Origin: Calothrix sp. C42_A2020_038 | GTDB taxonomy: Bacteria; Cyanobacteriota; Cyanobacteriia; Cyanobacteriales; Nostocaceae | Length of the DNA: 64,000 nucleotides | Reading direction: 5' to 3' | Assembly (NCBI GenBank): GCA_015272395.1 | Contig: JACYLQ010000005.1 | Coordinates: 372,001 to 436,000 of the forward strand | In this document: piece by piece, positions 1 to 64,000 of the stretch | Numbering within the stretch: the stretch's first letter is position 1 | Layout: the number at the start of each line of letters is the position of its first letter | Notes under the pieces: generated by a model | Told to the model about the DNA's origin: nothing | Database searches by the model: none | What the model saw: the letters and a program-made list of their open reading frames with translations, nothing else | Made by a program: the position numbers and the translations under genes

Positions 1-822
1 TAGATAATCGATATCCTGAAGTAAAAATAACAGCGTTAATTCTACACTATCTTCTACATCAAAGGCTGTTTTGACATTCTGATCAAAATGAGAACCAAAT
101 AGTTGTTCAAAGCTCAATGAATTAAATGTAAACCCTATTAGAAGAAAAACACATCCACAAGCCGCTAACCAATAAAAAATATCTATAATTATGTATTTTA
201 TTGAATGTCTTGAATACTTTTCAAGATTAATTTTAATTAGTTCTAAGATAATTAATGGAATCAAAAAAATAGTAAATAGCTTGATTTGCAAAGATAAACC
301 TAAAAAAATACCTGATATTATGATTGCACTTTTTGATGATTTTTGTTTGTATATCATTAACATATAAATAGACATCATAGCCATTGCCAAAGCTGGTTGA
401 CCAATCATCGCAGACACACTCAGTCTCAGAAAATTACAAGAAACAGCTAATAAAAGGGCGCCAATAACTGCTGCGATGTTACCTACATAAATACGTAAAG
501 TTTGACAAAAAGACCACACAAGCAATGTTGAAAAGCATAAAACTAAAAGGCGTGCATTCAAAATAGACTCGCCAAAACAACGAAACCAAAAAGAGAACAA
601 AATAGTTGATAGTGGTGGCTGATCATTCCATATTTGTGTATACAAATCAAATCCTTGTGAGTAAAGCGAGGTTTTGATTAATTCAATTCCTTCATCACTA
701 GAATCAAATTGAAATGCTTGTGATATGGGCATGAAATAAATAGCAAAAATAAAAAAAATAGTAGGTATAGCTAAATTAAATACTATAAATTGTTTCCAAT
801 CTATTGAAGAAAGATTTTTCAT
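1..822 (-). CDS. Membrane glycosyltransferase, ArnT/PMT-like (partial, C-terminus outside window)
   Basis: The minus strand is open from an ATG at 822 to the window edge, giving 274 residues without a stop. The protein is strongly hydrophobic, with several membrane helices starting near residue 13. After the first helix it has an acidic loop (FDSSDEGIEL) and then WNDQPPLST. An acidic pair in the first periplasmic loop followed by a PPL motif is the usual signature of GT-C enzymes of the dolichyl-phosphate-mannose or ArnT superfamily, which move a sugar from a polyprenyl-phosphate carrier at the membrane. The family call is good; acceptor and sugar cannot be read. No neighbour in the window gives a pathway context. 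Confidence 0.75.
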   Translation of the reverse strand, partial: MKNLSSIDWKQFIVFNLAIPTIFFIFAIYFMPISQAFQFDSSDEGIELIKTSLYSQGFDLYTQIWNDQPPLSTILFSFWFRCFGESILNARLLVLCFSTLLVWSFCQTLRIYVGNIAAVIGALLLAVSCNFLRLSVSAMIGQPALAMAMMSIYMLMIYKQKSSKSAIIISGIFLGLSLQIKLFTIFLIPLIILELIKINLEKYSRHSIKYIIIDIFYWLAACGCVFLLIGFTFNSLSFEQLFGSHFDQNVKTAFDVEDSVELTLLFLLQDIDYL

Positions 823-1361
823 CTAAAATGTATAATGTATGAGTATGCCGCTAGGCAATTATACACAAAAATCAAAAACAATCTGACATGATTAAGTAAA
901 TTATTTTTAGGGACACAACACGGAGAGAGGTTTAGCAGAGGATTATAATGTATATTTTTAGACTTTTTAAACATTCTTTTAGCCGAAGCTAATAATCCGG
1001 TATCTATGCAAAATCATCGCTATCTTTAGCAGTACAATTAGATTCAGGTGCTATCACAGTGTCCAATCCAGGATTAAGTGGTAAATGTGATGGTTAACAA
1101 AATCGTCTGGTATTAAAACACGAGCCAAAAAGTTGCACTATGTATCGATATACTCTCGTGCTTAGTCAAAAAACAAAAACTATTCTAATCATTTGTACGG
1201 TTACGAGTAATACCTATGCTACCACATTAGCATCTTTAACGAGGGTAAGTAACAAAAACTTTAAATATATAAAGTAGACGCAAGCAGAATCAAAATTCAA
1301 AATCATGCGTCATGTTATCTATAAACTCAATAGTAATGTCTATCCCCAAGAAAGGTAATTT
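823..1361. other. Intergenic, AT-rich, no convincing gene
   Basis: No open frame of useful size is supported on either strand. One plus-strand frame around 1018-1275 reads protein-like for a stretch but is broken by an internal TAA near 1096, so it may be a decayed gene; I do not recognise it. The stretch must hold the promoters for the leftward glycosyltransferase and the rightward COP23 gene. A purine-rich AAGAAAGG lies just ahead of the ATG at 1362. Confidence 0.4.
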
Positions 1362-2150
1362 ATGTCTAAGCATCCTATTAAATTGTTGGTGTTTGGAGCT
1401 TTTGGTTTGTCTTTGTTCTTAAGTAGTTCACCTGCTAATGCACAGTTTAGTGGTGATGTTGTAGTACCTACGATACCAGACAGTGGTACTTCAAATGATT
1501 CCACCATATACTCCGGTGACAGATTTCCATCCGGAGGTTCTGTGAATACGAACGCGCGGTTTGTTTGCCAGCAGTTGAATGGTCAATATACTGTTATGTA
1601 CCAACCGCAAAGTCAACCTGGACAGTTTTTTGCATGGGCAACTCCTCGCACTCTAGGTGGTGGTTGGGATACCGCGCGTCGTTGTCAAGCCATAGCTCAA
1701 CGGTTGGAATCTTACCGTGGTGATGGTTTGCTTGAACTCCAAACCAGTGTAATGAACGGAGAAAATATAGTTTGCGTTACCACTGAAGTAAACCCAGCTT
1801 GCAGAATTGTTTTCACTGTGCCACGTGAAAAAGACCCTTATATCGTTCGCAACAGTGTGTTTGAAAACCTAGCATCTGCCGACGACGGATTACAAACAAC
1901 TGCTGTCAATACATACCGTGATCGAAATGGTAATCAAATCAACCAAATTTATCGCACTATCGTAGGTGGAAATAACGGTAGAAATATTAGTAACAGTCGT
2001 TCTGCAAAATCTCCAATTAAATTAAAACCATTCCTTGATAAAGCAGATGGAGGTACTGGGCAAGGATTGAGAAACGGAGTCAGAGTTAATCGTCAACCAG
2101 CCAGACAACAACCAGGCGCTCGTCTTGACCCGAATAGATTTAAAAGATAA
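1362..2150 (+). CDS. COP23-domain secreted protein
   Basis: 262 residues. A typical signal peptide (residues 1-27, hydrophobic core then ANA before QF) suggests export. Residues about 65-175 carry the COP23 pattern: FVCQQLNGQYTVMY, an ATPRTLGGGW segment, RRCQAI and a late cysteine pair (IVCVTTEVNPACRIVF). The four cysteines are spaced for two disulfides. COP23 was named after a circadian-oscillating membrane protein of cyanobacteria; the biochemical role is unknown. The C-terminal 80 residues are low in complexity and rich in N, R, G and Q. An AAGAAAGG sits 8-10 nt before the ATG. It stands alone, with no operon partner. Confidence 0.8.
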   Translation: MSKHPIKLLVFGAFGLSLFLSSSPANAQFSGDVVVPTIPDSGTSNDSTIYSGDRFPSGGSVNTNARFVCQQLNGQYTVMYQPQSQPGQFFAWATPRTLGGGWDTARRCQAIAQRLESYRGDGLLELQTSVMNGENIVCVTTEVNPACRIVFTVPREKDPYIVRNSVFENLASADDGLQTTAVNTYRDRNGNQINQIYRTIVGGNNGRNISNSRSAKSPIKLKPFLDKADGGTGQGLRNGVRVNRQPARQQPGARLDPNRFKR

Positions 2151-2502
2151 GAAAAGAGACGCTTCAGTTTTGCGCAAATCTGCTGCAAATTAAGGAATGG
2201 TGTGGTGATTTCTTAATTTTAGCTAAAATCGACACAGCACCGCACCATACACGAAGTGTTGGTGAAGGGATGAATGGCGTGACAAAAGCGATACGCCCTT
2301 CAATGGATTTTTACTATAGGTAAAACAGATTGAAGGGCAGTTCACGTCGCAATTGGACTTTTTGATTCACAGCAACTTTAGTTCTCACCAATGCCACTCA
2401 CCCAAACTGATTGTGCCAGTTGCGTAAGTCCTGAATTAATTTTAATAATCAATGTGGGTATTCTAAGCATAGAAGTAAATATGCTTAGGAGAACCATATA
2501 AT
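2151..2502. other. Intergenic with a perfect 10-bp inverted repeat
   Basis: This 350-bp gap has no open frame. It carries GCCCTTCAAT at 2295-2304 and its exact complement ATTGAAGGGC at 2329-2338, with a 24-nt loop. The position suggests a terminator-like or mobile palindrome, but there is no T-run. AGGAG near 2487 is the likely ribosome site of the next gene. Confidence 0.5.
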
Positions 2503-3033
2503 ATGAATCCTGTGTGCAAGCTGTGGATTGCAATCATGAATGCAATTCTACTGACAATGTTACCATTAATGGCAAAAGCAGATGACCCAGGTACTTGTTA
2601 TATGGTGACATCATCAGGTAGAACCATTAGTCTGGGCAAATTGTGCGGGGCAACACAAACAAATAATCGAGTTTTCCGCGTACCAATTAAGCGTCGTAAT
2701 GGTAAAACTCCAGTCATTGATGTTACATTCAATGGGAATCAAGTTTTTGAGATGATTCTTGACACAGGCGCCAGTGGTACTTTGATAACACAGCAAATGG
2801 CAAAAGCTATGAATCTCAAACCTTCCGGAACAATTAATGCCAGTATTGCCGACGGAAGCGAAGTTCAATTCAAGACAAGTTTGGTTAATTCTATTAGCGT
2901 TGGTGGCGCCGTCGTGAGCAATGTTGAAGTTGCCATAGCACCGAAAGCAGACATTGGATTATTAGGTCATGACTTTTTTGAAAACTATGATGTCAAAATT
3001 CTCTCCAAACAAGTTGAATTTCATCGTCGATAA
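2503..3033 (+). CDS. Retropepsin-like aspartic protease, clan AA, secreted
   Basis: 176 residues. The N-terminus is a signal sequence ending MAKA before DDPG. The core has one aspartic-protease motif, ILDTGASGTLIT (about residues 86-97), followed by the hydrophobic strand, the ADGS flap-like segment and GLLGHDFFENYDV, which is the hydrophobic-hydrophobic-Gly motif of single-domain retropepsins. Such proteins work as homodimers, each chain giving one Asp. This matches the TIGR02281 type of bacterial clan AA proteases, often periplasmic, with unknown substrates. A second ATG at codon 12 would still leave a signal peptide; the AGGAG at about 2487 favours the first. Confidence 0.85.
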   Translation: MNPVCKLWIAIMNAILLTMLPLMAKADDPGTCYMVTSSGRTISLGKLCGATQTNNRVFRVPIKRRNGKTPVIDVTFNGNQVFEMILDTGASGTLITQQMAKAMNLKPSGTINASIADGSEVQFKTSLVNSISVGGAVVSNVEVAIAPKADIGLLGHDFFENYDVKILSKQVEFHRR

Positions 3034-3144
3034 TTTAAATAAAGCAAGTCAATACAAAAACCCAGCTTTATCATATTTCATGTATTAATCTTTTTTTTGA
3101 TGTAAAAATTAGACTTTTGAAAACAACTGTAAACTTTTAATCTA

Positions 3145-3273
3145 GTATACACTGACTTTTCACGTTATGCGGAAAAACCAACGTAAAACCTAACTTCCCA
3201 GATGCGGGAAGGAGTACTAGGAGAGGGGTCGGGGGAGAGGTTTTAAACATGCCGTGAAAAATCAGAGTATACA
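3145..3273. mobile_element. MITE-like element family A, full copy with 8-bp target duplication
   Basis: The element runs from 3153 (CTGACTTTTCACGTTATG) to 3265 (end CATGCCGTGAAAAATCAG). These two ends are inverted repeats matching at about 15 of 18 positions. The octamer AGTATACA lies directly outside both ends, at 3145-3152 and 3266-3273, as expected for a target-site duplication. The inside holds TTCCCAGATGCGGGAA, a hairpin, and GAGAGGGGTCGGGGGAGAGG. A longer copy lies at 44434-44584 and a half copy at 34651-34721. There is no coding capacity, so it would need a transposase in trans. Confidence 0.8.
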
Positions 3274-3319
3274 GTATTTGCACAAGTCTGTATTTTTAGA
3301 TTATAAATCAGGAGTAAGA

Positions 3320-3727
3320 ATGCTAAAGAGCCTACAAGCATTTTTAAGGGCAATCGCCAAACCAGAATCGCATCAAGACGAGCGGGAAGCTACTATAGAA
3401 TTAATGATTATGACTATGTATGTGGATAAATCACTCAAAGTGGTAGAAAATGAGGTAATAAATCAATATTTGAGCAATATTACTTGGGAATCACCATTAA
3501 GTATTGACAAGTTCTTGGGCAAAGCAACAGCTAAGGTCAGAAGTACTTTGTCTGATACTGAAAAAAGACAAGCTTTTCTAGAAGAAATTAACACAAAATT
3601 AAGTAGTAGAGAAGTCAAGCAGCAAGCAATCAAAGCTTGCCATGATTTAGCAATTGCAGACGGTGAATTAACTCTGCAAGAAAAAGAATTTTTAGATACA
3701 ATTGCCCGTGTATTCCAGGTAGTCTAA
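3320..3727 (+). CDS. TerB-like (tellurite-resistance/DnaJ-type helical) domain protein
   Basis: 135 residues from the ATG at 3320, preceded by GGAG at 3311-3314. A longer reading from GTG 3254 is unlikely, because that start lies inside the terminal repeat of the mobile element. The protein is all helical, with LMIMTMYVDKSLKVVENEVINQYL early and ACHDLAIADGELTLQEKEFL late. The two D-x-x-L/hydrophobic E repeats are the TerB pattern, which in related proteins binds metal ions or partner proteins. The function in cyanobacteria is unknown. A hairpin at 3740-3759 ends it. Confidence 0.7.
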   Translation: MLKSLQAFLRAIAKPESHQDEREATIELMIMTMYVDKSLKVVENEVINQYLSNITWESPLSIDKFLGKATAKVRSTLSDTEKRQAFLEEINTKLSSREVKQQAIKACHDLAIADGELTLQEKEFLDTIARVFQVV

Positions 3728-3739
3728 TTACAAACAATA

Positions 3740-3759
3740 AGCAGGCATTTTTGCCTGCT
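3740..3759. terminator. Bidirectional hairpin between convergent genes
   Basis: AGCAGGCA and TGCCTGCT form a perfect 8-bp stem with a 4-nt loop. It is followed by AT-rich DNA and lies between the TerB-like gene and the convergent response regulator, 18 bases before the latter's stop. Confidence 0.65.
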
Positions 3760-3777
3760 CTACAATAATTTTATTGA

Positions 3778-4434
3778 TTAAAATTCAGGCGTGGCATGAG
3801 TAAAAACTCCATTTGCATAAATAGCCAACTGCGCACGATTTTTGAGGTTGAGGCGGTTAAAAATACTATTAATATGAGTTTTTACAGTGCTTTCCGAAAT
3901 AAATAACTTAGCCGCAATTTCTTGATTTGTGGCGCCAATTGCTACTAATCGTGCGACATCTGACTCTCTAGGTGTTAACTCAGATAATATAGAAGGAGTT
4001 GTTTCGGAAGAATTTACTTGAGTTTTAGGATTAATAACTCTTTCCAGAAGACCAGGCGCCAGTTGAGCATATCCTAAATTTATACAGCGAATCGCATGGA
4101 CAAGTTCCTCTGAAGGCATATCTTTAAGAAGATAACCTTTGGCACCAGCGCGAATAGCGTCACTCACATCACGGTCTTCATCGTAAGTACTCAAAACTAA
4201 AACTTTAACGTGAGGAAATTTCTCACAGATAATTTTGGTTGCAGTGCTACCATTCATAACAGGCATTCGCACATCCATTAACACAACATCTGGTTGGAGT
4301 GTCTCAACTAGTGAAATAGCTTCTTCTCCATTCTCCGCCATTCCAACAATTTCTAAGTCAGATTCTAAGCTTAACATTGCTTTTAGACCCTGACGAACTA
4401 AACTTTGGTCATCTACTAGTAATAAGCGAATCAT
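3778..4434 (-). CDS. NarL/LuxR-family response regulator
   Basis: 218 residues. The receiver (1-120) has the acidic pocket DD at 8-9, the phospho-acceptor D54 in VLMDVRMP, the T/S switch and the K in LLKDMP. The C-terminal domain (about 148-212) is a LuxR-type helix-turn-helix: LTPRESDVARLVAIGATNQE then ISESTVKTHINSIFNRL. It binds DNA once phosphorylated. The partner is probably the soluble kinase at 5182-6066, 750 bp upstream on the same strand; that kinase belongs to the family that normally pairs with NarL regulators. Targets are not visible. Confidence 0.93.
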   Translation of the reverse strand: MIRLLLVDDQSLVRQGLKAMLSLESDLEIVGMAENGEEAISLVETLQPDVVLMDVRMPVMNGSTATKIICEKFPHVKVLVLSTYDEDRDVSDAIRAGAKGYLLKDMPSEELVHAIRCINLGYAQLAPGLLERVINPKTQVNSSETTPSILSELTPRESDVARLVAIGATNQEIAAKLFISESTVKTHINSIFNRLNLKNRAQLAIYANGVFTHATPEF

Positions 4435-4601
4435 AACAAAATAAAATTTTGGTATTTGAGTAATTTTTGTAAAATTGACTCCCCAACCCCTAGCTCACAA
4501 AGGCAGTGATCTGTGTTGTTAAATTTGGGATGTTACTTTCGTTCAGATGGGGTTACTATTCCCCATCTGAACATACGTAAGTGCCCTTTCTCCTCTGCCG
4601 C

Positions 4602-5039
4602 TCATTCATCAACCTGACCCAAAATTTTAACATTACAGCGAACTTCATCCATTAAACTGCTACTTAACTGGTAGGCTTCAGAAAGTGATTTTTGCGCTTG
4701 AACAGGGTTCAAATGCCACAATTTTTGTGCGACTTGTAACTGAATATGTAAAGCAGCTAGTGATTGTCCTACTCCACTATACATATTAAGTAAACTTTGA
4801 TTTATTACTTGAATATTAGCAGAGCTTCCACTCTCTAAGATGTAGCTTTGCAAATTTTCTTGAGTTAAAATTAGTTCATACTGCTTTTGATGATACGCAC
4901 GAAGAATCTTCACCAAATGCCATAACGTTAAGAATAAAAGGATTAACAAAAGAATAGATAGCATATTTTCACTTACTTCACAATCACAGCTATTTGGTGA
5001 AGGTTTTATATCTAAAATATAAATTTTACCTTTTTTCAC
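4602..5039 (-). CDS. Membrane-anchored kinase-like fragment: HisKA_3-type helices without the phospho-His
   Basis: 145 residues from a GTG at 5039 that sits next to GGGAG; an ATG at 4964 is possible. One membrane helix (about 26-45) is followed by a helical region. That region aligns with the dimerisation domain of the neighbouring kinase: MYSGVGQSLAALHIQLQ here against LHDSVGHALTALNFQLQ there, then NPVQAQKSLSEAY against DPNQAQEFLTEAH. The phospho-accepting His is Tyr, the next Asp is Ser, and there is no ATPase domain. I infer a duplicate of the kinase's dimer domain kept as a modulator, or a decaying gene. It lies between the regulator and the kinase on the same strand. Confidence 0.6.
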   Translation of the reverse strand: MKKGKIYILDIKPSPNSCDCEVSENMLSILLLILLFLTLWHLVKILRAYHQKQYELILTQENLQSYILESGSSANIQVINQSLLNMYSGVGQSLAALHIQLQVAQKLWHLNPVQAQKSLSEAYQLSSSLMDEVRCNVKILGQVDE

Positions 5040-5181
5040 CTCCCTATACTAATAACTTAATTCTAGAAACTTGTGAATAAGTTTTTAAATATTTCCAACT
5101 TTAGTTGGACTTTGCTTGCTTAAAGTTTGTATAGATATCGATGTAAGTAGCACTAAAGTTGAATATTTGAATTGAGGTAGT

Positions 5182-6066
5182 TTATACATATTCGTGTAAA
5201 TCAAAAAATTGCCACTCTCCAATTTCGACTACTGGATAATGAGCATCTTCTTTTATATCTTGTTGTAGAAAATTTTGTGTATTATTTTGCTGAGATTCTG
5301 TATGACTTAATAATGCAGGTGTTTCAATCTCTTGACTTGAAATCTTTTGTGTCAACTCCCCGGAAATCTTGGATATTCGTATCGGAATACCAACACTAAT
5401 GCAACAACCATTCCCAGGTTGTGAATCAATCTGCAAGCTACCTTGTAAAACTGCGACTCGTTCTTGCATTCCTCGCAGACCATAACCACCAGAGACATTT
5501 TCAAGATCAAACCCACGACCATTATCTCTAACAATTAGATATGCTCCAGTCACAGTTGTACAAATATGAATTTGCACAGTTGTTGCACGCGCGTACTTAC
5601 GTATATTGTTGAGCGCTTCTTGAGTGATTCGATAGATCGGCGCCACTAAGTGCGAAGGCAATTCAACTGGTAAATCTATATAGACTTCAGGCAAGACCCC
5701 TGTAGTACTTTCAAAATCATCAACCAATGATTGAACAAGCGTTTCTAATGACCGAGTTTCAACCGCATCATTACGTAACGCTTTCACCGATTCACGTACT
5801 TCCTTAGTCGCAATTGTTACCCATTTATGTGCTTCGGTAAGAAATTCTTGCGCTTGGTTAGGGTCAGGTTTACAAAGTTTCATCGCAGTTTGTAATTGAA
5901 AATTTAACGCAGTCAGCGCATGTCCTACTGAGTCATGCAAATCTCGCGCGATGCGGTTGCGTTCCTGCGCGGCTGAAACATTTGCAAACTGTAACACACA
6001 CTGCCACAGCGAATCATGCATTTGAGCAAGTTGTTCCGGTGTATATAACTCTTCTACCACAGCCAC
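5182..6066 (-). CDS. NarL-family sensor histidine kinase, soluble
   Basis: 294 residues from GTG 6066, with CGGAGAAA just ahead. There is no membrane helix and only a 30-residue leader. The HisKA_3 domain has the phospho-acceptor H44 in RNRIARDLHDSVGHAL. The ATPase has the N box (EALNNIRKYA), G1 (VRDNGRGFD) and G2 (GGYGLRGMQERV). The last 70 residues are polar and carry no known domain. It autophosphorylates on His and should feed the regulator at 3778-4434; the order on the minus strand is kinase, fragment, regulator. The sensing input is unknown, perhaps through a partner protein. Confidence 0.9.
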   Translation of the reverse strand: MAVVEELYTPEQLAQMHDSLWQCVLQFANVSAAQERNRIARDLHDSVGHALTALNFQLQTAMKLCKPDPNQAQEFLTEAHKWVTIATKEVRESVKALRNDAVETRSLETLVQSLVDDFESTTGVLPEVYIDLPVELPSHLVAPIYRITQEALNNIRKYARATTVQIHICTTVTGAYLIVRDNGRGFDLENVSGGYGLRGMQERVAVLQGSLQIDSQPGNGCCISVGIPIRISKISGELTQKISSQEIETPALLSHTESQQNNTQNFLQQDIKEDAHYPVVEIGEWQFFDLHEYV

Positions 6067-6165
6067 TTTCTCCGTATCCTTCTATTTACTTATATTTCCA
6101 AAGCAAAGATACTTATGCAAAGTATGAGTTGGGTTGAGTCTAACCCAACCTACAAACAAAGCAAA

Positions 6166-8856
6166 TTAAGTCCAATTTCCTAAGAGTACATAAGCAGACC
6201 AGAAGTAAGGAGATTTATAGTCGGGGTTTTTCAAGATTGTCACCTGCGCGCGTCGTAATGCTTCGGCTTTCGAGATACCTGTTTTATGGGCTTGAATTAG
6301 CTGATCGTAAAATTGACTCATTAGCATTGCTGAAGCTTCGTCATTAACTTGCCATAGCGTTGCGATAGTACTACGGGCGCCTGAGCGTACTGCAACACCA
6401 GCAAGTCCGAGCGCTGACTTGGCATCACCTGCTGCTGTTTGGCACGCACTAAGTACTAAAAGTTCAAGAGAATTGTTGCGCGATAGTTCAACAGTTTTTA
6501 ATACTCCACTTAATTCGTTAACTTTGATTTTGTCATCCCAAGTTAGAATAAATGTATCCTCCGCGTTTGAGCTAAATTGACCGTGTGTTGCTAAATGTAC
6601 AATAGGGAAAGGAACTCTAGAAACTCGACTTCTAAATGCAGAGTTGGTAAAATTTTGATTCAATAATACTTGGGAAGGTAGCTCTGATTGTATCTTACTG
6701 ACTTCTTGCACAACATTTGGTAATGCAGAAAAATTAAGTCTAGCTTCACTTAACCCTGCAACCAACGCTCCCAAGCGCTCTTGTCGCAGCGAACGCGGTG
6801 CCAACAATTGTAATCCAGGTGTAAGAGCAACACTATACTTTTCAACAAGGAATTGTTTACCATCATGCAGAGCAGACATTGGTATATTCCGCAAAACACC
6901 ATCTAAAACAAATACTAGTGTTTCGGCTTTGCTGTTTGTAACATCCTCAACGATAGGACGTACTACTAAATCGTACATTTTTTGAAGCTTGGGCAGCATT
7001 ATATCGATTAATCCTGGTGTTGGCTGTCTGAGGTCTTGACTCAAACGTGCTGCTAGTTGCTCAAGTTCTTGATTGCTGATTTTGGTTTTGTAATAGTTAA
7101 AATCACGGTTGTCTTTTGAATCGGCATTAGCACCAGTTTTGGGTAAGCTGGTGATAATAGCAAGCTGGTTTTTAAGAATAATAGGGTAAATAACAGCAGC
7201 TTTAGCGTCAACCCGATCTACTTGTTCAGGTTTAGCAGTTAAACAAGCTTCTCGGAAGAAGTTATCAAGTTCAACTAACTGTAACCCTTCAATGATGTCA
7301 CGTGCGCTCTTTAAATTCTCCTTGTTCTGTGAACTTGTACTAACAAGTAATTCCACAAGCTCACGGTGAATTGGTTCAACAGCATTACGAAAGGAAAATT
7401 GCACATCAGGACTAGCTGCCGCTAAATCAGCTCGTAATGATTTAATAGTTCCTATAGCTTCTTTGTACGCCGCAATGGCAGTATCATTCTTACCTAAAGC
7501 TTTTGTTACCCTTCCTAATTGCCACTGCCACAGATATGCAATATCTCCTGCATTAATTTGCTGGGCAATTTGGAGTGCTTGCGAAGTGAGTTTCTCCGCT
7601 TGATCAAACTGCCGCGTTTGTTCGTAAACACTGCCAAGACTTCCCTGTGCATAAGCAAGTGTACGTGGGTTGCCTAATTCCTGAGCTTGTTTGACTGCTA
7701 CTGCCAAAATATTTGCCGTATCTTGTATCAACTCATTGGAACGCATCCGCATCATTGTTTGAGCTAAATTTATACGTGCGTCTATTGCTGTTAAACTTTT
7801 CGGTAACGCTTCAACTTCTTGTCTAACTTCTGGCAGCAGGTTATTAGCTGCATCTGTTTGGTTGCTATGTGTAAGTAAACTAAGTTGATTTAACTGTGCT
7901 TGAACTCGAATATGTGGAGATATAGTTATTGCAGCTTGTTTGTAAAAGTTTAGCGCTGCTTGCGTGTCAATCTCAGTTCGGTCTGTGTCGTTTACAGTCT
8001 CATCAAAGTTTAACTGCGCCCGTGCTGTATTTCCTAAACTAAGTTGTGTCAGTGCTATTGCTTCAGGTAATTTTAATTCTTGGGCAATACCTAAGGTTCG
8101 TTCCAAAACTAGCTTTGCAGAAGGTAGATTACCAACTACACGTAATGAGTCTCCCAAAGTTCGTAGTGCTACGATTGTTTCTGGTGATGAAGGAATTTTT
8201 TGTAGAGCTGTTTTTAGGTCTTCCTGTTTTGCTGTGTGAGATAAGTTGAACACTGACGCTATTAACTCAACCGCGCGACGATGCAAACCTAGGTTTTGTA
8301 ATGCTTTTGCTTGGTTTGTTTGACTTACAAGTACTAACTTCGGCTGATTTTGTTGTTTATATATCGACTCTGTACGTTGCCAAGTTTTTAATGCTGCCTC
8401 AGTTTGCCCGCGTGCTAATTGTAACTCAGCTTGGATATGATAACTTTGTGCTAACGCAGATATTTGTCCTGGCTGTGAACTACTAGTTAATATCTTGATA
8501 CTCTGATTTATTGAACTGTCTGCATTGTTCCACTGTCCCAATTGCTTGTAGCATAACGACAAGTTAGTTAAACTAAGCGCTTGATGAACTGGGTCTTTAG
8601 CTACTTGATAAGCTTTTGCCGCTTGCTGAAACAGTTCTGCTGCTTCAGAATATTTACCCTCTTGGTATAGCGCGCGTGCCGTTTGTTCGAGAGAGGCGCC
8701 AGATTTATTTTGGGAAAAAGCTACAGTAGAGAAAATATAAGGAATTTGAGCAAAAACTGGTGATGTCATGCATAATAGCGCCGTCGTTAGCATTGGCAGC
8801 ATGAAACGTATTAGCAGTTTATTGTGTTTTCTTATACATTTTATTTGATTTTTCAT
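6166..8856 (-). CDS. CHAT-domain protease with TPR repeats, exported or anchored
   Basis: About 896 residues. I choose the ATG at 8856, which has TAGGAT 8 nt ahead, over one 48 nt further upstream. A basic N-terminus and hydrophobic stretch ending SPVFAQ make a signal peptide. Repeated helical pairs follow (for example ARALYQEGKYSEAAELFQQA), about ten TPRs to residue 500. The C-terminal 350 residues are a CHAT caspase-like domain with an intact dyad: His in VHLATHGQF and Cys in LVLSACQTA, then ALGLAGVAVRSGARSTIATLW. CHAT/TPR proteins are common in filamentous cyanobacteria, where function is mostly unknown; some relatives are Gasdermin- or Csx29-type proteases. Confidence 0.9.
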   Translation of the reverse strand: MKNQIKCIRKHNKLLIRFMLPMLTTALLCMTSPVFAQIPYIFSTVAFSQNKSGASLEQTARALYQEGKYSEAAELFQQAAKAYQVAKDPVHQALSLTNLSLCYKQLGQWNNADSSINQSIKILTSSSQPGQISALAQSYHIQAELQLARGQTEAALKTWQRTESIYKQQNQPKLVLVSQTNQAKALQNLGLHRRAVELIASVFNLSHTAKQEDLKTALQKIPSSPETIVALRTLGDSLRVVGNLPSAKLVLERTLGIAQELKLPEAIALTQLSLGNTARAQLNFDETVNDTDRTEIDTQAALNFYKQAAITISPHIRVQAQLNQLSLLTHSNQTDAANNLLPEVRQEVEALPKSLTAIDARINLAQTMMRMRSNELIQDTANILAVAVKQAQELGNPRTLAYAQGSLGSVYEQTRQFDQAEKLTSQALQIAQQINAGDIAYLWQWQLGRVTKALGKNDTAIAAYKEAIGTIKSLRADLAAASPDVQFSFRNAVEPIHRELVELLVSTSSQNKENLKSARDIIEGLQLVELDNFFREACLTAKPEQVDRVDAKAAVIYPIILKNQLAIITSLPKTGANADSKDNRDFNYYKTKISNQELEQLAARLSQDLRQPTPGLIDIMLPKLQKMYDLVVRPIVEDVTNSKAETLVFVLDGVLRNIPMSALHDGKQFLVEKYSVALTPGLQLLAPRSLRQERLGALVAGLSEARLNFSALPNVVQEVSKIQSELPSQVLLNQNFTNSAFRSRVSRVPFPIVHLATHGQFSSNAEDTFILTWDDKIKVNELSGVLKTVELSRNNSLELLVLSACQTAAGDAKSALGLAGVAVRSGARSTIATLWQVNDEASAMLMSQFYDQLIQAHKTGISKAEALRRAQVTILKNPDYKSPYFWSAYVLLGNWT

Positions 8857-9477
8857 CTTAATCCTACGATTTAGATAGTTAAATCGAAAGATACCAGTTT
8901 TCAAACAGCTAGTTTACAAGTTTATACTTAATTAATAATTAATATTTTAGAACAAAGATTGACATATGCACTACACTGTTTAGTACTAGAGTCCTAAACA
9001 GTAATCTAAGTTCACCCAAATATTTCTGTGAACCGTGGTTCACACCAGGCTGGCATTGCTGGATCCAAACGTAAACTTCAACGTAAAGACGTACCAATGC
9101 TTCGTTTTTACAAAAGTTTTGGTATCATCCAAAAAAGTACAGGTCTATCTATCTACAGACAGAATGCAGGTTAGGTCTTTAGCAAGTAGTCAATTAAACT
9201 ATACCAATGGCATGATGAATTAATTAAATATAATAAGTAATAAAATCAAAGTAAATTACTAGCAAAGCTCATGAATGTGTGTGCGATGAACAAAAAAACA
9301 AAATGAAGTGTTCTTAATCTAATGATGTATACTTAGTTACATATACTGACGAAACAGTATCTACCAACTCAACTCTAAACCAAAACCATTGTATTTGCTA
9401 ATGTTCCCCAGACTCAATATTAAGCAACAATTCATTGAGGATCAATAAATACTAGATAGTGGAAATAATTATTAACA
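8857..9477. promoter_or_regulatory. Divergent promoter region with palindrome GTGAACC-GT-GGTTCAC
   Basis: This 620-bp region separates the divergent CHAT gene and the hybrid kinase. It has no supported gene. At 9028-9043 lies GTGAACCGTGGTTCAC, a 7-bp perfect inverted repeat around GT, with a further half-like GTTCACC at 9010-9016. This is a plausible operator, but the factor is unknown. The rest is AT-rich. Confidence 0.4.
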
Positions 9478-12400
9478 ATGTTACAGAATTTTAAAATTGC
9501 TACAAAGCTTGGTGTGGGTTTTGGAGTCGGTTTGGCAGGTGTTATCATAATTGGTTTGATTTTTTACAGAAGTACGAATAATTTAGTCAAACATGCTAAC
9601 TGGCGAAGGCATAGCTACGAAATTTTGAGTGATTTACAAGATTTAGTTTTACAATTACAAACAGCAGAAGCTTCACAGCGTGCGTTCATCATAACTGGTG
9701 ATAAAAGTTCTTTAGAAAGTTATGAAGTTGCTGTTCCTCGGATTAAGCAACGATTAATAAAACTTGATGAAAAAACTTTAGATAATCCCAATCAACAACT
9801 TCGTATAGAAACATTGAAATTGTTGATTCCACAAAGATTAGAGGTAATTAAGAATCGAATTACATTACGAGAAACACAAGGATTTGAAGTTGCAAGGCAA
9901 GCAATACTTACTGATCAAGGTAGGAATATAACTAACCGTATCCGCACCCTAACTTCAGAAATAGAAACAGAGGAAGAAAAACTGTTAGAGGTACGAAACA
10001 GAAATACTGAAGAATCGACTCAAATTACACTGAATACAATTTCATTTGGTATACCTTTTACTATTCTAGTATTAAGTTTAATTGTTATTTATTTAAATCG
10101 AGATATTGCTAATCCATTGCATGAAGTGGCTGAAAAAACTACTAAGCTTGCCAATGGAGATTTATCAGCAAGTATTGATGATAGAAACCGTAAAGATGAA
10201 GTAGGTATACTCATCAAATCCTTTAATCAAATGGTTTCCAATTTGCGTCAAACTACGCAATATAATGAGCAACAAACTTGGTTAAAGTCAAATTTAGCTA
10301 AGTTTTTTCAAATTTTACAAGGACAACGTAATTTGGAAGCTGTTGCTCGAAAAATTTTGAGCGAACTGGCGCCTCTTGTAAACGCACAACAAGGTGTTTT
10401 TTACATCAAAGATACGAATATCAATCCACCAACACTCAAATTAATTGGTAGCTACGCATACCAACAACGAAAGCATCTCTCGAACCGATATGAAATCGGA
10501 GAAGGATTGGTAGGACAGTGCGCGTTAGAAAAGCAAAAAATATTACTAACTAACGTTCCTGATGATTATATTCAGATTGGTTCAGGGTTAGGAGAAGCTA
10601 AACCAAGAAATATAATTGTACTACCAATATTATTTGAGTCGGAAGTTGTAGGTGTAATTGAATTAGCTTCGTTTCAAGAATTTAACGAAATTCAGCTAAC
10701 ATTTTTAGAGCAATTGTGTGACACATTAGGTGTTGTGTTGAATGCAATAACATCAGATATTCGTAACTTAGAATTGCTGGAACAGTCGCAAGCATTGGCA
10801 CAATTACTACAAAATCAACAAGCTGAACTTCAAGAAAGTAACAAACAGTTAGCAGAAAAAACAAAAACATTACAAGCATCCGAAGAACTCTTGCAACAAC
10901 AGCAGCAAGAGTTACAGCAGTCCAATGAAGAATTGCAGCAACTTAATTTAGAATTAGAGAAAAAAGCTGAACTATTAGAGTTACAAAAGCAAGAAGTTGA
11001 GTTGAAAAATAATCAACTCGAAGAAGCACGTCAGTCATTAGAAAATCAAGCAAATGAGTTAGAACTAGCTTCTAAATACAAATCACAGTTTCTTGCCAAC
11101 ATGTCGCATGAATTACGAACACCTCTCAATAGTTTGTTGATTCTTGCTAAAATCTTATCTGAGAATAGTGAAGGAAACTTAACATCTAAGCAAGTTGAGT
11201 ATAGCAATACAATTTATGCAGCAGGAAATGATTTATTAGGGTTAATAAACGATATCTTGGATTTAGCAAAAATCGAATCGGGCACAATGTCATTTGATTA
11301 TTACCCGTTACCATTAACAGAACTAAAACATTACTTAGAGCGTAATTTTAAGCAACTTGCACAGTCTAAAGGTTTGAATTATATTCTTGATTTTTCCTCT
11401 GACCTACCATCAACGATTAATACTGATGTCAAACGACTACAGCAAGTTCTTAAAAACTTACTTGCTAACGCTTTTAAATTTACCGAAACTGGTGAAGTTC
11501 GTATAACTGTAAATTACGCTTCACAGGGTTGGAGTATTCACAATGAAACGTTACAAAGTGCTTCTGCAGTTATCTCCTTCAGCGTTAGTGACACGGGTAT
11601 TGGTATAGCACCGGAAAAACAGAATATAATTTTTGAAGCATTTCAACAAGCCGATGGTAGTACAAGTCGCAAACATGGAGGTACTGGTTTAGGACTATCG
11701 ATAAGTCGCGAAATCGCTCGCATGTTTGGAGGCGAAATTACTGTGAAAAGTCGCTTAGGTGAAGGAAGTATATTTACGCTTTATTTACCCATAAATCATA
11801 TTGAGAACAAAGTAACAACTATTGAGTCCAATAATAGTACTGAGTCTAACTCAAAACTCAATAACACCAGTTCACTCAAAAAAGCACAACCCAAAACGCC
11901 ATCGGCGCCTCAACAATCAGTATCTTCAGAACGTATTTTGTTAATTATCGAAGATGATGCGAGCTTTGCAGGTATTTTAAATGACATGGCACAACAGCAT
12001 GGCTTCAAAAGCATCATTGCTCAAAATGGCAACAGCGGAATATCACTCGCACGCCAAATCCAACCTTCAGCTATTTTATTAGATATTGATTTGCCGGGAA
12101 TAGATGGTTGGATGGTCTTAGATAGATTGAAGCACGATGTTAATACGAGGCATATTCCTGTACACGTAATGACAGTAGAAGATGGAAGGCAACGAAGTTT
12201 AGAGCAAGGTGCTATTGCGTATTTACAAAAACCTGTTACTAGAGATGATTTAACACAAGCTTTGGACAAAATTAAGGATTTTGTCGAACGGCAAATTAAG
12301 TATTTACTTGTTGCAGAAGATGATGCAACACAGCGCCAAAGTATTATCGAGTTGATTGGTGATGATGGTGAAATTGATATTGTTGCGGTTGGTACGGCTT

Positions 12401-13101
12401 CGGAAACTTTAGCTGCAATTCGTTCACGACGTTTTGATTGCATGGTTCTTGATTTAGGATTACCTGATATGAATGGGTTTGAACTTATCGAACTAATCAA
12501 ACAGGAAGAAAACGGTGAGGTGCCCATTATTATCTATACAGGTAGAGAAATTACCAAATCGCAAGAAGTTAAACTACGACAAATGGCAGAGACAATCATT
12601 ATTAAAGATGTTAATTCTCCGGAAAGATTACTAGCCGAAACTTCTCTATTTCTACACCGCGTACAATCTTCTTTAACGTCTCCCAAACAACAAATATTAT
12701 CTAAATTACAATCAACAGATGCGATTCTTGCAAATAAAAAAGTTCTAATTGTAGATGACGATGTTCGTAATATTTTTGCCCTAACGGGTTTACTTGAAAA
12801 GTATAATATGAAAATTCTATACGCTGAAAATGGTAAAGATGGTATTGAAATTTTGCAACAAAATCCAGATATTGATATCATACTTATGGATGTGATGATG
12901 CCAGAAATGGATGGTTACGAAACTACCCGGCATATTCGTCAAAACCATCAATTCAAGTCCCTGCCAATTATTGCCCTAACTGCAAAAGCTATGCAAGGAG
13001 ACCGCGAAAAATGTATCGAAGCAGGCGCCTCGGACTATATCACCAAACCAGTTGACACCGAGCAGTTACTTTCGCTATTGAGAGTTTGGTTATATCATTA
13101 A
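9478..13101 (+). CDS. Hybrid histidine kinase: CHASE3-HAMP-GAF-HisKA-HATPase-REC-REC-REC
   Basis: 1207 residues. Two membrane helices (about 11-29 and 192-208) flank a periplasmic CHASE3 domain with LQTAEASQRAFIITGD. HAMP (to about 262), a GAF domain (about 285-425) and a long Q/E-rich coiled coil follow. The kinase core has H544 in FLANMSHELRTPLN and all ATPase boxes ([27 protein letters not shown]). Three receivers follow with acceptors D869, D992 and D1138; the last is the most canonical (ILMDVMMPEMDGYE). There is no HPt domain, so a phosphorelay would need an outside HPt protein. Such proteins sense periplasmic or redox cues; the ligand is unknown. dnaN starts 40 bp downstream. Confidence 0.93.
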   Translation: MLQNFKIATKLGVGFGVGLAGVIIIGLIFYRSTNNLVKHANWRRHSYEILSDLQDLVLQLQTAEASQRAFIITGDKSSLESYEVAVPRIKQRLIKLDEKTLDNPNQQLRIETLKLLIPQRLEVIKNRITLRETQGFEVARQAILTDQGRNITNRIRTLTSEIETEEEKLLEVRNRNTEESTQITLNTISFGIPFTILVLSLIVIYLNRDIANPLHEVAEKTTKLANGDLSASIDDRNRKDEVGILIKSFNQMVSNLRQTTQYNEQQTWLKSNLAKFFQILQGQRNLEAVARKILSELAPLVNAQQGVFYIKDTNINPPTLKLIGSYAYQQRKHLSNRYEIGEGLVGQCALEKQKILLTNVPDDYIQIGSGLGEAKPRNIIVLPILFESEVVGVIELASFQEFNEIQLTFLEQLCDTLGVVLNAITSDIRNLELLEQSQALAQLLQNQQAELQESNKQLAEKTKTLQASEELLQQQQQELQQSNEELQQLNLELEKKAELLELQKQEVELKNNQLEEARQSLENQANELELASKYKSQFLANMSHELRTPLNSLLILAKILSENSEGNLTSKQVEYSNTIYAAGNDLLGLINDILDLAKIESGTMSFDYYPLPLTELKHYLERNFKQLAQSKGLNYILDFSSDLPSTINTDVKRLQQVLKNLLANAFKFTETGEVRITVNYASQGWSIHNETLQSASAVISFSVSDTGIGIAPEKQNIIFEAFQQADGSTSRKHGGTGLGLSISREIARMFGGEITVKSRLGEGSIFTLYLPINHIENKVTTIESNNSTESNSKLNNTSSLKKAQPKTPSAPQQSVSSERILLIIEDDASFAGILNDMAQQHGFKSIIAQNGNSGISLARQIQPSAILLDIDLPGIDGWMVLDRLKHDVNTRHIPVHVMTVEDGRQRSLEQGAIAYLQKPVTRDDLTQALDKIKDFVERQIKYLLVAEDDATQRQSIIELIGDDGEIDIVAVGTASETLAAIRSRRFDCMVLDLGLPDMNGFELIELIKQEENGEVPIIIYTGREITKSQEVKLRQMAETIIIKDVNSPERLLAETSLFLHRVQSSLTSPKQQILSKLQSTDAILANKKVLIVDDDVRNIFALTGLLEKYNMKILYAENGKDGIEILQQNPDIDIILMDVMMPEMDGYETTRHIRQNHQFKSLPIIALTAKAMQGDREKCIEAGASDYITKPVDTEQLLSLLRVWLYH

Positions 13102-13140
13102 CAATTATGATCGAAGAAAAAATTTATATTGATATTGATA

Positions 13141-14298
13141 ATGAAACTTGTTTGCACACAAAGCAACCTGAACACAAATCTTTCTTTGGCAAGCCGTGCA
13201 GTACCTTCACGTCCAACTCATCCAGTGCTAGCCAATGTCCTTCTAGTCGCAGATGCAGATACAGATCAAGTTACAATTACAGCTTTTGACCTGAGTTTAG
13301 GAATTCGCACCAGCTTTAATGCGGAAGTAATCCAAAGTGGTACAATAGCACTGCCAGCGAAATTACTAAATGATATAGTTTCACGTTTGCCAGAAGGGGA
13401 AATTATCCTTGAGGATGAAACTAGCACAGAAAATAATCCAGGTGAAGGTATACTTGTCACCTTGACACCAGCAAATGGAAGGTATCAAATTCGAGCGATG
13501 GGAGGTGAAGAATTTCCAGAATTACCACTAATCGAAGAAAATCAACCAATATACCTGAGTGCAGCATCATTGATTGAAGGGCTGCGGGGTACACTATTTG
13601 CTACAAGTGCCGATGAAACCAAGCAAGTTTTAACGGGAGTTCATTTAAAAGTTTTGCCGAATGCTCTTGAGTTTGCTGCTACAGATGGACATCGTTTGGC
13701 GGTTGTAGAAACAATGAATGAGGGTTCGGAAGATAGTAGCGACGCGGAGTTAGAAGTAACAGTTCCAGCACGGGCACTCCGCGAACTCGAAAGGATGTTA
13801 GTACACGCACAATCTGAAGAAGCTATTGCTTTGTATTTTGACCAGGGACAAGCGATATTTGAATGGCAAAATCAACGCTTAACAAGTCGGACTTTAGATG
13901 GTCAGTATCCACAGTATCGCCAATTACTACCACGTCAATTTCAACGCGAACTAACCCTCGATCGAAAGCAACTTTTGAGTACGTTAGAGCGAATCGCAGT
14001 TCTAGCGGATCAAAAAAATAATATTGTTAAAGTTAGCATTGACAGTGGCGCCCAAGAAATAACTCTATCTGTGGAAGCGGCTGACGTTGGCAGCGCAGTT
14101 GAACCAATGCCAGCACAAATATCAGGAGAAGATATTGATATTGCCTTCAACGTCAAATATTTAATGGAAGGTTTAAAAGCGCTGCCAGCCTCTGAGATAT
14201 TAATGCAACTCAATTCAAACTTAACCCCAGTAATCTTTACACCCCTTGGTGGTGTAAAAATGACGTATTTGGCCATGCCAGTACAATTGAGAAATTAA
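13141..14298 (+). CDS. dnaN: DNA polymerase III sliding clamp (beta subunit)
   Basis: 385 residues from the ATG at 13141, giving the typical cyanobacterial start MKLVCTQSNLNTNLSL then SRAVPSRPTHPVLANVLL. An upstream TTG at 13129 is not needed. Three clamp folds are seen, with EFPELP, FAATDGHRLAVVE and the C-terminal end VIFTPLGGVKMTYLAMPVQL, which closes the peptide-binding pocket. It makes the ring that holds the replicative polymerase on DNA. It is not next to dnaA here. It meets the convergent kinase gene tail to tail with a 4-base overlap. Confidence 0.97.
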   Translation: MKLVCTQSNLNTNLSLASRAVPSRPTHPVLANVLLVADADTDQVTITAFDLSLGIRTSFNAEVIQSGTIALPAKLLNDIVSRLPEGEIILEDETSTENNPGEGILVTLTPANGRYQIRAMGGEEFPELPLIEENQPIYLSAASLIEGLRGTLFATSADETKQVLTGVHLKVLPNALEFAATDGHRLAVVETMNEGSEDSSDAELEVTVPARALRELERMLVHAQSEEAIALYFDQGQAIFEWQNQRLTSRTLDGQYPQYRQLLPRQFQRELTLDRKQLLSTLERIAVLADQKNNIVKVSIDSGAQEITLSVEAADVGSAVEPMPAQISGEDIDIAFNVKYLMEGLKALPASEILMQLNSNLTPVIFTPLGGVKMTYLAMPVQLRN

Positions 14299-16568
14299 TA
14301 ATGAGTTAATCCGCGCCTCTGTACTGGTATCTCAATCCAAAATTCTGTCCCCTCTCCTGGTTTTGATTTACATTTAAGAATACCGCCGTGTTTATCGACA
14401 ATTATTTGGTAACTGATTGATAAACCTAGGCCAGTACCTTGCCCAACTTCTTTAGTTGTGAAAAAGGGGTCGAAGATTTTATTGATAACATCTTCCGGTA
14501 TCCCACATCCATTGTCGGCAATTTTAATTAGTACGCTAGTTCTATCATCTGGTAATTGACTGGTATTTGTGCTAATTGTGATTTGACTCTGATGTGTTAC
14601 TGTAGGTTTTGATTGTCGGTATTGTTCAAGCGCATCAATGGCATTGCTCAAAAGATTCATAAATACCTGATTCAATTGTCCTGCATAACATTCAACCAGT
14701 GGTAAATTACCATATTGTTTGATGACTTGAATGGCTGGACTTTCTGGTTTTGCCTTCAAACGATGCTGTAAAATTACGAGTGTACTGTCAATACCATCGT
14801 GAATATTTACAGGTTTAATTTCTGCTTGTTCAAATCTTGAAAAGTTACGTAGTGATAAAACGATTTGTCTAATACGGTCTGTACCTAATTTGATCGACGA
14901 TAGCATTTTTGGCAAATCATCAATGATAAAATCTAGGTCGATTTCTTCCGCTCGCGCGATAATCTCTGGTAGTGGGTTTAAGTAGTTTTGCTGATACAAA
15001 CTTAAAACACTAAGTATATCTTCTACATATTTGTCAATGTGATTGATATTACCATAGATAAAATTGACAGGGTTATTTATTTCATGAGCAATTCCTGCCA
15101 CGAGTTGACCCAAACTTGACATTTTCTCAGTTTGAATCAGTTGGGTTTGAGTTTGTTTTAATTCTTGTAAAGCTTGTGCTAATTGCTGTGCTTTTAAGTG
15201 TAAATTTTCACGTTCCACAGTCAACTCAGCTGTGCGTTTATGAACTTGATTTTCTAAAGTCTGATTGAAATAATTAACTTTTTGATAAAGCTCGTATTCG
15301 TAAGTTGCGGTTGCGAACTGATGTCCCAGTTCTTGCGCCAAAGTAATTTCTTCTGGGTTCCAATCTTTTGCTTGTGCTTGCTTTGATTGGCGCCAAACTT
15401 CAAATGATTGTCGGGGGTAAAGTTGCCGTTCGTCAGGGTCAAATCGCCCAGCCCAAAGGGTTTCATGCTGATATGTGTCGCGAAAAACACTTAAATAGCC
15501 TTGCAGTTGATCTCTACATAACAACGGTATCATTAGAATACTACGGATGCTAGTAGATTGAAATGCAACCTGTAAGTTTCGTAGTCCTGGGGTTTGATAT
15601 ATATCTTGGATTGCCCAAACATTGTAATTATTTGTTTGTCTATAATACTCTTCCCAAACGCTATACTGTTCTATCAAGGGATATTTCGCCATTTTCGGAA
15701 TAACTGGTTGCTTACCACAAAGATAGAGTTTTATTTGTTGATCTGATTTGAGGCATTCGGCAAAGCTTAGTGATATTTCAGTTTGATAACTAGCTTCAGA
15801 ACGAATGCACAGTCTACCTCCACTACCACCGAAAGCAGCAACAGTTTCTTCTAATGCTATCTGCAAATCCATATTTGGCAATGAATGTAATCGATTGGCA
15901 ATACGGTTGATTATTGTCTGATGATAGGCATTTGAACGCGCGTCTTGTAATGGAGTAACATAAGCAACCGCAACAGCTAATAAATCGACTGCCATCTGTA
16001 CCATATCAATCTCAGCTTCGGAAATAGAGCGAGGTTGAGAATGATGCGATACCAACAGTCCCCACAGTTGATCATGGTAAATTATCGGTACAACTAGAGA
16101 AGACTGTACCCCCATTGCTGTTAAATATTCAACATGGCAAGGGTCAACAGGGCGATAATAAGCATCTAAAACTTTTTTATTGGTTTTGTCTAGTATGTTA
16201 AGTTCATTTGTAAAATACAGAGGACTCTGAGCAATTTGTCGAGTGTCCACATTCACAATCGAACGAATTCTTGATTTCAAAAATAATTCACGCGCGTGAA
16301 CAGGAATATCATCCGCAGGAAAATTCAAATTCAACAACGAAGGTAAGCTGTTATCGCGTATACATTCAGTAATAACTTGACCACTACCATCTGGGTGGAA
16401 CTTGTACACCATTACTCGGTCGGTACCAAGGTACATACGTAATTCCTCGACCACCACCTTGAGAATATCTGGTAACTCTGAAAGCTTGCGAATCCTGTCA
16501 GTTAAGGAATGCAATACTTTTTTTGGTTCGATACTGAGGCGCAAATCTGAATCGCTAGCTAGAGTCAT
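14295..16568 (-). CDS. Phytochrome/cyanobacteriochrome-like sensor kinase (GAF-GAF-HisKA-HATPase)
   Basis: 757 residues, no membrane helix. GAF1 (about 25-205) has the phytochrome-like FPADDIP (83-89), then [13 protein letters not shown] with C144-H145, and LWGLLVSHH. The Cys-His pair is where bilins attach in phytochromes and cyanobacteriochromes, so a covalent chromophore is likely. GAF2 (about 215-430) lacks this pair. A coiled coil leads to HisKA with H495 in [17 protein letters not shown] and an ATPase with DNGCGIP and [12 protein letters not shown] infer a light- or redox-sensing kinase. There is no PAS or PHY domain, so it is not a canonical phytochrome. No regulator gene is adjacent. 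Confidence 0.85.
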
Positions 16569-16937
16569 TGCCTATACTGAAATAAACAACTTGGAAACAA
16601 CAAGGTGATTCCTATTCTTAGATTTTTTATATACATTTGTCTTCAGTACAACTACTAAAAGCTATAGATTATTATTTTTCTAAAAAAATATATAAAAAAC
16701 ATTAAAAATATAAAATATTAAAAATGTTTAAGAAAGCTATAGGACTACTATTTGATTTCTGAAAAACACGTAGAGTCGCAAATACCCATAACATCTAAAC
16801 TTTGGAAGGCTAAGTGTACTTAGATTGTTTCAAAAATCAGACCGGATTCCTATGTTATTTTAATTATTAAAATTCCCGATAACTTAGGCGAAATCGGGAA
16901 GGCGAATAATATTAAATTTTGGCTATACTTTGAAGCC
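16569..16937. terminator. Intergenic with minus-strand intrinsic terminator at 16873-16900
   Basis: The 370-bp gap is very AT-rich and has no gene. TTCCCGAT at 16873-16880 pairs perfectly with ATCGGGAA at 16893-16900. Read on the minus strand, the stem is followed by TTTTAAT, which fits an intrinsic terminator for the ArsA-like gene ending at 16938. The remainder holds the promoter of the leftward sensor kinase. Confidence 0.55.
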
Positions 16938-18113
16938 TTATGCAAAGCGAATTTTGAGGTAATCGTCTTCCATTTTGGCGCCAACAGGTTGCAAAGCTGC
17001 TAATGCTTGGGGTAATACTAAGTTACGGCGATGATTGCCAATGCGTATATTCAGTTCATCGGCACTCTTACTCAATTGAACCTGATGTTTGGGAATTCCA
17101 GGCAAGTACAGTTCCAAACTATACTCTTGATTAGCTTGTTGAACGACACGAATCGTATTTTCTTTGTAGTAAACTTGAGCAGGGTCTTCATCTTTGTAAA
17201 GTGTCTCTTTAAGACGTTCAAGTGCTTGTAATCCACACATTTCTTCAGAGAATAGTGGTACCTCTTTAACAGGTAAAGGGTGAAAATTATCGTGAATTTC
17301 CTGACGATATTGTTTTTGATTATCCTTCCAACGTTGGAAAAATGGGTCTTGAACTTGATCAGGAATTATCCGGTTAGCTATTACCAAATCAGTTGCCACA
17401 TTATATAAGCTTAGATATGCATGAGCGCGTAGCGATTCTTTAATAACCATTTTCTCTGGGTTTGCAACCAACCGTACCGAGGTTTGAGTGTTATCAGTCA
17501 AAACCTTCTCCAAAGCCTCAATTTGTTCGTAGAATTCATATGGCGCATCCATTACTTCTTTATCTGGCAGTGAAAAACCTGCAATTGGTTTAAATATTGG
17601 TTCTACCAGAGGTCGAAGCGCTACTGATATATTTTGAAATGGTTTGTAAAAGCGGCGCATGTACCAACCACTAACTTCAGGCAAGCTCAATAACCTTAAC
17701 GCTGTACCAGTCGGCGCCGAGTCGATGATCAAAACATCATACTCACCTTCATCGTAATGGCGTTTCATTCTTACTAAGCCAAAAATCTCATCCATGCCTG
17801 GTAATACAGCTAGTTCTTCAGCCTGTACCCCATCTAAACCGCGCGCTTGCAAAACTTGGGTAATGTAACGCTTTACACTTCCCCAATTTGCTTCCAGTTC
17901 AAGTAACGCATCCAGTTCGGCGCCCCACAAATTTGGACGAATTTGCTTCCTTTCATGTCCTAACTCAATATCAAAGCTATCTGCTAACGAGTGAGCTGGG
18001 TCTGTACTCAAAACTAATGTACGGTAGCCGAGTTCCGCGCAGCGAAGCCCTGTAGCAGCAGCAACAGATGTTTTACCGACGCCGCCTTTGCCTGTCATCA
18101 AAATTACACGCAT
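16938..18113 (-). CDS. ArsA/GET3-family ATPase with C-terminal HSP20-like domain
   Basis: 391 residues. The N-terminus has the deviant Walker [14 protein letters not shown], followed by [13 protein letters not shown] (switch I). [12 protein letters not shown] is the switch II type motif. The last 80 residues ([20 protein letters not shown] onward) are a beta-rich HSP20/ArsA-HSP20 domain ending [22 protein letters not shown]. In cyanobacteria these are usually called arsenite or anion-transporting ATPases, but the missing metal-site cysteines of GET3/ArsA argue against arsenite pumping. A protein-targeting or chaperone-like role is possible. It ends at a terminator downstream. Confidence 0.88.
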
Positions 18114-18179
18114 GGATGATTCTGTCCTGCTAATACTTTTTACATTTATTTACATTATCGGCTGAAACCTTAAAAATGG

Positions 18180-18584
18180 TTAACTTACAAAATTGCGAGC
18201 GAATTTAAAATGCTGCATGATGACATCAACGCGCGAAGTACGCCAGTAGTCAATATGTGAACAGATCAAACCATCAGCATTCAGGCGTAATTCACTCCAT
18301 CCAGTGATTGCAATACGTGGGAACCACGGTAAAGGGGTATTCCAACTTAACGTCCACTCAGTTTTGATAATATCTTCTTGTTGTTGAATATCATGTAAAT
18401 CCATTTTGCAGTTGAGAAAAAAAGTCTCGATAAATTTAATCATCATCTGATAGCGCTTGACCCCGTGAAACTTATTTAGTGGGTCTTCAAAATAAACGTC
18501 TGCAGCGTAAATAGAATAAGTTTGATTATCAGGAAATCTCTGATAATCAGATTTAAGAATTTCTATGATATTCATAAGAATCAT
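18180..18584 (-). CDS. DUF2358 family protein
   Basis: 134 residues. It has the SnoaL/NTF2-like fold pattern of DUF2358: LKSDYQRFPDNQTYSIY, VYFEDPLNKFHGVKRY, then TEWTLSWNTPLPWFP and ICSHIDYWR. The family occurs in cyanobacteria and plastids; its function is unknown. The start may be ATG 18584 or the ATG three codons on (18575). It lies between two small conserved genes on the same strand. Confidence 0.85.
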   Translation of the reverse strand: MILMNIIEILKSDYQRFPDNQTYSIYAADVYFEDPLNKFHGVKRYQMMIKFIETFFLNCKMDLHDIQQQEDIIKTEWTLSWNTPLPWFPRIAITGWSELRLNADGLICSHIDYWRTSRVDVIMQHFKFARNFVS

Positions 18585-18676
18585 ATTGGAGAAGTGGAGA
18601 ATCGAGGATTTATCCCGCTGAGAAACAACTTCTTAGAATCCCCTCGGCGCCGATTCCAGGGGAGGGTCAATTACTA

Positions 18677-19240
18677 CTATTCTTGATTCCATAAACGTTC
18701 AAGTTGACGGCGCCATGCGACAAGAGTTTGCTGACGCGCTTCGGGTGTTTGTTCGGTATCACCCATCAAACCTTCAGCGTAAAAACGGTCGAGATTTTGC
18801 ATAGTTGCCTCCAATGTTTGCCCTTGCTGCTTGGCAGCTTTAACAATCATTTGAATACGACTTTCAATCAAACTATTAAAGACATTGTTCAAACCAACTT
18901 CATGAAGCGAAACAAGTTTTGCGATCGCGTCTTCAAAATCTTGTGTTGTTAAACTAGCAGTGAAATGCTGAAATACTCCCCACAACACATTTTGGTGTAA
19001 AGCATAGCGACAGGCATGAGTATCATCAAAATTTGCTTCCAGCAACTGCTCCAAAAATGGTTGTGCTTCCTGAATTGGCATTATTGGCAGGAGTACACGC
19101 AACCAACTTTCATCGTCTGAAAGTATCACTAATAAGCGAAAGTCAGTTGTTTCAACTTGCCAGGAACCTGGTGCAACAGCATTTACATCTGTTGCACCAA
19201 AAATTTTTGTTAAAGTATTTGCGATTTCAGCAGGTGTCAT
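18677..19240 (-). CDS. YbjN/CesT-like small conserved protein
   Basis: 187 residues, soluble. The first 120 residues alternate strands and helices like the type III chaperone or YbjN fold (WQVETTDFRLLVILSDD, LRVLLPIMP). The second half is helical (IESRIQMIVKAAKQQGQTLE). It is conserved in cyanobacteria as far as I recall, but no reaction is known. A hairpin near 18641-18663, just past the stop, may terminate it. The start ATG at 19240 is the only reasonable one. Confidence 0.6.
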   Translation of the reverse strand: MTPAEIANTLTKIFGATDVNAVAPGSWQVETTDFRLLVILSDDESWLRVLLPIMPIQEAQPFLEQLLEANFDDTHACRYALHQNVLWGVFQHFTASLTTQDFEDAIAKLVSLHEVGLNNVFNSLIESRIQMIVKAAKQQGQTLEATMQNLDRFYAEGLMGDTEQTPEARQQTLVAWRRQLERLWNQE

Positions 19241-19762
19241 AATTGGCTTCCCATTTCTTTAAACTAGCCTACCGCACCTGCAACCAAGCAAAACATACCT
19301 AAATTGAAACTCCCACGGCTTTTAGCCGATGGGATTCTTGTTTCTTCCAGTCTACTTACCCTAATTAGTTACCCAATTATGTCAGAGGTGGGTCTGTCCA
19401 CAAGCTTTTTGCTCCATTTCATCAGCCAGATCCGCTATGCCCCACCGTACTGGTAATATTTATCGTTACGCCAGAAAAATCACCGAAAGCGTTTGGCAGC
19501 ACGCAGTAGCGATAATTAGGATTTGAGGTATGGGAATGAGGTATTAGCCACCCCCAACCTCTATTCCTCAGTTCCGAAAAGATTTATTGATAAATACTTA
19601 ACCTTGTTACACCAAAAGGAATGTAAAAGTTATGCTGAGTAATATGGTATAACCACTATTTTGCCATTAGTGCTTATGCCATTTCACCTGTTTGGAGGCG
19701 CCTGATTGAGAATGGGCATAAACCAACAGGGACAGTAAGCATAAAGATGAGGTTAAGCCGCA
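19241..19762. other. Intergenic with hairpin resembling an IS200/IS605-type end
   Basis: This 520-bp gap has no supported gene. At 19312-19333 CCCACGGCT...AGCCGATGGG folds into a stem close to the guide-RNA/right-end hairpins found beside many cyanobacterial TnpB genes. No TnpB or TnpA remnant could be read nearby, so this may be a leftover end. AGGCGCCTG lies near 19695. Confidence 0.3.
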
Positions 19763-20089
19763 GTGTTTAAAACACTTCTAGTACTTATAGTTGGATGTTT
19801 GCCGTCGCTGTTTTCACTATGGATTATTCGTAAAGCTCAGTTTCGGATGCGCGTGCGAATTCGCCAAACAGCTAACACATTTACTTCAGAACAACGTATC
19901 CCACAACATTCCAGACCTTTAGATCAAGACCGCTACTACCTTGAAGGTGTAGGTTATTTGATTGGTGATATTAGTTGCCAATACAATGCTCGTTCAGGTT
20001 ATATTCGCTGTGCTGTCAATCCTACCGGTCCGTGTGAAGGATGTCGCTTTTATCAACCCAGAGAAGTTTCATGTAAAAACAAAGCTTGA
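19763..20089 (+). CDS. DUF6464-like small membrane protein
   Basis: 108 residues from GTG 19763. One membrane helix (about 3-22) is followed by a basic stretch and a cysteine-rich C-terminus: GDISCQYNARSGYIRC, NPTGPCEGCRFYQ and SCKNKA, five cysteines in all. The pattern fits DUF6464, a cyanobacterial family of unknown function; the cysteines could bind a metal. It stands alone upstream of a TPR gene. Confidence 0.7.
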   Translation: MFKTLLVLIVGCLPSLFSLWIIRKAQFRMRVRIRQTANTFTSEQRIPQHSRPLDQDRYYLEGVGYLIGDISCQYNARSGYIRCAVNPTGPCEGCRFYQPREVSCKNKA

Positions 20090-20194
20090 TATTTAGAGAC
20101 TGAAGCAAGTTCTGAATATCATTTTACCGTATATGAGAGAAAATTGTGACTTCTGGGAAAACTAAGATAGGTAAAGTTATCAGGGAGGCTAAGT

Positions 20195-21292
20195 GTGGAA
20201 AGGGGATGTAGTAATAATATACAAGATCAGGTACCCTTAGAATCAAAGATAGTACATTCATATGATGAACAACGCGGCACAATTACTCATGACTTTGAAC
20301 AATTACAAGCAGAAATGCTAAAAAAAGAACCTGAGAATACATCAGAAGCACATACACTATTACAGCAAGGAATTCAACACCAGCAAGCGGGTGAATTTGT
20401 TGCTGCGACAAAATTGTTACAACAGTCATTAGCACTGTTTCAAGCATTTGGTAATTTACAAGCACAAGCACAAGCCATTAATTCCCTAGCACTTGTTGCC
20501 TACAATTCAGGTGATTATAAAGGTGCAATATCTTATTCCCAACAATGCTTATCTCTTACTGATAATATTAATGACTTGCGTTTGCGAATACAAGCTTTTT
20601 CGCATATGGGCAACTCGTATCGTCATTTAGGTAACTACGAAAAAGCTACTGAATGTTTACAAAATTGTTTAGATATTGCTTGTTCTAGTGGTGATAAAAA
20701 AAGCCAAGTAGCAGCACTCAATAATTTAGGTCTTGTACATAAGGCAAATGCGAATCTACAGCAAGCAATTAAATTTCAAGAGCGGAGTCTTAAACTAGTA
20801 CGTGAACTTGAAGATAGTTTATCAGAAGAACAAATTTTAAATAATCTAGGCAATGCTTGGTACACTTTGGGAAATTATTTAAAAGCTATTGAGTATTATC
20901 AAGAGTGCGTAAAAATCGCGCGTAAACTTAATGATTACCGTAGCATGATTCAGGTGCTTAAACATTTAGGTAATGCTTTCTATGCTTTAAATAATTATCC
21001 ACAAACTATTCAATACTACAAAGAACGTTTGTTATTAGCTCGTCAAGCCAAAGATAAAAACAGCCAAAAGCAATCATTATTATGCTTAGGGGTTGCATGT
21101 GAGGCTTTAGGTGATTATTCCAATGCTTTTCACTACTTGGAAGAAAGTTTACAATTATCCAAAGCTACTAAAGATCTCAAGAGCGAAGAACAAGCACTCA
21201 CCAGCTTGAAATCAGCTTATTATGCTTCAGGGAATCATGTCAAAGCAATGGAATATGAGCAAATGCTCAAGGAACTTGGGACCAAAAACTAA
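20195..21292 (+). CDS. TPR-repeat protein
   Basis: 365 residues. The GTG start is supported by GGGAGG about 7 nt ahead. The first 50 residues are polar. Then about seven TPR units follow, each 40 residues with the pattern LGNAWYTLGNYLKAIEYYQ. These resemble the 40-residue repeats of LGN/Rapsyn-type proteins, which bind peptides. There is no enzymatic domain and no membrane segment. A hairpin at 21312-21331 follows. The partner is unknown. Confidence 0.85.
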   Translation: MERGCSNNIQDQVPLESKIVHSYDEQRGTITHDFEQLQAEMLKKEPENTSEAHTLLQQGIQHQQAGEFVAATKLLQQSLALFQAFGNLQAQAQAINSLALVAYNSGDYKGAISYSQQCLSLTDNINDLRLRIQAFSHMGNSYRHLGNYEKATECLQNCLDIACSSGDKKSQVAALNNLGLVHKANANLQQAIKFQERSLKLVRELEDSLSEEQILNNLGNAWYTLGNYLKAIEYYQECVKIARKLNDYRSMIQVLKHLGNAFYALNNYPQTIQYYKERLLLARQAKDKNSQKQSLLCLGVACEALGDYSNAFHYLEESLQLSKATKDLKSEEQALTSLKSAYYASGNHVKAMEYEQMLKELGTKN

Positions 21293-21311
21293 AGCGTCGG
21301 AGCGTCAGAAA

Positions 21312-21331
21312 CCCCGTCCCTAAAGACGGGG
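21312..21331 (+). terminator. Hairpin terminator after TPR gene
   Basis: CCCCGTC at 21312-21318 and GACGGGG at 21325-21331 form a perfect GC-rich stem with a 6-nt loop, 20 bases after the stop of the TPR gene. There is no T-run. Confidence 0.55.
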
Positions 21332-21393
21332 GCACAGAAATTGCCCATTTGACCAGCCTAAGTGACGTTTAAAGAATATTGATTTTTTAAGAG

Positions 21394-22089
21394 TCACACA
21401 CCTCTACCAGTTCTTAAATACTCTAGTGCTTCTGATGTCCCAACTTGAGGAAAATGAGCATAAAAACTGCTAACACTTACAAATGGTTCAGGTGTTGCAA
21501 GAACTACAATACGATATTTGATTTGCTCATCCAAACTATTGCACCATTCTTGTAACCAAGATAACATCCCTGGAGGAGCTAATGGCGCCACTAGCCATAT
21601 TTGTGCAGGTGATAGTTTTGATAGTGCTTTAGCTGCTACAGCTATAGTCATTCCCGTGGCAATACCGTCATCCACTAAAATAAGTATTGCACCTTTAGGA
21701 TTAACTTGTGGACAATATGGAAGAAAGTCTGCTTCCAATGATTTAGCTTTGTTAATAGCTGCTTCCATAGCTTTTTGTCGCCATAGAGAGTCCGGTCGAA
21801 AGCGGAAGAGTTTTTGCTGCATCCATAATGCTTCTCCTGATGCAGTTACAGCACCTATTGCTAACTCTGGGTTCCCAGGATGGCTAATCTTTTTAGCGAC
21901 TAACACCGTTAGAGGGCAGGAAAGTGAATTTGCAATTGGAACCGCGATCGGTATACCTCCGCGCGGTAGCGCATAAACAATTGGTTCATAAGTATTATCT
22001 GAAGCCATCGCTTTTAACTGAGCTTGAATAACAGACGCTAACTTTTCACCTGCTTGTTTACGGTCTAGAAAAAGTGGGGCATCTGTCAT
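21394..22089 (-). CDS. Phosphoribosyltransferase-domain protein
   Basis: 231 residues from ATG 22089, preceded by GGGAG at 7 nt; earlier ATGs at 22131 and 22248 give a longer, unlike-family leader. PRTase fold: VYALPRGGIPIAVPIA early, a VAKKI segment, then the PRPP loop ILVDDGIATGMT and VAPLAPPG. The start LFLDRKQAGEKLASVI is typical of stand-alone PRTases in cyanobacteria, which are often annotated as predicted PRTases of unknown substrate. It is divergent from the uracil-DNA glycosylase, with about 200 bp between. Confidence 0.85.
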   Translation of the reverse strand: MTDAPLFLDRKQAGEKLASVIQAQLKAMASDNTYEPIVYALPRGGIPIAVPIANSLSCPLTVLVAKKISHPGNPELAIGAVTASGEALWMQQKLFRFRPDSLWRQKAMEAAINKAKSLEADFLPYCPQVNPKGAILILVDDGIATGMTIAVAAKALSKLSPAQIWLVAPLAPPGMLSWLQEWCNSLDEQIKYRIVVLATPEPFVSVSSFYAHFPQVGTSEALEYLRTGRGV

Positions 22090-22292
22090 CGCTAAACTCC
22101 CATCACTCGAAGATGCCAATACATTTATCATGACTGATTTTTTCAGATAGTTGTAACCCTCTGACCAAAAAGATTTAAAATTGTTATGAAGACAACAAAT
22201 CTCAAGATTTGTAAGATTTGTTAAATTGACAAGCGATTTAACTATCAAGTCATAATTTGATACCCGGTGCTTTTGCCCGTGCTTAAATTTTC

Positions 22293-23045
22293 ATGAGTAG
22301 CGATCAACTCAACCTCTTCAATCTTAATGAACCCAGTCCAAGTCCGGGAATTAATGATCTAATCCCAACCGATGCTAAGATTCCTATTCCTACTGGTACA
22401 TATCCCAGTATGGTTGAATTAGCCCAGCATTGTAATCAATGTCATCGCTGTGGATTAGGAGAAAGCCGAACTCATGCGGTTATCGGACGCGGAAATCTAA
22501 ACGCACAAATCATGATTGTAGGCGAGGCGCCAGGACAAAACGAAGATGAGACTGGTCTACCTTTTGTTGGTCGTTCCGGACAGCTTTTGGAGAAAATCTT
22601 GGAATCAGTTCGGCTTGATACTGAAACTGATGTTTACATTTGTAACATCATCAAATGCCGACCACCAAACAACCGTGTACCAAATGCCAAAGAAACAGCT
22701 GCTTGCAAACCTTATATTTTTGAGCAAATTCGCCTTGTTGACCCCAAAATCATCCTTTTGACAGGTGCAACAGCAGTAAAAGGTCTAATTGGTGATCAAG
22801 GATCGATGACAAGTATTCGTGGTAAATGGATTGAATGGCAAGGAAGACTATGTATGCCCATCTTCCACCCATCCTATTTGTTGCGTAACCCAACGCGCGA
22901 ACGAGGCGGTCCAAAATGGCAGATGTGGCAAGATATTCAAACAGTGCGCGCGAAGTATGATGAACTTCGCGGTATCGCGAAAGATGATGAACTTCGCGGT
23001 ATCGCGAAAGATAATGAACTTCGCGGTATCGCGAAAGATAATTAG
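22293..23045 (+). CDS. Uracil-DNA glycosylase, family 4 (Fe-S), with repeat tail
   Basis: 250 residues. Cysteines C50, C53, C122 and C138 have the spacing of the 4Fe-4S cluster of family 4 enzymes. Motif 1 is GEAPGQNEDETG (77-88) and motif 2 is HPSYLLRNP. It removes uracil from DNA as the first step of base excision repair. The last 26 residues are three copies of a 9-residue unit (DELRGIAKD), encoded by a perfect-length tandem repeat at 22959-23039. The tail is absent in the family core and looks like a repeat invasion, in frame. The start is ATG 22293. Confidence 0.92.
   Translation: MSSDQLNLFNLNEPSPSPGINDLIPTDAKIPIPTGTYPSMVELAQHCNQCHRCGLGESRTHAVIGRGNLNAQIMIVGEAPGQNEDETGLPFVGRSGQLLEKILESVRLDTETDVYICNIIKCRPPNNRVPNAKETAACKPYIFEQIRLVDPKIILLTGATAVKGLIGDQGSMTSIRGKWIEWQGRLCMPIFHPSYLLRNPTRERGGPKWQMWQDIQTVRAKYDELRGIAKDDELRGIAKDNELRGIAKDN
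22959..23039 (+). repeat. Three tandem 27-bp repeats inside the glycosylase gene
   Basis: Units at 22959-22985, 22986-23012 and 23013-23039 each hold TTCGCGGTATCGCGAA, which is nearly self-complementary. The length is a multiple of 3, so the frame stays open and yields the DELRGIAKD repeat. The last unit changes D to N at its first codon. Confidence 0.9.
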
Positions 23046-23158
23046 ATTCGGGGCAACTTCGATAAATTCTCAATTAGAGCTTCTATGTTTTTGCTCCTAA
23101 ATACGTTTGTATAATCCTATGTCAGAATAATGTTACGTAATTACACATGTAAAATACT

Positions 23159-23680
23159 ATGCACGTAAAAAGCCTGATTCGCCTAGCTGCACTATCTAGT
23201 TTATTTGCAGGGTTTGCGTATATACCTCAAGGAATAGCGCAAAATGCACCCGAACAATCTACCGCGCGGCAAATGGATAGAAGATATAACATGACCTTTG
23301 AATCTCGCGGCTGTCAACGCAGCAATTTGAGGGTCATCTGTGATGTTATTGTCACAAATTTTACAGATAGTCATCGCCAAGTAAGCTTTGGTGTCCGCTA
23401 TGCGGGTTATCAAACACGTCTTGTAGATAATGCAGGCAATGTGTATACAGCAAACGCTTTACAGTTAAATCAGTATCAAAGTGCAAGAGAAAGAATATTA
23501 ATCGAGCTAGCTCCTGGGATTCCAAAAAGATTCTCTTATAGTTTTAGAGTACCGCAGGGAATCAGCGAGTTATCAGCCATTGATATAGGATATCAAGTTA
23601 TCGGCAGGGTAGACACAACAGCAAGAATAACTATACCTAATATTGGTAATATTACGGCTACTAATGCCCAAAAGAACTAA
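23159..23680 (+). CDS. Secreted hypothetical protein
   Basis: 173 residues. A signal peptide (about 1-27, ending GIAQ before NAPEQ) predicts export. The mature part reads as a beta-rich domain, with two cysteines (ESRGCQRSNLRVICDVIVTN) that may form a disulfide and later VPQGISELSAIDIGYQV. I do not recognise the family. Its stop codon lies where an interspersed element end begins (TAATGGTTCGTGTCATTAG, 23678 on), so the original C-terminus may have been slightly different. Confidence 0.55.
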   Translation: MHVKSLIRLAALSSLFAGFAYIPQGIAQNAPEQSTARQMDRRYNMTFESRGCQRSNLRVICDVIVTNFTDSHRQVSFGVRYAGYQTRLVDNAGNVYTANALQLNQYQSARERILIELAPGIPKRFSYSFRVPQGISELSAIDIGYQVIGRVDTTARITIPNIGNITATNAQKN

Positions 23681-23710
23681 TGGTTCGTGTCATTAGTTTT
23701 GGGTGGTAGA

Positions 23711-23812
23711 AAAATTAGGAACGGATGTAACGGTGAGACCAGGCAGCGCGGTGTCGGTTTGGGTTCCGCCAAACTGGCGAACCCGAAGGGATGAGTAGTT
23801 TTAAATAACTAG
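23711..23812. repeat. Interspersed repeat family D, copy 1
   Basis: It holds ACGGATGTAAC, GCGGTGTCGGTTTGGGT and GGCGAACCCGAAGGGAT. The same order is found at 36220-36330. A third copy near 53632 joins ACGGATGTAACAG directly to ATAATTGATTTTAAAT, so the inner 60 bases look like a nested insertion. No coding capacity is seen. Confidence 0.7.
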
Positions 23813-23872
23813 ACATTTTTTGTAACAAATGACACATTTATTACAACCGCTACATATGTTGTCCCAACACCT

Positions 23873-24181
23873 CTAGACTTGGGGGAATTTCCGAACCTGG
23901 TATTCGGATGACTCTATCATTTGAGAACTAAACCCAAGCGCGCGGTCGAATTGTTGAGAAATCGTATCCAAATCTTTGTTGGGTATGGCTTTCCACTGTT
24001 CTCGAGTTGCCCATTTGATTACCAAAGTTACTTCTTCGGGTGCGTTTGGATTAATCCACACTTCTTTACCGAGAAACCCAGGATACTTAGCTAGTGCTGC
24101 TGTCCATATTTCATCATCCTTTTGAATAAATATTTCTCGCCTTTGCGAAGGTACTTTGAACCTGAGTAACTCAATAACCAT
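23873..24181 (-). CDS. TIGR03792 family protein
   Basis: 102 residues from ATG 24181, where the family starts (MVIELLRFKVP); an ATG 33 nt upstream is less likely. The pattern is a dimeric alpha-beta barrel (ABM-like): QKDDEIWTAALAKYPGFLGK, then EEVTLVIKWATREQWKAIP. The family is found in cyanobacteria and is of unknown function, perhaps a small-molecule oxygenase-like fold. There are no obvious catalytic residues. It stands alone on the minus strand. Confidence 0.8.
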   Translation of the reverse strand: MVIELLRFKVPSQRREIFIQKDDEIWTAALAKYPGFLGKEVWINPNAPEEVTLVIKWATREQWKAIPNKDLDTISQQFDRALGFSSQMIESSEYQVRKFPQV

Positions 24182-24304
24182 GCGTTTACATTTACCTACT
24201 TTAGTTTGCCACAATAGAGCTGTAGTGTAGAGAAACTAGCTTAAGCATAACTTGATGCCAGTCACAAATAACTAGCTAGTTAAAAAAAACCATAGGAAGA
24301 AGGT

Positions 24305-24628
24305 ATGGATAACAACAATTGGATGCAACAGCTATTGATGCTTGGTATCGGCACAACTTCGATGATGGCAGAAAAAATTAAGGAAGCCAGTGATAAATTG
24401 GTTAAAGACGGTAAGCTAGACCCAGAGCAGGCAAAAGCTGTAATGGATGATATGGTACAGCAAATGAAGTCCGAGCAGAACAACTGGGATGCTACTATGC
24501 AGCGTCAAATGCGAAACATGATGCAAGACTTAGGAGTTGCGCGTCAATCAGAAGTAGACGAGTTGCGTGGTAGAATCGACCGTTTAGAGCGACAAGTGCG
24601 CGATTTAGAGAATAAGCTTTGGAGATAA
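24305..24628 (+). CDS. Phasin-like coiled-coil protein
   Basis: 107 residues, soluble and almost all helical. N-terminal MDNNNWMQQLLMLGIGTTS is followed by AEKIKEASDKLVKDG and DPEQAKAVMDDMVQQ. A C-terminal heptad region (SEVDELRGRIDRLERQVRDL) makes a coiled coil. This matches short cyanobacterial phasin or PHA-synthesis-regulator family proteins. A polymer-granule role is not certain because no pha genes are in the window. A terminator follows at 24706. Confidence 0.8.
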   Translation: MDNNNWMQQLLMLGIGTTSMMAEKIKEASDKLVKDGKLDPEQAKAVMDDMVQQMKSEQNNWDATMQRQMRNMMQDLGVARQSEVDELRGRIDRLERQVRDLENKLWR

Positions 24629-24705
24629 TACAATTAGTAAAAAGTGCTGAGGAGCCATCGCGTTGCTGAGTACTGAGTGTTGGAAGCTAGTTATAAAGTT
24701 ATAAA

Positions 24706-24744
24706 TCCCCCTTTTCTTTGGTAGATGAGGGGGAAGTTTTTTTT
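24706..24744 (+). terminator. Intrinsic terminator after phasin-like gene
   Basis: TCCCCCT pairs with AGGGGGA across about 15 nt, followed by a run of eight T. It lies about 80 bp past the phasin-like stop. Confidence 0.65.
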
Positions 24745-24847
24745 AACGAAGACGTTTCTGATTTAAACTTAATTTTGTCGTACTCTTAACTTAATTATCG
24801 AACGAATCGATACTCAGCACTCATTACTCATTAAAAGGAGGTTTAAT

Positions 24848-25384
24848 TTGAAAGCTATTTTTCTTAGTGTGGGTGTTATGGTGGTTTGCGTTATCGTTCT
24901 TGTTATAGCGCAAATTAGTGGCGATAAATCCGAAGCAACTGCTGCTCAAATCAGTCAGGAAATTACATCCACTGCTGTCACAGCTATTCAACCAAGTACA
25001 GACAGTAATACTCTAATAGCGAGCAAAGATATGCCAAACGAAAACGTGGTCACTACTCCCTCTGGATTGAAATACGTAGAAATTCAGGAGGGTGATGGTG
25101 CTGCTCCGCAAACTGGACAAGTAGTAAAAGTACATTACACAGGAACTTTAGAAGACGGTACTAAATTTGACAGTTCGCGCGACCGTAATCAGCCTTTTAA
25201 ATTCAACATTGGTCGCGGACAAGTTATCGAAGGTTGGGATGAAGGACTCAGTACTATGAAAGTTGGTGGGCGCCGTAAATTAATCATTCCACCAGAGCTT
25301 GGTTATGGTGCGCGCGGTGCTGGTGGTGTAATTCCACCTAACGCTACCCTGATTTTTGATGTGGAACTTTTAGGAGTTAGTTAA
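24848..25384 (+). CDS. FKBP-type peptidyl-prolyl isomerase, membrane-anchored
   Basis: 178 residues. The TTG start is chosen because AAAAGGAGG lies 6-7 nt ahead, and no ATG fits. One hydrophobic segment (about 4-23) anchors or exports it. The FKBP domain (about 70-178) has all key parts: [38 protein letters not shown], the [12 protein letters not shown] flap and [10 protein letters not shown]. It speeds proline isomerisation during folding, probably in the periplasm or thylakoid lumen. It is convergent with dnaB, with hairpin-like DNA in the 50-bp gap. Confidence 0.93.
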
Positions 25385-25436
25385 AATTTGGGAGTTGGGA
25401 GTCTAACTCCTAACTTTTAGCTCCTAGCTCCTAACT

Positions 25437-28283
25437 TTAATAACTATTTCCGCGCGCAAGGTTTTTAAATTGGGTAAACTGCGGGTCAAATAGTAGTTTT
25501 ACAGTTCCTGTTGGACCGTGACGATGTTTGGCAACGATTACTTCAGCTATGCCTCGTTCTGGTGTATCTGGTGAATAATACTCGTCGCGATACAGCATCA
25601 TGACTAAATCCGCATCTTGTTCAATCGAACCGCTTTCACGTAAATCTGATAACATTGGTCGCTTATTTGTTCGAGCTTCCACACCTCTACTTAGCTGTGA
25701 AAGCGCAATTACTGGAACATTTAATTCCCGCGCCAAACCTTTTAAACTCCGAGTAATTCGTGATAATTCTTGGACACGATTATCACCAGCACCTTCCATT
25801 AATTGTAAGTAGTCTATCAATATTAGCCCTAAGTCGGTGCCCGCTTCAGCTTGTAGGCGCCTTGCCTGACTCCGCATTTCAGTTACTGTTATATTAGGGG
25901 TATCACCAATATAAATTGGCATGTCTTGCAGCAAACTAATCGCGCGGGTTAAATCTTCCCATTGGTTCTGACTAATACGTCCGCTTCGTAGATAAGTACT
26001 TTCAATCCTTGACTCACTTGATAGCATCCGCAACGCCAATTGTTCTTTGGACATTTCTAAGCTAAATACAGCCACTGGCATTCGCATCGAACCAGCAATA
26101 TAGTGAGCTATATTTATTGAAAAACTTGTGTTGTGTACACAAATATCATTGGCAACAAAGTTGTGGGTTTTTGAAATAGTCAAGTCATAAACTTGTTTTT
26201 CTCCCATTGGCTTAATTGAGACAATTTCATCCCAATATACATCGCTAGTTGCTAATTGTTGAAGTGGCAAATTTTCTAAAGCTGTTGCAAGAACATAAAG
26301 TTTTTCTCGCGATAAATTCCGCTTACCAACGTGGATATTTGAATAGCCTTTGAGACCAGCACGCCTTGCTAATAAAGTCCAAGCTTCATTTCCTTTGGCT
26401 ATTGCAAGTTGTTGCCAAATGTCTACTGGAATTGTATCACTGTTAGTCTGATAAACTCTGTCTTCTAAAGCTAACTTTATATTAGATAGAGCTTTCTCTT
26501 TACCAAAGATACCTATCTCTGAAACAAAAGTTTTAATAGAGTAAACATCAGTAATATCTAATTGCCAAGCTTCTCGACGAGTCTCTTTATATTTAACTGA
26601 TTTTCTGTTTAAATTTGCGATAATTCCAAATCTCAGAAGCAGATGTTGAATTTGCCTAGCAAGTTTTTCACTGACTGAACAATACCCCAATTGTGCTTGA
26701 CCTGATTTTAATAATGATGCCCATCCATCAGTCGCAAATAAACGGTTTAAAAACAGGGCTATTTGCGCTCTTGTCAATTTAAATACAATTGACGGAATAG
26801 TTTTGGTGTAAGCATCTTTGTCCCATAGACCCTGTTTTTGTAACCATAGCTTTAGTAAATTATTGCTACTTTTACGAATTGTTGCAAATCCTAGAGGAGC
26901 TAGTTGTTTTGGTGTTACTTCAAGAGTTTTACAGAGTAATTCAAAACTTTGAGCATTTGGTACACTTTTTCCTTGCTGCCACCTACACAATAAAGCAGGT
27001 GTAACTCCCAATATCAAGCTTATTTGTCTACTTGATAAACCTTTAGAAGAAATAGCTGTTTTCAAGCGTTCAGCAAAAATCTGTCTTTGAGTAGAAACAA
27101 CCTCGTAGTTTTTAGCAACATAAAGCGATGGAGCGCGCATTCCTGAATAATCCTGTAATCTCACTTGCAGACCTACAAAATTTGTGACTGCGTGAGAGAA
27201 ATCTTCTTGTAGTACAGGATTAGTATTTGTAAATTGTGGATTTCTTCCAGTCAAGCAACCATCACTAATAAAATACGCCAGTAGCTTCACTTCACTATCA
27301 GTAATAGTTTCTGTACCAAACACATTATACTTTCTTGGCACTGCCACTTTATCGCCTACTTTCAATTCAGAAAGCGGGCGCCATCCATTAATTGTTAAAT
27401 ATGGATGAGTTATAGTTGTTTCTACATATCTTCCTAACCGAGTAGTTATACGGAATACTGGCTTATAACCATCGTCTACATAAGCTGATGGTTGAGCTAT
27501 TTTAAATTGCCAATTATCTCCCAATGTAATTAAATCCGCTTTTTGGCGACAGTATATCTCTTCTATAGAAGAAATAGAACCATCTGCTAATAAAATTTCT
27601 GTATCATATGCTACGCATTTTCCCATTGCGGGTCTGCCTGCAATGATAATTAAATCTGAGCGCTGGAAACCACCATTGATCATTGCATCTAAGTCATAGT
27701 AACCAGAAGAAATACCTGGTAAAGCAACACCTTGGTTTCGATTTTCAATATCTCTAAAATTACTAATCAAAGAGTCGCTAATATGCACTAAACCTGAGTT
27801 AGAACGGTCTTGTGCAATATTAAAAACTTTTTGCTCTGCTTGATCTATAACTTTACTTATATCGGTTTCAGTTTCGTATCCTAACTGAACAATTTCGTTT
27901 CCTGCTTTGATTAGCTGGCGCCGTTGGTGTTTATCTATAACGAGCTGCGCTAATGCATCAATGTTAACGGCTGATACTGTAGATTCTACTAGCGATGCGA
28001 GTTTATTTCTACCACCTATACGTAGAAGCATGTCATGGTCAGAAAGCCAACTTGTAACACTCAGTAAGTCAGTTGGCTTACCCTGTCGATGAAGATTCAA
28101 AGCGGCTTGGTAAATTTCTGCGTGTGACTTGATATAAAATGCTTCTGGTTTCAGACGGTCGCTAACTCTACTGATTGCTTCTGGGTCTAACAAAATACCA
28201 CCCAAAATAGCTTCTTCTGCCTCAATAATTTGTGGTGGTAAACGGTCTATACTGGTACTTTGAAAGCTTAATTCTTCAGACAT
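25437..28283 (-). CDS. dnaB: Replicative DNA helicase DnaB with in-frame intein
   Basis: 948-residue precursor; 452 residues after splicing, the normal length. The N-terminal domain ([19 protein letters not shown]) is followed by the RecA-like helicase. The Walker A AGRPAMGK (215-222) is cut right after its Lys by an intein (223-718); the C-extein resumes with TSFSINIA. Further motifs are [10 protein letters not shown] and [20 protein letters not shown]. It unwinds DNA at the fork as a hexamer. Because the P-loop is broken before splicing, the unspliced protein should be inactive. The start is ATG 28283. Confidence 0.96.
26130..27617 (-). other. DnaB intein, P-loop site, with LAGLIDADG endonuclease and HTH
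   Basis: 496 residues. Block A is [15 protein letters not shown] (nucleophile Cys1); block B has the T-x-x-H signature in [13 protein letters not shown]. Two LAGLIDADG-type segments are AYFISDGCL and [11 protein letters not shown]. Block G ends VANDICVHN, with His-Asn for cyclisation, and the +1 extein residue is Thr. Between the two endonuclease helices lies a helix-turn-helix of XRE type ([20 protein letters not shown], about 416-435 of the precursor). A homing endonuclease looks intact, as both acidic residues are present. The site differs from the well-known Synechocystis DnaB site at RESG/SIEQ, which is uninterrupted here. Confidence 0.93.
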
Positions 28284-28393
28284 AAAGGCTTTTTGTTAAC
28301 TATTTGTTAATTGAATTTGTTAATTAAGTATTGCTAGCAGCTTAGGAAAGCCCGATAAACTTCATTCTAGTATATATGTATTGACTTAGCTAC

Positions 28394-28495
28394 TAGTGGT
28401 TTATGTCATTAATTTTGGTAGTATAAATAATCTCTTGTAGTTCAGGGAGGGATGCCTGTTCCACAACACCCCAAAATTAATGACACAGGACACTA
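28394..28495. mobile_element. MITE-like element family B, full copy
   Basis: The ends are inverted repeats of 25 bp with about 21 matches, starting TAGTGGTTTATGTCATTAA and ending TTAATGACACAGGACACTA. Inside are TCTCTTGTAG and GGATGCCTGTTCCACA. Related copies lie at 56143-56270 and 59414-59528, with single ends at 23679, 30195 and 36461. No clear target duplication is seen here. Confidence 0.7.
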
Positions 28496-28543
28496 GGTGT
28501 TTTTTAAGAATAATGTAGTGTTGTAAAATATGGATTTTAGAAC

Positions 28544-28580
28544 TAAGAAAACCGACTTATTGAAGAAGTCAGTTTTCTTA
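28544..28580. terminator. Long hairpin in the dnaB/methyltransferase gap
   Basis: TAAGAAAACCGACTT (28544-28558) pairs with AAGTCAGTTTTCTTA (28566-28580) with one mismatch. It looks like a terminator, but neither flanking gene is transcribed towards it. It may end an unseen short RNA or be an element remnant. The rest of 28284-28721, apart from the element at 28394, has no gene. Confidence 0.4.
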
Positions 28581-28721
28581 AGTAATTTATCTTACACAAT
28601 ACTAATCTAATCTAGAGATATTTTATAGAAAATTTATATTAATAACCAATAATTTCGGAACAATTAAAACATAATAAGCTTATTGCACGAATAAATTCAG
28701 GTGAAAGTATTTTTTGGATAT

Positions 28722-29429
28722 ATGACAGATATTGCTACTAAGAATCTTCAGAACCAAATACCTGTAAATGATACAGTTGCAGGTTATATGGATGTAATCA
28801 ATGAATTTTCCAAAGCTTATTATCACATACCAGTTTTTAACAATCAGCCTGTATGGACAAGCACATACTGGCAAGGAATACCAGTATTAAAATGTCCATT
28901 AGACTTATGGCTTTACCAAGAAATTATTTTTAACCAACAGCCTGATTTTATTGTTGAGTGTGGTGTTGCCTTTGGAGGAACAACAGCTTTTTTGGCTGAT
29001 ATGTGCAAATTGACGGGCAAAGGCGAGGTAATCGGTGTTGATATTGAAATTAAACCACAAACGCGCGCAAACTTAGCCAAGTATCAAAATATTCGCTTAC
29101 TCGAAGGAAGCTCTATTGATTTAGAGGTAACAAAACAAGTATTTGAAACAGTTGAAAATTACAATACTTTGGTGATTTTAGATTCAGACCATACTAAAGA
29201 ACACGTATTACAAGAACTGATGACATATAGTAAATTGGTTCCGTCCGGTGGTTACTTAATAGTTGAAGATACGAACATAAATGGTCATCCAGTATACCCA
29301 GAATATGGTTTAGGACCAATGGAAGCTGTAGAAGAGTTCTTGTCGTCACACCCAGAATTTTACATCGACAAAAACTGTCATAAGTTTCTCACAACTTTTA
29401 ATCCGAATGGTTATCTAAAAAAGGTGTAG
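28722..29429 (+). CDS. CmcI/cephalosporin-hydroxylase-type SAM methyltransferase
   Basis: 235 residues from ATG 28722; a GTG at 28701 is the alternative. The class I methyltransferase fold is clear: FIVECGVAFGGTTAFLADM (SAM loop), GEVIGVDIEIK with the acidic end of strand 2, then TLVILDSDHTKEHVLQEL and GGYLIVEDTNING. These are the motifs of the CmcI family, which includes sugar O-methyltransferases such as rhamnosyl O-methyltransferases. Sugar or polyketide methylation is likely; the substrate is unknown. An inverted repeat directly follows the stop. Confidence 0.85.
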   Translation: MTDIATKNLQNQIPVNDTVAGYMDVINEFSKAYYHIPVFNNQPVWTSTYWQGIPVLKCPLDLWLYQEIIFNQQPDFIVECGVAFGGTTAFLADMCKLTGKGEVIGVDIEIKPQTRANLAKYQNIRLLEGSSIDLEVTKQVFETVENYNTLVILDSDHTKEHVLQELMTYSKLVPSGGYLIVEDTNINGHPVYPEYGLGPMEAVEEFLSSHPEFYIDKNCHKFLTTFNPNGYLKKV

Positions 29430-29436
29430 AAAAAAC

Positions 29437-29485
29437 TGTAGAGCGGGTAATGGGGGGTTTTATACACCTCATTACCCGCTCTACA
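29437..29485. terminator. 16-bp perfect inverted repeat between convergent genes
   Basis: TGTAGAGCGGGTAATG (29437-29452) is complemented exactly by 29470-29485, with a 17-nt loop. It lies between the methyltransferase gene and convergent rplI, so it can serve both strands. There is no long T-run. Confidence 0.7.
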
Positions 29486-29509
29486 TCCAATGGTCGTGTT
29501 CTAATTTGT

Positions 29510-29968
29510 TTAACTTGCAACCACTTGCACGTTGATTTTAGCGCTGACTTCCGAGAACAACTTAACTTCTGCTTCGTAGGTCCCCAGCTTACTGATATCA
29601 GGAATAGTAATGCTGCGCTTATCAACTTCGATATTGGTAACTTGTTTGATCACATTAGCGACATCTTGGGTGGTTACTGTACCAAAGATTGCTTCGTTTT
29701 CACCAGCTTGTACCGATACACTGTAAGCTGTAACTTTTTCTATTGTTGCTTTTTGCTCCAGTGCTTGTTGCTTGAGTTCAGCTTGACGCTGACGTTCGAG
29801 TTCACGGCGCCGTTCAACTTGTTTGAGAATACCTGGAGTTGCAGGAGAAGCTAGTTTTTTAGGAACCAGATAATTGCGCGCATAACCAGGAGCGACTTCA
29901 ACTAAATCGCCCAGCTTACCCAATTTGCTGACATCTTGATTTAAGACTAACTGTATACGTTTTGCCAT
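29510..29968 (-). CDS. rplI: 50S ribosomal protein L9
   Basis: 152 residues. The N-terminal domain is canonical: [20 protein letters not shown] then [16 protein letters not shown], which binds 23S rRNA. A long helix rich in R, E and Q leads to the C-terminal domain ([24 protein letters not shown]). The length is as expected for L9. It stands alone, as rplI often does in cyanobacteria. Confidence 0.97.
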
Positions 29969-30223
29969 TGTCCTTTGTTTTGTCTTCCGTGTAAAATCTC
30001 ATTTGTTAGGGGCAGCAAGATATGAGGCTGTTTTCCCCGTGTTAGCTAATATATAGCCCGAAACTTACAGATTCTAGCGCTCGTTGGAGTGTAAGCGCAA
30101 CCCATAACCACAAATTAATGTTGATTTAATTCTCAACTTACTTTATTAGTTTCCTCAAGATAACGCATTTAAGGGCGTATTGACGTAATTATTCTCTATT
30201 CCCAGAATTAATAACATAGACCA

Positions 30224-30440
30224 CTAGGTAGCAGGCACCAGAACTTGATTATCAATCCAGGTCAAAAGTTCAAAAAAACTGCGAGCTAAAGACGAAAGAA
30301 TCATTCGATCTTGCTGTCCCCATAACAAAAGGGATGGTAATTTGAGACTGGTTAAAATCGAATGAATACAGGGACTAAATTCCTTACTCATCATACTCTT
30401 TAGGATTGCACAAAAAGCTGGTGGGTTATTGAATGCTGCG
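30224..30440 (-). pseudogene. C-terminal fragment of an alpha/beta hydrolase
   Basis: On the minus strand, residues reading SMMSKEFSPCIHSILTSLK and LPSLLLWGQQDRMI match the region just before the catalytic Asp of alpha/beta hydrolases. The part with the catalytic Asp/His, and the whole N-terminal half with the nucleophile, are missing or changed. The upstream end runs into the glycosyltransferase remnant. The stop codon TAG is the first triplet of a family B element end (TAGTGG, minus strand). This is a non-functional remnant. Confidence 0.55.
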
Positions 30441-30901
30441 AGTATAGAGAAGGCAATGGAGTTAACCAACATCCCTATTTTCCTTACGCAGGCGCCAGTA
30501 ATCTTGGTGTTAAACGTTCAGTTCATGAAATGGTTTGTGGTTTCGATGAAACAATGCTTTTACTCGAAGATGTTGACTACTGCTGGAGAATTCAAAAGGC
30601 AGGGAAAACACTTAATTGTGCAAAAGCACTTGTTCATTTTAGATTTCGTAGCACTGTTGAAGGTTTGTACAGTCGATATTGGAAATTAGCTTGTTACGAT
30701 GTTTTGCTCCATCAAAAGCATCAACAACTAGGTATGCCAAAGTTGATCAAATGGCAGGATTTTGTCAAAGATGCAGCTATTTTTCCTGTAAAATTCATAG
30801 TGAAAGTTCGTAATCGAGAAAGTTTGGTAAGGTGGTTATTAGATTTTGTGTGGTTTGCAGGGCATTTACAAGGTTGCATAAAGTACAAGTATCTTCCCTG
30901 A
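30404..30901 (+). pseudogene. C-terminal fragment of a family 2 glycosyltransferase
   Basis: The frame ending at 30901 reads QHPYFPYAGASNLGVKR then VCGFDETMLLLEDVDYCWRI. This is the acceptor-side ED(V)D motif region of GT2 rhamnosyltransferase-like enzymes, followed by a normal C-terminus. The nucleotide-binding N-terminal 200 residues are gone; the frame is closed by a TAG at about 30401, and no start with a ribosome site is seen. A 123-residue protein from ATG 30530 could be made but would lack the donor site. It abuts the hydrolase fragment head to head. Confidence 0.65.
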
Positions 30902-31016
30902 TAAATCTACCAGTTTCAACTCCTCATTAGTGGGCGGTTTAATGAACCCAGCCCAAGCATCCTTATTCCCTTCTAAAATAATCCTGAAGTAAATATACTG
31001 TTCTACTGTAATATCT

Positions 31017-32492
31017 ATGACTACTGCTGCTCCAGTCAAAACAGAGTACGAGGCGATTATTGGTTTAGAAACCCATTGTCAGCTAAGTACCAACACTAAA
31101 ATATTCTCGGATAGTTCAACAGCCTTCGGCGCCGACCCCAACACAAACATTGACCCAGTTTGTATGGGTTTACCGGGAGTATTACCAGTACTCAACCAAA
31201 AAGTACTAGAATATGCTGTCAAAGCAGGTTTAGCGCTGAATTGCCAAATCGCAAAATATAGTAAATTTGATCGCAAGCAATATTTTTATCCTGATTTACC
31301 CAAAAATTACCAAATTTCGCAGTACGATTTACCAATTGCTGAACATGGCTGGTTAGAAATCGAGTTAATTGATAAAGATGGTAATCCAATTCGTAAAAAA
31401 ATAGGTATTACCCGTCTCCACATGGAAGAAGATGCTGGTAAACTCGTTCACGCAGGTAGTGATAGGTTAGCTGGTTCTACTTACTCACTGGTAGACTACA
31501 ACCGTGCGGGTGTTCCATTAGTAGAAATAGTATCGGAACCTGACTTACGTTCTGGGCAAGAAGCAGCAGAATACGCACAAGAACTGCGTCGAATTATGCG
31601 CTACTTAGGCGTGAGCGACGGTAACATGCAAGAAGGTTCGTTGCGCTGTGACGTTAATATATCTGTTCGCCCAGTTGGACAAAAAGAATTCGGCACTAAA
31701 GTTGAAATCAAAAACATGAACTCCTTCAGTGCTATTCAAAAAGCAATTGAGTACGAAATTGAACGACAAATTGCTGCTGTCGAAGCTGGTGAACCAATTA
31801 TCCAAGAAACACGTTTGTGGGAAGAAGGTTCGCAACGCACTATTAGTATGCGGAAAAAAGAAGGTTCTAGTGATTACCGTTATTTCCCCGAACCCGATTT
31901 AGGCCCTATCGAAGTTTCCTCTGAACAATTAAACATATGGAAAAGCGAGTTACCCGAACTTCCTGCCCAAAAACGCTATCGTTATGAAACCGAATTGGGA
32001 CTTTCTGCATACGATGCGCGCGTACTTACTGAAGAACGCACAGTTTCTGAATATTTTGAAACAGTGATTAATTGTGGTGCCAGTGCCAAAGCAGCAGCAA
32101 ACTGGATTACACAAGATATCGCAGCTTATCTCAACAAACAAAAACTTGCTATCACTGATATTGGTTTAACCCCGCAAAACTTAGCAGATGTTATTACCCG
32201 TATAGAAAGCGGTAAAATCAGTAATGCTATCGCAAAAGAAAAGCTAGCCGATTTACTCAACGGTGTAACCCCTGAAAAAGCATTTGCAGGTAAAGAACTT
32301 ATTAGCGACCCCAATGTCCTCGAACCGATCATTGACGAAGTTATCGCCGCTAATCCCAAAGAATACGAGAAATACAAAGGTGGCAATGTCAATCTTAAAG
32401 GTTTCTTCGTCGGACAAGTCCTCAAAAAAACAAACAAACTTGCTGAACCCCGTCTCACCAATGACTTGGTAGAGAAAAAGCTAAATGCCTAA
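31017..32492 (+). CDS. gatB: Asp/Glu-tRNA(Asn/Gln) amidotransferase subunit B
   Basis: 491 residues. The family signatures are clear: YEAIIGLETHCQLSTNTKIF, GLPGVLPVLN, KFDRKQYFYPDLPKNYQISQ, and LHMEEDAGKLVH. The C-terminal YqeY-like domain (ITRIESGKISNAIAKEKLAD) binds tRNA. With GatA and GatC it converts Glu-tRNA(Gln) to Gln-tRNA(Gln), which cyanobacteria need. gatA and gatC are not in the window, as is usual in this phylum. Downstream lies the RNA array. Confidence 0.97.
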   Translation: MTTAAPVKTEYEAIIGLETHCQLSTNTKIFSDSSTAFGADPNTNIDPVCMGLPGVLPVLNQKVLEYAVKAGLALNCQIAKYSKFDRKQYFYPDLPKNYQISQYDLPIAEHGWLEIELIDKDGNPIRKKIGITRLHMEEDAGKLVHAGSDRLAGSTYSLVDYNRAGVPLVEIVSEPDLRSGQEAAEYAQELRRIMRYLGVSDGNMQEGSLRCDVNISVRPVGQKEFGTKVEIKNMNSFSAIQKAIEYEIERQIAAVEAGEPIIQETRLWEEGSQRTISMRKKEGSSDYRYFPEPDLGPIEVSSEQLNIWKSELPELPAQKRYRYETELGLSAYDARVLTEERTVSEYFETVINCGASAKAAANWITQDIAAYLNKQKLAITDIGLTPQNLADVITRIESGKISNAIAKEKLADLLNGVTPEKAFAGKELISDPNVLEPIIDEVIAANPKEYEKYKGGNVNLKGFFVGQVLKKTNKLAEPRLTNDLVEKKLNA

Positions 32493-32569
32493 TATTCTTT
32501 ACAAAAAATTTACAAACAAAAGCTGGTTAGGGGGTAGCGCACCTCACCCCAACAATGATATTGTGTGTT

Positions 32570-32626
32570 AAGTAGATGCACCCTGATGAATCCGGAGAGC
32601 TATAAAAGTAGCTCTCTTTTTTTTTT
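32570..32626 (+). ncRNA. NsiR1-like tandem small RNA, copy 1
   Basis: The conserved core AAGTAGATGCACCCTGATGA starts here, followed by TCCGGAGAGC and a hairpin (GAGAGC/GCTCTC) with a run of ten T. Upstream are GCGCACCTCACCCC and an AT-rich -10-like stretch. The predicted RNA is about 57 nt. The start is inferred from the conserved block, not mapped. Confidence 0.6.
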
Positions 32627-32777
32627 GAGTTTTTCCAATATTTCAGGCAATCCGAATCATCATGATATTCCCCTTTTCTTCATATTATTTTGCCGCAATC
32701 AAATTTTCTTAACAATCTTTTTAGAACAAATACGATAATGGGTATTACCCCTCATCCCCAAAATGCTATACTATGCT

Positions 32778-32828
32778 AAGTAGATGCACCCTGATGATCC
32801 GGAGAGCTACGCAAGTGGCTCTCTTTTT
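32778..32828 (+). ncRNA. NsiR1-like tandem small RNA, copy 2
   Basis: Same core, with GATCCGGAGAGC then stem GAGAGC/GCTCTC and T5. A TATACTATG -10-like box lies just before the core, and CCCCTCATCCCC further upstream replaces the CACCTCA block. It is 208 bp from copy 1. Confidence 0.65.
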
Positions 32829-32958
32829 GTTTGTTTGTTAAATAGTACTAAAAAACTAGTATGAATATCAAGATTACTTTAAGTATTTATCGCAATAACT
32901 TTACAAAAAATCTATATAAGGGGTGACGCACCTCATCCCAAAATTGATATACTATGCT

Positions 32959-33017
32959 AAGTAGATGCACCCTGATGATTCGGAGAGAGAGCCACTTGGG
33001 CTTCTCTCTTTTTTTTT
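32959..33017 (+). ncRNA. NsiR1-like tandem small RNA, copy 3
   Basis: Same core with GATTCGGAGAG, a longer and slightly imperfect stem (AGAGAGCC/GGCTTCTCT) and T9. Upstream are GGGGTGACGCACCTCATCCC and TATACTATG. It is 181 bp from copy 2. Confidence 0.65.
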
Positions 33018-33111
33018 GCTTTTTTTGTTGTAGTATAGATAACAATTTCAAAAAAAAATTGCAATAAGATGAGGGGTAATGCACAGCAGACCCGAATTAG
33101 TGTATTATGTT

Positions 33112-33168
33112 ATGTAGATGCACCCTGATGATCTGGAGAGTTGCCGAAGTGGCTCTCTCTTTTTTTTT
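33112..33168 (+). ncRNA. NsiR1-like tandem small RNA, copy 4
   Basis: The core is kept except for its first bases (ATGTAGATGCACCCTGATGA). GATCTGGAGAG and a stem with GGCTCTCTC and T9 follow. The upstream block is more diverged (GGGGTAATGCACAGCAGACCC). It is 153 bp from copy 3 and 110 bp before argJ. Confidence 0.6.
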
Positions 33169-33280
33169 GCCTATTTATCATTGGTGATTAGCTGTTAATT
33201 ACTTCATTAGTAAAATACCATGCTTGTGGTGACACTATATTGATATAATCGCCAGTCAAATCATAATTGCAGGAAAAGTC

Positions 33281-34597
33281 ATGGCAGACTGGCATGAGAT
33301 TAGTGGTGGAGTCACGGCACCGAAAGGGTATCGGGCAACAGGGATAAAGGCTGGACTAAAGCCTTCGGGGTTGCCGGATTTAGCGTTGATACTGTCAGAT
33401 GTAGATGCGATTGCAGCAGGTGTATTTACTAGCAGTCACGTTAAAGCAGCGTGTGTAGATTATTGTCGAGAGCGGTTGCAGACGAAGCAAATAACTCGCG
33501 CGATTCTTTGTAATGCGGGGCAGGCGAATGCGGCAACAGGAGAGCAGGGGATGCGTGATGCACTTGAAAGTGCGAATATTTTGGCCAAAGAGTTAAATAT
33601 TTCCCCTGATTCAGTATTGTTGGCGTCAACAGGTGTAATTGGTCAGCGCATTAAAATGGATGCAATGCGAAGTGGAATCCCAAAGCTTGTTGCAGCACTT
33701 TCGGAAACAGGTTCAGATGCGGCAGCAACAGCAATTATTACTACCGATTTAGTAACCAAGTCAATTGCGTTAGAGACAACGATTGGTGATCGGGCAGTAC
33801 GAATTGGTGGTATTGCTAAAGGTTCAGGGATGATTCATCCCAACATGGCAACCTTACTCGCATTTGTTACGTGTGATGCTGCTGTTTCACAACATTTATG
33901 GCAACAAATGCTTTCGCGCGCTGCCGATAGAAGCTTTAATGCCATAACTGTAGATGGAGATACAAGTACTAACGATAGTTTAATTGCCCTTGCTAACGGT
34001 CAATCTCGAACCCCTGCAATTACAGAAATGGGCAGTGAGGCAGAAAAATTAGAAGCGATGTTGACAGCTGTATGTCAACATTTAGCTAAAGCTATTGCTC
34101 GTGATGGCGAAGGTGCGACTTGCTTGATAGAAGTACAGGTAACAGGGGCGCCGAATGAAAACGCAGCTCGTCAAGTCGCAAAAACCATCGTTGGTTCATC
34201 ACTTGTAAAGTCTGCAATATTTGGACGTGACCCCAACTGGGGAAGAATAGCAGCAGCAGCAGGACGCGCGGGAGTAGTTTTTGAACAAGAGAATTTGCGA
34301 ATTCAGCTTGGTAATTTTTTATTGATGGAAAACGGACAACCACTACCATTTGACCGTACAGCGGCAAGTAATTACTTGAAACATACAGCCGCAAACTCAA
34401 GTATGCCAGGATTTATCGCCACCAATATGAGCAATGACCTAAAGCTTGAAGTTGATCGTAGTACTATACCCCCACAACGAGTGGATAACCCGGTAATAAT
34501 TAAAGTTAGCATTGGTAACGGTCACGGTTCTGGTAAAGCTTGGGGTTGTGATTTGAGTTATGACTACGTGAAAATAAACGCCGAGTATACAACTTGA
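33281..34597 (+). CDS. argJ: Bifunctional ornithine acetyltransferase / N-acetylglutamate synthase
   Basis: 438 residues starting MADWHEISGGVTAPKGYRA, the usual cyanobacterial start. It has the self-cleavage site HPNMATLLAF, where the peptide bond before Thr is cut and Thr becomes the nucleophile. Other motifs are NAGQANAATG, ITVDGDTSTND and DPNWGRI. The C-terminus GCDLSYDYVKINAEY is canonical. It transfers the acetyl group from N-acetylornithine to glutamate, recycling acetyl in arginine synthesis. It lies alone, after the RNA array and before a half mobile element. Confidence 0.97.
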   Translation: MADWHEISGGVTAPKGYRATGIKAGLKPSGLPDLALILSDVDAIAAGVFTSSHVKAACVDYCRERLQTKQITRAILCNAGQANAATGEQGMRDALESANILAKELNISPDSVLLASTGVIGQRIKMDAMRSGIPKLVAALSETGSDAAATAIITTDLVTKSIALETTIGDRAVRIGGIAKGSGMIHPNMATLLAFVTCDAAVSQHLWQQMLSRAADRSFNAITVDGDTSTNDSLIALANGQSRTPAITEMGSEAEKLEAMLTAVCQHLAKAIARDGEGATCLIEVQVTGAPNENAARQVAKTIVGSSLVKSAIFGRDPNWGRIAAAAGRAGVVFEQENLRIQLGNFLLMENGQPLPFDRTAASNYLKHTAANSSMPGFIATNMSNDLKLEVDRSTIPPQRVDNPVIIKVSIGNGHGSGKAWGCDLSYDYVKINAEYTT

Positions 34598-34650
34598 CAT
34601 GATACTCTATTAGTACAAAAGATTACCTGAATAGAAGTAAAGTAATAATA

Positions 34651-34721
34651 CTCCCCCTTCCCGCATCTGGGAAGGGGGGTTAGGTTTTACGTAGCGTTTT
34701 CCAGATAATGTGAAAAGTCAG
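34651..34721 (-). mobile_element. Half copy of MITE-like family A, inverted
   Basis: Read on the minus strand it starts CTGACTTTTCACATTATCTG and runs through TACGTAAAACCTAACCCCCC to the CCCAGATGCGGGAAGGGGGAG hairpin, matching the left half of the copies at 3153 and 44434. The right half and its terminal repeat are missing. It ends two bases from the stop of the DUF2721 gene. Confidence 0.7.
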
Positions 34722-34723
34722 CT

Positions 34724-35197
34724 TTATTGCGATAACGCGCGTCTGATTTCACTTTGAGTTAGTTGATGGGAATCGTGAAACTCTCTAAGATTAATCGCTA
34801 AACCAATAAGCGATGTTGACGTACCTACCAAGAAAAATATTAGCGCTGTTAATGCAATTGTTGCAGACTGAGTTTGATAAGCAATCGCAATCATAAACAT
34901 GTTGATAACGTATAACATTACAGCTATATACATAACCGTAATAGCTTGATGGACTTGAACATAATGCCTCATCATTATGGGTAATTCGTTATCGATATAA
35001 TCAAGCCGTTCACTTTTATAAACCGATTCATGTTGATCATCCAATAACTTTAGCCGTTCACGTGCCATCTCTCGTAATCGATGATTGAGGTTGCTATAAC
35101 GTCCATGCATCCCATTCAATATTAATGCAGATGCACTAATCATTACCACGGGAGCAAGAATATATTGCATTGCCCTGGCAGTAGTTTCGATATCCAT
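34724..35197 (-). CDS. DUF2721 membrane protein
   Basis: 157 residues from ATG 35197 (MDIETTARAMQYILAPVVM), the family-like start; a longer frame begins at 35245. Three membrane helices: about 9-29, 75-95 and 105-127. Between the first two is a charged stretch SNLNHRLREMARERLKLLDD, typical of DUF2721. The function is unknown. It lies after cysC on the same strand with a hairpin between them. Confidence 0.85.
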   Translation of the reverse strand: MDIETTARAMQYILAPVVMISASALILNGMHGRYSNLNHRLREMARERLKLLDDQHESVYKSERLDYIDNELPIMMRHYVQVHQAITVMYIAVMLYVINMFMIAIAYQTQSATIALTALIFFLVGTSTSLIGLAINLREFHDSHQLTQSEIRRALSQ

Positions 35198-35305
35198 GCT
35201 TTTTTCTCTATGGATGTAATTACGCAAATCGCCTACTGTTGTCATCTATATCATGTGATATTAATTGTAATTTGTATGTAATATTTAACACATTTGAGTT
35301 TGAAA

Positions 35306-35339
35306 AGACTCGCGACTTCTCGCGCGAAGTCAGGAGTCT
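35306..35339 (-). terminator. Terminator-like hairpin after cysC
   Basis: The arms at 35306-35318 and 35327-35339 match at 11 of 13 positions, with a CTCGCGCG loop. On the minus strand the stem ends in TTTTC, about 50 bp past the cysC stop, so it separates cysC from DUF2721. Confidence 0.5.
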
Positions 35340-35389
35340 AAAGAATCCAATATATTTTCGACTTTATTGCTTACAGATGTATTCTTTTT

Positions 35390-35980
35390 TTAGAAAATAT
35401 CGCTAGCTTGTAAGTTACTACCGTTTTGACTATACATTAAAGGCAGGTAATATCCCAACTCTTCCATTTTCCTCAAAACTTTACCTGCACTTTCGGCAAT
35501 TGTTTCTTGGTGTGTATTACAAGTCACTTCCGGAAATAGAGGTGGTTCATAAGGGTCATCAATACCAGTAAAGTTCTTTATTTCTCCTGCGCGAGCTTTT
35601 TTGTATAGACCTTTGGTATCACGCTGCTCGCATATTTCCAAAGGTGCATTTACGTATACTTCCACAAAATCAGCCATATCGCGACGCATTTCAGTACGGA
35701 TTTGACGGTAAGGTGAAATTACTGATACAAGTACAATTACATCATTACGTACCAACAAATTTGCAACGTAACCGATACGGCGAATATTTTCATCACGGTC
35801 TTCTTTGCTAAAACCCAATCCTTTAGTTAGGCATTGTCGTAATACGTCACCATCAAGAACTTCTACTTTATAACCTTGAGAACGCAATTCATTCTCGACG
35901 ACACAACTAATAGTAGTTTTTCCGGCGCCGCTCAATCCGGTAAACCACACTGTTAAGCCTTTTTGCTCAAGTCTCATCAT
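35390..35980 (-). CDS. cysC: Adenylylsulfate kinase
   Basis: 196 residues. The P-loop GLSGAGKTT (about 15-23), DGDVLRQCL, RDENIRRIGYVA and the ISPYRQIR motif are all present, as are VYVNAPLEICEQRD and GLYKKARAGEIKNFTGIDDPYE. It phosphorylates adenylylsulfate to PAPS, for sulfation or assimilation. It is stand-alone, not fused to ATP sulfurylase. The C-terminal 15 residues after YLPLMY are not typical. Either of the two opening ATGs may be used. Confidence 0.96.
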   Translation of the reverse strand: MMRLEQKGLTVWFTGLSGAGKTTISCVVENELRSQGYKVEVLDGDVLRQCLTKGLGFSKEDRDENIRRIGYVANLLVRNDVIVLVSVISPYRQIRTEMRRDMADFVEVYVNAPLEICEQRDTKGLYKKARAGEIKNFTGIDDPYEPPLFPEVTCNTHQETIAESAGKVLRKMEELGYYLPLMYSQNGSNLQASDIF

Positions 35981-36528
35981 ACGAGTTCACTAATTCCGTA
36001 ACTAAACAGCACCAAACGATAAGAAGCTAAATCTCAGATTCATTTTCAGAATCATTTGACGTATCAAATTATTAACATAGATTAAGCTTATACATCATCG
36101 TTCCTTCTCTAGTTACGAATGTAAGATTAAATACCTCTATCACAAGATAGATATATTCCTTAACAATTAAATCACCCCACTCCAAACCTCTCCCCAAGCT
36201 TTGGTTTGTATCAAAAGTTTTAGGGTGTAGAAAGATTAGGAACGGATGTAACAGTGAGACCACGCAGTGCGGTGTCGGTTTGGGTCTTGCTTGCATTGGC
36301 GAACCCGAAGGGATAATTGATTTTAAATGACCGTGGTAGTTGGTGTATAGCAACAATTGCTGTCCGCAAAGCATCTCCTAAAAAGGATACCTCTGGCAAT
36401 CATCCCTCTTTTTGGTTGACGTTAAAGATGGTATAATCACTAATTCATCCGTTGCAAGCTAACACCCCAAAATTTATGACACAGACCATTAGTAAATAAA
36501 AATCATGTCATCTTTCAAAACATAGCCA
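35981..36528. repeat. Intergenic with repeat family D copy 2 and a family B end
   Basis: There is no supported gene in this 550-bp gap. 36220-36330 holds the same block order as 23711-23812 (ACGGATGTAAC, GCGGTGTCGGTTTGGGT, GCGAACCCGAAGGGAT). 36461-36491 holds a single family B end (CCCCAAAATTTATGACACAG then ACCATTAG). A minus-strand frame across 36072-36374 is repeat-derived and is not called. Confidence 0.6.
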
Positions 36529-37341
36529 CTAGTTTTTGGTTGAGCCTCGATAAATTCGATCGATTTGAGCATTTGAAAGTCGCGTCATCGGAAATCCTTG
36601 ATGTCTATCAAAAACCACTTCTTGGGGTTGTTCAATTGTATTTTGTCCATTTGAGAATGCTTTCGTGACATTACCATCTGGGTCTAAATCAAATAATGTT
36701 TCATCATCTGATATTGGCACCTGGCTTTGAGGTGAGACGTAAGAATGCGTTTCGGGGTCAAACGCTAAAACTTCTCCTGTTTCAATTTGATAAATCCATG
36801 CATAAATATTTAGTTGATTCTGATAAAGCTTGGAACGAATTACTGGATAAGTTCTCAAATTTTCAATTTGAGTCAATACATTCTCAGCAGTAATAATTTC
36901 GAGTAATTCTTCTCCTTTATAATGTCCGTAATGTTCTTTTACTAAAAGTCGCGTCGCTTCTGTGTACCTTAGCCAGTCATGCACTAGTGGCATTTCTTCA
37001 TCCAAGGTATGTAACTTCATTAACCCTTTCATGGCGCCGCAGTGCGAGTGACCACAAACAATAATTTGTCTAATCCCTAAAGCTTGTATGGCATATTCAA
37101 TCGTGGCGCCTTCACCACCATTAGTTGCTCCATAAGGAGGAATAATATTACCAGCATTGCGAATCACGAACAATTCGCCCAATTCAGCTTGCGTGATCAA
37201 GTTCGGATCTACGCGCGAGTCAGAACAAGTAATAAATAATACTCTAGGTTTTTGTCCTTGAGAAAGTTGTTCAAAAAGTTGTTGATGACTGCTGACATAT
37301 TTGGATTTATATTCTCGCAGCCCTTTGATTAATTTCTTCAT
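36529..37341 (-). CDS. ccaA: Beta-class carbonic anhydrase, CcaA/IcfA type
   Basis: 270 residues from ATG 37341 (MKKLIKGLREY), which matches the start of Synechocystis CcaA; an upstream TTG is not needed. Zinc ligands: Cys and Asp in ITCSDSRVDPNLIT, then His and Cys in VCGHSHCGAMKG. The C-terminal extension beyond the catalytic core ends AQIDRIYRGST, like the conserved tail that ties CcaA to the carboxysome. It interconverts CO2 and bicarbonate, likely inside the carboxysome. It is divergent from the large kinase. Assignment of the carboxysome role is by homology. Confidence 0.93.
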   Translation of the reverse strand: MKKLIKGLREYKSKYVSSHQQLFEQLSQGQKPRVLFITCSDSRVDPNLITQAELGELFVIRNAGNIIPPYGATNGGEGATIEYAIQALGIRQIIVCGHSHCGAMKGLMKLHTLDEEMPLVHDWLRYTEATRLLVKEHYGHYKGEELLEIITAENVLTQIENLRTYPVIRSKLYQNQLNIYAWIYQIETGEVLAFDPETHSYVSPQSQVPISDDETLFDLDPDGNVTKAFSNGQNTIEQPQEVVFDRHQGFPMTRLSNAQIDRIYRGSTKN

Positions 37342-37687
37342 TACAATTTCAGCTTGAAAATCAAAAACATACTGTAAATTTTCGCTCAAACGGTCTATTC
37401 AGTACCGATATGTTATTAATTTGTGAGGAACGCTTAAAGTATCAGTTAAGTATAACTTAAACTTTTGTCAAGAAAGATTACAAATTAAGAATTTAATTCT
37501 GAAGACTTATACGTTACATCCCTAAATAATATTTGCTTAAGAAAGATCAGTCAGTAATAAATCATACAAAGAAATTAACAATAATACTTATAAGTTTTTA
37601 ATATATATAATTTTTATAATTTCACCTTTTCAAGGGGAACTCTAAAGAAAAGCGATACAAATCTAAGATTTGAGGTGAAGTTATACT
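37342..37687. promoter_or_regulatory. Divergent promoter region ccaA / multi-kinase
   Basis: 345 bp, AT-rich, no gene. TTAAGTATAACTTAA at 37446-37460 is a perfect 6-bp inverted repeat with a 3-nt spacer, about 105 bp ahead of ccaA, and may be an operator. The kinase has GAGGTGAAG about 12 nt before its ATG. Confidence 0.35.
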
Positions 37688-40600
37688 ATGATGTCCGTAA
37701 AAATACCAAGTTATGATATTACCGAAATAATTCATGAAAGTTTAAATACAGTTATTTATCGAGGAGTTGCGCAAATTGGTCAAGAACCAGTCATACTCAA
37801 AGTTCTAAAATCAGAATATCCAACTTTTGAGCAAATTACCCGCCTGAAGCACGAGTACAGCATTACAGAAAATCTTGACTATCCAGGTATTGTCAAATTT
37901 TTACGGTTAGAAAATCACCAAAACCGTCTGATATTGGTTGCAGAAGACTTTGGTGGTATCAGCCTTAAACAATATCTTAAAGAAGAAAAACTATCGCTTC
38001 ATATATTTCTTAGTATTGCTCTACAAATAGCTAAAGCCTTAGTATTTTTACATAGTAATCATATAATCCACAAGGACATAAAACCTAGTAATATCATTAT
38101 CAATTCCAAAACAGGAGTATGTAAAATTACTGACTTTAGTATCGCCTCTCGTCTTTTAAAAGAGATGCCACAACCGACGAATGCTAACCAGTTGGAAGGA
38201 AGCTTGGCGTATATTTCGCCAGAACAAACAGGACGTATGAATCGCATAGTTGATTACCGCAGCGATTTTTATTCGTTAGGGGTGACATTTTATGAGATGC
38301 TAACTGGGCAACTGCCTTTTGAGAGCAATGACCCTTTAGAGTTAATTCACTGCCATCTTGCTCAACAACCAAATTTGATTCAAAAATTAAATTCAGATAT
38401 TCCGTTCGTAATTGCTGGCATTGTTGCTAAATTAATGGCGAAAAACGCAGAAGACCGCTATCAAAGTGCAATTGGGTTGTTATCTGATTTAGAAATTTGT
38501 TCAGAAGATTTAAAGAATACAGGAAATATATCTGAATTTATACCTGGGACAAACGACCAAGCATCTCAACTAAATATTCCCCAAAAACTCTATGGAAGAG
38601 AAGATGAAGTTGCCACATTAATAGCAGCATTTGATCGAGTTGCCGGAATTTCACGTCAAAATCAACAATCCACAATTGAATTGATGTTAGTATCAGGTTA
38701 CTCTGGTATTGGAAAATCTTCTTTGATCAATGAAATACATAAACCGATTGTCCGTCAGCGAGGCTACTTTATTAGTGGTAAATTTGATCAATTAGGGCGA
38801 AGTGTACCTTATGCATCTTTGATACAAGCATTCAAGTCATTGATGCGTCAATTACTGACTGAAAATACTCAGCAACTGCAAGTTTGGAAGGAGAAATTAC
38901 AAGCAGCTTTGGGTAATAGTGGGCAAGTGATTATAGATGTAATTCCCGAAGTTGAACTTGTTATTGGTCAACAACCAGAATTACCTCTATTAGGAGCGGT
39001 AGAGAACTTAAATCGTTTTAATCGCGTTTTTCAAAAATTTATTCAAGTTTTTTGTCAAAAAGAACACCCTTTAGTACTATTTTTAGATGACTTACAATGG
39101 GCAGATTCTGCTTCATTAAAGTTATTACAAATAATCATGACTAATCCAGATAGTAAACATTTACTTTTAATCGGCGCCTATCGGGATAATGAAGTTAACC
39201 TTACACATCCATTGAATAAAATAATAGAGGAAATTGAAAAGGCAGGAGTAGTTATTAATAAAATAGTTCTACGTCCTTTAGAACTAACTCATGTAAAAGA
39301 ACTAATAACTGATACATTAATAGGGAATCGAGAATTTGACGTCAAACAGAAAAAAGTAGATGAAGAATATCTAATATCTATTGCTCAACTCGCAGAATTA
39401 TTATTTAATAGAACTCAAGGCAATCCATTTTTCTTAACGCAATTATTAAAAACTTTATATCAAGAGCATCTACTAAGATTTGATTTCTCACCACTATTAT
39501 CCCTTCTTGATCAGGAGAGACAAAGAGGGGTCATAAGGTGGCAATGGAATATTCAAGATATTTTGATTAAGGGCATTACGGATAAAAATGTCATAGAGCT
39601 ATTAGCCGCAAATTTAGAAAAGTTACCATCAAGTACACAAACAATATTAAAGCTAGCAGCTTGTATTGGCGCCCGTTTTAACTTAGATGTTTTAAGCACT
39701 ATTAGCGAGCAGAGTTTGCAAGGAACAACTGAAGCTTTACAACCTGCTTTACAACAAGGGTTAGTATTACCCCTTAACAAAGAATATAAAGTACCACTTT
39801 TATTTGAGGATGAAGAATTAAATAATTTTAGCTTCGATGATTCGAGAGTAGCGTATCGTTTTTTACATGATCGAGTACAACAGGCAGCTTATTTATTGAT
39901 TCCTGATGATCAAAAACAAGCAACTCATCTCAAAATTGGTCAACTATTACTAAAGCAAACTTCACCACAGCTACTAAACGACATTATATTTGATGTTGTA
40001 AACCAACTCAACTGTGGTATTGACTTAATTACGGAACAACTTGAAAAAAATCAGTTAGCTGAATTGAATTTGAAAACTGGTCTAAAAGCGAAAACTTCGA
40101 CAGCGTATGAGTCGGCACAAAAGTATTTACATTTAGGAATTAGCCTACTTGGTTCAGAGTCTTGGCAAACAAATTATGAGCTAACTCTATCACTATATGT
40201 GGAAGCTGCGGAGGTCGCTTATCTCAATAGTAATTTTGAGGAAATGGAGCGATGGATAGATATAGCTTTGCAAAATGCCCAAACGCTACTGGATAGGGTA
40301 AAACTCTATGAAATTAAGATTGCGAGCAGCAGTACGCGAAATAAACTTTCGGAAGCTTTGGAGACAGCACTTACGGTGCTAAAGCTACTGAATGTCGAGT
40401 TTCCTCAACAGCCAAACCAAGATGATCACGCACTCGCATTTCAGGAAACACAGCGAGCTATGTATGGTAAAGCTCCCGCTGACTTAGCTCAACTACCAGA
40501 AATGATTGCACCCCAACCCCGCGCGGCAATACAAATTTTATCTAGTGTTGCTCCGGTTGCTTACATTACAATGCCTACACTATACCCGCTGGTAGTATGC

Positions 40601-43177
40601 AAAATGGTGAATCTATCGCTCAATTATGGCAATGCTCCAGCATCAAAATTTGCTTATGCAAGTTACGGTCTTATTCTTTGTGGAATTTATGGGGAAATTG
40701 AGTTAGGCTACGAGTTTGGTCAACTGGCATTAAATTTGTTGTCACATTTCCAAAATTCACCTTTCAAAACCATGACTTTGGTTCTGGTGGGTCGTTTAAT
40801 CATACATTGGAAACGCCATATTCGAGAAACTTTCCAGCTATTGCAAGAAGCGTTCGCAATTGGATTAGAAACAGGGTCATTGCAGTTTGCGGGTTATTCT
40901 GGTCAAGGTTACTGCGAACATATTTACATAGCAGGTCAAGAACTCCTCAAGTTAGAAAAAGAAGTCAAATATTACTGTGAAGCTTTAAAAAGAAATAATC
41001 AGATTACTGCGTTGAACCACATTCTAATAACTCAACAAGTTGTTCAAAATTTACTTGGATATACAGAGAACCCTTGCCAACTTATGGGTGAGGCTTATGA
41101 CGAGAAAATCATGATACCATTACACTTAGCTGCCAGCGATTATCTTGTATTATGGCATGTATTTCTCGACAAATTAATTTTATCTTACTTGTTTAGAAAC
41201 TTTTCTGAAGCTGTAGAAAATGCAGATGCTGCTGTTCAATATTCAAATGCAGCAGCAGCAATGACTACAATTCCGATATTTTACTTTTATGAGTCTCTCT
41301 CTTTACTAGCAATATTTGCAAATGCTTCAAATGATGAGCAAAAGTCAATTCTCAATCGCGTGGCTGTGAATCAAGAAAAAATGCAGCAATGGGCAAAGTT
41401 TGCTCCAATGAATTTTCAACACAAGTATGACTTGGTTGAGGCAGAAAGATGTAAAGTATTAGGTCATAACTATGAAGCAATGAATTATTATGATAAAGCA
41501 ATCGCTGGTGCTGCTCAAAACGACTATATCCAAGAAGAAAGCCTTGCCAACGAACGCGCGGCTCTCTTTTATCTGGATATCGGTAAAAATAAAATCGCTA
41601 AAACTTATATGACTGATGCCTACTACGGTTACATTGAATGGGGCGCCGTTACTAAAGTTAAAGACTTAGAAAAACATTACTCTGATTTAATTATCCGTAG
41701 TACAAATATTACACAAATCATTGAAGATAATTACCACACAATAGCTTCTACAACAATCAATCGGACAACAGAAAGTACTACTAGTGCTAGTCAAGTTCTT
41801 GATTTATCGACAGTAATCAAAGCCTCCTCTACTATTACCAGTGAAATTAACTTAGAAAAGCTTCCTTTAAAACTTTTACACATCATTCTTGAAAATGCAG
41901 GCGCCCAAAAAGGTTGTTTAATCCTCAAAAAAGATAATCAATTTTTTGTTGAAGCAATTGAAAACAGTGAGTACGTCAATGATGTAACTCTACAGTCAAT
42001 ACCAGTTGCAGAATGTCCTGATATTTGCCAGAGAGTCATTAATTATGTCACTCGTACTCAAGAAGTATTGGTAATCCAAGACGCACAATCAGACCCAATT
42101 TCTAATAAAGACCCTTATATTCTACAAAATCAATGCAAATCAATTTTGTGCGCTCCGATTATTTACCAGAGTCAACTCATTAGCGTTTTCTACTTAGAAA
42201 ATAATCTCATAACTGGTGCATTTCCCCCCGCACGTTTAGAACTAATTAAGATACTTTCATCCCAAGCTGCTATTGCAATTAAAAATGCTCGTCTTTATGC
42301 TATGGAGCAAGAAAAAACCCAGCAATTGCATTTCTCACTCACGAAACTGCAACAAACCCAAGCTCAACTTGTCCACACTGAGAAAATCTCTTCTCTCGGA
42401 CAGTTAGTTGCTGGTGTTGCTCATGAAGTCAACAATCCAGTTAGTTTTATTAATGGTAATCTTGTACACGCTCAACAGTATATTCAAGACTTAATTAACC
42501 ACCTACGACTATATCAACAGGAATATCCAAATCCTGTACCCTCAATTATTGAAGATGCTGAAACAATTGATTTAGAGTTTCTTTGTGAAGATTTACCCAA
42601 AATGATTGATGCGATGAAATTGGGTACTGTGCGTATTAAAGAAATTATGCAATCTCTACGTAATTTTTCTCGCAATGATGGAGATAAGCAACGAGAAGTA
42701 GATATCCATGAAGGTATTAACACTACTTTAATGATACTCTCTCACCGAATTAAAGCAAAACCACAACGTCCAGCAATTAATATTATAAAAGAATACGGGA
42801 CAATTCCATTAGTCCAGTGTTATCCCGGACAACTCAACCAAGTTTTTATGAATTTACTTGCCAATGCAATTGATGCTTTAGAAGAATCTAATCAAGGCAA
42901 AAACTACCACGAAATCAACAACCAAATTACTATCCGCAGCACGTGTGTTGATGAATGGGTTACTATCAGCATTACTGACAATGGATTAGGCGTGACTCAA
43001 GAGGTAAAAGAGAAACTATTCAATGCTTTCTTCACTACAAAGCCAGAAGGTCAAGGTACTGGTTTGGGATTATCAATTAGCTACCAAATCGTCACAGAAA
43101 AACACAGGGGAAGCTTGGAATGTATATCTTCACCAGGAGAAGGAGCAACTTTTATAATCAAAATTCCACAGAAGTAA
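37688..43177 (+). CDS. Giant multi-domain kinase: Ser/Thr kinase - AAA ATPase - helical - GAF - histidine kinase
   Basis: 1829 residues. The Ser/Thr kinase (about 8-270) has HIIHKDIKPSNIII with the catalytic Asp, and DFSIASRL, so the usual DFG is DFS, a common variant in this family. The AAA_16/MalT-like ATPase (about 295-700) has SGYSGIGKSSLI and LVLFLDDLQWAD. A long TPR-like helical region (about 780-1340) precedes a GAF domain (about 1385-1545), a short coiled coil, HisKA with H1579 in AGVAHEVNNPVSF and an ATPase ([11 protein letters not shown]). Related proteins in Nostocales have been linked to heterocyst envelope and stress signalling; the output here is unknown. There is no receiver domain, and no regulator is adjacent. 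Confidence 0.93.
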   Translation: MMSVKIPSYDITEIIHESLNTVIYRGVAQIGQEPVILKVLKSEYPTFEQITRLKHEYSITENLDYPGIVKFLRLENHQNRLILVAEDFGGISLKQYLKEEKLSLHIFLSIALQIAKALVFLHSNHIIHKDIKPSNIIINSKTGVCKITDFSIASRLLKEMPQPTNANQLEGSLAYISPEQTGRMNRIVDYRSDFYSLGVTFYEMLTGQLPFESNDPLELIHCHLAQQPNLIQKLNSDIPFVIAGIVAKLMAKNAEDRYQSAIGLLSDLEICSEDLKNTGNISEFIPGTNDQASQLNIPQKLYGREDEVATLIAAFDRVAGISRQNQQSTIELMLVSGYSGIGKSSLINEIHKPIVRQRGYFISGKFDQLGRSVPYASLIQAFKSLMRQLLTENTQQLQVWKEKLQAALGNSGQVIIDVIPEVELVIGQQPELPLLGAVENLNRFNRVFQKFIQVFCQKEHPLVLFLDDLQWADSASLKLLQIIMTNPDSKHLLLIGAYRDNEVNLTHPLNKIIEEIEKAGVVINKIVLRPLELTHVKELITDTLIGNREFDVKQKKVDEEYLISIAQLAELLFNRTQGNPFFLTQLLKTLYQEHLLRFDFSPLLSLLDQERQRGVIRWQWNIQDILIKGITDKNVIELLAANLEKLPSSTQTILKLAACIGARFNLDVLSTISEQSLQGTTEALQPALQQGLVLPLNKEYKVPLLFEDEELNNFSFDDSRVAYRFLHDRVQQAAYLLIPDDQKQATHLKIGQLLLKQTSPQLLNDIIFDVVNQLNCGIDLITEQLEKNQLAELNLKTGLKAKTSTAYESAQKYLHLGISLLGSESWQTNYELTLSLYVEAAEVAYLNSNFEEMERWIDIALQNAQTLLDRVKLYEIKIASSSTRNKLSEALETALTVLKLLNVEFPQQPNQDDHALAFQETQRAMYGKAPADLAQLPEMIAPQPRAAIQILSSVAPVAYITMPTLYPLVVCKMVNLSLNYGNAPASKFAYASYGLILCGIYGEIELGYEFGQLALNLLSHFQNSPFKTMTLVLVGRLIIHWKRHIRETFQLLQEAFAIGLETGSLQFAGYSGQGYCEHIYIAGQELLKLEKEVKYYCEALKRNNQITALNHILITQQVVQNLLGYTENPCQLMGEAYDEKIMIPLHLAASDYLVLWHVFLDKLILSYLFRNFSEAVENADAAVQYSNAAAAMTTIPIFYFYESLSLLAIFANASNDEQKSILNRVAVNQEKMQQWAKFAPMNFQHKYDLVEAERCKVLGHNYEAMNYYDKAIAGAAQNDYIQEESLANERAALFYLDIGKNKIAKTYMTDAYYGYIEWGAVTKVKDLEKHYSDLIIRSTNITQIIEDNYHTIASTTINRTTESTTSASQVLDLSTVIKASSTITSEINLEKLPLKLLHIILENAGAQKGCLILKKDNQFFVEAIENSEYVNDVTLQSIPVAECPDICQRVINYVTRTQEVLVIQDAQSDPISNKDPYILQNQCKSILCAPIIYQSQLISVFYLENNLITGAFPPARLELIKILSSQAAIAIKNARLYAMEQEKTQQLHFSLTKLQQTQAQLVHTEKISSLGQLVAGVAHEVNNPVSFINGNLVHAQQYIQDLINHLRLYQQEYPNPVPSIIEDAETIDLEFLCEDLPKMIDAMKLGTVRIKEIMQSLRNFSRNDGDKQREVDIHEGINTTLMILSHRIKAKPQRPAINIIKEYGTIPLVQCYPGQLNQVFMNLLANAIDALEESNQGKNYHEINNQITIRSTCVDEWVTISITDNGLGVTQEVKEKLFNAFFTTKPEGQGTGLGLSISYQIVTEKHRGSLECISSPGEGATFIIKIPQK

Positions 43178-43356
43178 CGAAACATCACGTAGCATAGGCA
43201 TTCGGCGCCTGTGCTACTATTCAAACACCAAATTATGTTGTAGACATAACGCTACACACAACTACAACAAAGATTAATTCGACTCGTGTAATCTCTCTTG
43301 GCATGGTAATCTGACAAATGGAGGGGTATTGGCGCCCCAAACCAGGAGCAACAGCC

Positions 43357-44430
43357 ATGAAAAAGCTAATTAACAGCCCTGAAGACTTTGTACGCGAGAG
43401 TCTAGAAGGGATGGCATCTGCCCATGCAGATTTAATAAAAGTTAACTTTGAGCCGACATATGTTTACCGCACGGATGCACCAGTACAAGGAAAAGTCGCA
43501 ATTGTTTCTGGTGGAGGTAGTGGTCACGAGCCGATGCACACTGGGTATGTAGGTATGGGTATGCTCGATGCTGCTTGTCCAGGTGAAGTTTTCACCTCTC
43601 CTACTCCTGACCAAATGCTCGAAGCTGCCAAACAAGTAGATGGTGGCGCCGGTATTTTATATATAGTAAAAAATTACAGTGGCGATGTCATGAACTTCGA
43701 GATGGCTACCGAGTTAGCTTATAGCGAAGGTATTAAAGTATTGAATATTCTCATTGACGATGATGTCGCGGTCAAAGATAGTTTATATACTCAAGGGCGC
43801 CGTGGTGTTGGAACAACAGTACTGGCAGAAAAAATTTGTGGGGCAGCAGCACAGCAAGGGTACAATTTACAGCAAGTAGCTGAGTTGTGTCGGCGAGTTA
43901 ATTTGAATGGACGCAGCCTGGGGATAGCGTTGTCTTCGTGTACTGTACCAGTAAGAATGGCACCGACCTTCGATTTAGGCACTTCGGAAATGGAAGTAGG
44001 TATTGGTATTCACGGTGAACCTGGGAGAAAACGTATAAATGTATTACCAGCGAATGAGATAGCGTCGATGTTGGCTTTGTCTATTTTAGATGACTCAGCG
44101 TACAAACGTGTGGTTCGAGAGTGGGATATGGAGAATGGCAAATGGTTTGATGTGGAATTAGTTAGCCCACCGTTTCAAAAGGGCGACAAATTTTTAGCTT
44201 TTGTTAATAGTATGGGTGGAACTCCGATTTCAGAGCTTTACATAATTTATCGAAAATTAGCGCAAATATGTGCGGGCAGAGGATTGGATATCGTTCGGAC
44301 TTTGATTGGCCCTTACATGACCTCATTGGAGATGCAAGGTTGCTCAATAACTTTACTTAAATTAGATGATGAGATGATTAAGTTGTGGGATGCTCCCGTC
44401 AAAACTCCAAGTTTTTGTTGGGGGGTTTAA
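43357..44430 (+). CDS. dhaK: Dihydroxyacetone kinase subunit K (DhaK)
   Basis: 357 residues from ATG 43357, which has AGGAG 8 nt ahead; a frame-extending ATG at 43318 gives a 13-residue leader unlike the family. [17 protein letters not shown] forms the substrate site; the catalytic His that binds dihydroxyacetone covalently is in GIGIHGEPG. With DhaL and a phosphorylated DhaM it makes dihydroxyacetone phosphate. It is the first gene of dhaK-dhaL-dhaM. A mobile element lies in the 190 bp before dhaL. Confidence 0.96.
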
Positions 44431-44433
44431 TCA

Positions 44434-44584
44434 TCTGACTTTTCACGTTATGTGGAAAAACCAACGTAAAACCTAACCCCCCAACCCCCTTCCCAGATAC
44501 GGGAAGGGGGAGTAAGTTAGCTCCCCTCTCCAAAGTAGGAGAGGGTCGGGGGAGAGGTTTTAAACATGCCGTAAAAAATCAGAT
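44434..44584. mobile_element. MITE-like family A, long copy inside the dha operon
   Basis: The left end CTGACTTTTCACGTTATG and right end CATGCCGTAAAAAATCAG match the copy at 3153. The direct repeat TTTAATCAT lies at 44426-44434 and again at 44585-44593, 8-9 bp long, as a target duplication. The element is longer than the first copy, because it keeps CCAACCCCCTTCCCAG and the CCCCTCTCC/GGAGAGGG stem. It separates dhaK from dhaL and may alter transcription across the operon. Confidence 0.8.
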
Positions 44585-44619
44585 TTAATCATAACCAATA
44601 ATCATAACTAAAAGGTCGA

Positions 44620-45240
44620 ATGAATACAGAACAAATTTTGCGGTGGTTGCAGCGGTTTGCAACCAAAATTGAACAAAATAAAGACTATTTGACAGAATTG
44701 GACGCTGCTATCGGTGATGCAGACCACGGTATCAATATGGAGCGGGGTTTCAAAAAATTACTTACGCAATTACCAAGTTATTCTTCTAAAGATATTGGTA
44801 GTATTTTGAAAGCGGTAAGCATGACTTTGATTTCTAGTATTGGAGGCGCCAGTGGTCCACTGTATGGCACTTTTTTTCTACGGGCAAGTGCGACTGTTGC
44901 CGACAAAGATGAACTAAGCGAACATGATATGCTAGACATGCTCAAAGCTGGTTTAGATGGCGTGATGGAGCGTGGAAAAACTCAGTTAGGTGACAAAACT
45001 ATGCTTGATGTGCTTTATCCAGCTGTAACAGCATATGAAACAGCAGTAGGTGAAGGCAAATCAATGCGTGCGGCAATGCAGCAAGCTTTGGATAAAGCAG
45101 AACAAGCGTTGAAGGAAACTTCGATGCTACAAGCTAAAAAAGGTCGTGCGAGTTATTTGGGTGAACGTAGTGTTGGACATCAAGACCCAGGTGCAACTTC
45201 ATGTTACTTAATGTTGAAATGTCTTTGCGATAGTTTGTAA
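44620..45240 (+). CDS. dhaL: Dihydroxyacetone kinase subunit L (DhaL)
   Basis: 206 residues. AIGDADHGINMERGF carries the Asp residues that hold the Mg-ADP, GGASGPLYGTFF and LGERSVGHQDPGATS are the other family motifs. In PEP-dependent systems ADP stays bound as a coenzyme and is rephosphorylated by DhaM. A separate DhaK/DhaL pair plus DhaM supports the PTS-type system over the ATP-dependent single-chain enzyme. The next gene starts 118 bp on. Confidence 0.96.
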   Translation: MNTEQILRWLQRFATKIEQNKDYLTELDAAIGDADHGINMERGFKKLLTQLPSYSSKDIGSILKAVSMTLISSIGGASGPLYGTFFLRASATVADKDELSEHDMLDMLKAGLDGVMERGKTQLGDKTMLDVLYPAVTAYETAVGEGKSMRAAMQQALDKAEQALKETSMLQAKKGRASYLGERSVGHQDPGATSCYLMLKCLCDSL

Positions 45241-45358
45241 AAATGGAATTCAGAAGCTCGTAGTTAAGAATGCGCGTCGAAGATTTTGCAAATCACGCTA
45301 TTCATGCTGACTGCGAACTGTTAATGTAAAACTTGAGCATCGGAGTTAACAGCGGACA

Positions 45359-47941
45359 GTGGTTGGAATTGTCATTGTTTCTCACAGCAAACAGCTAGCT
45401 GAAGGTGTGCGGGAACTAGCAGCGCAGATGGTTCAAGGTCAAGTACCCCTAGCGGTTGCTGGTGGAGTAGACGATGCTGAAAACCCTCTTGGTACTGATG
45501 TCATGCAAGTGTATCAAGCCATCGAAACTGTTTACAGCGATGCGGGTGTTGTTGTTTTGATGGATATGGGTAGCGCTTTGATGAGCGCAGAAATGGCCTT
45601 GGAATTTCTATCACCTCTTCAACGCGACAAAATCTATCTTTGTGAAGCTCCACTTGTTGAAGGTGCCATTGCTGCTGTTGTTTCTGCCGCTGCTGGTTGT
45701 AGTATTGAACAAGTTCTTGCCGAAGCGCGTGGTGCTTTAATCGCCAAAGCTTCACAGTTAGGTATAAATATATCTACATCCAGTATCAGTAGTGTCAATC
45801 AATTTCAAATATCGCAGCAACCAGAACAACGTTTTGAAGAACCCTTAAAAAAGAGTACTCCAAAACACCATACGAAAGAAATACGCATGGCGGTTAGTAA
45901 CCGCATGGGTTTACACGCTCGTCCCGCTGCACAATTCGTTGCAACGTCTTTGCGTTTTCAAGCACAAATAAAAGTTAAAAATTTAACTAAAAATACTGAG
46001 TACGTGCGTGCAGATAGTATTAACCAAGTTGCAATGCTAGGGGTACGTCATGGGCATGAGCTTGCGATTTCGGCTACAGGAGTTGATGCTGATGCAGCAT
46101 TGGCAGCTTTACAGGCTTTAATTGAGAATAACTTTGGTGAGGGTGATACTCCTGTTCGACCAGAAGTTCATATTACTCCTGATGAAACATTTATATCGAC
46201 TGCGGCGCCAACGTTACGGGGAATTCCGGCATCACCTGGTGTTGCAATCGCTCCTAGTCTTCGATATGCTGCGGCACTTATTGTCCGACATCAACTTCCA
46301 ACAGTTCACTCGCAACAATATTACATAGAAAATCCGGAGCAGGAGTGGCAATATTTACAGAATGCACTGCGTGATGCAGCTTTGGAAATTGAAGCGTTGT
46401 TGTCACAAGCATCAACACAAATAGGTGATGCAGAAGCAGCAATCTTTGACGCGCACTTATTATTTTTGAACGACCCAGTAATACTTGAAGCGCTACAACA
46501 TTATATCTATGTTCGACATATTAATGCTGCTTCCGCATGGCAAGCTGTAGTTGAAGAACTTACGAATCAATATCGGACTCACTACGATTCTTACCTACGC
46601 TCGCGCGCTGCCGATGTGATGGATGTTGGACAGCGAGTATTAAGGTTATTACTTGGTACTGCAGCTGCACACCTCAATTTAACTACTCCATCAATTTTGA
46701 TTGCCACCGACCTAACACCCTCGGATACTGCCCAGTTGGACACAAGTAAGGTATTAGGTATTTGTACAACAGCAGGTAGTGCAACATCGCACACAGCTAT
46801 TATTGCTCGTAGCCTAGGAATCCCGGCAGTTGTCGGTGTTCCTGAAGGGATACTACGGGTAGCAGATGGTACAGTAGTGGCATTAAATGGTGGTACAGGT
46901 AATGTTTGGGTAGAACCAAGTGTAGATATTATTACTGCCATCGAAGCACAACGTGAAGCATGGCACAACTCCGAGCAAAAAGCGTTTCGGAGCGCGCATA
47001 AAAATGCAATTACTACTGATGGGCGCCGGATAATTGTATACGCCAATATTGGGGGAGTTGCAGATGCTCAAGTGGCGATGAGTATGGGAGCAGAAGGTGT
47101 TGGTTTGCTACGTACTGAATTTTTATACCTCGACCGAACTACACCACCAAGTGAAGAAGAACAATTGAAAGTTTACCAAGGTATTACTCAAGTACTAGAG
47201 TCACGTCCTTTAACCATTCGTACCTTTGATATTGGCGGCGATAAACCTGTACCATATTTAAATTTACCATCAGAAAACAACCCATTTTTGGGATGGCGGG
47301 GAATTAGGTTTTGTCTAGACCGAACTGAACTATTTAAAACACAGTTACGCGCGATTTTGCGGGCAAGTGCTGAGGGTAATATAAAAATTATGTTCCCAAT
47401 GATAGCTACCGTTGGTGAACTAAAAGCAGCAAAAGCTACTTTGGAAGAGGTGCAAAACGAACTACGACAAAGGGAAATTCGTTTCAACGATAAAATCAAG
47501 GTTGGTATTATGGTGGAAGTTCCATCAGCAGTGGCTATAGCCGACCAACTTGCTCCCGAAGTAGATTTTTTCAGCATCGGTACTAACGACTTGAGTCAGT
47601 ACATCATGGCCTGTGACCGTACCAACCCGCAAGTTGCAGGTTTAGCGGATGCACTGCATCCAGCAGTACTGAGAATGGTACAGCAAGCAGTCAAAGCTGG
47701 GCATAAAGCTGGAATTGCTGTAAGTTTATGCGGTGAACTTGGTTCTGACCCGATTGCTACACCTATCTTAATTGGATTAGGGCTAGATGATGTCAGCTTA
47801 AATCCCCAAGCTATCCCACGTTGTAAAAAAGCAATCACCCAGTTAAGTTTTATTGAAGCAGAAACTATTGTATCTGAAGCACTCAAACAGGACTCCGCAG
47901 CAAAAGTTCGCGAATTGCTCAGAACATTTAAGTATTCTTGA
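45359..47941 (+). CDS. dhaM: DhaM-HPr-enzyme I fusion (PTS phosphotransfer for dihydroxyacetone kinase)
   Basis: 860 residues from GTG 45359. Three modules: DhaM/EIIA-Man fold (1-130) with H9 in VIVSHS; HPr (about 173-260) with H186 in GLHARPAAQF; and a complete enzyme I (about 285-860) with H478 in AGSATSHTAIIARS, the PEP site GVGLLRTEFLYLD and C-terminal Cys in SLCGELGSDP. Phosphate goes PEP to H478, H186, H9, then to ADP on DhaL. E. coli DhaM has a shortened EI part and uses general PTS proteins; here the complete EI makes the chain self-contained. PTS genes are rare in cyanobacteria. Confidence 0.94.
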   Translation: MVGIVIVSHSKQLAEGVRELAAQMVQGQVPLAVAGGVDDAENPLGTDVMQVYQAIETVYSDAGVVVLMDMGSALMSAEMALEFLSPLQRDKIYLCEAPLVEGAIAAVVSAAAGCSIEQVLAEARGALIAKASQLGINISTSSISSVNQFQISQQPEQRFEEPLKKSTPKHHTKEIRMAVSNRMGLHARPAAQFVATSLRFQAQIKVKNLTKNTEYVRADSINQVAMLGVRHGHELAISATGVDADAALAALQALIENNFGEGDTPVRPEVHITPDETFISTAAPTLRGIPASPGVAIAPSLRYAAALIVRHQLPTVHSQQYYIENPEQEWQYLQNALRDAALEIEALLSQASTQIGDAEAAIFDAHLLFLNDPVILEALQHYIYVRHINAASAWQAVVEELTNQYRTHYDSYLRSRAADVMDVGQRVLRLLLGTAAAHLNLTTPSILIATDLTPSDTAQLDTSKVLGICTTAGSATSHTAIIARSLGIPAVVGVPEGILRVADGTVVALNGGTGNVWVEPSVDIITAIEAQREAWHNSEQKAFRSAHKNAITTDGRRIIVYANIGGVADAQVAMSMGAEGVGLLRTEFLYLDRTTPPSEEEQLKVYQGITQVLESRPLTIRTFDIGGDKPVPYLNLPSENNPFLGWRGIRFCLDRTELFKTQLRAILRASAEGNIKIMFPMIATVGELKAAKATLEEVQNELRQREIRFNDKIKVGIMVEVPSAVAIADQLAPEVDFFSIGTNDLSQYIMACDRTNPQVAGLADALHPAVLRMVQQAVKAGHKAGIAVSLCGELGSDPIATPILIGLGLDDVSLNPQAIPRCKKAITQLSFIEAETIVSEALKQDSAAKVRELLRTFKYS

Positions 47942-47958
47942 AGAGTAAGCTCTACATT

Positions 47959-47980
47959 GGTCAGGCATCCCTGCCTGACC
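47959..47980 (+). terminator. Hairpin after the dha operon
   Basis: GGTCAGGCA and TGCCTGACC form a perfect 9-bp stem with a 4-nt loop, 18 bp after the stop. A related stem lies inside the family B element near 56189. It may work as a terminator or be an element remnant. Confidence 0.5.
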
Positions 47981-48030
47981 CACAAGCACAAGATATACTT
48001 ATTAATAATTAGAAAAGTTTTATACTTGGG

Positions 48031-48246
48031 TCATGGATTATTGCTAGGTACTACAGTCCAACCAGCTTTTAGTAGCTTTTGGAAAGTTGCCAAACCTTTG
48101 GAACTACCTGGTAATGGATGGTCTGGCGCCGCAAATTGTGGAAATGCTGTATAAGGGCGCCACCCTTGACTAGCTTCCGTTTGCAAGTGCAAAATTTTCT
48201 CCCCATCTTCACCATCTCTTGATAACCAGCACATACGTCCTAGCAT
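48031..48246 (-). CDS. Small conserved protein of unknown function
   Basis: 71 residues. The start ATG 48246 is preceded by AAGGAG with 7-nt spacing, which makes the gene believable. The sequence has CWLSRDGEDGEKILHLQTE early and GSSKGLATFQKLLKAGWTVV at the end, a regular pattern with charged start and hydrophobic strand. I do not know a named family. It has no membrane segment. A 540-bp gap with a mobile element separates it from the TPR lipoprotein. Confidence 0.6.
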   Translation of the reverse strand: MLGRMCWLSRDGEDGEKILHLQTEASQGWRPYTAFPQFAAPDHPLPGSSKGLATFQKLLKAGWTVVPSNNP

Positions 48247-48355
48247 GGCAAACTCCTTGATATGGGTTTAACGCAGAATAAAAAGCTTAATACAGGAACA
48301 ATTCAAAGTTAAAAATTCAAAATTTTCCTTAAATTTTGAATTCTATGCAATCAAC

Positions 48356-48460
48356 TATAGCGGTCCTAAATGATTCGTAAAATCCAATATTGTAGAGACA
48401 AGGGTTCAATCGCATCTCTACGGGGATATAATTTTTCACAACTCATCTAGGAATGCTATA
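48356..48460. mobile_element. MITE-like element family C, copy 1
   Basis: TATAGCGGTCCTAAATGATT opens it and CATCTAGGAATGCTATA closes it; these are imperfect inverted ends. Inside, GTAGAGA and TCTCTAC form a stem. The second copy is at 55148-55246. The rest of 48247-48785 has no gene, apart from a GGGCAGCCTTGCCTGCTC hairpin near 48720. Confidence 0.7.
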
Positions 48461-48785
48461 TATTCATCAGATATTATCTATTTTAATTATTTATGTGTGT
48501 CATGATAACTACGATTTAGAGTTAAAATCCGAAAAATTTTATAAAATTGGGAATCTCATATTAGCATCCTAAATCGAGGAATGAATTTGGATATATAGAC
48601 GTAGCAATACTACGTTTATACAAACGTTTTAGCCTGTTTAATCATATTTTTCACACATTCAGGTAAATAAGGTACATGGACTAAGTTCAAAATGTTGTGG
48701 AGTGGATGTCCTTTGTAGAGTGGGCAGCCTTGCCTGCTCAAGTTGTATTTAACTAACTTGAAATTTGCTGTAAATCAGCAACGCC

Positions 48786-49628
48786 CTAATTTTTAAGTTG
48801 ATTCAAAGCATTAGTAGCTTGTTGAGCTAGCTGTTGCGAACCTTGCTGTTCAAATAAATCAGCCGCGCGCTGTAAATCAGCAATAGCACCTTGTTTATTT
48901 CCTAACGCGGCACGTGCATTGCCTCTGTTATTATATGCAGCGGCAAAATTTGGGTTGATACGAATCGCTTCGTCATAGTCAGCAATGGCGCCGTTTCTAT
49001 CACCTTGTGCAGCACGGGCATTTCCACGATTGTTAAAGGCAACAGAATAGTTTGGGTTGAGTTCTAAAGCTTTATTATAGTCAGTGATGGCGCCGTTTCT
49101 ATCACCTAACGATGCGCGTGCATTGCCTCGGTTGTTATAAGCATCAGCATAATTCGGGTTAATCCGAATCGCTTCGTTATAGTCTGAAATTGCCGCATTA
49201 TGATCTCCGAGTGCTGCACGAATATTACCTCGGTAATTATAAGCTTGCCAATCATTTGGGTTAATTTTTAGTGCCTGATTATAATCAGCGATTGCACCTT
49301 GTCTATCACCTAAATCAAACTTAACTAAACCACGACTATTGTAAGCAGCACCGTATTTTGGATTAAGTTTGATGGCTTGATTATAAGCAGCAATGGCACC
49401 GCGTAAATCACCTTTGCTTTGTCGTTGTTGTCCTTGAGCAAAAAAGTCAGTAGCCCTAGTTGGCTTTGCTGGTACTTGTCTTGGCGAAGGAACCCCAATT
49501 TCTGTGACTAAAATTTCGTTATTTTGGCTACAAGCAGTGATTATAGTAACAATTAATGTTGTTAGGATAACTACAATAACTGTCCTACTTTCACTTGATG
49601 AATTTTGCTTAAACAACCACAATTTCAT
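48786..49628 (-). CDS. TPR lipoprotein
   Basis: 280 residues. The N-terminus is a lipoprotein signal with lipobox ITAC (Cys33), so it is tethered to a membrane. From about residue 60 it has six TPR units of 34 residues, almost identical to each other (for example GNARAALGDRNGAITDYNKA, with NPNYA and NNRGNA). The near-identity shows recent duplication at DNA level. The role is probably scaffold or assembly; the partner is unknown. Confidence 0.9.
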   Translation of the reverse strand: MKLWLFKQNSSSESRTVIVVILTTLIVTIITACSQNNEILVTEIGVPSPRQVPAKPTRATDFFAQGQQRQSKGDLRGAIAAYNQAIKLNPKYGAAYNSRGLVKFDLGDRQGAIADYNQALKINPNDWQAYNYRGNIRAALGDHNAAISDYNEAIRINPNYADAYNNRGNARASLGDRNGAITDYNKALELNPNYSVAFNNRGNARAAQGDRNGAIADYDEAIRINPNFAAAYNNRGNARAALGNKQGAIADLQRAADLFEQQGSQQLAQQATNALNQLKN

Positions 49629-49822
49629 ATTTATGGTATAGACAATAAGTAGATTATCCCGACATTCACAGTATAAATACCCAATTCTGGAATTTCATCT
49701 TGACGCTCGAGGCATTGTTGGATTTTAGTTTTATTCTGTTTTGATTTAAATAAATATACTATAAATATTTAAACAAAATCTCTTGAAGTTGTTAGTGCTT
49801 AATTTTACATCAGATAGAAAAC

Positions 49823-50737
49823 TTATTCTTCATCTTCATTTTTTTGAGGAAGTAGCCTTACAATAGAACTTGTTTCAACGTCAACATTCAACTGTTCTAG
49901 ATTATTCCCTAAATCTTTTTGTAGCTTTTGTGTAAGAGTTACAGGAAAATCTAAACTTATACCTTGACTTTGTACTAATTGTATCAACTCTCCAAAACCA
50001 ACTTTTACCGTCGCACGTTCATAACTATTAAGCTTATACTCTGAGGTTTCCAATACATTTTGTGCTTGCATTGCCTTTTTGATACGTTCTTGCAAATAGT
50101 CATATTCTGAAGTTAATAATTTGTATTCTTTCTCAATTTGCTTATATCTTGCTGTTAAAGATACAATATCATCAGTTTTCGGGTCAGGATTAATTTCTTG
50201 ATTTAGCTCCAGTAATGCTTTGTGAACCTGAGCAAGATAAATACAATCGAGATATGCGTAATCAATTTGTTCTTCAGTTAAAGGACGTATTCCCCAGTCG
50301 CTAGTTTGATGTTGTTTATCAATATTTTTAAAATTACAAAGCTCACTTGCTAAAGTTTCTAATTTATAATTATGCAAAGGCAAAATATGATAAGGAATTT
50401 TTTTTGCCATTTCTAGAGTACAGGTGACATTCTTGGCTTTTTTGCTACCACCTAGAAATTTCAAATCATAGCTAGAATTGTGAAAAACTTTTTCGATAGC
50501 ATGATTGCTCATAATCACACTTATAAAATCTGCTATGGCATCAGGTTGTTCGAGTACATCTAAGATAAATATTCTCTCTCCACTCATATCATCAGGGTCA
50601 TCAAGAACCTGAATGAGCGATAACTTTGGATTTTTACTTCTAAAGTCAGCAACTTCTGTATCTAACCACAGAGTTTCTGCTTGAGTACATACTGTAATAA
50701 ATTTACGAATTTCAGTGAGAGTGTTTAAGTATGGCAT
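49823..50737 (-). CDS. RNase D-like 3'-5' exonuclease (DEDDy)
   Basis: 304 residues. Exo I is LWLDTEVADF (Asp and Glu), Exo II is NSSYDLKFLGG, and Exo III is YAYLDCIYL (Tyr and Asp). It also has WGIRPLTEEQIDYAYLD of the RNase D family. The C-terminal 130 residues lack the HRDC domain and instead have a coiled-coil-like region (LTARYKQIEKEYKLL). It likely trims RNA 3' ends. The start is ATG 50737. Confidence 0.88.
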   Translation of the reverse strand: MPYLNTLTEIRKFITVCTQAETLWLDTEVADFRSKNPKLSLIQVLDDPDDMSGERIFILDVLEQPDAIADFISVIMSNHAIEKVFHNSSYDLKFLGGSKKAKNVTCTLEMAKKIPYHILPLHNYKLETLASELCNFKNIDKQHQTSDWGIRPLTEEQIDYAYLDCIYLAQVHKALLELNQEINPDPKTDDIVSLTARYKQIEKEYKLLTSEYDYLQERIKKAMQAQNVLETSEYKLNSYERATVKVGFGELIQLVQSQGISLDFPVTLTQKLQKDLGNNLEQLNVDVETSSIVRLLPQKNEDEE

Positions 50738-50929
50738 GAGAATTAAGCTGTGAAAATAGTGGTTTATGTTAATAGTTATGGTGACTTGCTTACAACGGAT
50801 GTAACGGATGATTTATTGGTATCCAACAAAATTTTGGTTATTGAAACTACAATTACCGTTCCGAAATCTGTTGCTAATTAAGGCATTATTCATTTTTTAA
50901 TAAATTTCCTGCAAATATCAATTGATGTC

Positions 50930-51193
50930 ATGCGTTATTTTGTTCTAGCTACTGATTATGATGGCACATTAGCAACGGATGGTCACGTTAATGATGCTAC
51001 TAAGACTACCCTCAAACGTCTACGCATCTCTGGTAGGAAATTAATTTTGGTAACAGGTAGGCAACTTGATGATTTACAGCGCGCGTTCTCAGAGCTAGAT
51101 TTATTCAATTATGTTGTAGCCGAAAATGGTGCCTTACTCTACTCTCCAGCTTCACGTACTGAAAAGCTACTAGGTACGGCACCACATTTTTAA
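50930..51193 (+). pseudogene. Truncated HAD-family (Cof-type) hydrolase
   Basis: The 87 residues hold motif I DYDGTLATDG, then LVTGRQLDDL (motif II) and VVAENGALLYSP. The frame stops at EKLLGTAPHF. Motifs III and IV and the cap domain are absent, so it cannot be a working phosphatase. Such N-terminal HAD regions in cyanobacteria are normally followed by about 150 or many more residues. No continuation is readable downstream. It is probably a 3'-deleted gene. Confidence 0.75.
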
Positions 51194-51287
51194 ATACTGA
51201 CTGTAACTCTTGTTAAACGGGCAATATTCCCAACTTCTATGCGCGTCGGGAATATTAACTCTCCATCCAAATTTATTGATGTATCAT

Positions 51288-52130
51288 CTATAATTGTGGT
51301 GGCATTGTAACTTTTTTAGCTAAACCTAAACTTTGTAGTGCTTTAATACTCCACCAGGTAACGTCAATTTCCCACCAGCGAAACCCTGCTTTCGCGACAT
51401 GTGGATAAGCATGGTGATTGTTGTGCCATCCTTCACCATAGGTTACTATTGACACCCACCAAAGATTACGCGCGTTATCATCACTTTCAAAAGTGCGGTA
51501 TCCCCATGTGTGTGTTGCAGAATTTACAAACCAAGTTGAATGCCAAAGAAGGACGGCTCTTACAAAAACTCCGTAAATTACGAAAGACCATCCACCAATA
51601 AGATACAGTGCTAAGGTTAAGGGGATTTGTAGCAACAAAAAGTTACGGTCAAGCCAACAGTAATATGGTTGTCTTGCTAAATCAGGTGCGGCTTTTTGAT
51701 AGATTTCACGAGTAAAAAACTCTTTACGTGGGTAGAATAACCATAGCATATGGCTCCACCAAAACCCACGCTTTGCAGAATATGGGTCTTGATCAACATC
51801 TTCGGTGTGAGCATGATGTAAACGGTGCCCACTTACCCAAAATATTGGCCCACCTTGTAATGCTAAGGCGCCGATAGTTGCGATTATATACTCTAACCAC
51901 TTTGGTACTTGAAAGCTCCGATGGCTCAATAATCGGTGGTACCCTAAGCAAATACCGATACTCCCAAATAACCAGTGCAGAAATATTGCTGTGAACAATG
52001 CTGGCCACGAGAAAAACCACGGCGCCAGTAGTGCAAGTCCATGAAACGCTGCGAAAAATAGTACATAAGTAATACTTGGCGAAGCATATTTACCGTCCGC
52101 TGGGACGGGAGATAGAGATTTTGCAGTCAT
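51288..52130 (-). CDS. desC: Acyl-lipid delta-9 desaturase
   Basis: 280 residues from ATG 52130 (AGGA 8 nt ahead). Three histidine boxes: YHRLLSHRS, HRLHHAHTE and HNNHHAYPH. Four membrane helices are placed in pairs around the boxes. It puts the first double bond into C16/C18 acyl chains on lipids, in the membrane. The gene is divergent from a TetR-type regulator with two palindromes in the gap, which suggests that regulator controls it. The symbol is based on family type. Confidence 0.9.
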   Translation of the reverse strand: MTAKSLSPVPADGKYASPSITYVLFFAAFHGLALLAPWFFSWPALFTAIFLHWLFGSIGICLGYHRLLSHRSFQVPKWLEYIIATIGALALQGGPIFWVSGHRLHHAHTEDVDQDPYSAKRGFWWSHMLWLFYPRKEFFTREIYQKAAPDLARQPYYCWLDRNFLLLQIPLTLALYLIGGWSFVIYGVFVRAVLLWHSTWFVNSATHTWGYRTFESDDNARNLWWVSIVTYGEGWHNNHHAYPHVAKAGFRWWEIDVTWWSIKALQSLGLAKKVTMPPQL

Positions 52131-52205
52131 CTTAATTCCTGTTGACAAATTGCTTATAAGTTAAACTCACTTTACGGCACCTGCTTTCAGGTACAGTAGA
52201 GACAA

Positions 52206-52220
52206 GCAAGTGCCACTTAC
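52206..52220. promoter_or_regulatory. Candidate operator 1
   Basis: GCAAGTGCCACTTAC is an inverted repeat (AAGTG-C-CACTT) in the 250-bp region between desC and the TetR-type gene, about 76 bp ahead of desC. It is similar to operator 2. Confidence 0.5.
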
Positions 52221-52250
52221 ATTTATTATCCTAACAGTAGCTTGGAAAAA

Positions 52251-52269
52251 TTGCAAGTGCTACTTGCAA
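52251..52269. promoter_or_regulatory. Candidate operator 2
   Basis: TTGCAAGTGCTACTTGCAA has perfect 8-bp arms (TTGCAAGT/ACTTGCAA) around GCT. It shares GCAAGTGC-ACTT with operator 1, and the centres are 47 bp apart. TetR-family proteins usually bind such 15-20 bp palindromes beside their own gene. Confidence 0.55.
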
Positions 52270-52379
52270 TTTTTATGTTATTTTTAGGTTTATGTTGAAT
52301 TGAAGAGAGTTGTTAAGCTCTTATACATATATAATTGGACGCTCTCGGTGCGACAAATAACCCTTATATTGTTTACATT

Positions 52380-53618
52380 ATGACTTCTCACAGTAGTTCT
52401 ACACGTCAACGGATAGTGCAAGCAGCACTTGAATTATTTGTTACTCAGGGGGTGACAAACACCACGACTCGGCAAATTGCCGAGCTGGCAGAAGTCAACG
52501 AAGTAACGCTATTTCGGCAGTTCGGTAACAAGCATGGATTGGTTTTAGCTTTGATTGAAGAGTCGAATGCTTTTGAAAACTTGGGGGAGTTATTTGTACA
52601 AAATTTGGGTTCTACTGAAGATACTTATCAGGTTCTAAGAAACTATATAGATAAAGTATTACTTGCATTAGAACAAGTACCAGAGTTAATCCGGTCAATA
52701 GTTGGGGAAGCAAGTCAGTATCCTATCGAAAATCGTCGTGCTTTGGGACGAGGTTTAATGCAGATTAATCAGTATATGGCACAATATCTACAAGGTGCGA
52801 TCGACCCCAAAACAAGTACAAAAATATCATTACAAGCGATTACTTGTTTACTTAATGTAATTATTTTGGGATATGCGATTACAGAATTTACAATTACGAC
52901 TGAGCAAAGTGAGATTTGGGATAGAGAGAAGTTTATAAATGATTTGGTTGAGCTATTTTTGAATGGCGCCTTTGCTGTTTCTTCAGTCACAGCACCAACG
53001 TTAGCGATTAATGTAGTCAATACCACTAATAATATCAACAGAGAAGTATTAGATTTACCAGCAAACCTAGTCCACAATATTTTACAGCAAGCAAAGAAAA
53101 CAGGAATTCAGGATTTTGCCTTGGCGTATATACTATTTGCGGCAGGTTTATCCGTTGATGAAATAGTACATTTGCAGCGTTCGCACCAAATATATGATAC
53201 TCAAGCGCTTATTCTCCAAATCACGACTCCAGAGTTCATACGTCAAGTACCTGTTAATCAATGGATAATGGGTAAACGCTATGGTTCTTACACTAATAAT
53301 CCTCTAACTAAATGGCTGAAGAGTCGTAAAGATAATGAGACTGCAATGTTTATAAACGAAGATGGGGCGCCGATATCACAATTAGATATACAGCAGCGTT
53401 GGGACAAGTGGACGCAAACTGTTTTAACACCAGAGGGAGTGCCATTAATTACGCAAGCACAGCAAACTTGGCGTATTGAAATGTTGATGAGGGGTATGAC
53501 TTTAGAAAACCTTAGTATTTTAACAGGTTGTACCATAACTCAACTCCAACCACTCGCGCGTCGAGCCAAAGAAAAAGCTGCCATCGAGCAAGCTACCAGT
53601 CTCGACCAAAAATCCTAA
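52380..53618 (+). CDS. TetR-type regulator fused to an inactive tyrosine-recombinase-like domain
   Basis: 412 residues from ATG 52380; an upstream TTG in the same frame is unlikely. Residues 6-50 are a TetR helix-turn-helix (TRQRIVQAALELFVTQGV, TTRQIAELAEVNEVTLFRQF). A usual TetR ligand domain runs to about 190. Then about 225-400 resemble a tyrosine recombinase: LAYILFAAGLSVDEIVHLQ, WRIEMLMRGMTLENLSILTG. The Arg of the first box (GLR) is Ser, the Box II His is Cys, and no C-terminal Tyr fits. So it is probably a DNA-binding scaffold, not an integrase. It is divergent from desC. Confidence 0.8.
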   Translation: MTSHSSSTRQRIVQAALELFVTQGVTNTTTRQIAELAEVNEVTLFRQFGNKHGLVLALIEESNAFENLGELFVQNLGSTEDTYQVLRNYIDKVLLALEQVPELIRSIVGEASQYPIENRRALGRGLMQINQYMAQYLQGAIDPKTSTKISLQAITCLLNVIILGYAITEFTITTEQSEIWDREKFINDLVELFLNGAFAVSSVTAPTLAINVVNTTNNINREVLDLPANLVHNILQQAKKTGIQDFALAYILFAAGLSVDEIVHLQRSHQIYDTQALILQITTPEFIRQVPVNQWIMGKRYGSYTNNPLTKWLKSRKDNETAMFINEDGAPISQLDIQQRWDKWTQTVLTPEGVPLITQAQQTWRIEMLMRGMTLENLSILTGCTITQLQPLARRAKEKAAIEQATSLDQKS

Positions 53619-53631
53619 TTTGTAATATATG

Positions 53632-53715
53632 ATAAACGGATGTAACAGATAATTGATTTTAAATAACTGGGCTTTGTTTGTAACCAGTACCCATCCGTTG
53701 CCAGCCAACACCCTA
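53632..53715. repeat. Interspersed repeat family D, copy 3 (short form)
   Basis: ACGGATGTAACAG is joined directly to ATAATTGATTTTAAAT and then to CATCCGTTGCCAGCCAACACCC. The copies at 23711 and 36220 have about 60 extra bases at this join. ACGGATGTAACGG also occurs near 50800. Confidence 0.6.
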
Positions 53716-53856
53716 ACATTAATGAGGACGTAAGAAATCTACTACTACGCTTTCTGTTGGACAGGAAGCCTACAATCTCCTCTTCGAGTACAGTGTAGGT
53801 AGTTCACTTCCGCAAGATTGAAATTACGGAAACAGATGAATTATCCGTTACATCCG

Positions 53857-55008
53857 CTATATCCGTTGCAAACTTTGCACTACTGAAACTAGTTGCTGTG
53901 CGACTAGATCAATTTCTTCTGTTGTATTAAATCTTCCTATCCCAAACCGAATTGATGCATAAGCTAACTTTTCTGGGTGTCCTAACGCTGTGAGAACATG
54001 AGAAGGCGCCGTTGTGGTTGATGAACAGGCAGAACCAGAAGATACAGCCATCATCGATTGTAACCCCAGTAACAATGCGGCGCCATCTACTCCTTCAATA
54101 CTGATATTAAGATTACCTGCTAGTCGTTGGGTAGGGTGTCCGTTTAGATGAATTCCTTCTAGTTTAGATAATGATTCCCATAGTCTATTACGTAATTGGG
54201 TTAGGCGGCGATTTTCTGATTCTTGTTCACGATTAGCTATTTCTATAGCTTTACCAAATCCTACTATTTGCGGTGTATATAAAGTACCAGAACGCATTCC
54301 CCGTTCGTGACCACCACCATGTTGCTGTGCTGCTAGTTGAACGCGGGGGTTACGGCGCCGGACATACAAGGCGCCAATTCCTTTCGGTCCATAGATTTTG
54401 TGGGCTGTTAGCGACATTAAATCTATGTGAGAAGCTTGAACATCAAGGGGTATTTTACCAATTGCTTGGGCTGCGTCGGTATGAAAGATAATATCTTGTG
54501 CATGACAGATTTTGCCTATTTCTGTTAATGGTTGGATTACTCCTATTTCATTATTTGCTGCCATTACAGAAACTAAGATTGTATCAGGACGTAGAGCTTT
54601 TTCTAATGCGTTTAAGTTAATTAGTCCATCTTTTTGAACAGGCAATATAGTAATTTTAAAACCGAGTGTTTCTAAATATTTACAAGGGTCAAGAACTGCG
54701 TGATGTTCGGTTGCAACGGTAATAATATGTTGACCTTTTTGGAAGTAAGCTTCGGCTACCCCTTTAATTGCTAAATTGTTGGCTTCGGTGGCGCCGCTTG
54801 TAAAGATGATTTCTTCGGATGATGCATTAATTGTTTTAGCTAAGATCTCGCGCGTTTGTTTGACTGCTGCTTCCGCTTCCCATCCGTATTGATGGTTGAT
54901 ACTGGATGGGTTGCCAAAGTGTTCGGAGAAGTAGGGTATCATGGCATCTACAACACGTTTATCTACAGGTGTTGTAGCGTGGTTATCTAGGTAGATAGGG
55001 CGGTGCAT
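53857..55008 (-). CDS. Cysteine desulfurase (IscS/NifS type)
   Basis: 383 residues. YLDNHATTPVD at the start, TSGATEANNLAIKG, ATEHHAVLDP, HTDAAQA, and the PLP lysine in LTAHKIYGPKG. The catalytic Cys is in SSGSACSS, the group I (IscS/NifS) arrangement. It takes sulfur from cysteine for Fe-S clusters and thio-cofactors. No iscU or nif genes are near, so it is a stand-alone copy, perhaps also supplying molybdopterin sulfur with moaA nearby; that link is speculative. Confidence 0.96.
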   Translation of the reverse strand: MHRPIYLDNHATTPVDKRVVDAMIPYFSEHFGNPSSINHQYGWEAEAAVKQTREILAKTINASSEEIIFTSGATEANNLAIKGVAEAYFQKGQHIITVATEHHAVLDPCKYLETLGFKITILPVQKDGLINLNALEKALRPDTILVSVMAANNEIGVIQPLTEIGKICHAQDIIFHTDAAQAIGKIPLDVQASHIDLMSLTAHKIYGPKGIGALYVRRRNPRVQLAAQQHGGGHERGMRSGTLYTPQIVGFGKAIEIANREQESENRRLTQLRNRLWESLSKLEGIHLNGHPTQRLAGNLNISIEGVDGAALLLGLQSMMAVSSGSACSSTTTAPSHVLTALGHPEKLAYASIRFGIGRFNTTEEIDLVAQQLVSVVQSLQRI

Positions 55009-55521
55009 TTTGGATTTTAGATTTTAGATTTGTCGCGTGACAATGAATGGATTTTGAATTTTGCGAAAGGTTTGCTCTGGAGAAAATCTCCAGTCAAAAC
55101 TTTTCAAGAAGGTTTTTTGTGATGGTTAGTAGGGTGGGTACTGCCACTATAGCAGTCCTAAATGATTCATAAAATCTGATATTGTAGACGCGATTAATCG
55201 CGTCTACAGGAATATAATTTTTCACAACTCATGTAGGAATGCTATATACATAATAACTGTAAATTACAGTAACAAATTTAATATATATTTGTGGCAAGTG
55301 TTAAAGAATATTAAAACTATTACCTAGAATCTACATAGTTAATGAAAAAACACACTTGTGTTGCCTTTGGTGAGCCGAAGTCCTGAGCGAAGCAAAGGGG
55401 CACAAAGAATAGAAAGAAGAAAGAATAATCTATACTTACTTTTTGGTAACTACTTTACTTTGATTAGTGTTTACTTTTAATATCGGTTGCAGGTATCTCA
55501 AGAAAGTATTACGAGGATTAT
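55009..55521. other. Intergenic with MITE-like family C copy 2
   Basis: There is no gene in this 510-bp gap. 55148-55246 repeats the element at 48356-48460 with the same ends (TATAGCAGTCCTAAATGATT and TGTAGGAATGCTATA). Its inner stem is GTAGACGCGATTAATCGCGT then CTAC, a perfect hairpin that differs in sequence from copy 1 but keeps the pairing, a sign that the structure matters. Confidence 0.65.
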
Positions 55522-56112
55522 ATGGGAACCGTCGCAATTATTTATTTTTCAGGTAGTGGTCATACACATTTGATGGCTGAAGCTGTTGCAGAAGGTGCCA
55601 GTCAAGTTACAGGCACAAATGTTGAATTGCTAAGAATTACAGGTGAGCAAATACAAGAGGGACGTTGGAAAGATGATGCAATGTTGGCTAAGTTGAACGG
55701 CGCCGATGCGATTATTTTTGGTTCACCCACTTATATGGGAGGTGTCGCAGCCCAGTTTAAAGCTTTTGTTGATGCGGCAAGTTCAATTTGGTTTCAACAA
55801 GGTTGGAAAGATAAACTCGCTGCCGGCTTCACACATTCTAGTTCACCAAGTGGTGACAAACAAAGTACTTTGTTGTATATGACTATTAACGCTGCGCAAC
55901 ACAGTATGACATGGATTAATCCCGGTGAATTATCTAGTTTTCTTTTAGGTAAAGATGATGGCATTAATCGCCTAGGTTCATATATGGGAGTAATGGGACA
56001 AAGTACTTTAGATATGAGTGGTAAACCTGCTGAAATTGATCCAGGTGACAGATTGACAGCACATAAGTTAGGAACGCGCGTAGCTGAAATGGTGCAACGA
56101 TTTCAAAAGTAA
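55522..56112 (+). CDS. Flavodoxin-fold NAD(P)H:quinone oxidoreductase, WrbA-like
   Basis: 196 residues. The FMN phosphate loop is YFSGSGHTHLMAEAV; GSPTYMGGVAAQFKAFVD and AGFTHSSSPSGDK complete the flavin site. This is the WrbA/NAD(P)H:quinone oxidoreductase pattern, reducing quinones by two electrons. The GMMTTLMQ-like loop of WrbA is replaced by LLYMTINAAQHSM. The start ATG 55522 has ACGAGGA ahead. It is single, followed by a family B element. Confidence 0.9.
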   Translation: MGTVAIIYFSGSGHTHLMAEAVAEGASQVTGTNVELLRITGEQIQEGRWKDDAMLAKLNGADAIIFGSPTYMGGVAAQFKAFVDAASSIWFQQGWKDKLAAGFTHSSSPSGDKQSTLLYMTINAAQHSMTWINPGELSSFLLGKDDGINRLGSYMGVMGQSTLDMSGKPAEIDPGDRLTAHKLGTRVAEMVQRFQK

Positions 56113-56142
56113 CAGCAGGGTGTGTGAAAGTCATTACAAATA

Positions 56143-56270
56143 ACTGGTTTGTGTCATAAATTGTGGTGGTATAAATCATCTCTTGTGGGTCAGGTATCTT
56201 GCCTGACCAATAGAACAGGGTTTGCGATACCTGTTCCACAATTCCCCAAAATTAATGATATAAACCACTA
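56143..56270. mobile_element. MITE-like family B, copy 2
   Basis: It begins ACTGGTTTGTGTCATAAATT and ends TTAATGATATAAACCACTA, with CTCTTGTGGGTCAGG and CTTGCCTGACC (a stem) and ACCTGTTCCACA inside. The right end overlaps the last codons of the pseudokinase gene, which stops in ATTAA of the terminal repeat. Confidence 0.7.
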
Positions 56271-57760
56271 CGTACAATAATTACAATTCCTGTAATTACT
56301 GCAAAACTAATCAAACCTAGAATACTACCGAAAATACTATAAGCATTACCTAAAAAGTATTGTACGCTTTTATAGACAGCCATTCCAACAACACCACCAC
56401 CACTACTCGCCAGTATCCACCAATACGCGCGTTTTACATGTTGCCGTAGTACTAACCACTGGCATAACCCAACCGCAATACCCGGCATTAATATCATATA
56501 ACTATTGGTGCCATAATTTCTAGTAGATACACTTATTATTCCTTCAATTGTAAACCCTAATATAGTAACTAACACCCATAATTTATATTTATAACCATGC
56601 TGTCTCAATACTAAGCTCTGTGCTATTCCGACCAAAATTCCAGTTATTAAACCAAATATGGCGCCACCTGATATGTAGCCAATAATTATACTTTTCGTAA
56701 TAGCACCGACCATAAACTCCGTTGCAAAACCAAGTATAAAACCAATCAGACCACCAATTGTTATACCTGTAATAGTTGCCAATATCCAAGATAGTAAAAA
56801 ATTAAATTTAAATTTTTCCCATTTATTTGGCAAGGATGGCTTAACTGAGTTAGGTAATTCTATATATGGTGTCGCATTTTGTTGTAGTGTCAGCACTTTT
56901 AATATTTCTTGCGTATCTGGACGCTGCATCGGTGCTGTTGCCATCATTTTTTCGAGCAAATCTAATAGTTTTGGCGATATTTGTGGTGCGTATTGGCGCC
57001 AGGGTGTTTCATCTGAAACTGTTTGGTTTAAAGGTTCATATAAATCTGGGTATATACTAGGGTCTTTGCCAGTGACGAGAAAAGCAAAAACGCGCGCTAC
57101 CGCAAAAATATCAGATTGTGGAAATAATTTTCCATGAAGCTGTTCAGATGGTGTATAAGCAATATTTAGTTTATAAACAGTATCTTCAGATGATATATGG
57201 GGTTGTCCAAAACCAATTAAGGCCAAACTTAAATCATCTTGTTTAATGATAATATTTGATGGGTTGATACGTGAGTGTAATACATCATAATGATGAATTT
57301 GTTGAAGCATAGTTACAAGTTGTTGTAACCATTTGACAGCTTGCTGCTCACTGACATTTTTACCTGCTTGATTTTCTAAATATTTGTACAGATTCAAACC
57401 CTCAATTTTCTCCATCACCAAACAATGTAAGCGAACAGCTTTATCGCGTGGGAAGTATACAAAATAACCGTTAGCTTCTACTTTCGGGATACCAGGGTTA
57501 TCTATAGTTTTGAGTGCTGTGGCTGTTTTCTCAAACAACTCCACAACTTCAAAATCATCAACAGTTAGAACTTGCAACACCTTAAGAGTGTCACTACCAA
57601 CTTCGCGAACTTCGTATGTATTACCAGAAGTATAATAATCTAGTAAATTGATTACACAGTAACGTCCAGTCAGGAATAATTCTGAACCGCAGTTTGCACA
57701 AAAACGATTTGTATCAGAGTTTTGTTGCTTATCACAATTGGGGTTAATGCACAAGTTCAT
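56252..57760 (-). CDS. Zinc-ribbon pseudokinase with C-terminal membrane domain
   Basis: 502 residues. The N-terminus is a zinc ribbon (CINPNCDKQ and FCANCGSEL). A protein-kinase fold follows (about 30-290), but the catalytic loop reads HSRINPSNIII, so the Asp of HRD is Arg and the Lys is Asn; DFG is GFG; the glycine-rich loop is poor. It is therefore a likely pseudokinase. From about 320 to 500 there are six or more membrane helices rich in G and I. The final residues come from a family B element. It may be a membrane scaffold or receptor-like regulator; ligands are unknown. Confidence 0.8.
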   Translation of the reverse strand: MNLCINPNCDKQQNSDTNRFCANCGSELFLTGRYCVINLLDYYTSGNTYEVREVGSDTLKVLQVLTVDDFEVVELFEKTATALKTIDNPGIPKVEANGYFVYFPRDKAVRLHCLVMEKIEGLNLYKYLENQAGKNVSEQQAVKWLQQLVTMLQQIHHYDVLHSRINPSNIIIKQDDLSLALIGFGQPHISSEDTVYKLNIAYTPSEQLHGKLFPQSDIFAVARVFAFLVTGKDPSIYPDLYEPLNQTVSDETPWRQYAPQISPKLLDLLEKMMATAPMQRPDTQEILKVLTLQQNATPYIELPNSVKPSLPNKWEKFKFNFLLSWILATITGITIGGLIGFILGFATEFMVGAITKSIIIGYISGGAIFGLITGILVGIAQSLVLRQHGYKYKLWVLVTILGFTIEGIISVSTRNYGTNSYMILMPGIAVGLCQWLVLRQHVKRAYWWILASSGGGVVGMAVYKSVQYFLGNAYSIFGSILGLISFAVITGIVIIVRSGLYH

Positions 57761-58036
57761 AATCTTGTTTAAGTAAAGACGCTTTGTATCGTGCCTGTAC
57801 GCGCGTTAACTACGGCAATATCTCAACTACAGTTCCTCTTTGTACAACTCCGTATAATTTGTCAACATCCTTGTTTTTAACGAAGGACACCCCAAAGTCC
57901 AGTTTTGCCAGTTCTTCCGTAGTTAGTGGGCTAAACTTTTAGGAAAATGCCAAAATAGTAAAGCACGCATTTCAAAATTCTGGCTCTTTCATACTTAGTA
58001 GTTTAATTAACATATAACTAACCTCACATACTGTAA

Positions 58037-58888
58037 ATGACTAACGATATGCGACGCGACTTTGCTAACCGCGACGAGTTGGCAGCTTATTTAAAAGCAC
58101 AATTTCCGAAAGCGTCAGAACACGACGACCATATTAGCGAAATCGTTGGCGGGCGCCAAGCAGCGGAAAAAGCACTTCAAAAACTAGACCCTGTTAAATA
58201 CGCAAAAACACGTAACTTTTTAACAGGCAGCGTAACTCGTTTGTCCCCTTACATTCGCTACGGTGTTTTAGGGTTACGGGAAGCCAGAGATTTTGCCTTT
58301 AGTAAAATTCGCAACCAAGACGAAGCAACTAAGTTTGTTAACGAATTAGGATGGCGTGACTACTGGCAAAGACTTTATATGAAACTTGGCGATGATATCT
58401 GGAAAGACCAAGAAGAATATAAAACTGGATATAGTGCAAGTGAATACGCTTCAGAATTATCTCAAGACATCCGCTCCGGTACAACTGGACTTGTATGTAT
58501 AGATAGTTTTAGTCGCGACCTTCGAGAAATAGGCTATCTACATAACCATATGCGAATGTGGATGGCTGCTTATATTGTTCACTGGCGCCGTGTTCGCTGG
58601 CAAGCAGGCGCCAAATGGTTTCTCGAACACCTATTAGACGGTGACCCAGCTTCTAACAACATGTCATGGCAATGGGTAGCAAGCACCTTCAGTCACAAAC
58701 CTTACTTCTTCAACCGCGAAAACCTAGAACGCTACACCGAAGCAGTTTACTGTAAAAAATGCCCACTTTACGGAAAATGTGACTTTGAAGGCAGCTATGA
58801 ACAATTAGAAGCAAAACTATTTCCTAAAGGTAAATTTGTCCAAAAAGACAACAGCCAAAGCTGGCAAAAAGGCAAACGCAAACGCTAA
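58037..58888 (+). CDS. Photolyase/cryptochrome FAD-binding domain, stand-alone
   Basis: 283 residues, only the C-terminal half of a photolyase. TRLSPYIRYGVLGLREARDF, FVNELGWRDYWQRLY, GYLHNHMRMWMAA and HLLDGDPASNNMSWQWVAS are the FAD and DNA-groove motifs. Four cysteines, C154, C239, C242 and C248, have the layout of Fe-S photolyases (PhrB type): C154 lies 12 residues before GYLHN, as in that group, then CxxC about 85 residues on. The antenna domain is missing but is coded by the next gene (59000-59419). A 21-codon frame (58895-58960) lies between them. Repair or signalling role not certain. Confidence 0.88.
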   Translation: MTNDMRRDFANRDELAAYLKAQFPKASEHDDHISEIVGGRQAAEKALQKLDPVKYAKTRNFLTGSVTRLSPYIRYGVLGLREARDFAFSKIRNQDEATKFVNELGWRDYWQRLYMKLGDDIWKDQEEYKTGYSASEYASELSQDIRSGTTGLVCIDSFSRDLREIGYLHNHMRMWMAAYIVHWRRVRWQAGAKWFLEHLLDGDPASNNMSWQWVASTFSHKPYFFNRENLERYTEAVYCKKCPLYGKCDFEGSYEQLEAKLFPKGKFVQKDNSQSWQKGKRKR

Positions 58889-58999
58889 ATATACATGGTG
58901 AACTACCCAGACTGTATAAAAGCAGAAGGCGCCGTTGAAGTTTATTTTCGCCAAGCTTAAAATTCAATAGCACCTTGGTAGCAATTACTCAACTAACTC

Positions 59000-59419
59000 A
59001 TGGCAAAACCAATAATCTGGGTACATGGAGACTGCCTTAGTCCTAAAAACCCTGCACTCGAAGAATACCCAGGCGCCCCTGCTATCTGGGTATGGGATGA
59101 TGCTTTACTTGCTCAATGGCAAATTAGCCTTAAGCGTATTACGTTTATTTACGAGTGCTTGCTGGAATTACCTGTTATTATCCGACGCGGTGATGTGGCA
59201 AAAGAAATTTTAGCATTTGCCAAGGAAAACAATGCGACTCAAGTTGTCACTACAGATAGTCCTAGTCCTCGGTTTAACAAAATTTGTGATCAAATTGAAA
59301 AAAGTTTGGAATTAGAGGTATTTGAAGTCGAACCCTTCTTTGACTACGACGGTTATATCGACCTGAAGCGTTTCTCGCGTTACTGGAAAGTTGCCGAAAA
59401 ATATGTATTTGATTATTAA
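59000..59419 (+). CDS. Photolyase N-terminal (antenna) domain, stand-alone
   Basis: 139 residues. IIWVHGDCLSPKNPALEEYP then AIWVWDDALLAQWQISLKRI, PVIIRRGDVAKEILAFA and ATQVVTTDSPSPRF follow the order of the Rossmann-like photolyase N domain (DLRLxDNPAL, W-D, GD, L). It ends where the FAD domain would begin. Upstream, the FAD domain gene ends 111 bp before. So this pair is one photolyase split and swapped. The two proteins may assemble. The stop codon is formed by the edge of a family B element. Confidence 0.8.
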   Translation: MAKPIIWVHGDCLSPKNPALEEYPGAPAIWVWDDALLAQWQISLKRITFIYECLLELPVIIRRGDVAKEILAFAKENNATQVVTTDSPSPRFNKICDQIEKSLELEVFEVEPFFDYDGYIDLKRFSRYWKVAEKYVFDY

Positions 59420-59528
59420 TTTTGGGGTGTTTTGGAACAGGCGTCCCCTTTGAGTGCATTTTGCAGGCAGGGATACCTGCTCCACAAGATATTATTTATA
59501 CCCCCAAAACTTTTGACATGAACCAGTA
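59414..59528. mobile_element. MITE-like family B, copy 3 (one end incomplete)
   Basis: ATTAATTTTGGGGTG at the left and CCCCAAAACTTTTGACATG with AACCAGTA at the right; inside are TTTTGGAACAGG and GGGATACCTGCTCCACA. The outer TAGTGG part of the left end is missing. 59529-59892 is then very AT-rich and holds only the dxs promoter and AGAGAGGAAAA ribosome site. Confidence 0.65.
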
Positions 59529-59892
59529 GTTTCAGATTGGCGCCAACCTACCCCACATCAGCCTTATTGATATATTTATAGATAAAATAATTATTAACAA
59601 TTAATATTTTTTTTGCATTTCTAAATATATTTTATGTAATTTTAAATACAAATAAAAAATAAATTACATAATATTACGTATAAAAATGCGGAATAAAGAA
59701 GAGAGTGATGTAGCTTATTTTGTAAGTAATGGTAGTTTAATGAAAGCCAACATAACCTCAATTTAGTTAATGATGATTCTGTAAGATAAAATACATTTAC
59801 CTACGAAAAAAGTTGCAATGCAACCGATATGGTAAGCGACCTGAGCGTGGGAAAATCAAACAAAGAAATATTAGAGAGGAAAACCGTATAGT

Positions 59893-61800
59893 ATGCACCT
59901 GAGTGATATCACCCATCCCAACCAGTTGCACGGTTTATCGATTCGACAGTTGCAACAGATTGCCCGCCAAATACGTGACAAACACCTCCAAACAGTGGCG
60001 GCAACTGGTGGACATTTAGGACCTGGATTGGGTGTTGTTGAGTTAACGCTTGGGCTTTACCAGACACTTGATTTAGATCGCGATAAAGTTATTTGGGACG
60101 TTGGACATCAAGCCTACCCTCATAAACTTATCACTGGACGATACAGCAGTTTCCACACGTTGCGGCAAAAAGACGGTATAGCAGGTTATCTCAAACGCTG
60201 CGAAAATAAATTTGACCATTTTGGCGCCGGACATGCTTCGACTAGTATCTCTGCTGCTTTGGGTATGGCGTTAGCGCGCGATCTCAAGGGTGAAAAGTTC
60301 AAGGTTGTTGCTATCATCGGCGATGGCGCCTTGACAGGGGGGATGGCACTCGAAGCAATTAACCATGCTGGTCATTTACCGAAGACTAATTTGCTCGTAG
60401 TCCTCAACGACAACGAGATGTCTATTTCTCCTAACGTTGGTGCAATTCCTCGCTACCTCAATAAAATGCGTCTTTCACCACCAATGCAGTTCTTCACTGA
60501 TAACTTTGAAGAACAGGTGAAAAATTTACCATTTGTGGGTGAGTCGCTGTCTCCGGAACTAGGACGCATTAAAGAAGGGATGAAGCGGTTAGCAGTGCCT
60601 AAAGTTGGGGCAGTGTTTGAAGAGTTGGGCTTTACTTATGTTGGGCCAGTCGATGGACATAATTTGGAAGAGTTGATATCAACTTTTAACAGCGCGCATC
60701 AAATGCCGGGTCCTGTCTTGGTTCATGTTGCCACAACTAAGGGAAAAGGCTACGAAATAGCTGAAAAAGACCAAGTTGGATATCACGCCCAAACTCCATT
60801 TAACCTCAATACGGGTAAAGCGATTCCTTCGACCAAGCCCAAACCACCTGGTTATAATAAAGTATTTGCTCATACGCTTGTTAAGCTGGCGGAGCAAAAC
60901 CCTAAAATTATTGGTATTACTGCTGCAATGGCTACTGGTACCGGGTTAGATAAACTTCAGCAAAAGCTCCCAAATCAGTATATAGATGTGGGCATTGCTG
61001 AACAACACGCAGTTACTTTGGCAGCAGGACTTGCAACTGAGGGAATGCGTCCAGTCTGTGCGATCTACTCAACTTTCCTACAACGAGCATACGACCAAAT
61101 TATTCACGATGTGTGTATCCAAAATCTACCTGTGTTTTTCTGTCTTGACCGGGCAGGAATTGTTGGTGCTGATGGACCGACACATCAAGGTATGTATGAT
61201 ATCGCTTACCTACGCTGCGTACCCAATATGGTGTTGATGGCGCCTAAAGATGAAGCCGAATTGCAGCGCATGGTTGTAACTGGTGTAAATTATACTGATG
61301 GACCAATTGCAATGCGATTCCCGCGCGGTAGCGGTTATGGTGTACCTTTGATGGAAGAAGGTTGGGAAGCTTTAGAAATAGGTAAAGGTGAAATCCTTCG
61401 CAACGGTGATGACGTATTGCTTGTTGCATATGGTACAATGGTTTACCCAGCTATGCAAACTGCCGAAGTTCTAAGCGAACATGGTATCGAAGCAACTGTA
61501 GTTAACGCGCGTTTTGCAAAACCGTTAGATACAGAGTTGATATTCCCATTAGCTAAGAAAATCAAACGTGTAGTCACTCTTGAAGAAGGTTGCACGATGG
61601 GTGGTTTTGGTAGCGCCGTTGCCGAAGCTTTATTAGACGCGGATATTGTGGTTCCAATCAAACGCATTGGTGTTCCTGATATCTTAGTTGAACACGCAGA
61701 ACCTAACGAATCTAAAATCTCATTAGGTTTAACGAGTTCACAAATAGCTGACACTGTTATGCAAGCTTTCTTCAAACAGGAGTTATCAGTTGTTGGTTAA
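59893..61800 (+). CDS. dxs: 1-deoxy-D-xylulose-5-phosphate synthase
   Basis: 635 residues. The thiamine diphosphate domain has [28 protein letters not shown] and [18 protein letters not shown], then [12 protein letters not shown]. Later: [31 protein letters not shown] and [11 protein letters not shown]. It joins pyruvate and glyceraldehyde 3-phosphate, the first step of the MEP pathway to isoprenoids (carotenoids, phytol, quinones). AGAGAGG lies 13 nt before the ATG. It stands alone. Confidence 0.98.
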
Positions 61801-61923
61801 ACCGTAGGGTCGGTACCGTCCACCATCACAGTAAATATCATCTAGATTTAAATCACGGGGAAAAATTGTTAACCCCGTGATAAATTATTATTTTTATGCG
61901 GAGAAGCAAAGCTACTTTTAACC

Positions 61924-62988
61924 ATGAATCCTTCTAACAATCAAGTATACTCTGTTATCTGGCACAACGATGCCGTTTCACTCATCGATCAAACTCGATT
62001 ACCATACGAGTATGCACTTGTCGAGATTCACCGTTGCGATGATATGGCACGTGCGATTAAAACTATGATAGTTCGAGGCGCCCCTGCTATTGGTGTTGCT
62101 GCGGCATACGGTATGTATTTAGGAGCAAGGGAAATAAATACCGATAAGCGCGAAGATTTTTTACAGGAATTAGAAAAAGTTGCTGCAATGCTACGTGCAA
62201 CTCGTCCGACCGCAGTCAATTTATTTTGGGCAATATCACGGTCGTTAAAAGTGGCATATGAAATATTAGGCACGGTCGATGATATTAGAAAAGCTTTGCT
62301 ACAAACTGCCCAAGCGATTCAGGTAGAAGATTTACAAACTTGTCAAACAATTGGTGATAATGGGTTAAAAGCGTTACCCGCAAATCCTCATCAACTAACT
62401 TTACTTACTCATTGCAACGCAGGTGCGCTTGCCACTGCTGGATATGGTACAGCATTAGGTGTAGTCCGTTCAGCATGGCGCGAAGGCAGATTAACAAGAG
62501 TATTTGCCGACGAAACCCGTCCCAGGTTACAAGGCGCCAAGCTCACTACATGGGAATGTGCCCAAGAAGGTATACCTGTGACACTAATTACCGATAACAT
62601 GGCAGCGCACTGCATGAAACAAGGTTTGATACATGCTGTTGTCGTAGGCGCCGACCGTATTGCTGCTAATGGCGATACAGCAAATAAGATTGGCACGTAT
62701 AGTTTGGCAATAGTCGCGAAAGCACATAAAGTCCCATTTTTCGTTGCGGCGCCGCTTTCAACAATTGATTTTGAGTTAGTAGACGGTAGCGGAATACCCA
62801 TTGAAGAACGCGACCCTACAGAAATCTCTCACATTGGTGAAACAGTCATAGCACCAACAAATGGTGTAGATTATTACAACCCCGCTTTCGATGTTACACC
62901 CGCAGAATTAATAGAAGCAATAATCACAGAAAACGGTGTATTCGCTCCCAAAGACCTAGCAAAATCGCGCGAACTACAAGCGGTATAA
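61924..62988 (+). CDS. mtnA: S-methyl-5-thioribose-1-phosphate isomerase
   Basis: 354 residues. [15 protein letters not shown], then [20 protein letters not shown] with the catalytic Cys, [17 protein letters not shown], and [20 protein letters not shown] with the catalytic Asp. The C-terminus [15 protein letters not shown] is typical. It converts methylthioribose 1-phosphate to the ribulose form in methionine salvage. The relation to eIF-2B explains possible confusion in annotation. No other mtn genes are in the window. Confidence 0.97.
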
Positions 62989-63256
62989 AACTCCAGTGAG
63001 GTAGAGTGCAAGCGTAACTCAACATAAATATTTGTCAATTTACCAACACTTTTGCCAACTCCTGTAGAGACCGAATTAAACATGGTCTCTACGCATTTTG
63101 AGGCTAGACCCTGACCACAATGCAGCAATCAATATTAAACATTTGGCAGTAGGGCAACAAAGAACACGATTAAAACAAATACAAAAAACTAATACTTAAC
63201 ATTTTGACAAAATAAGCAAAAAAGTGAATCTAAACAGTATAGGCAAGAAATTAGAA

Positions 63257-64000
63257 ATGAATCAAGTAGATTATTTGCGAATTAGCTTGATTGACCGTTG
63301 CAACTTCCGGTGTCAATACTGTACGCCAGAGGGTATGGAGTTAGACTATATACTCAAGCGGAATTTATTGACAGATGAAGAAATATTAACTTTGATTAAA
63401 GATGTTTTTATTCCAGTTGGTTTTACCCGTTTTCGGTTAACTGGGGGTGAACCGCTTTTACGTCCGCGCGTAGTTGAGCTAGTGCAACAAATTGCATCTC
63501 TGAGAGAAATGCAAGATTTGTCAATGACTACCAATGGTTTTTTGTTGGCGCCAATAGCCCAAGAATTATACAATGCAGGTCTAAGAAGAATTAATATTAG
63601 TTTAGATTCGTTAGAAGAGAATACTTTTAATCAAATTATCGGGAATCGTGGACGCTCGAAATGGCAGTTAGTATGGGATGGTATTCAAGCTGCGTATCAG
63701 GTAGGTTTTAACCCTTTGAAATTAAATGTAGTTGTAATACCAGGTGTTAACGACCATGAAGTTTTAGATTTAGCTGCGTTAACTATTGATAAACAATGGC
63801 ATATCAGGTTTATTGAATTTATGCCAGTTGGTAACAGTGATTTATTTGGAGACAAAGGTTGGATAGCTTCTTCCGAATTACGTCAACAAATCCGCGCGCG
63901 TTGGGGATTAATCGAAAGTCAAGTTCGTGGTAGTGGGCCTGCGGATGTGTTTCAAATACCAGGCGCCAAAGGCACGTTAGGATTTATTAGTCAGATGTCA
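63257..64000 (+). CDS. moaA: GTP 3',8-cyclase MoaA (partial, C-terminus outside window)
   Basis: 248 residues up to the window edge, starting at ATG 63257. The radical-SAM cluster is [10 protein letters not shown] (C-x3-C-x2-C), with [20 protein letters not shown] is the SAM-binding GGE motif, and [15 protein letters not shown] and NDHEVLDLA follow, then FIEFMPVGN. The start lacks the longer leader of some homologues but is normal for cyanobacteria. It makes 3',8-cyclo-GTP, the first step to the molybdenum cofactor. The second Fe-S site lies beyond the edge. Confidence 0.96.

Follow-up and report, generated by a model that had tools for sequence, protein, structure and literature searches.

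Two neighbouring genes of the cyanobacterium Calothrix sp. C42_A2020_038, phr4 and phr5, are probably the two halves of one DNA photolyase, in which Phr4 would carry the FAD and a probable iron-sulfur cluster, and the lesion acted upon is most likely the cyclobutane pyrimidine dimer (CPD). The pair lies in a window of 64,000 nucleotides (the whole stretch of DNA that was analysed) from a genome of 6.5 Mb, with both open reading frames (ORFs) on the + strand. It is one more member of the phr4/phr5 pairs already published from marine Synechococcus. The two genes and the stretch between them are as follows:

58037..58888, + strand: phr4-type gene, 283 aa, predicted FAD/DNA-binding catalytic subunit without the N-terminal alpha/beta domain (ORF and Pfam PF03441).
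58889..58999, + strand: 111 bp between the genes, containing three in-frame stops besides that of phr4.
59000..59419, + strand: phr5-type gene, 139 aa, a stand-alone version of the antenna-type alpha/beta domain found at the N-terminus of photolyases; RFSRYWK stands close to its end.

In 2012, it was suggested that a heterodimeric photolyase is formed from the products of SynWH7803_0266 and SynWH7803_0267 (PMC3441193). In 2022, the marine Synechococcus genes were described with the FAD-domain ORF, phr4, first and the photolyase-domain ORF, phr5, second, and with the cysteines C169, C254, C257 and C263 in Phr4 (PMC9426592). The available text of the latter paper also reports that two Cyanobium strains have the genes fused, as phr6, and lists Nostoc punctiforme with the same gene set. 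Going by these descriptions, the gene order and the cysteine spacing of 85, 3 and 6 are common to the Synechococcus/Cyanobium proteins and the Calothrix pair. The differences are that 111 bp lie between the window genes, against seven base pairs in marine Synechococcus, that the genes are unlinked in some other genomes, and that the active site is read here as CPD-type and there as (6-4).

The sequence-only reading of this DNA had proposed a FAD domain and an antenna domain in separate genes, with the C-terminal part of the photolyase coming first, and both the ORFs and their Pfam domains agree with it. Residues 100-224 of Phr4 match PF03441 (FAD_binding_7, E 1.6e-24), and the best PDB matches of this protein are class I photolyases (E 9e-20). 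The proposal hung on structural likeness of the second gene product to the photolyase N domain, and this likeness was seen by three methods that agree. Firstly, Phr5 matches PF00875 (DNA_photolyase) at E 1.7e-5 and 25.3 bits, just below the cut-off of 26.6; the match is weak across the family, reaching E 0.01 or better in 14 of 21 members. Secondly, a family profile of 21 relatives retrieved cryptochrome and photolyase N domains from the PDB (8p4x at E 1.5e-4, 6fn0 at 0.005 and 1owl at 0.02), the first non-photolyase match being calsequestrin at 0.07. Thirdly, the AlphaFold model of Phr5 alone (pLDDT 81, pTM 0.77) gave 98 Foldseek matches at E 0.001 or better; all 50 listed are photolyases or cryptochromes, with a best E of 1.5e-6 and a TM by query of 0.51-0.62 among the matches listed.

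The two ORFs are in the same frame, and four in-frame stops, that of phr4 itself included, separate the coding stretches. The spacing is not conserved, as relatives range from an overlap of a few bp to more than 2 kb. Upstream of the pair, the window holds genes for an NADPH-dependent FMN reductase (55522-56112) and for a protein that resembles Ser/Thr kinases and has a zinc-ribbon match at its N-terminus (56252-57760); no evidence tying these neighbours to the photolyase pair was seen. A phage origin of the pair was rejected, no relative having been found in one scan of viral_contigs.

The fold and the residues for FAD and CPD contact are common to the pair and the class I CPD photolyase of A. 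nidulans (1OWL/1TEZ). The class I enzyme, however, is a single chain in N-to-C order without Fe-S cysteines, whereas the window encodes two chains, with the FAD gene first and with four cysteines. An order with the FAD domain first is also found in NewPHL/Phr7 with its Z-domain, and Phr7 was described as the closest to Phr4/Phr6 (PMC9426592). When aligned, the Phr7 rows are without the four Fe-S cysteines of Phr4, and by profile comparison alone there was no detectable similarity between Phr5 and the Z-domain of NewPHL/Phr7 (probability 0.4%). Our own tree has long branches and does not settle how Phr4, class I and NewPHL/Phr7 branched from one another; therefore, nothing is drawn from it on the age of the cluster.

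The sequence-only reading had also called for a structure prediction of both chains together, and this was run as one linked chain. The input was a read-through of the window pair, with the stops changed to glycine and the 37 intergenic codons serving as an artificial linker, on a shallow alignment of 11 paired rows (that of the window included) and 44 unpaired ones. The AlphaFold model reached a pTM of 0.79, which is not an interface score and stands without a decoy pair; 77 residues of the linker and the C-terminus are at pLDDT <50, and confidence is low also at residues 205-209 and 218-220. In favour are the pTM and a rise of 6-20 pLDDT in blocks of Phr5 residues 11-60 over Phr5 alone, a comparison made across two different alignments; against is the C-terminal helix of Phr5, which falls from 57-67 alone to 42-54 in the linked model. 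Through Foldseek, class I photolyases rank first for this model and FeS PhrB is at rank 19. The linked model suggests a defined interface between Phr4 and Phr5.

Among 292 genomes of Cyanobacteriota, phr4 was found in 58 and phr5 in the identical 58. The two genes are adjacent, with phr4 first, in 38 of these and within 2 kb in 2; they lie 0.48-4.9 Mb apart by contig coordinates in 10 and on different contigs of draft assemblies in 8. On the Phr4 tree, the linked or unlinked state has changed at least 7 times, 5 of these changes being forced by well-supported branches. One genome (G103) has neither gene; the other 8 members of its genus in the sample carry the two, far apart in 2 and on different contigs in 6. 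In Chloroflexota, 14 of 251 genomes have both genes, 236 have neither, none has phr4 only and one (G389) has phr5 only. One gene without the other had been named beforehand as the observation that would weaken the split-enzyme proposal, and it was met with once in 543 genomes, in G389, with G026 uncounted. The phr5-like gene of G389 (L226 / L273) encodes 153 aa at 35% identity, in an assembly without a phr4 orthologue. At 45 of the 80 named phr4 loci, the fetched flank includes phr5, in every case as a distinct ORF on the downstream side of phr4, and three of these ORFs are cut short (L132, L169, L174); a phr5 match was present in all 16 genomes looked up among those of the 80 loci, including 6 without a phr5 in the flank. 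The gene for the Fe-S bacterial photolyase type, FeS-BCP, does not track the pair: it was not found in three genomes with both genes (G022, G068, G229) and is present in one with neither (G131).

These counts are of one genome per species, the genomes being related to one another, and of orthologues at or above 45% identity in Cyanobacteriota and 47% in Chloroflexota, cut-offs that were chosen by eye at a gap in the match lists. Fisher p-values for the co-occurrence disregard this kinship and carry no weight in the argument. The lowest match kept is G229 (L061, 45-46%). G026 (L062, 43%) was left out; it has no phr5 match and, if taken as a phr4 genome, would be one more without phr5, unless the partner is the C-terminal part of its own chain. 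Its locus (L062:1319-2641) encodes a single Cys-less chain of 441 aa, 43% identical to Phr4 over residues 45-238 and with a C-terminal part of its own, perhaps another fusion. Phr7 rows (34-41%) were likewise left out, two genomes whose phr4 matches are split over two frames (G241, locus L059, and G436) were counted as present, and L030 was replaced by L073 of the same genome. A second, partial copy (phr4 residues 175-281 and phr5 residues 1-117) was seen at G284:C1:293238-293917, besides a full pair elsewhere in that genome. Two metagenome-assembled genomes sit oddly in the tree: L147, named Singulisphaera, is placed in a tight group with a Roseiflexaceae MAG, and L179, named Tatlockia, has cyanobacterial and Roseiflexaceae rows around it. 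From this placement, both names may be binning errors.

Natural fusions of the two proteins also exist. On plasmids, phr5 was found in four records, all of Deinococcus, and the same four head the phr4 list at 46-54% identity (among the best 40 of 173 phr4 records). Three of these plasmids carry a single ORF of 456-472 aa in the order Phr4-Phr5, and the fourth has phr4 and phr5 as two ORFs with a 4 bp overlap. One cyanobacterium (G270) has a Phr4-Phr5 fusion as well (L060). A further reversed-order photolyase-like ORF, of 371 aa, was noticed on a Persicobacter psychrovividus plasmid (L261:2950-5518); it runs at its end into the beginning of a 488-aa ORF, which by eye resembles a photolyase in normal order.

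The partnership has to be weighed against what is described for the short photolyase-like proteins (SPLs). The SPL clade was reportedly set out by Xu et al. in 2021, and a Rhodococcus SPL is said to repair CPDs without a partner; if so, catalysis may not require Phr5. SPLs have been put forward, in two papers, as a possible ancestor of the family, and one of these papers adds that they are without the alpha/beta domain and have CPD activity and a cluster (PMC9649867). In the available descriptions (PMC9649867, PMC9178010, PMC9498864), the SPL is, like Phr4, a catalytic FAD domain of CPD type with an Fe-S cluster and without an alpha/beta domain in the chain. These descriptions have SPLs lacking that domain, whereas here a separate gene for it, phr5, accompanies phr4 111 bp downstream; far from there being no alpha/beta domain at all, the window has phr5, and so do all 58 genomes with phr4. 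The identity of the two classes may be argued through Synechococcus elongatus PCC 7942, whose three family genes are a class I photolyase, an FeS-BCP and an SPL (PMC9178010). A near relative (G036) holds the same three kinds: its class I photolyase is identical to that of A. nidulans at 453 of 484 positions, and its third gene is a phr4, which phr5 follows after 3 bp. Because the two gene sets match, the S. elongatus SPL should, by elimination, be Phr4.

Phr4 might work alone as an antenna-less CPD photolyase of the SPL kind, with Phr5 as a separate accessory or regulatory protein. The descriptions of SPLs as cluster-bearing CPD enzymes without the N-terminal domain (PMC9649867) speak for it. 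So does the reported activity of the Rhodococcus protein by itself. Nevertheless, near-perfect co-retention, even where the genes are unlinked, and the natural fusions point to a standing physical partner, which leaves the solitary role a minor possibility. No statement on the co-occurrence of unlinked phr4 and phr5, or on a separate antenna gene for SPLs, was found in the open-access listings and passages covered, which leave out most of the subscription literature (including Xu et al. 2021).

Phr4, taken again as one half of a two-part enzyme, probably has a structural [4Fe-4S] cluster on four cysteines, judging from their alignment with those of the FeS-BCP of the same genome:

58496..58498, + strand: Cys154 codon, first putative [4Fe-4S] ligand, aligned with C348 of the genome's own FeS-BCP.
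58751..58762, + strand: Cys239-x-x-Cys242 codons, putative ligands 2 and 3, aligned with C436 and C439 of that protein.
58778..58780, + strand: Cys248 codon, putative ligand 4, aligned with C452 of that protein, whose loop is 7 residues longer.

When 19 Phr4 rows were compared with 6 cyanobacterial FeS-BCPs by hhalign (probability 97.9, E 3.4e-13), the profile alignment paired C154, C239, C242 and C248 one-to-one with C348, C436, C439 and C452. The earlier observations on these residues were borne out: C154 lies 12 residues before G166 of GYLHN, like C348 before G360 in the FeS-BCP, and the CxxC at 239/242 with the following C248 is present, all at FeS-BCP ligand positions in the profile alignment. 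The FeS-BCPs or prokaryotic (6-4) photolyases (PhrB, CryB, SePhrB) have the four cysteine positions and a KPY motif in common with Phr4. They are, however, one protein in canonical order with the catalytic His366 and a PF04244 N domain, in contrast to the Asn170 and the PF00875-like Phr5 found here; by Pfam, the PF04244 domain is absent from the Phr4 chain.

The cysteine quartet is complete in 154 of 156 Phr4 rows, comprising 1 from the window, 57 from the Cyanobacteriota survey, 80 from named loci (a set overlapping with the survey), 14 from Chloroflexota and 4 from Deinococcus. The two exceptions are L059, with an interrupted frame, and L061, without any of the four; at the position of C154, 155 rows have Cys and L061 has Ser. 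The L061 locus of G229 (L061:1678-2919) is a split pair on a very long Phr4 branch, with 2.5 changes per column. Its phr5 sits 12 bp downstream even though none of the four cysteines is left, and thus the cluster is not essential to the partnership. Besides the pair and the FeS-BCP with its four cysteines (L105), the Calothrix genome encodes a photolyase of class I look (L001). It also holds a 3' remnant of a further photolyase gene (L003, G000:C44:44336-44536), a 110-aa frame that covers positions 123-200 only of the PF03441 profile.

The likely lesion is suggested by one short stretch of Phr4:

58544..58558, + strand: active-site stretch N170-H-M-R-M174, with the CPD-type Asn and Met against the catalytic His and Leu of the (6-4) FeS-BCPs.

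N170 is found in all 156 rows, and position 174 is Met in 148 and Leu in 8. Furthermore, E103, W106, N170, M174, W211 and W213 align with chain positions 282, 285, 348, 352, 389 and 391 of the A. nidulans CPD photolyase, which we take to be its CPD and electron-transfer residues, numbered one lower. The CPD contacts of that enzyme are presumably E283, W286, N349, M353 and W392. On this list, whose numbers are one higher than the chain positions, E103, W106, N170, M174 and W213 fall on the contacts, and the class I set of E, W, N, M and W is complete in Phr4. The FAD contacts include N349, D380, D382 and N386 (PMC9426592). In the FeS-BCP of the same genome, N170 and M174 align with H364 and L368, which become H366 and L370 of PhrB by an offset of 2 taken from the cysteines (C350, C441). 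The PhrB variants H366N and H366N/L370M, described as CPD counterparts, showed 0% (6-4) repair (PMC4619345), and it is this lesion-protonating His that Asn170 replaces in Phr4. The active site thus appears to be CPD-type, and the lesion is most likely the CPD and not the (6-4) product.

The authors of the 2022 study read the same two-part enzyme as a (6-4) photolyase, a prediction based on the four cysteines and on the phenotypes under UV-C; the loss of phr4/phr5 in Synechococcus RS9916 had mattered after UV-C and not after UV-B (PMC9426592). The cysteines are indeed common to the FeS-BCPs. In the alignment, Y223 falls on the counterpart of Y424, a lesion-binding residue of PhrB, and its conservation across the 156 rows would suit a (6-4) enzyme too; the 4 outgroup rows likewise have it. 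FeS-BCPs are known as (6-4) enzymes, and the Calothrix genome already has one. At 3 of 8 loci looked at (L120, L133, L147), a PF04244 gene of FeS-BCP type lies upstream of the pair on the same strand, so that a second (6-4) enzyme would be redundant there, and a division of labour, with (6-4) products left to the one and CPDs to the other, would make sense. These photolyase gene clusters span L120:1089-5278, L133:573-3528 and L147:2279-5263, with a CtaA-like gene in between at L120. Since N170 and M174 stand in place of His and Leu, with the Asn in 156 of 156 rows, CPD repair is favoured and the (6-4) role, which is unlikely, was dropped.

As a CPD photolyase in two parts, the pair would work as follows. 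Phr4 would bind the FAD and the lesion, its four cysteines probably holding the structural cluster. Blue light would reach FADH- either through direct absorption or by way of a Phr5-bound pigment that takes it up and passes it on, and an electron would go to the lesion, most likely a CPD. The genome encodes the FO synthase subunit CofG, and 8-HDF may therefore be available as the antenna pigment. One published result counts against light-driven repair and is left unexplained by this model: the RS9916 phr4/phr5 region raised the UV-C survival of E. coli, but the difference between light and dark was not significant (PMC9426592). A non-photoreactive help to excision repair, or missing cofactors, might lie behind this protection, and both are guesses.

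The same light-independent protection could be taken to favour a light sensor or signalling flavoprotein in place of a repair enzyme, and cryptochromes are generally known to have arisen from photolyases. This role is quite improbable, as the residues aligned with the class I contacts to FAD and CPD are conserved, survival after UV-C is improved by the Synechococcus genes (PMC9426592), and a Pfam search of both proteins gave no output domain. The sequence-only reading, which had offered signalling as an option, found no positive support on that point. In outline it was right, as the split, the reversed order, the N-domain fold, the cysteine positions and the co-occurrence all held, and the natural fusions also fit. 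Lastly, one fused protein might be made by programmed +1 frameshifting or read-through. Frameshifting was raised in 2022 for marine Synechococcus, whose junction is constant (PMC9426592), and genuine single-ORF fusions make such a product thinkable. This reading has a negligible chance and was discarded as the general account of why there are two ORFs, for in the window 111 bp and four stops part the coding stretches, gaps and frames differ among relatives, and 18 of the 58 genomes have the two genes at a great distance or on separate contigs. The alternatives address separate questions (lesion, partnership, polypeptide form and role), and the likelihoods given to them are not mutually exclusive.

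What is new here is a near-perfect partnership without linkage, a CPD-type active site, and a doubt over the antenna-less status of the SPLs. The unlinked pairs argue against a programmed frameshift as the general cause of the two-ORF layout. An active site of CPD type bears on the published inference that Phr4/Phr5 is a (6-4) photolyase, which is now directly testable. For the SPLs, described as devoid of the antenna domain, a separate gene may supply it, and the published view of SPLs as a primitive, antenna-free state, likewise open to a direct test now, is in doubt, since the sampled phr4 genomes have the alpha/beta domain either as a separate gene or fused behind. It is conceivable, at a little under even chances, that the SPLs as a whole, proposed as the antenna-less ancestor of all photolyases and cryptochromes, do have an antenna domain: they would be the catalytic half of an Fe-S CPD photolyase that is ancient and obligately made from two genes, the one for the N-domain subunit lying elsewhere in the genome, in some cases at a distance of megabases, and having gone unnoticed.
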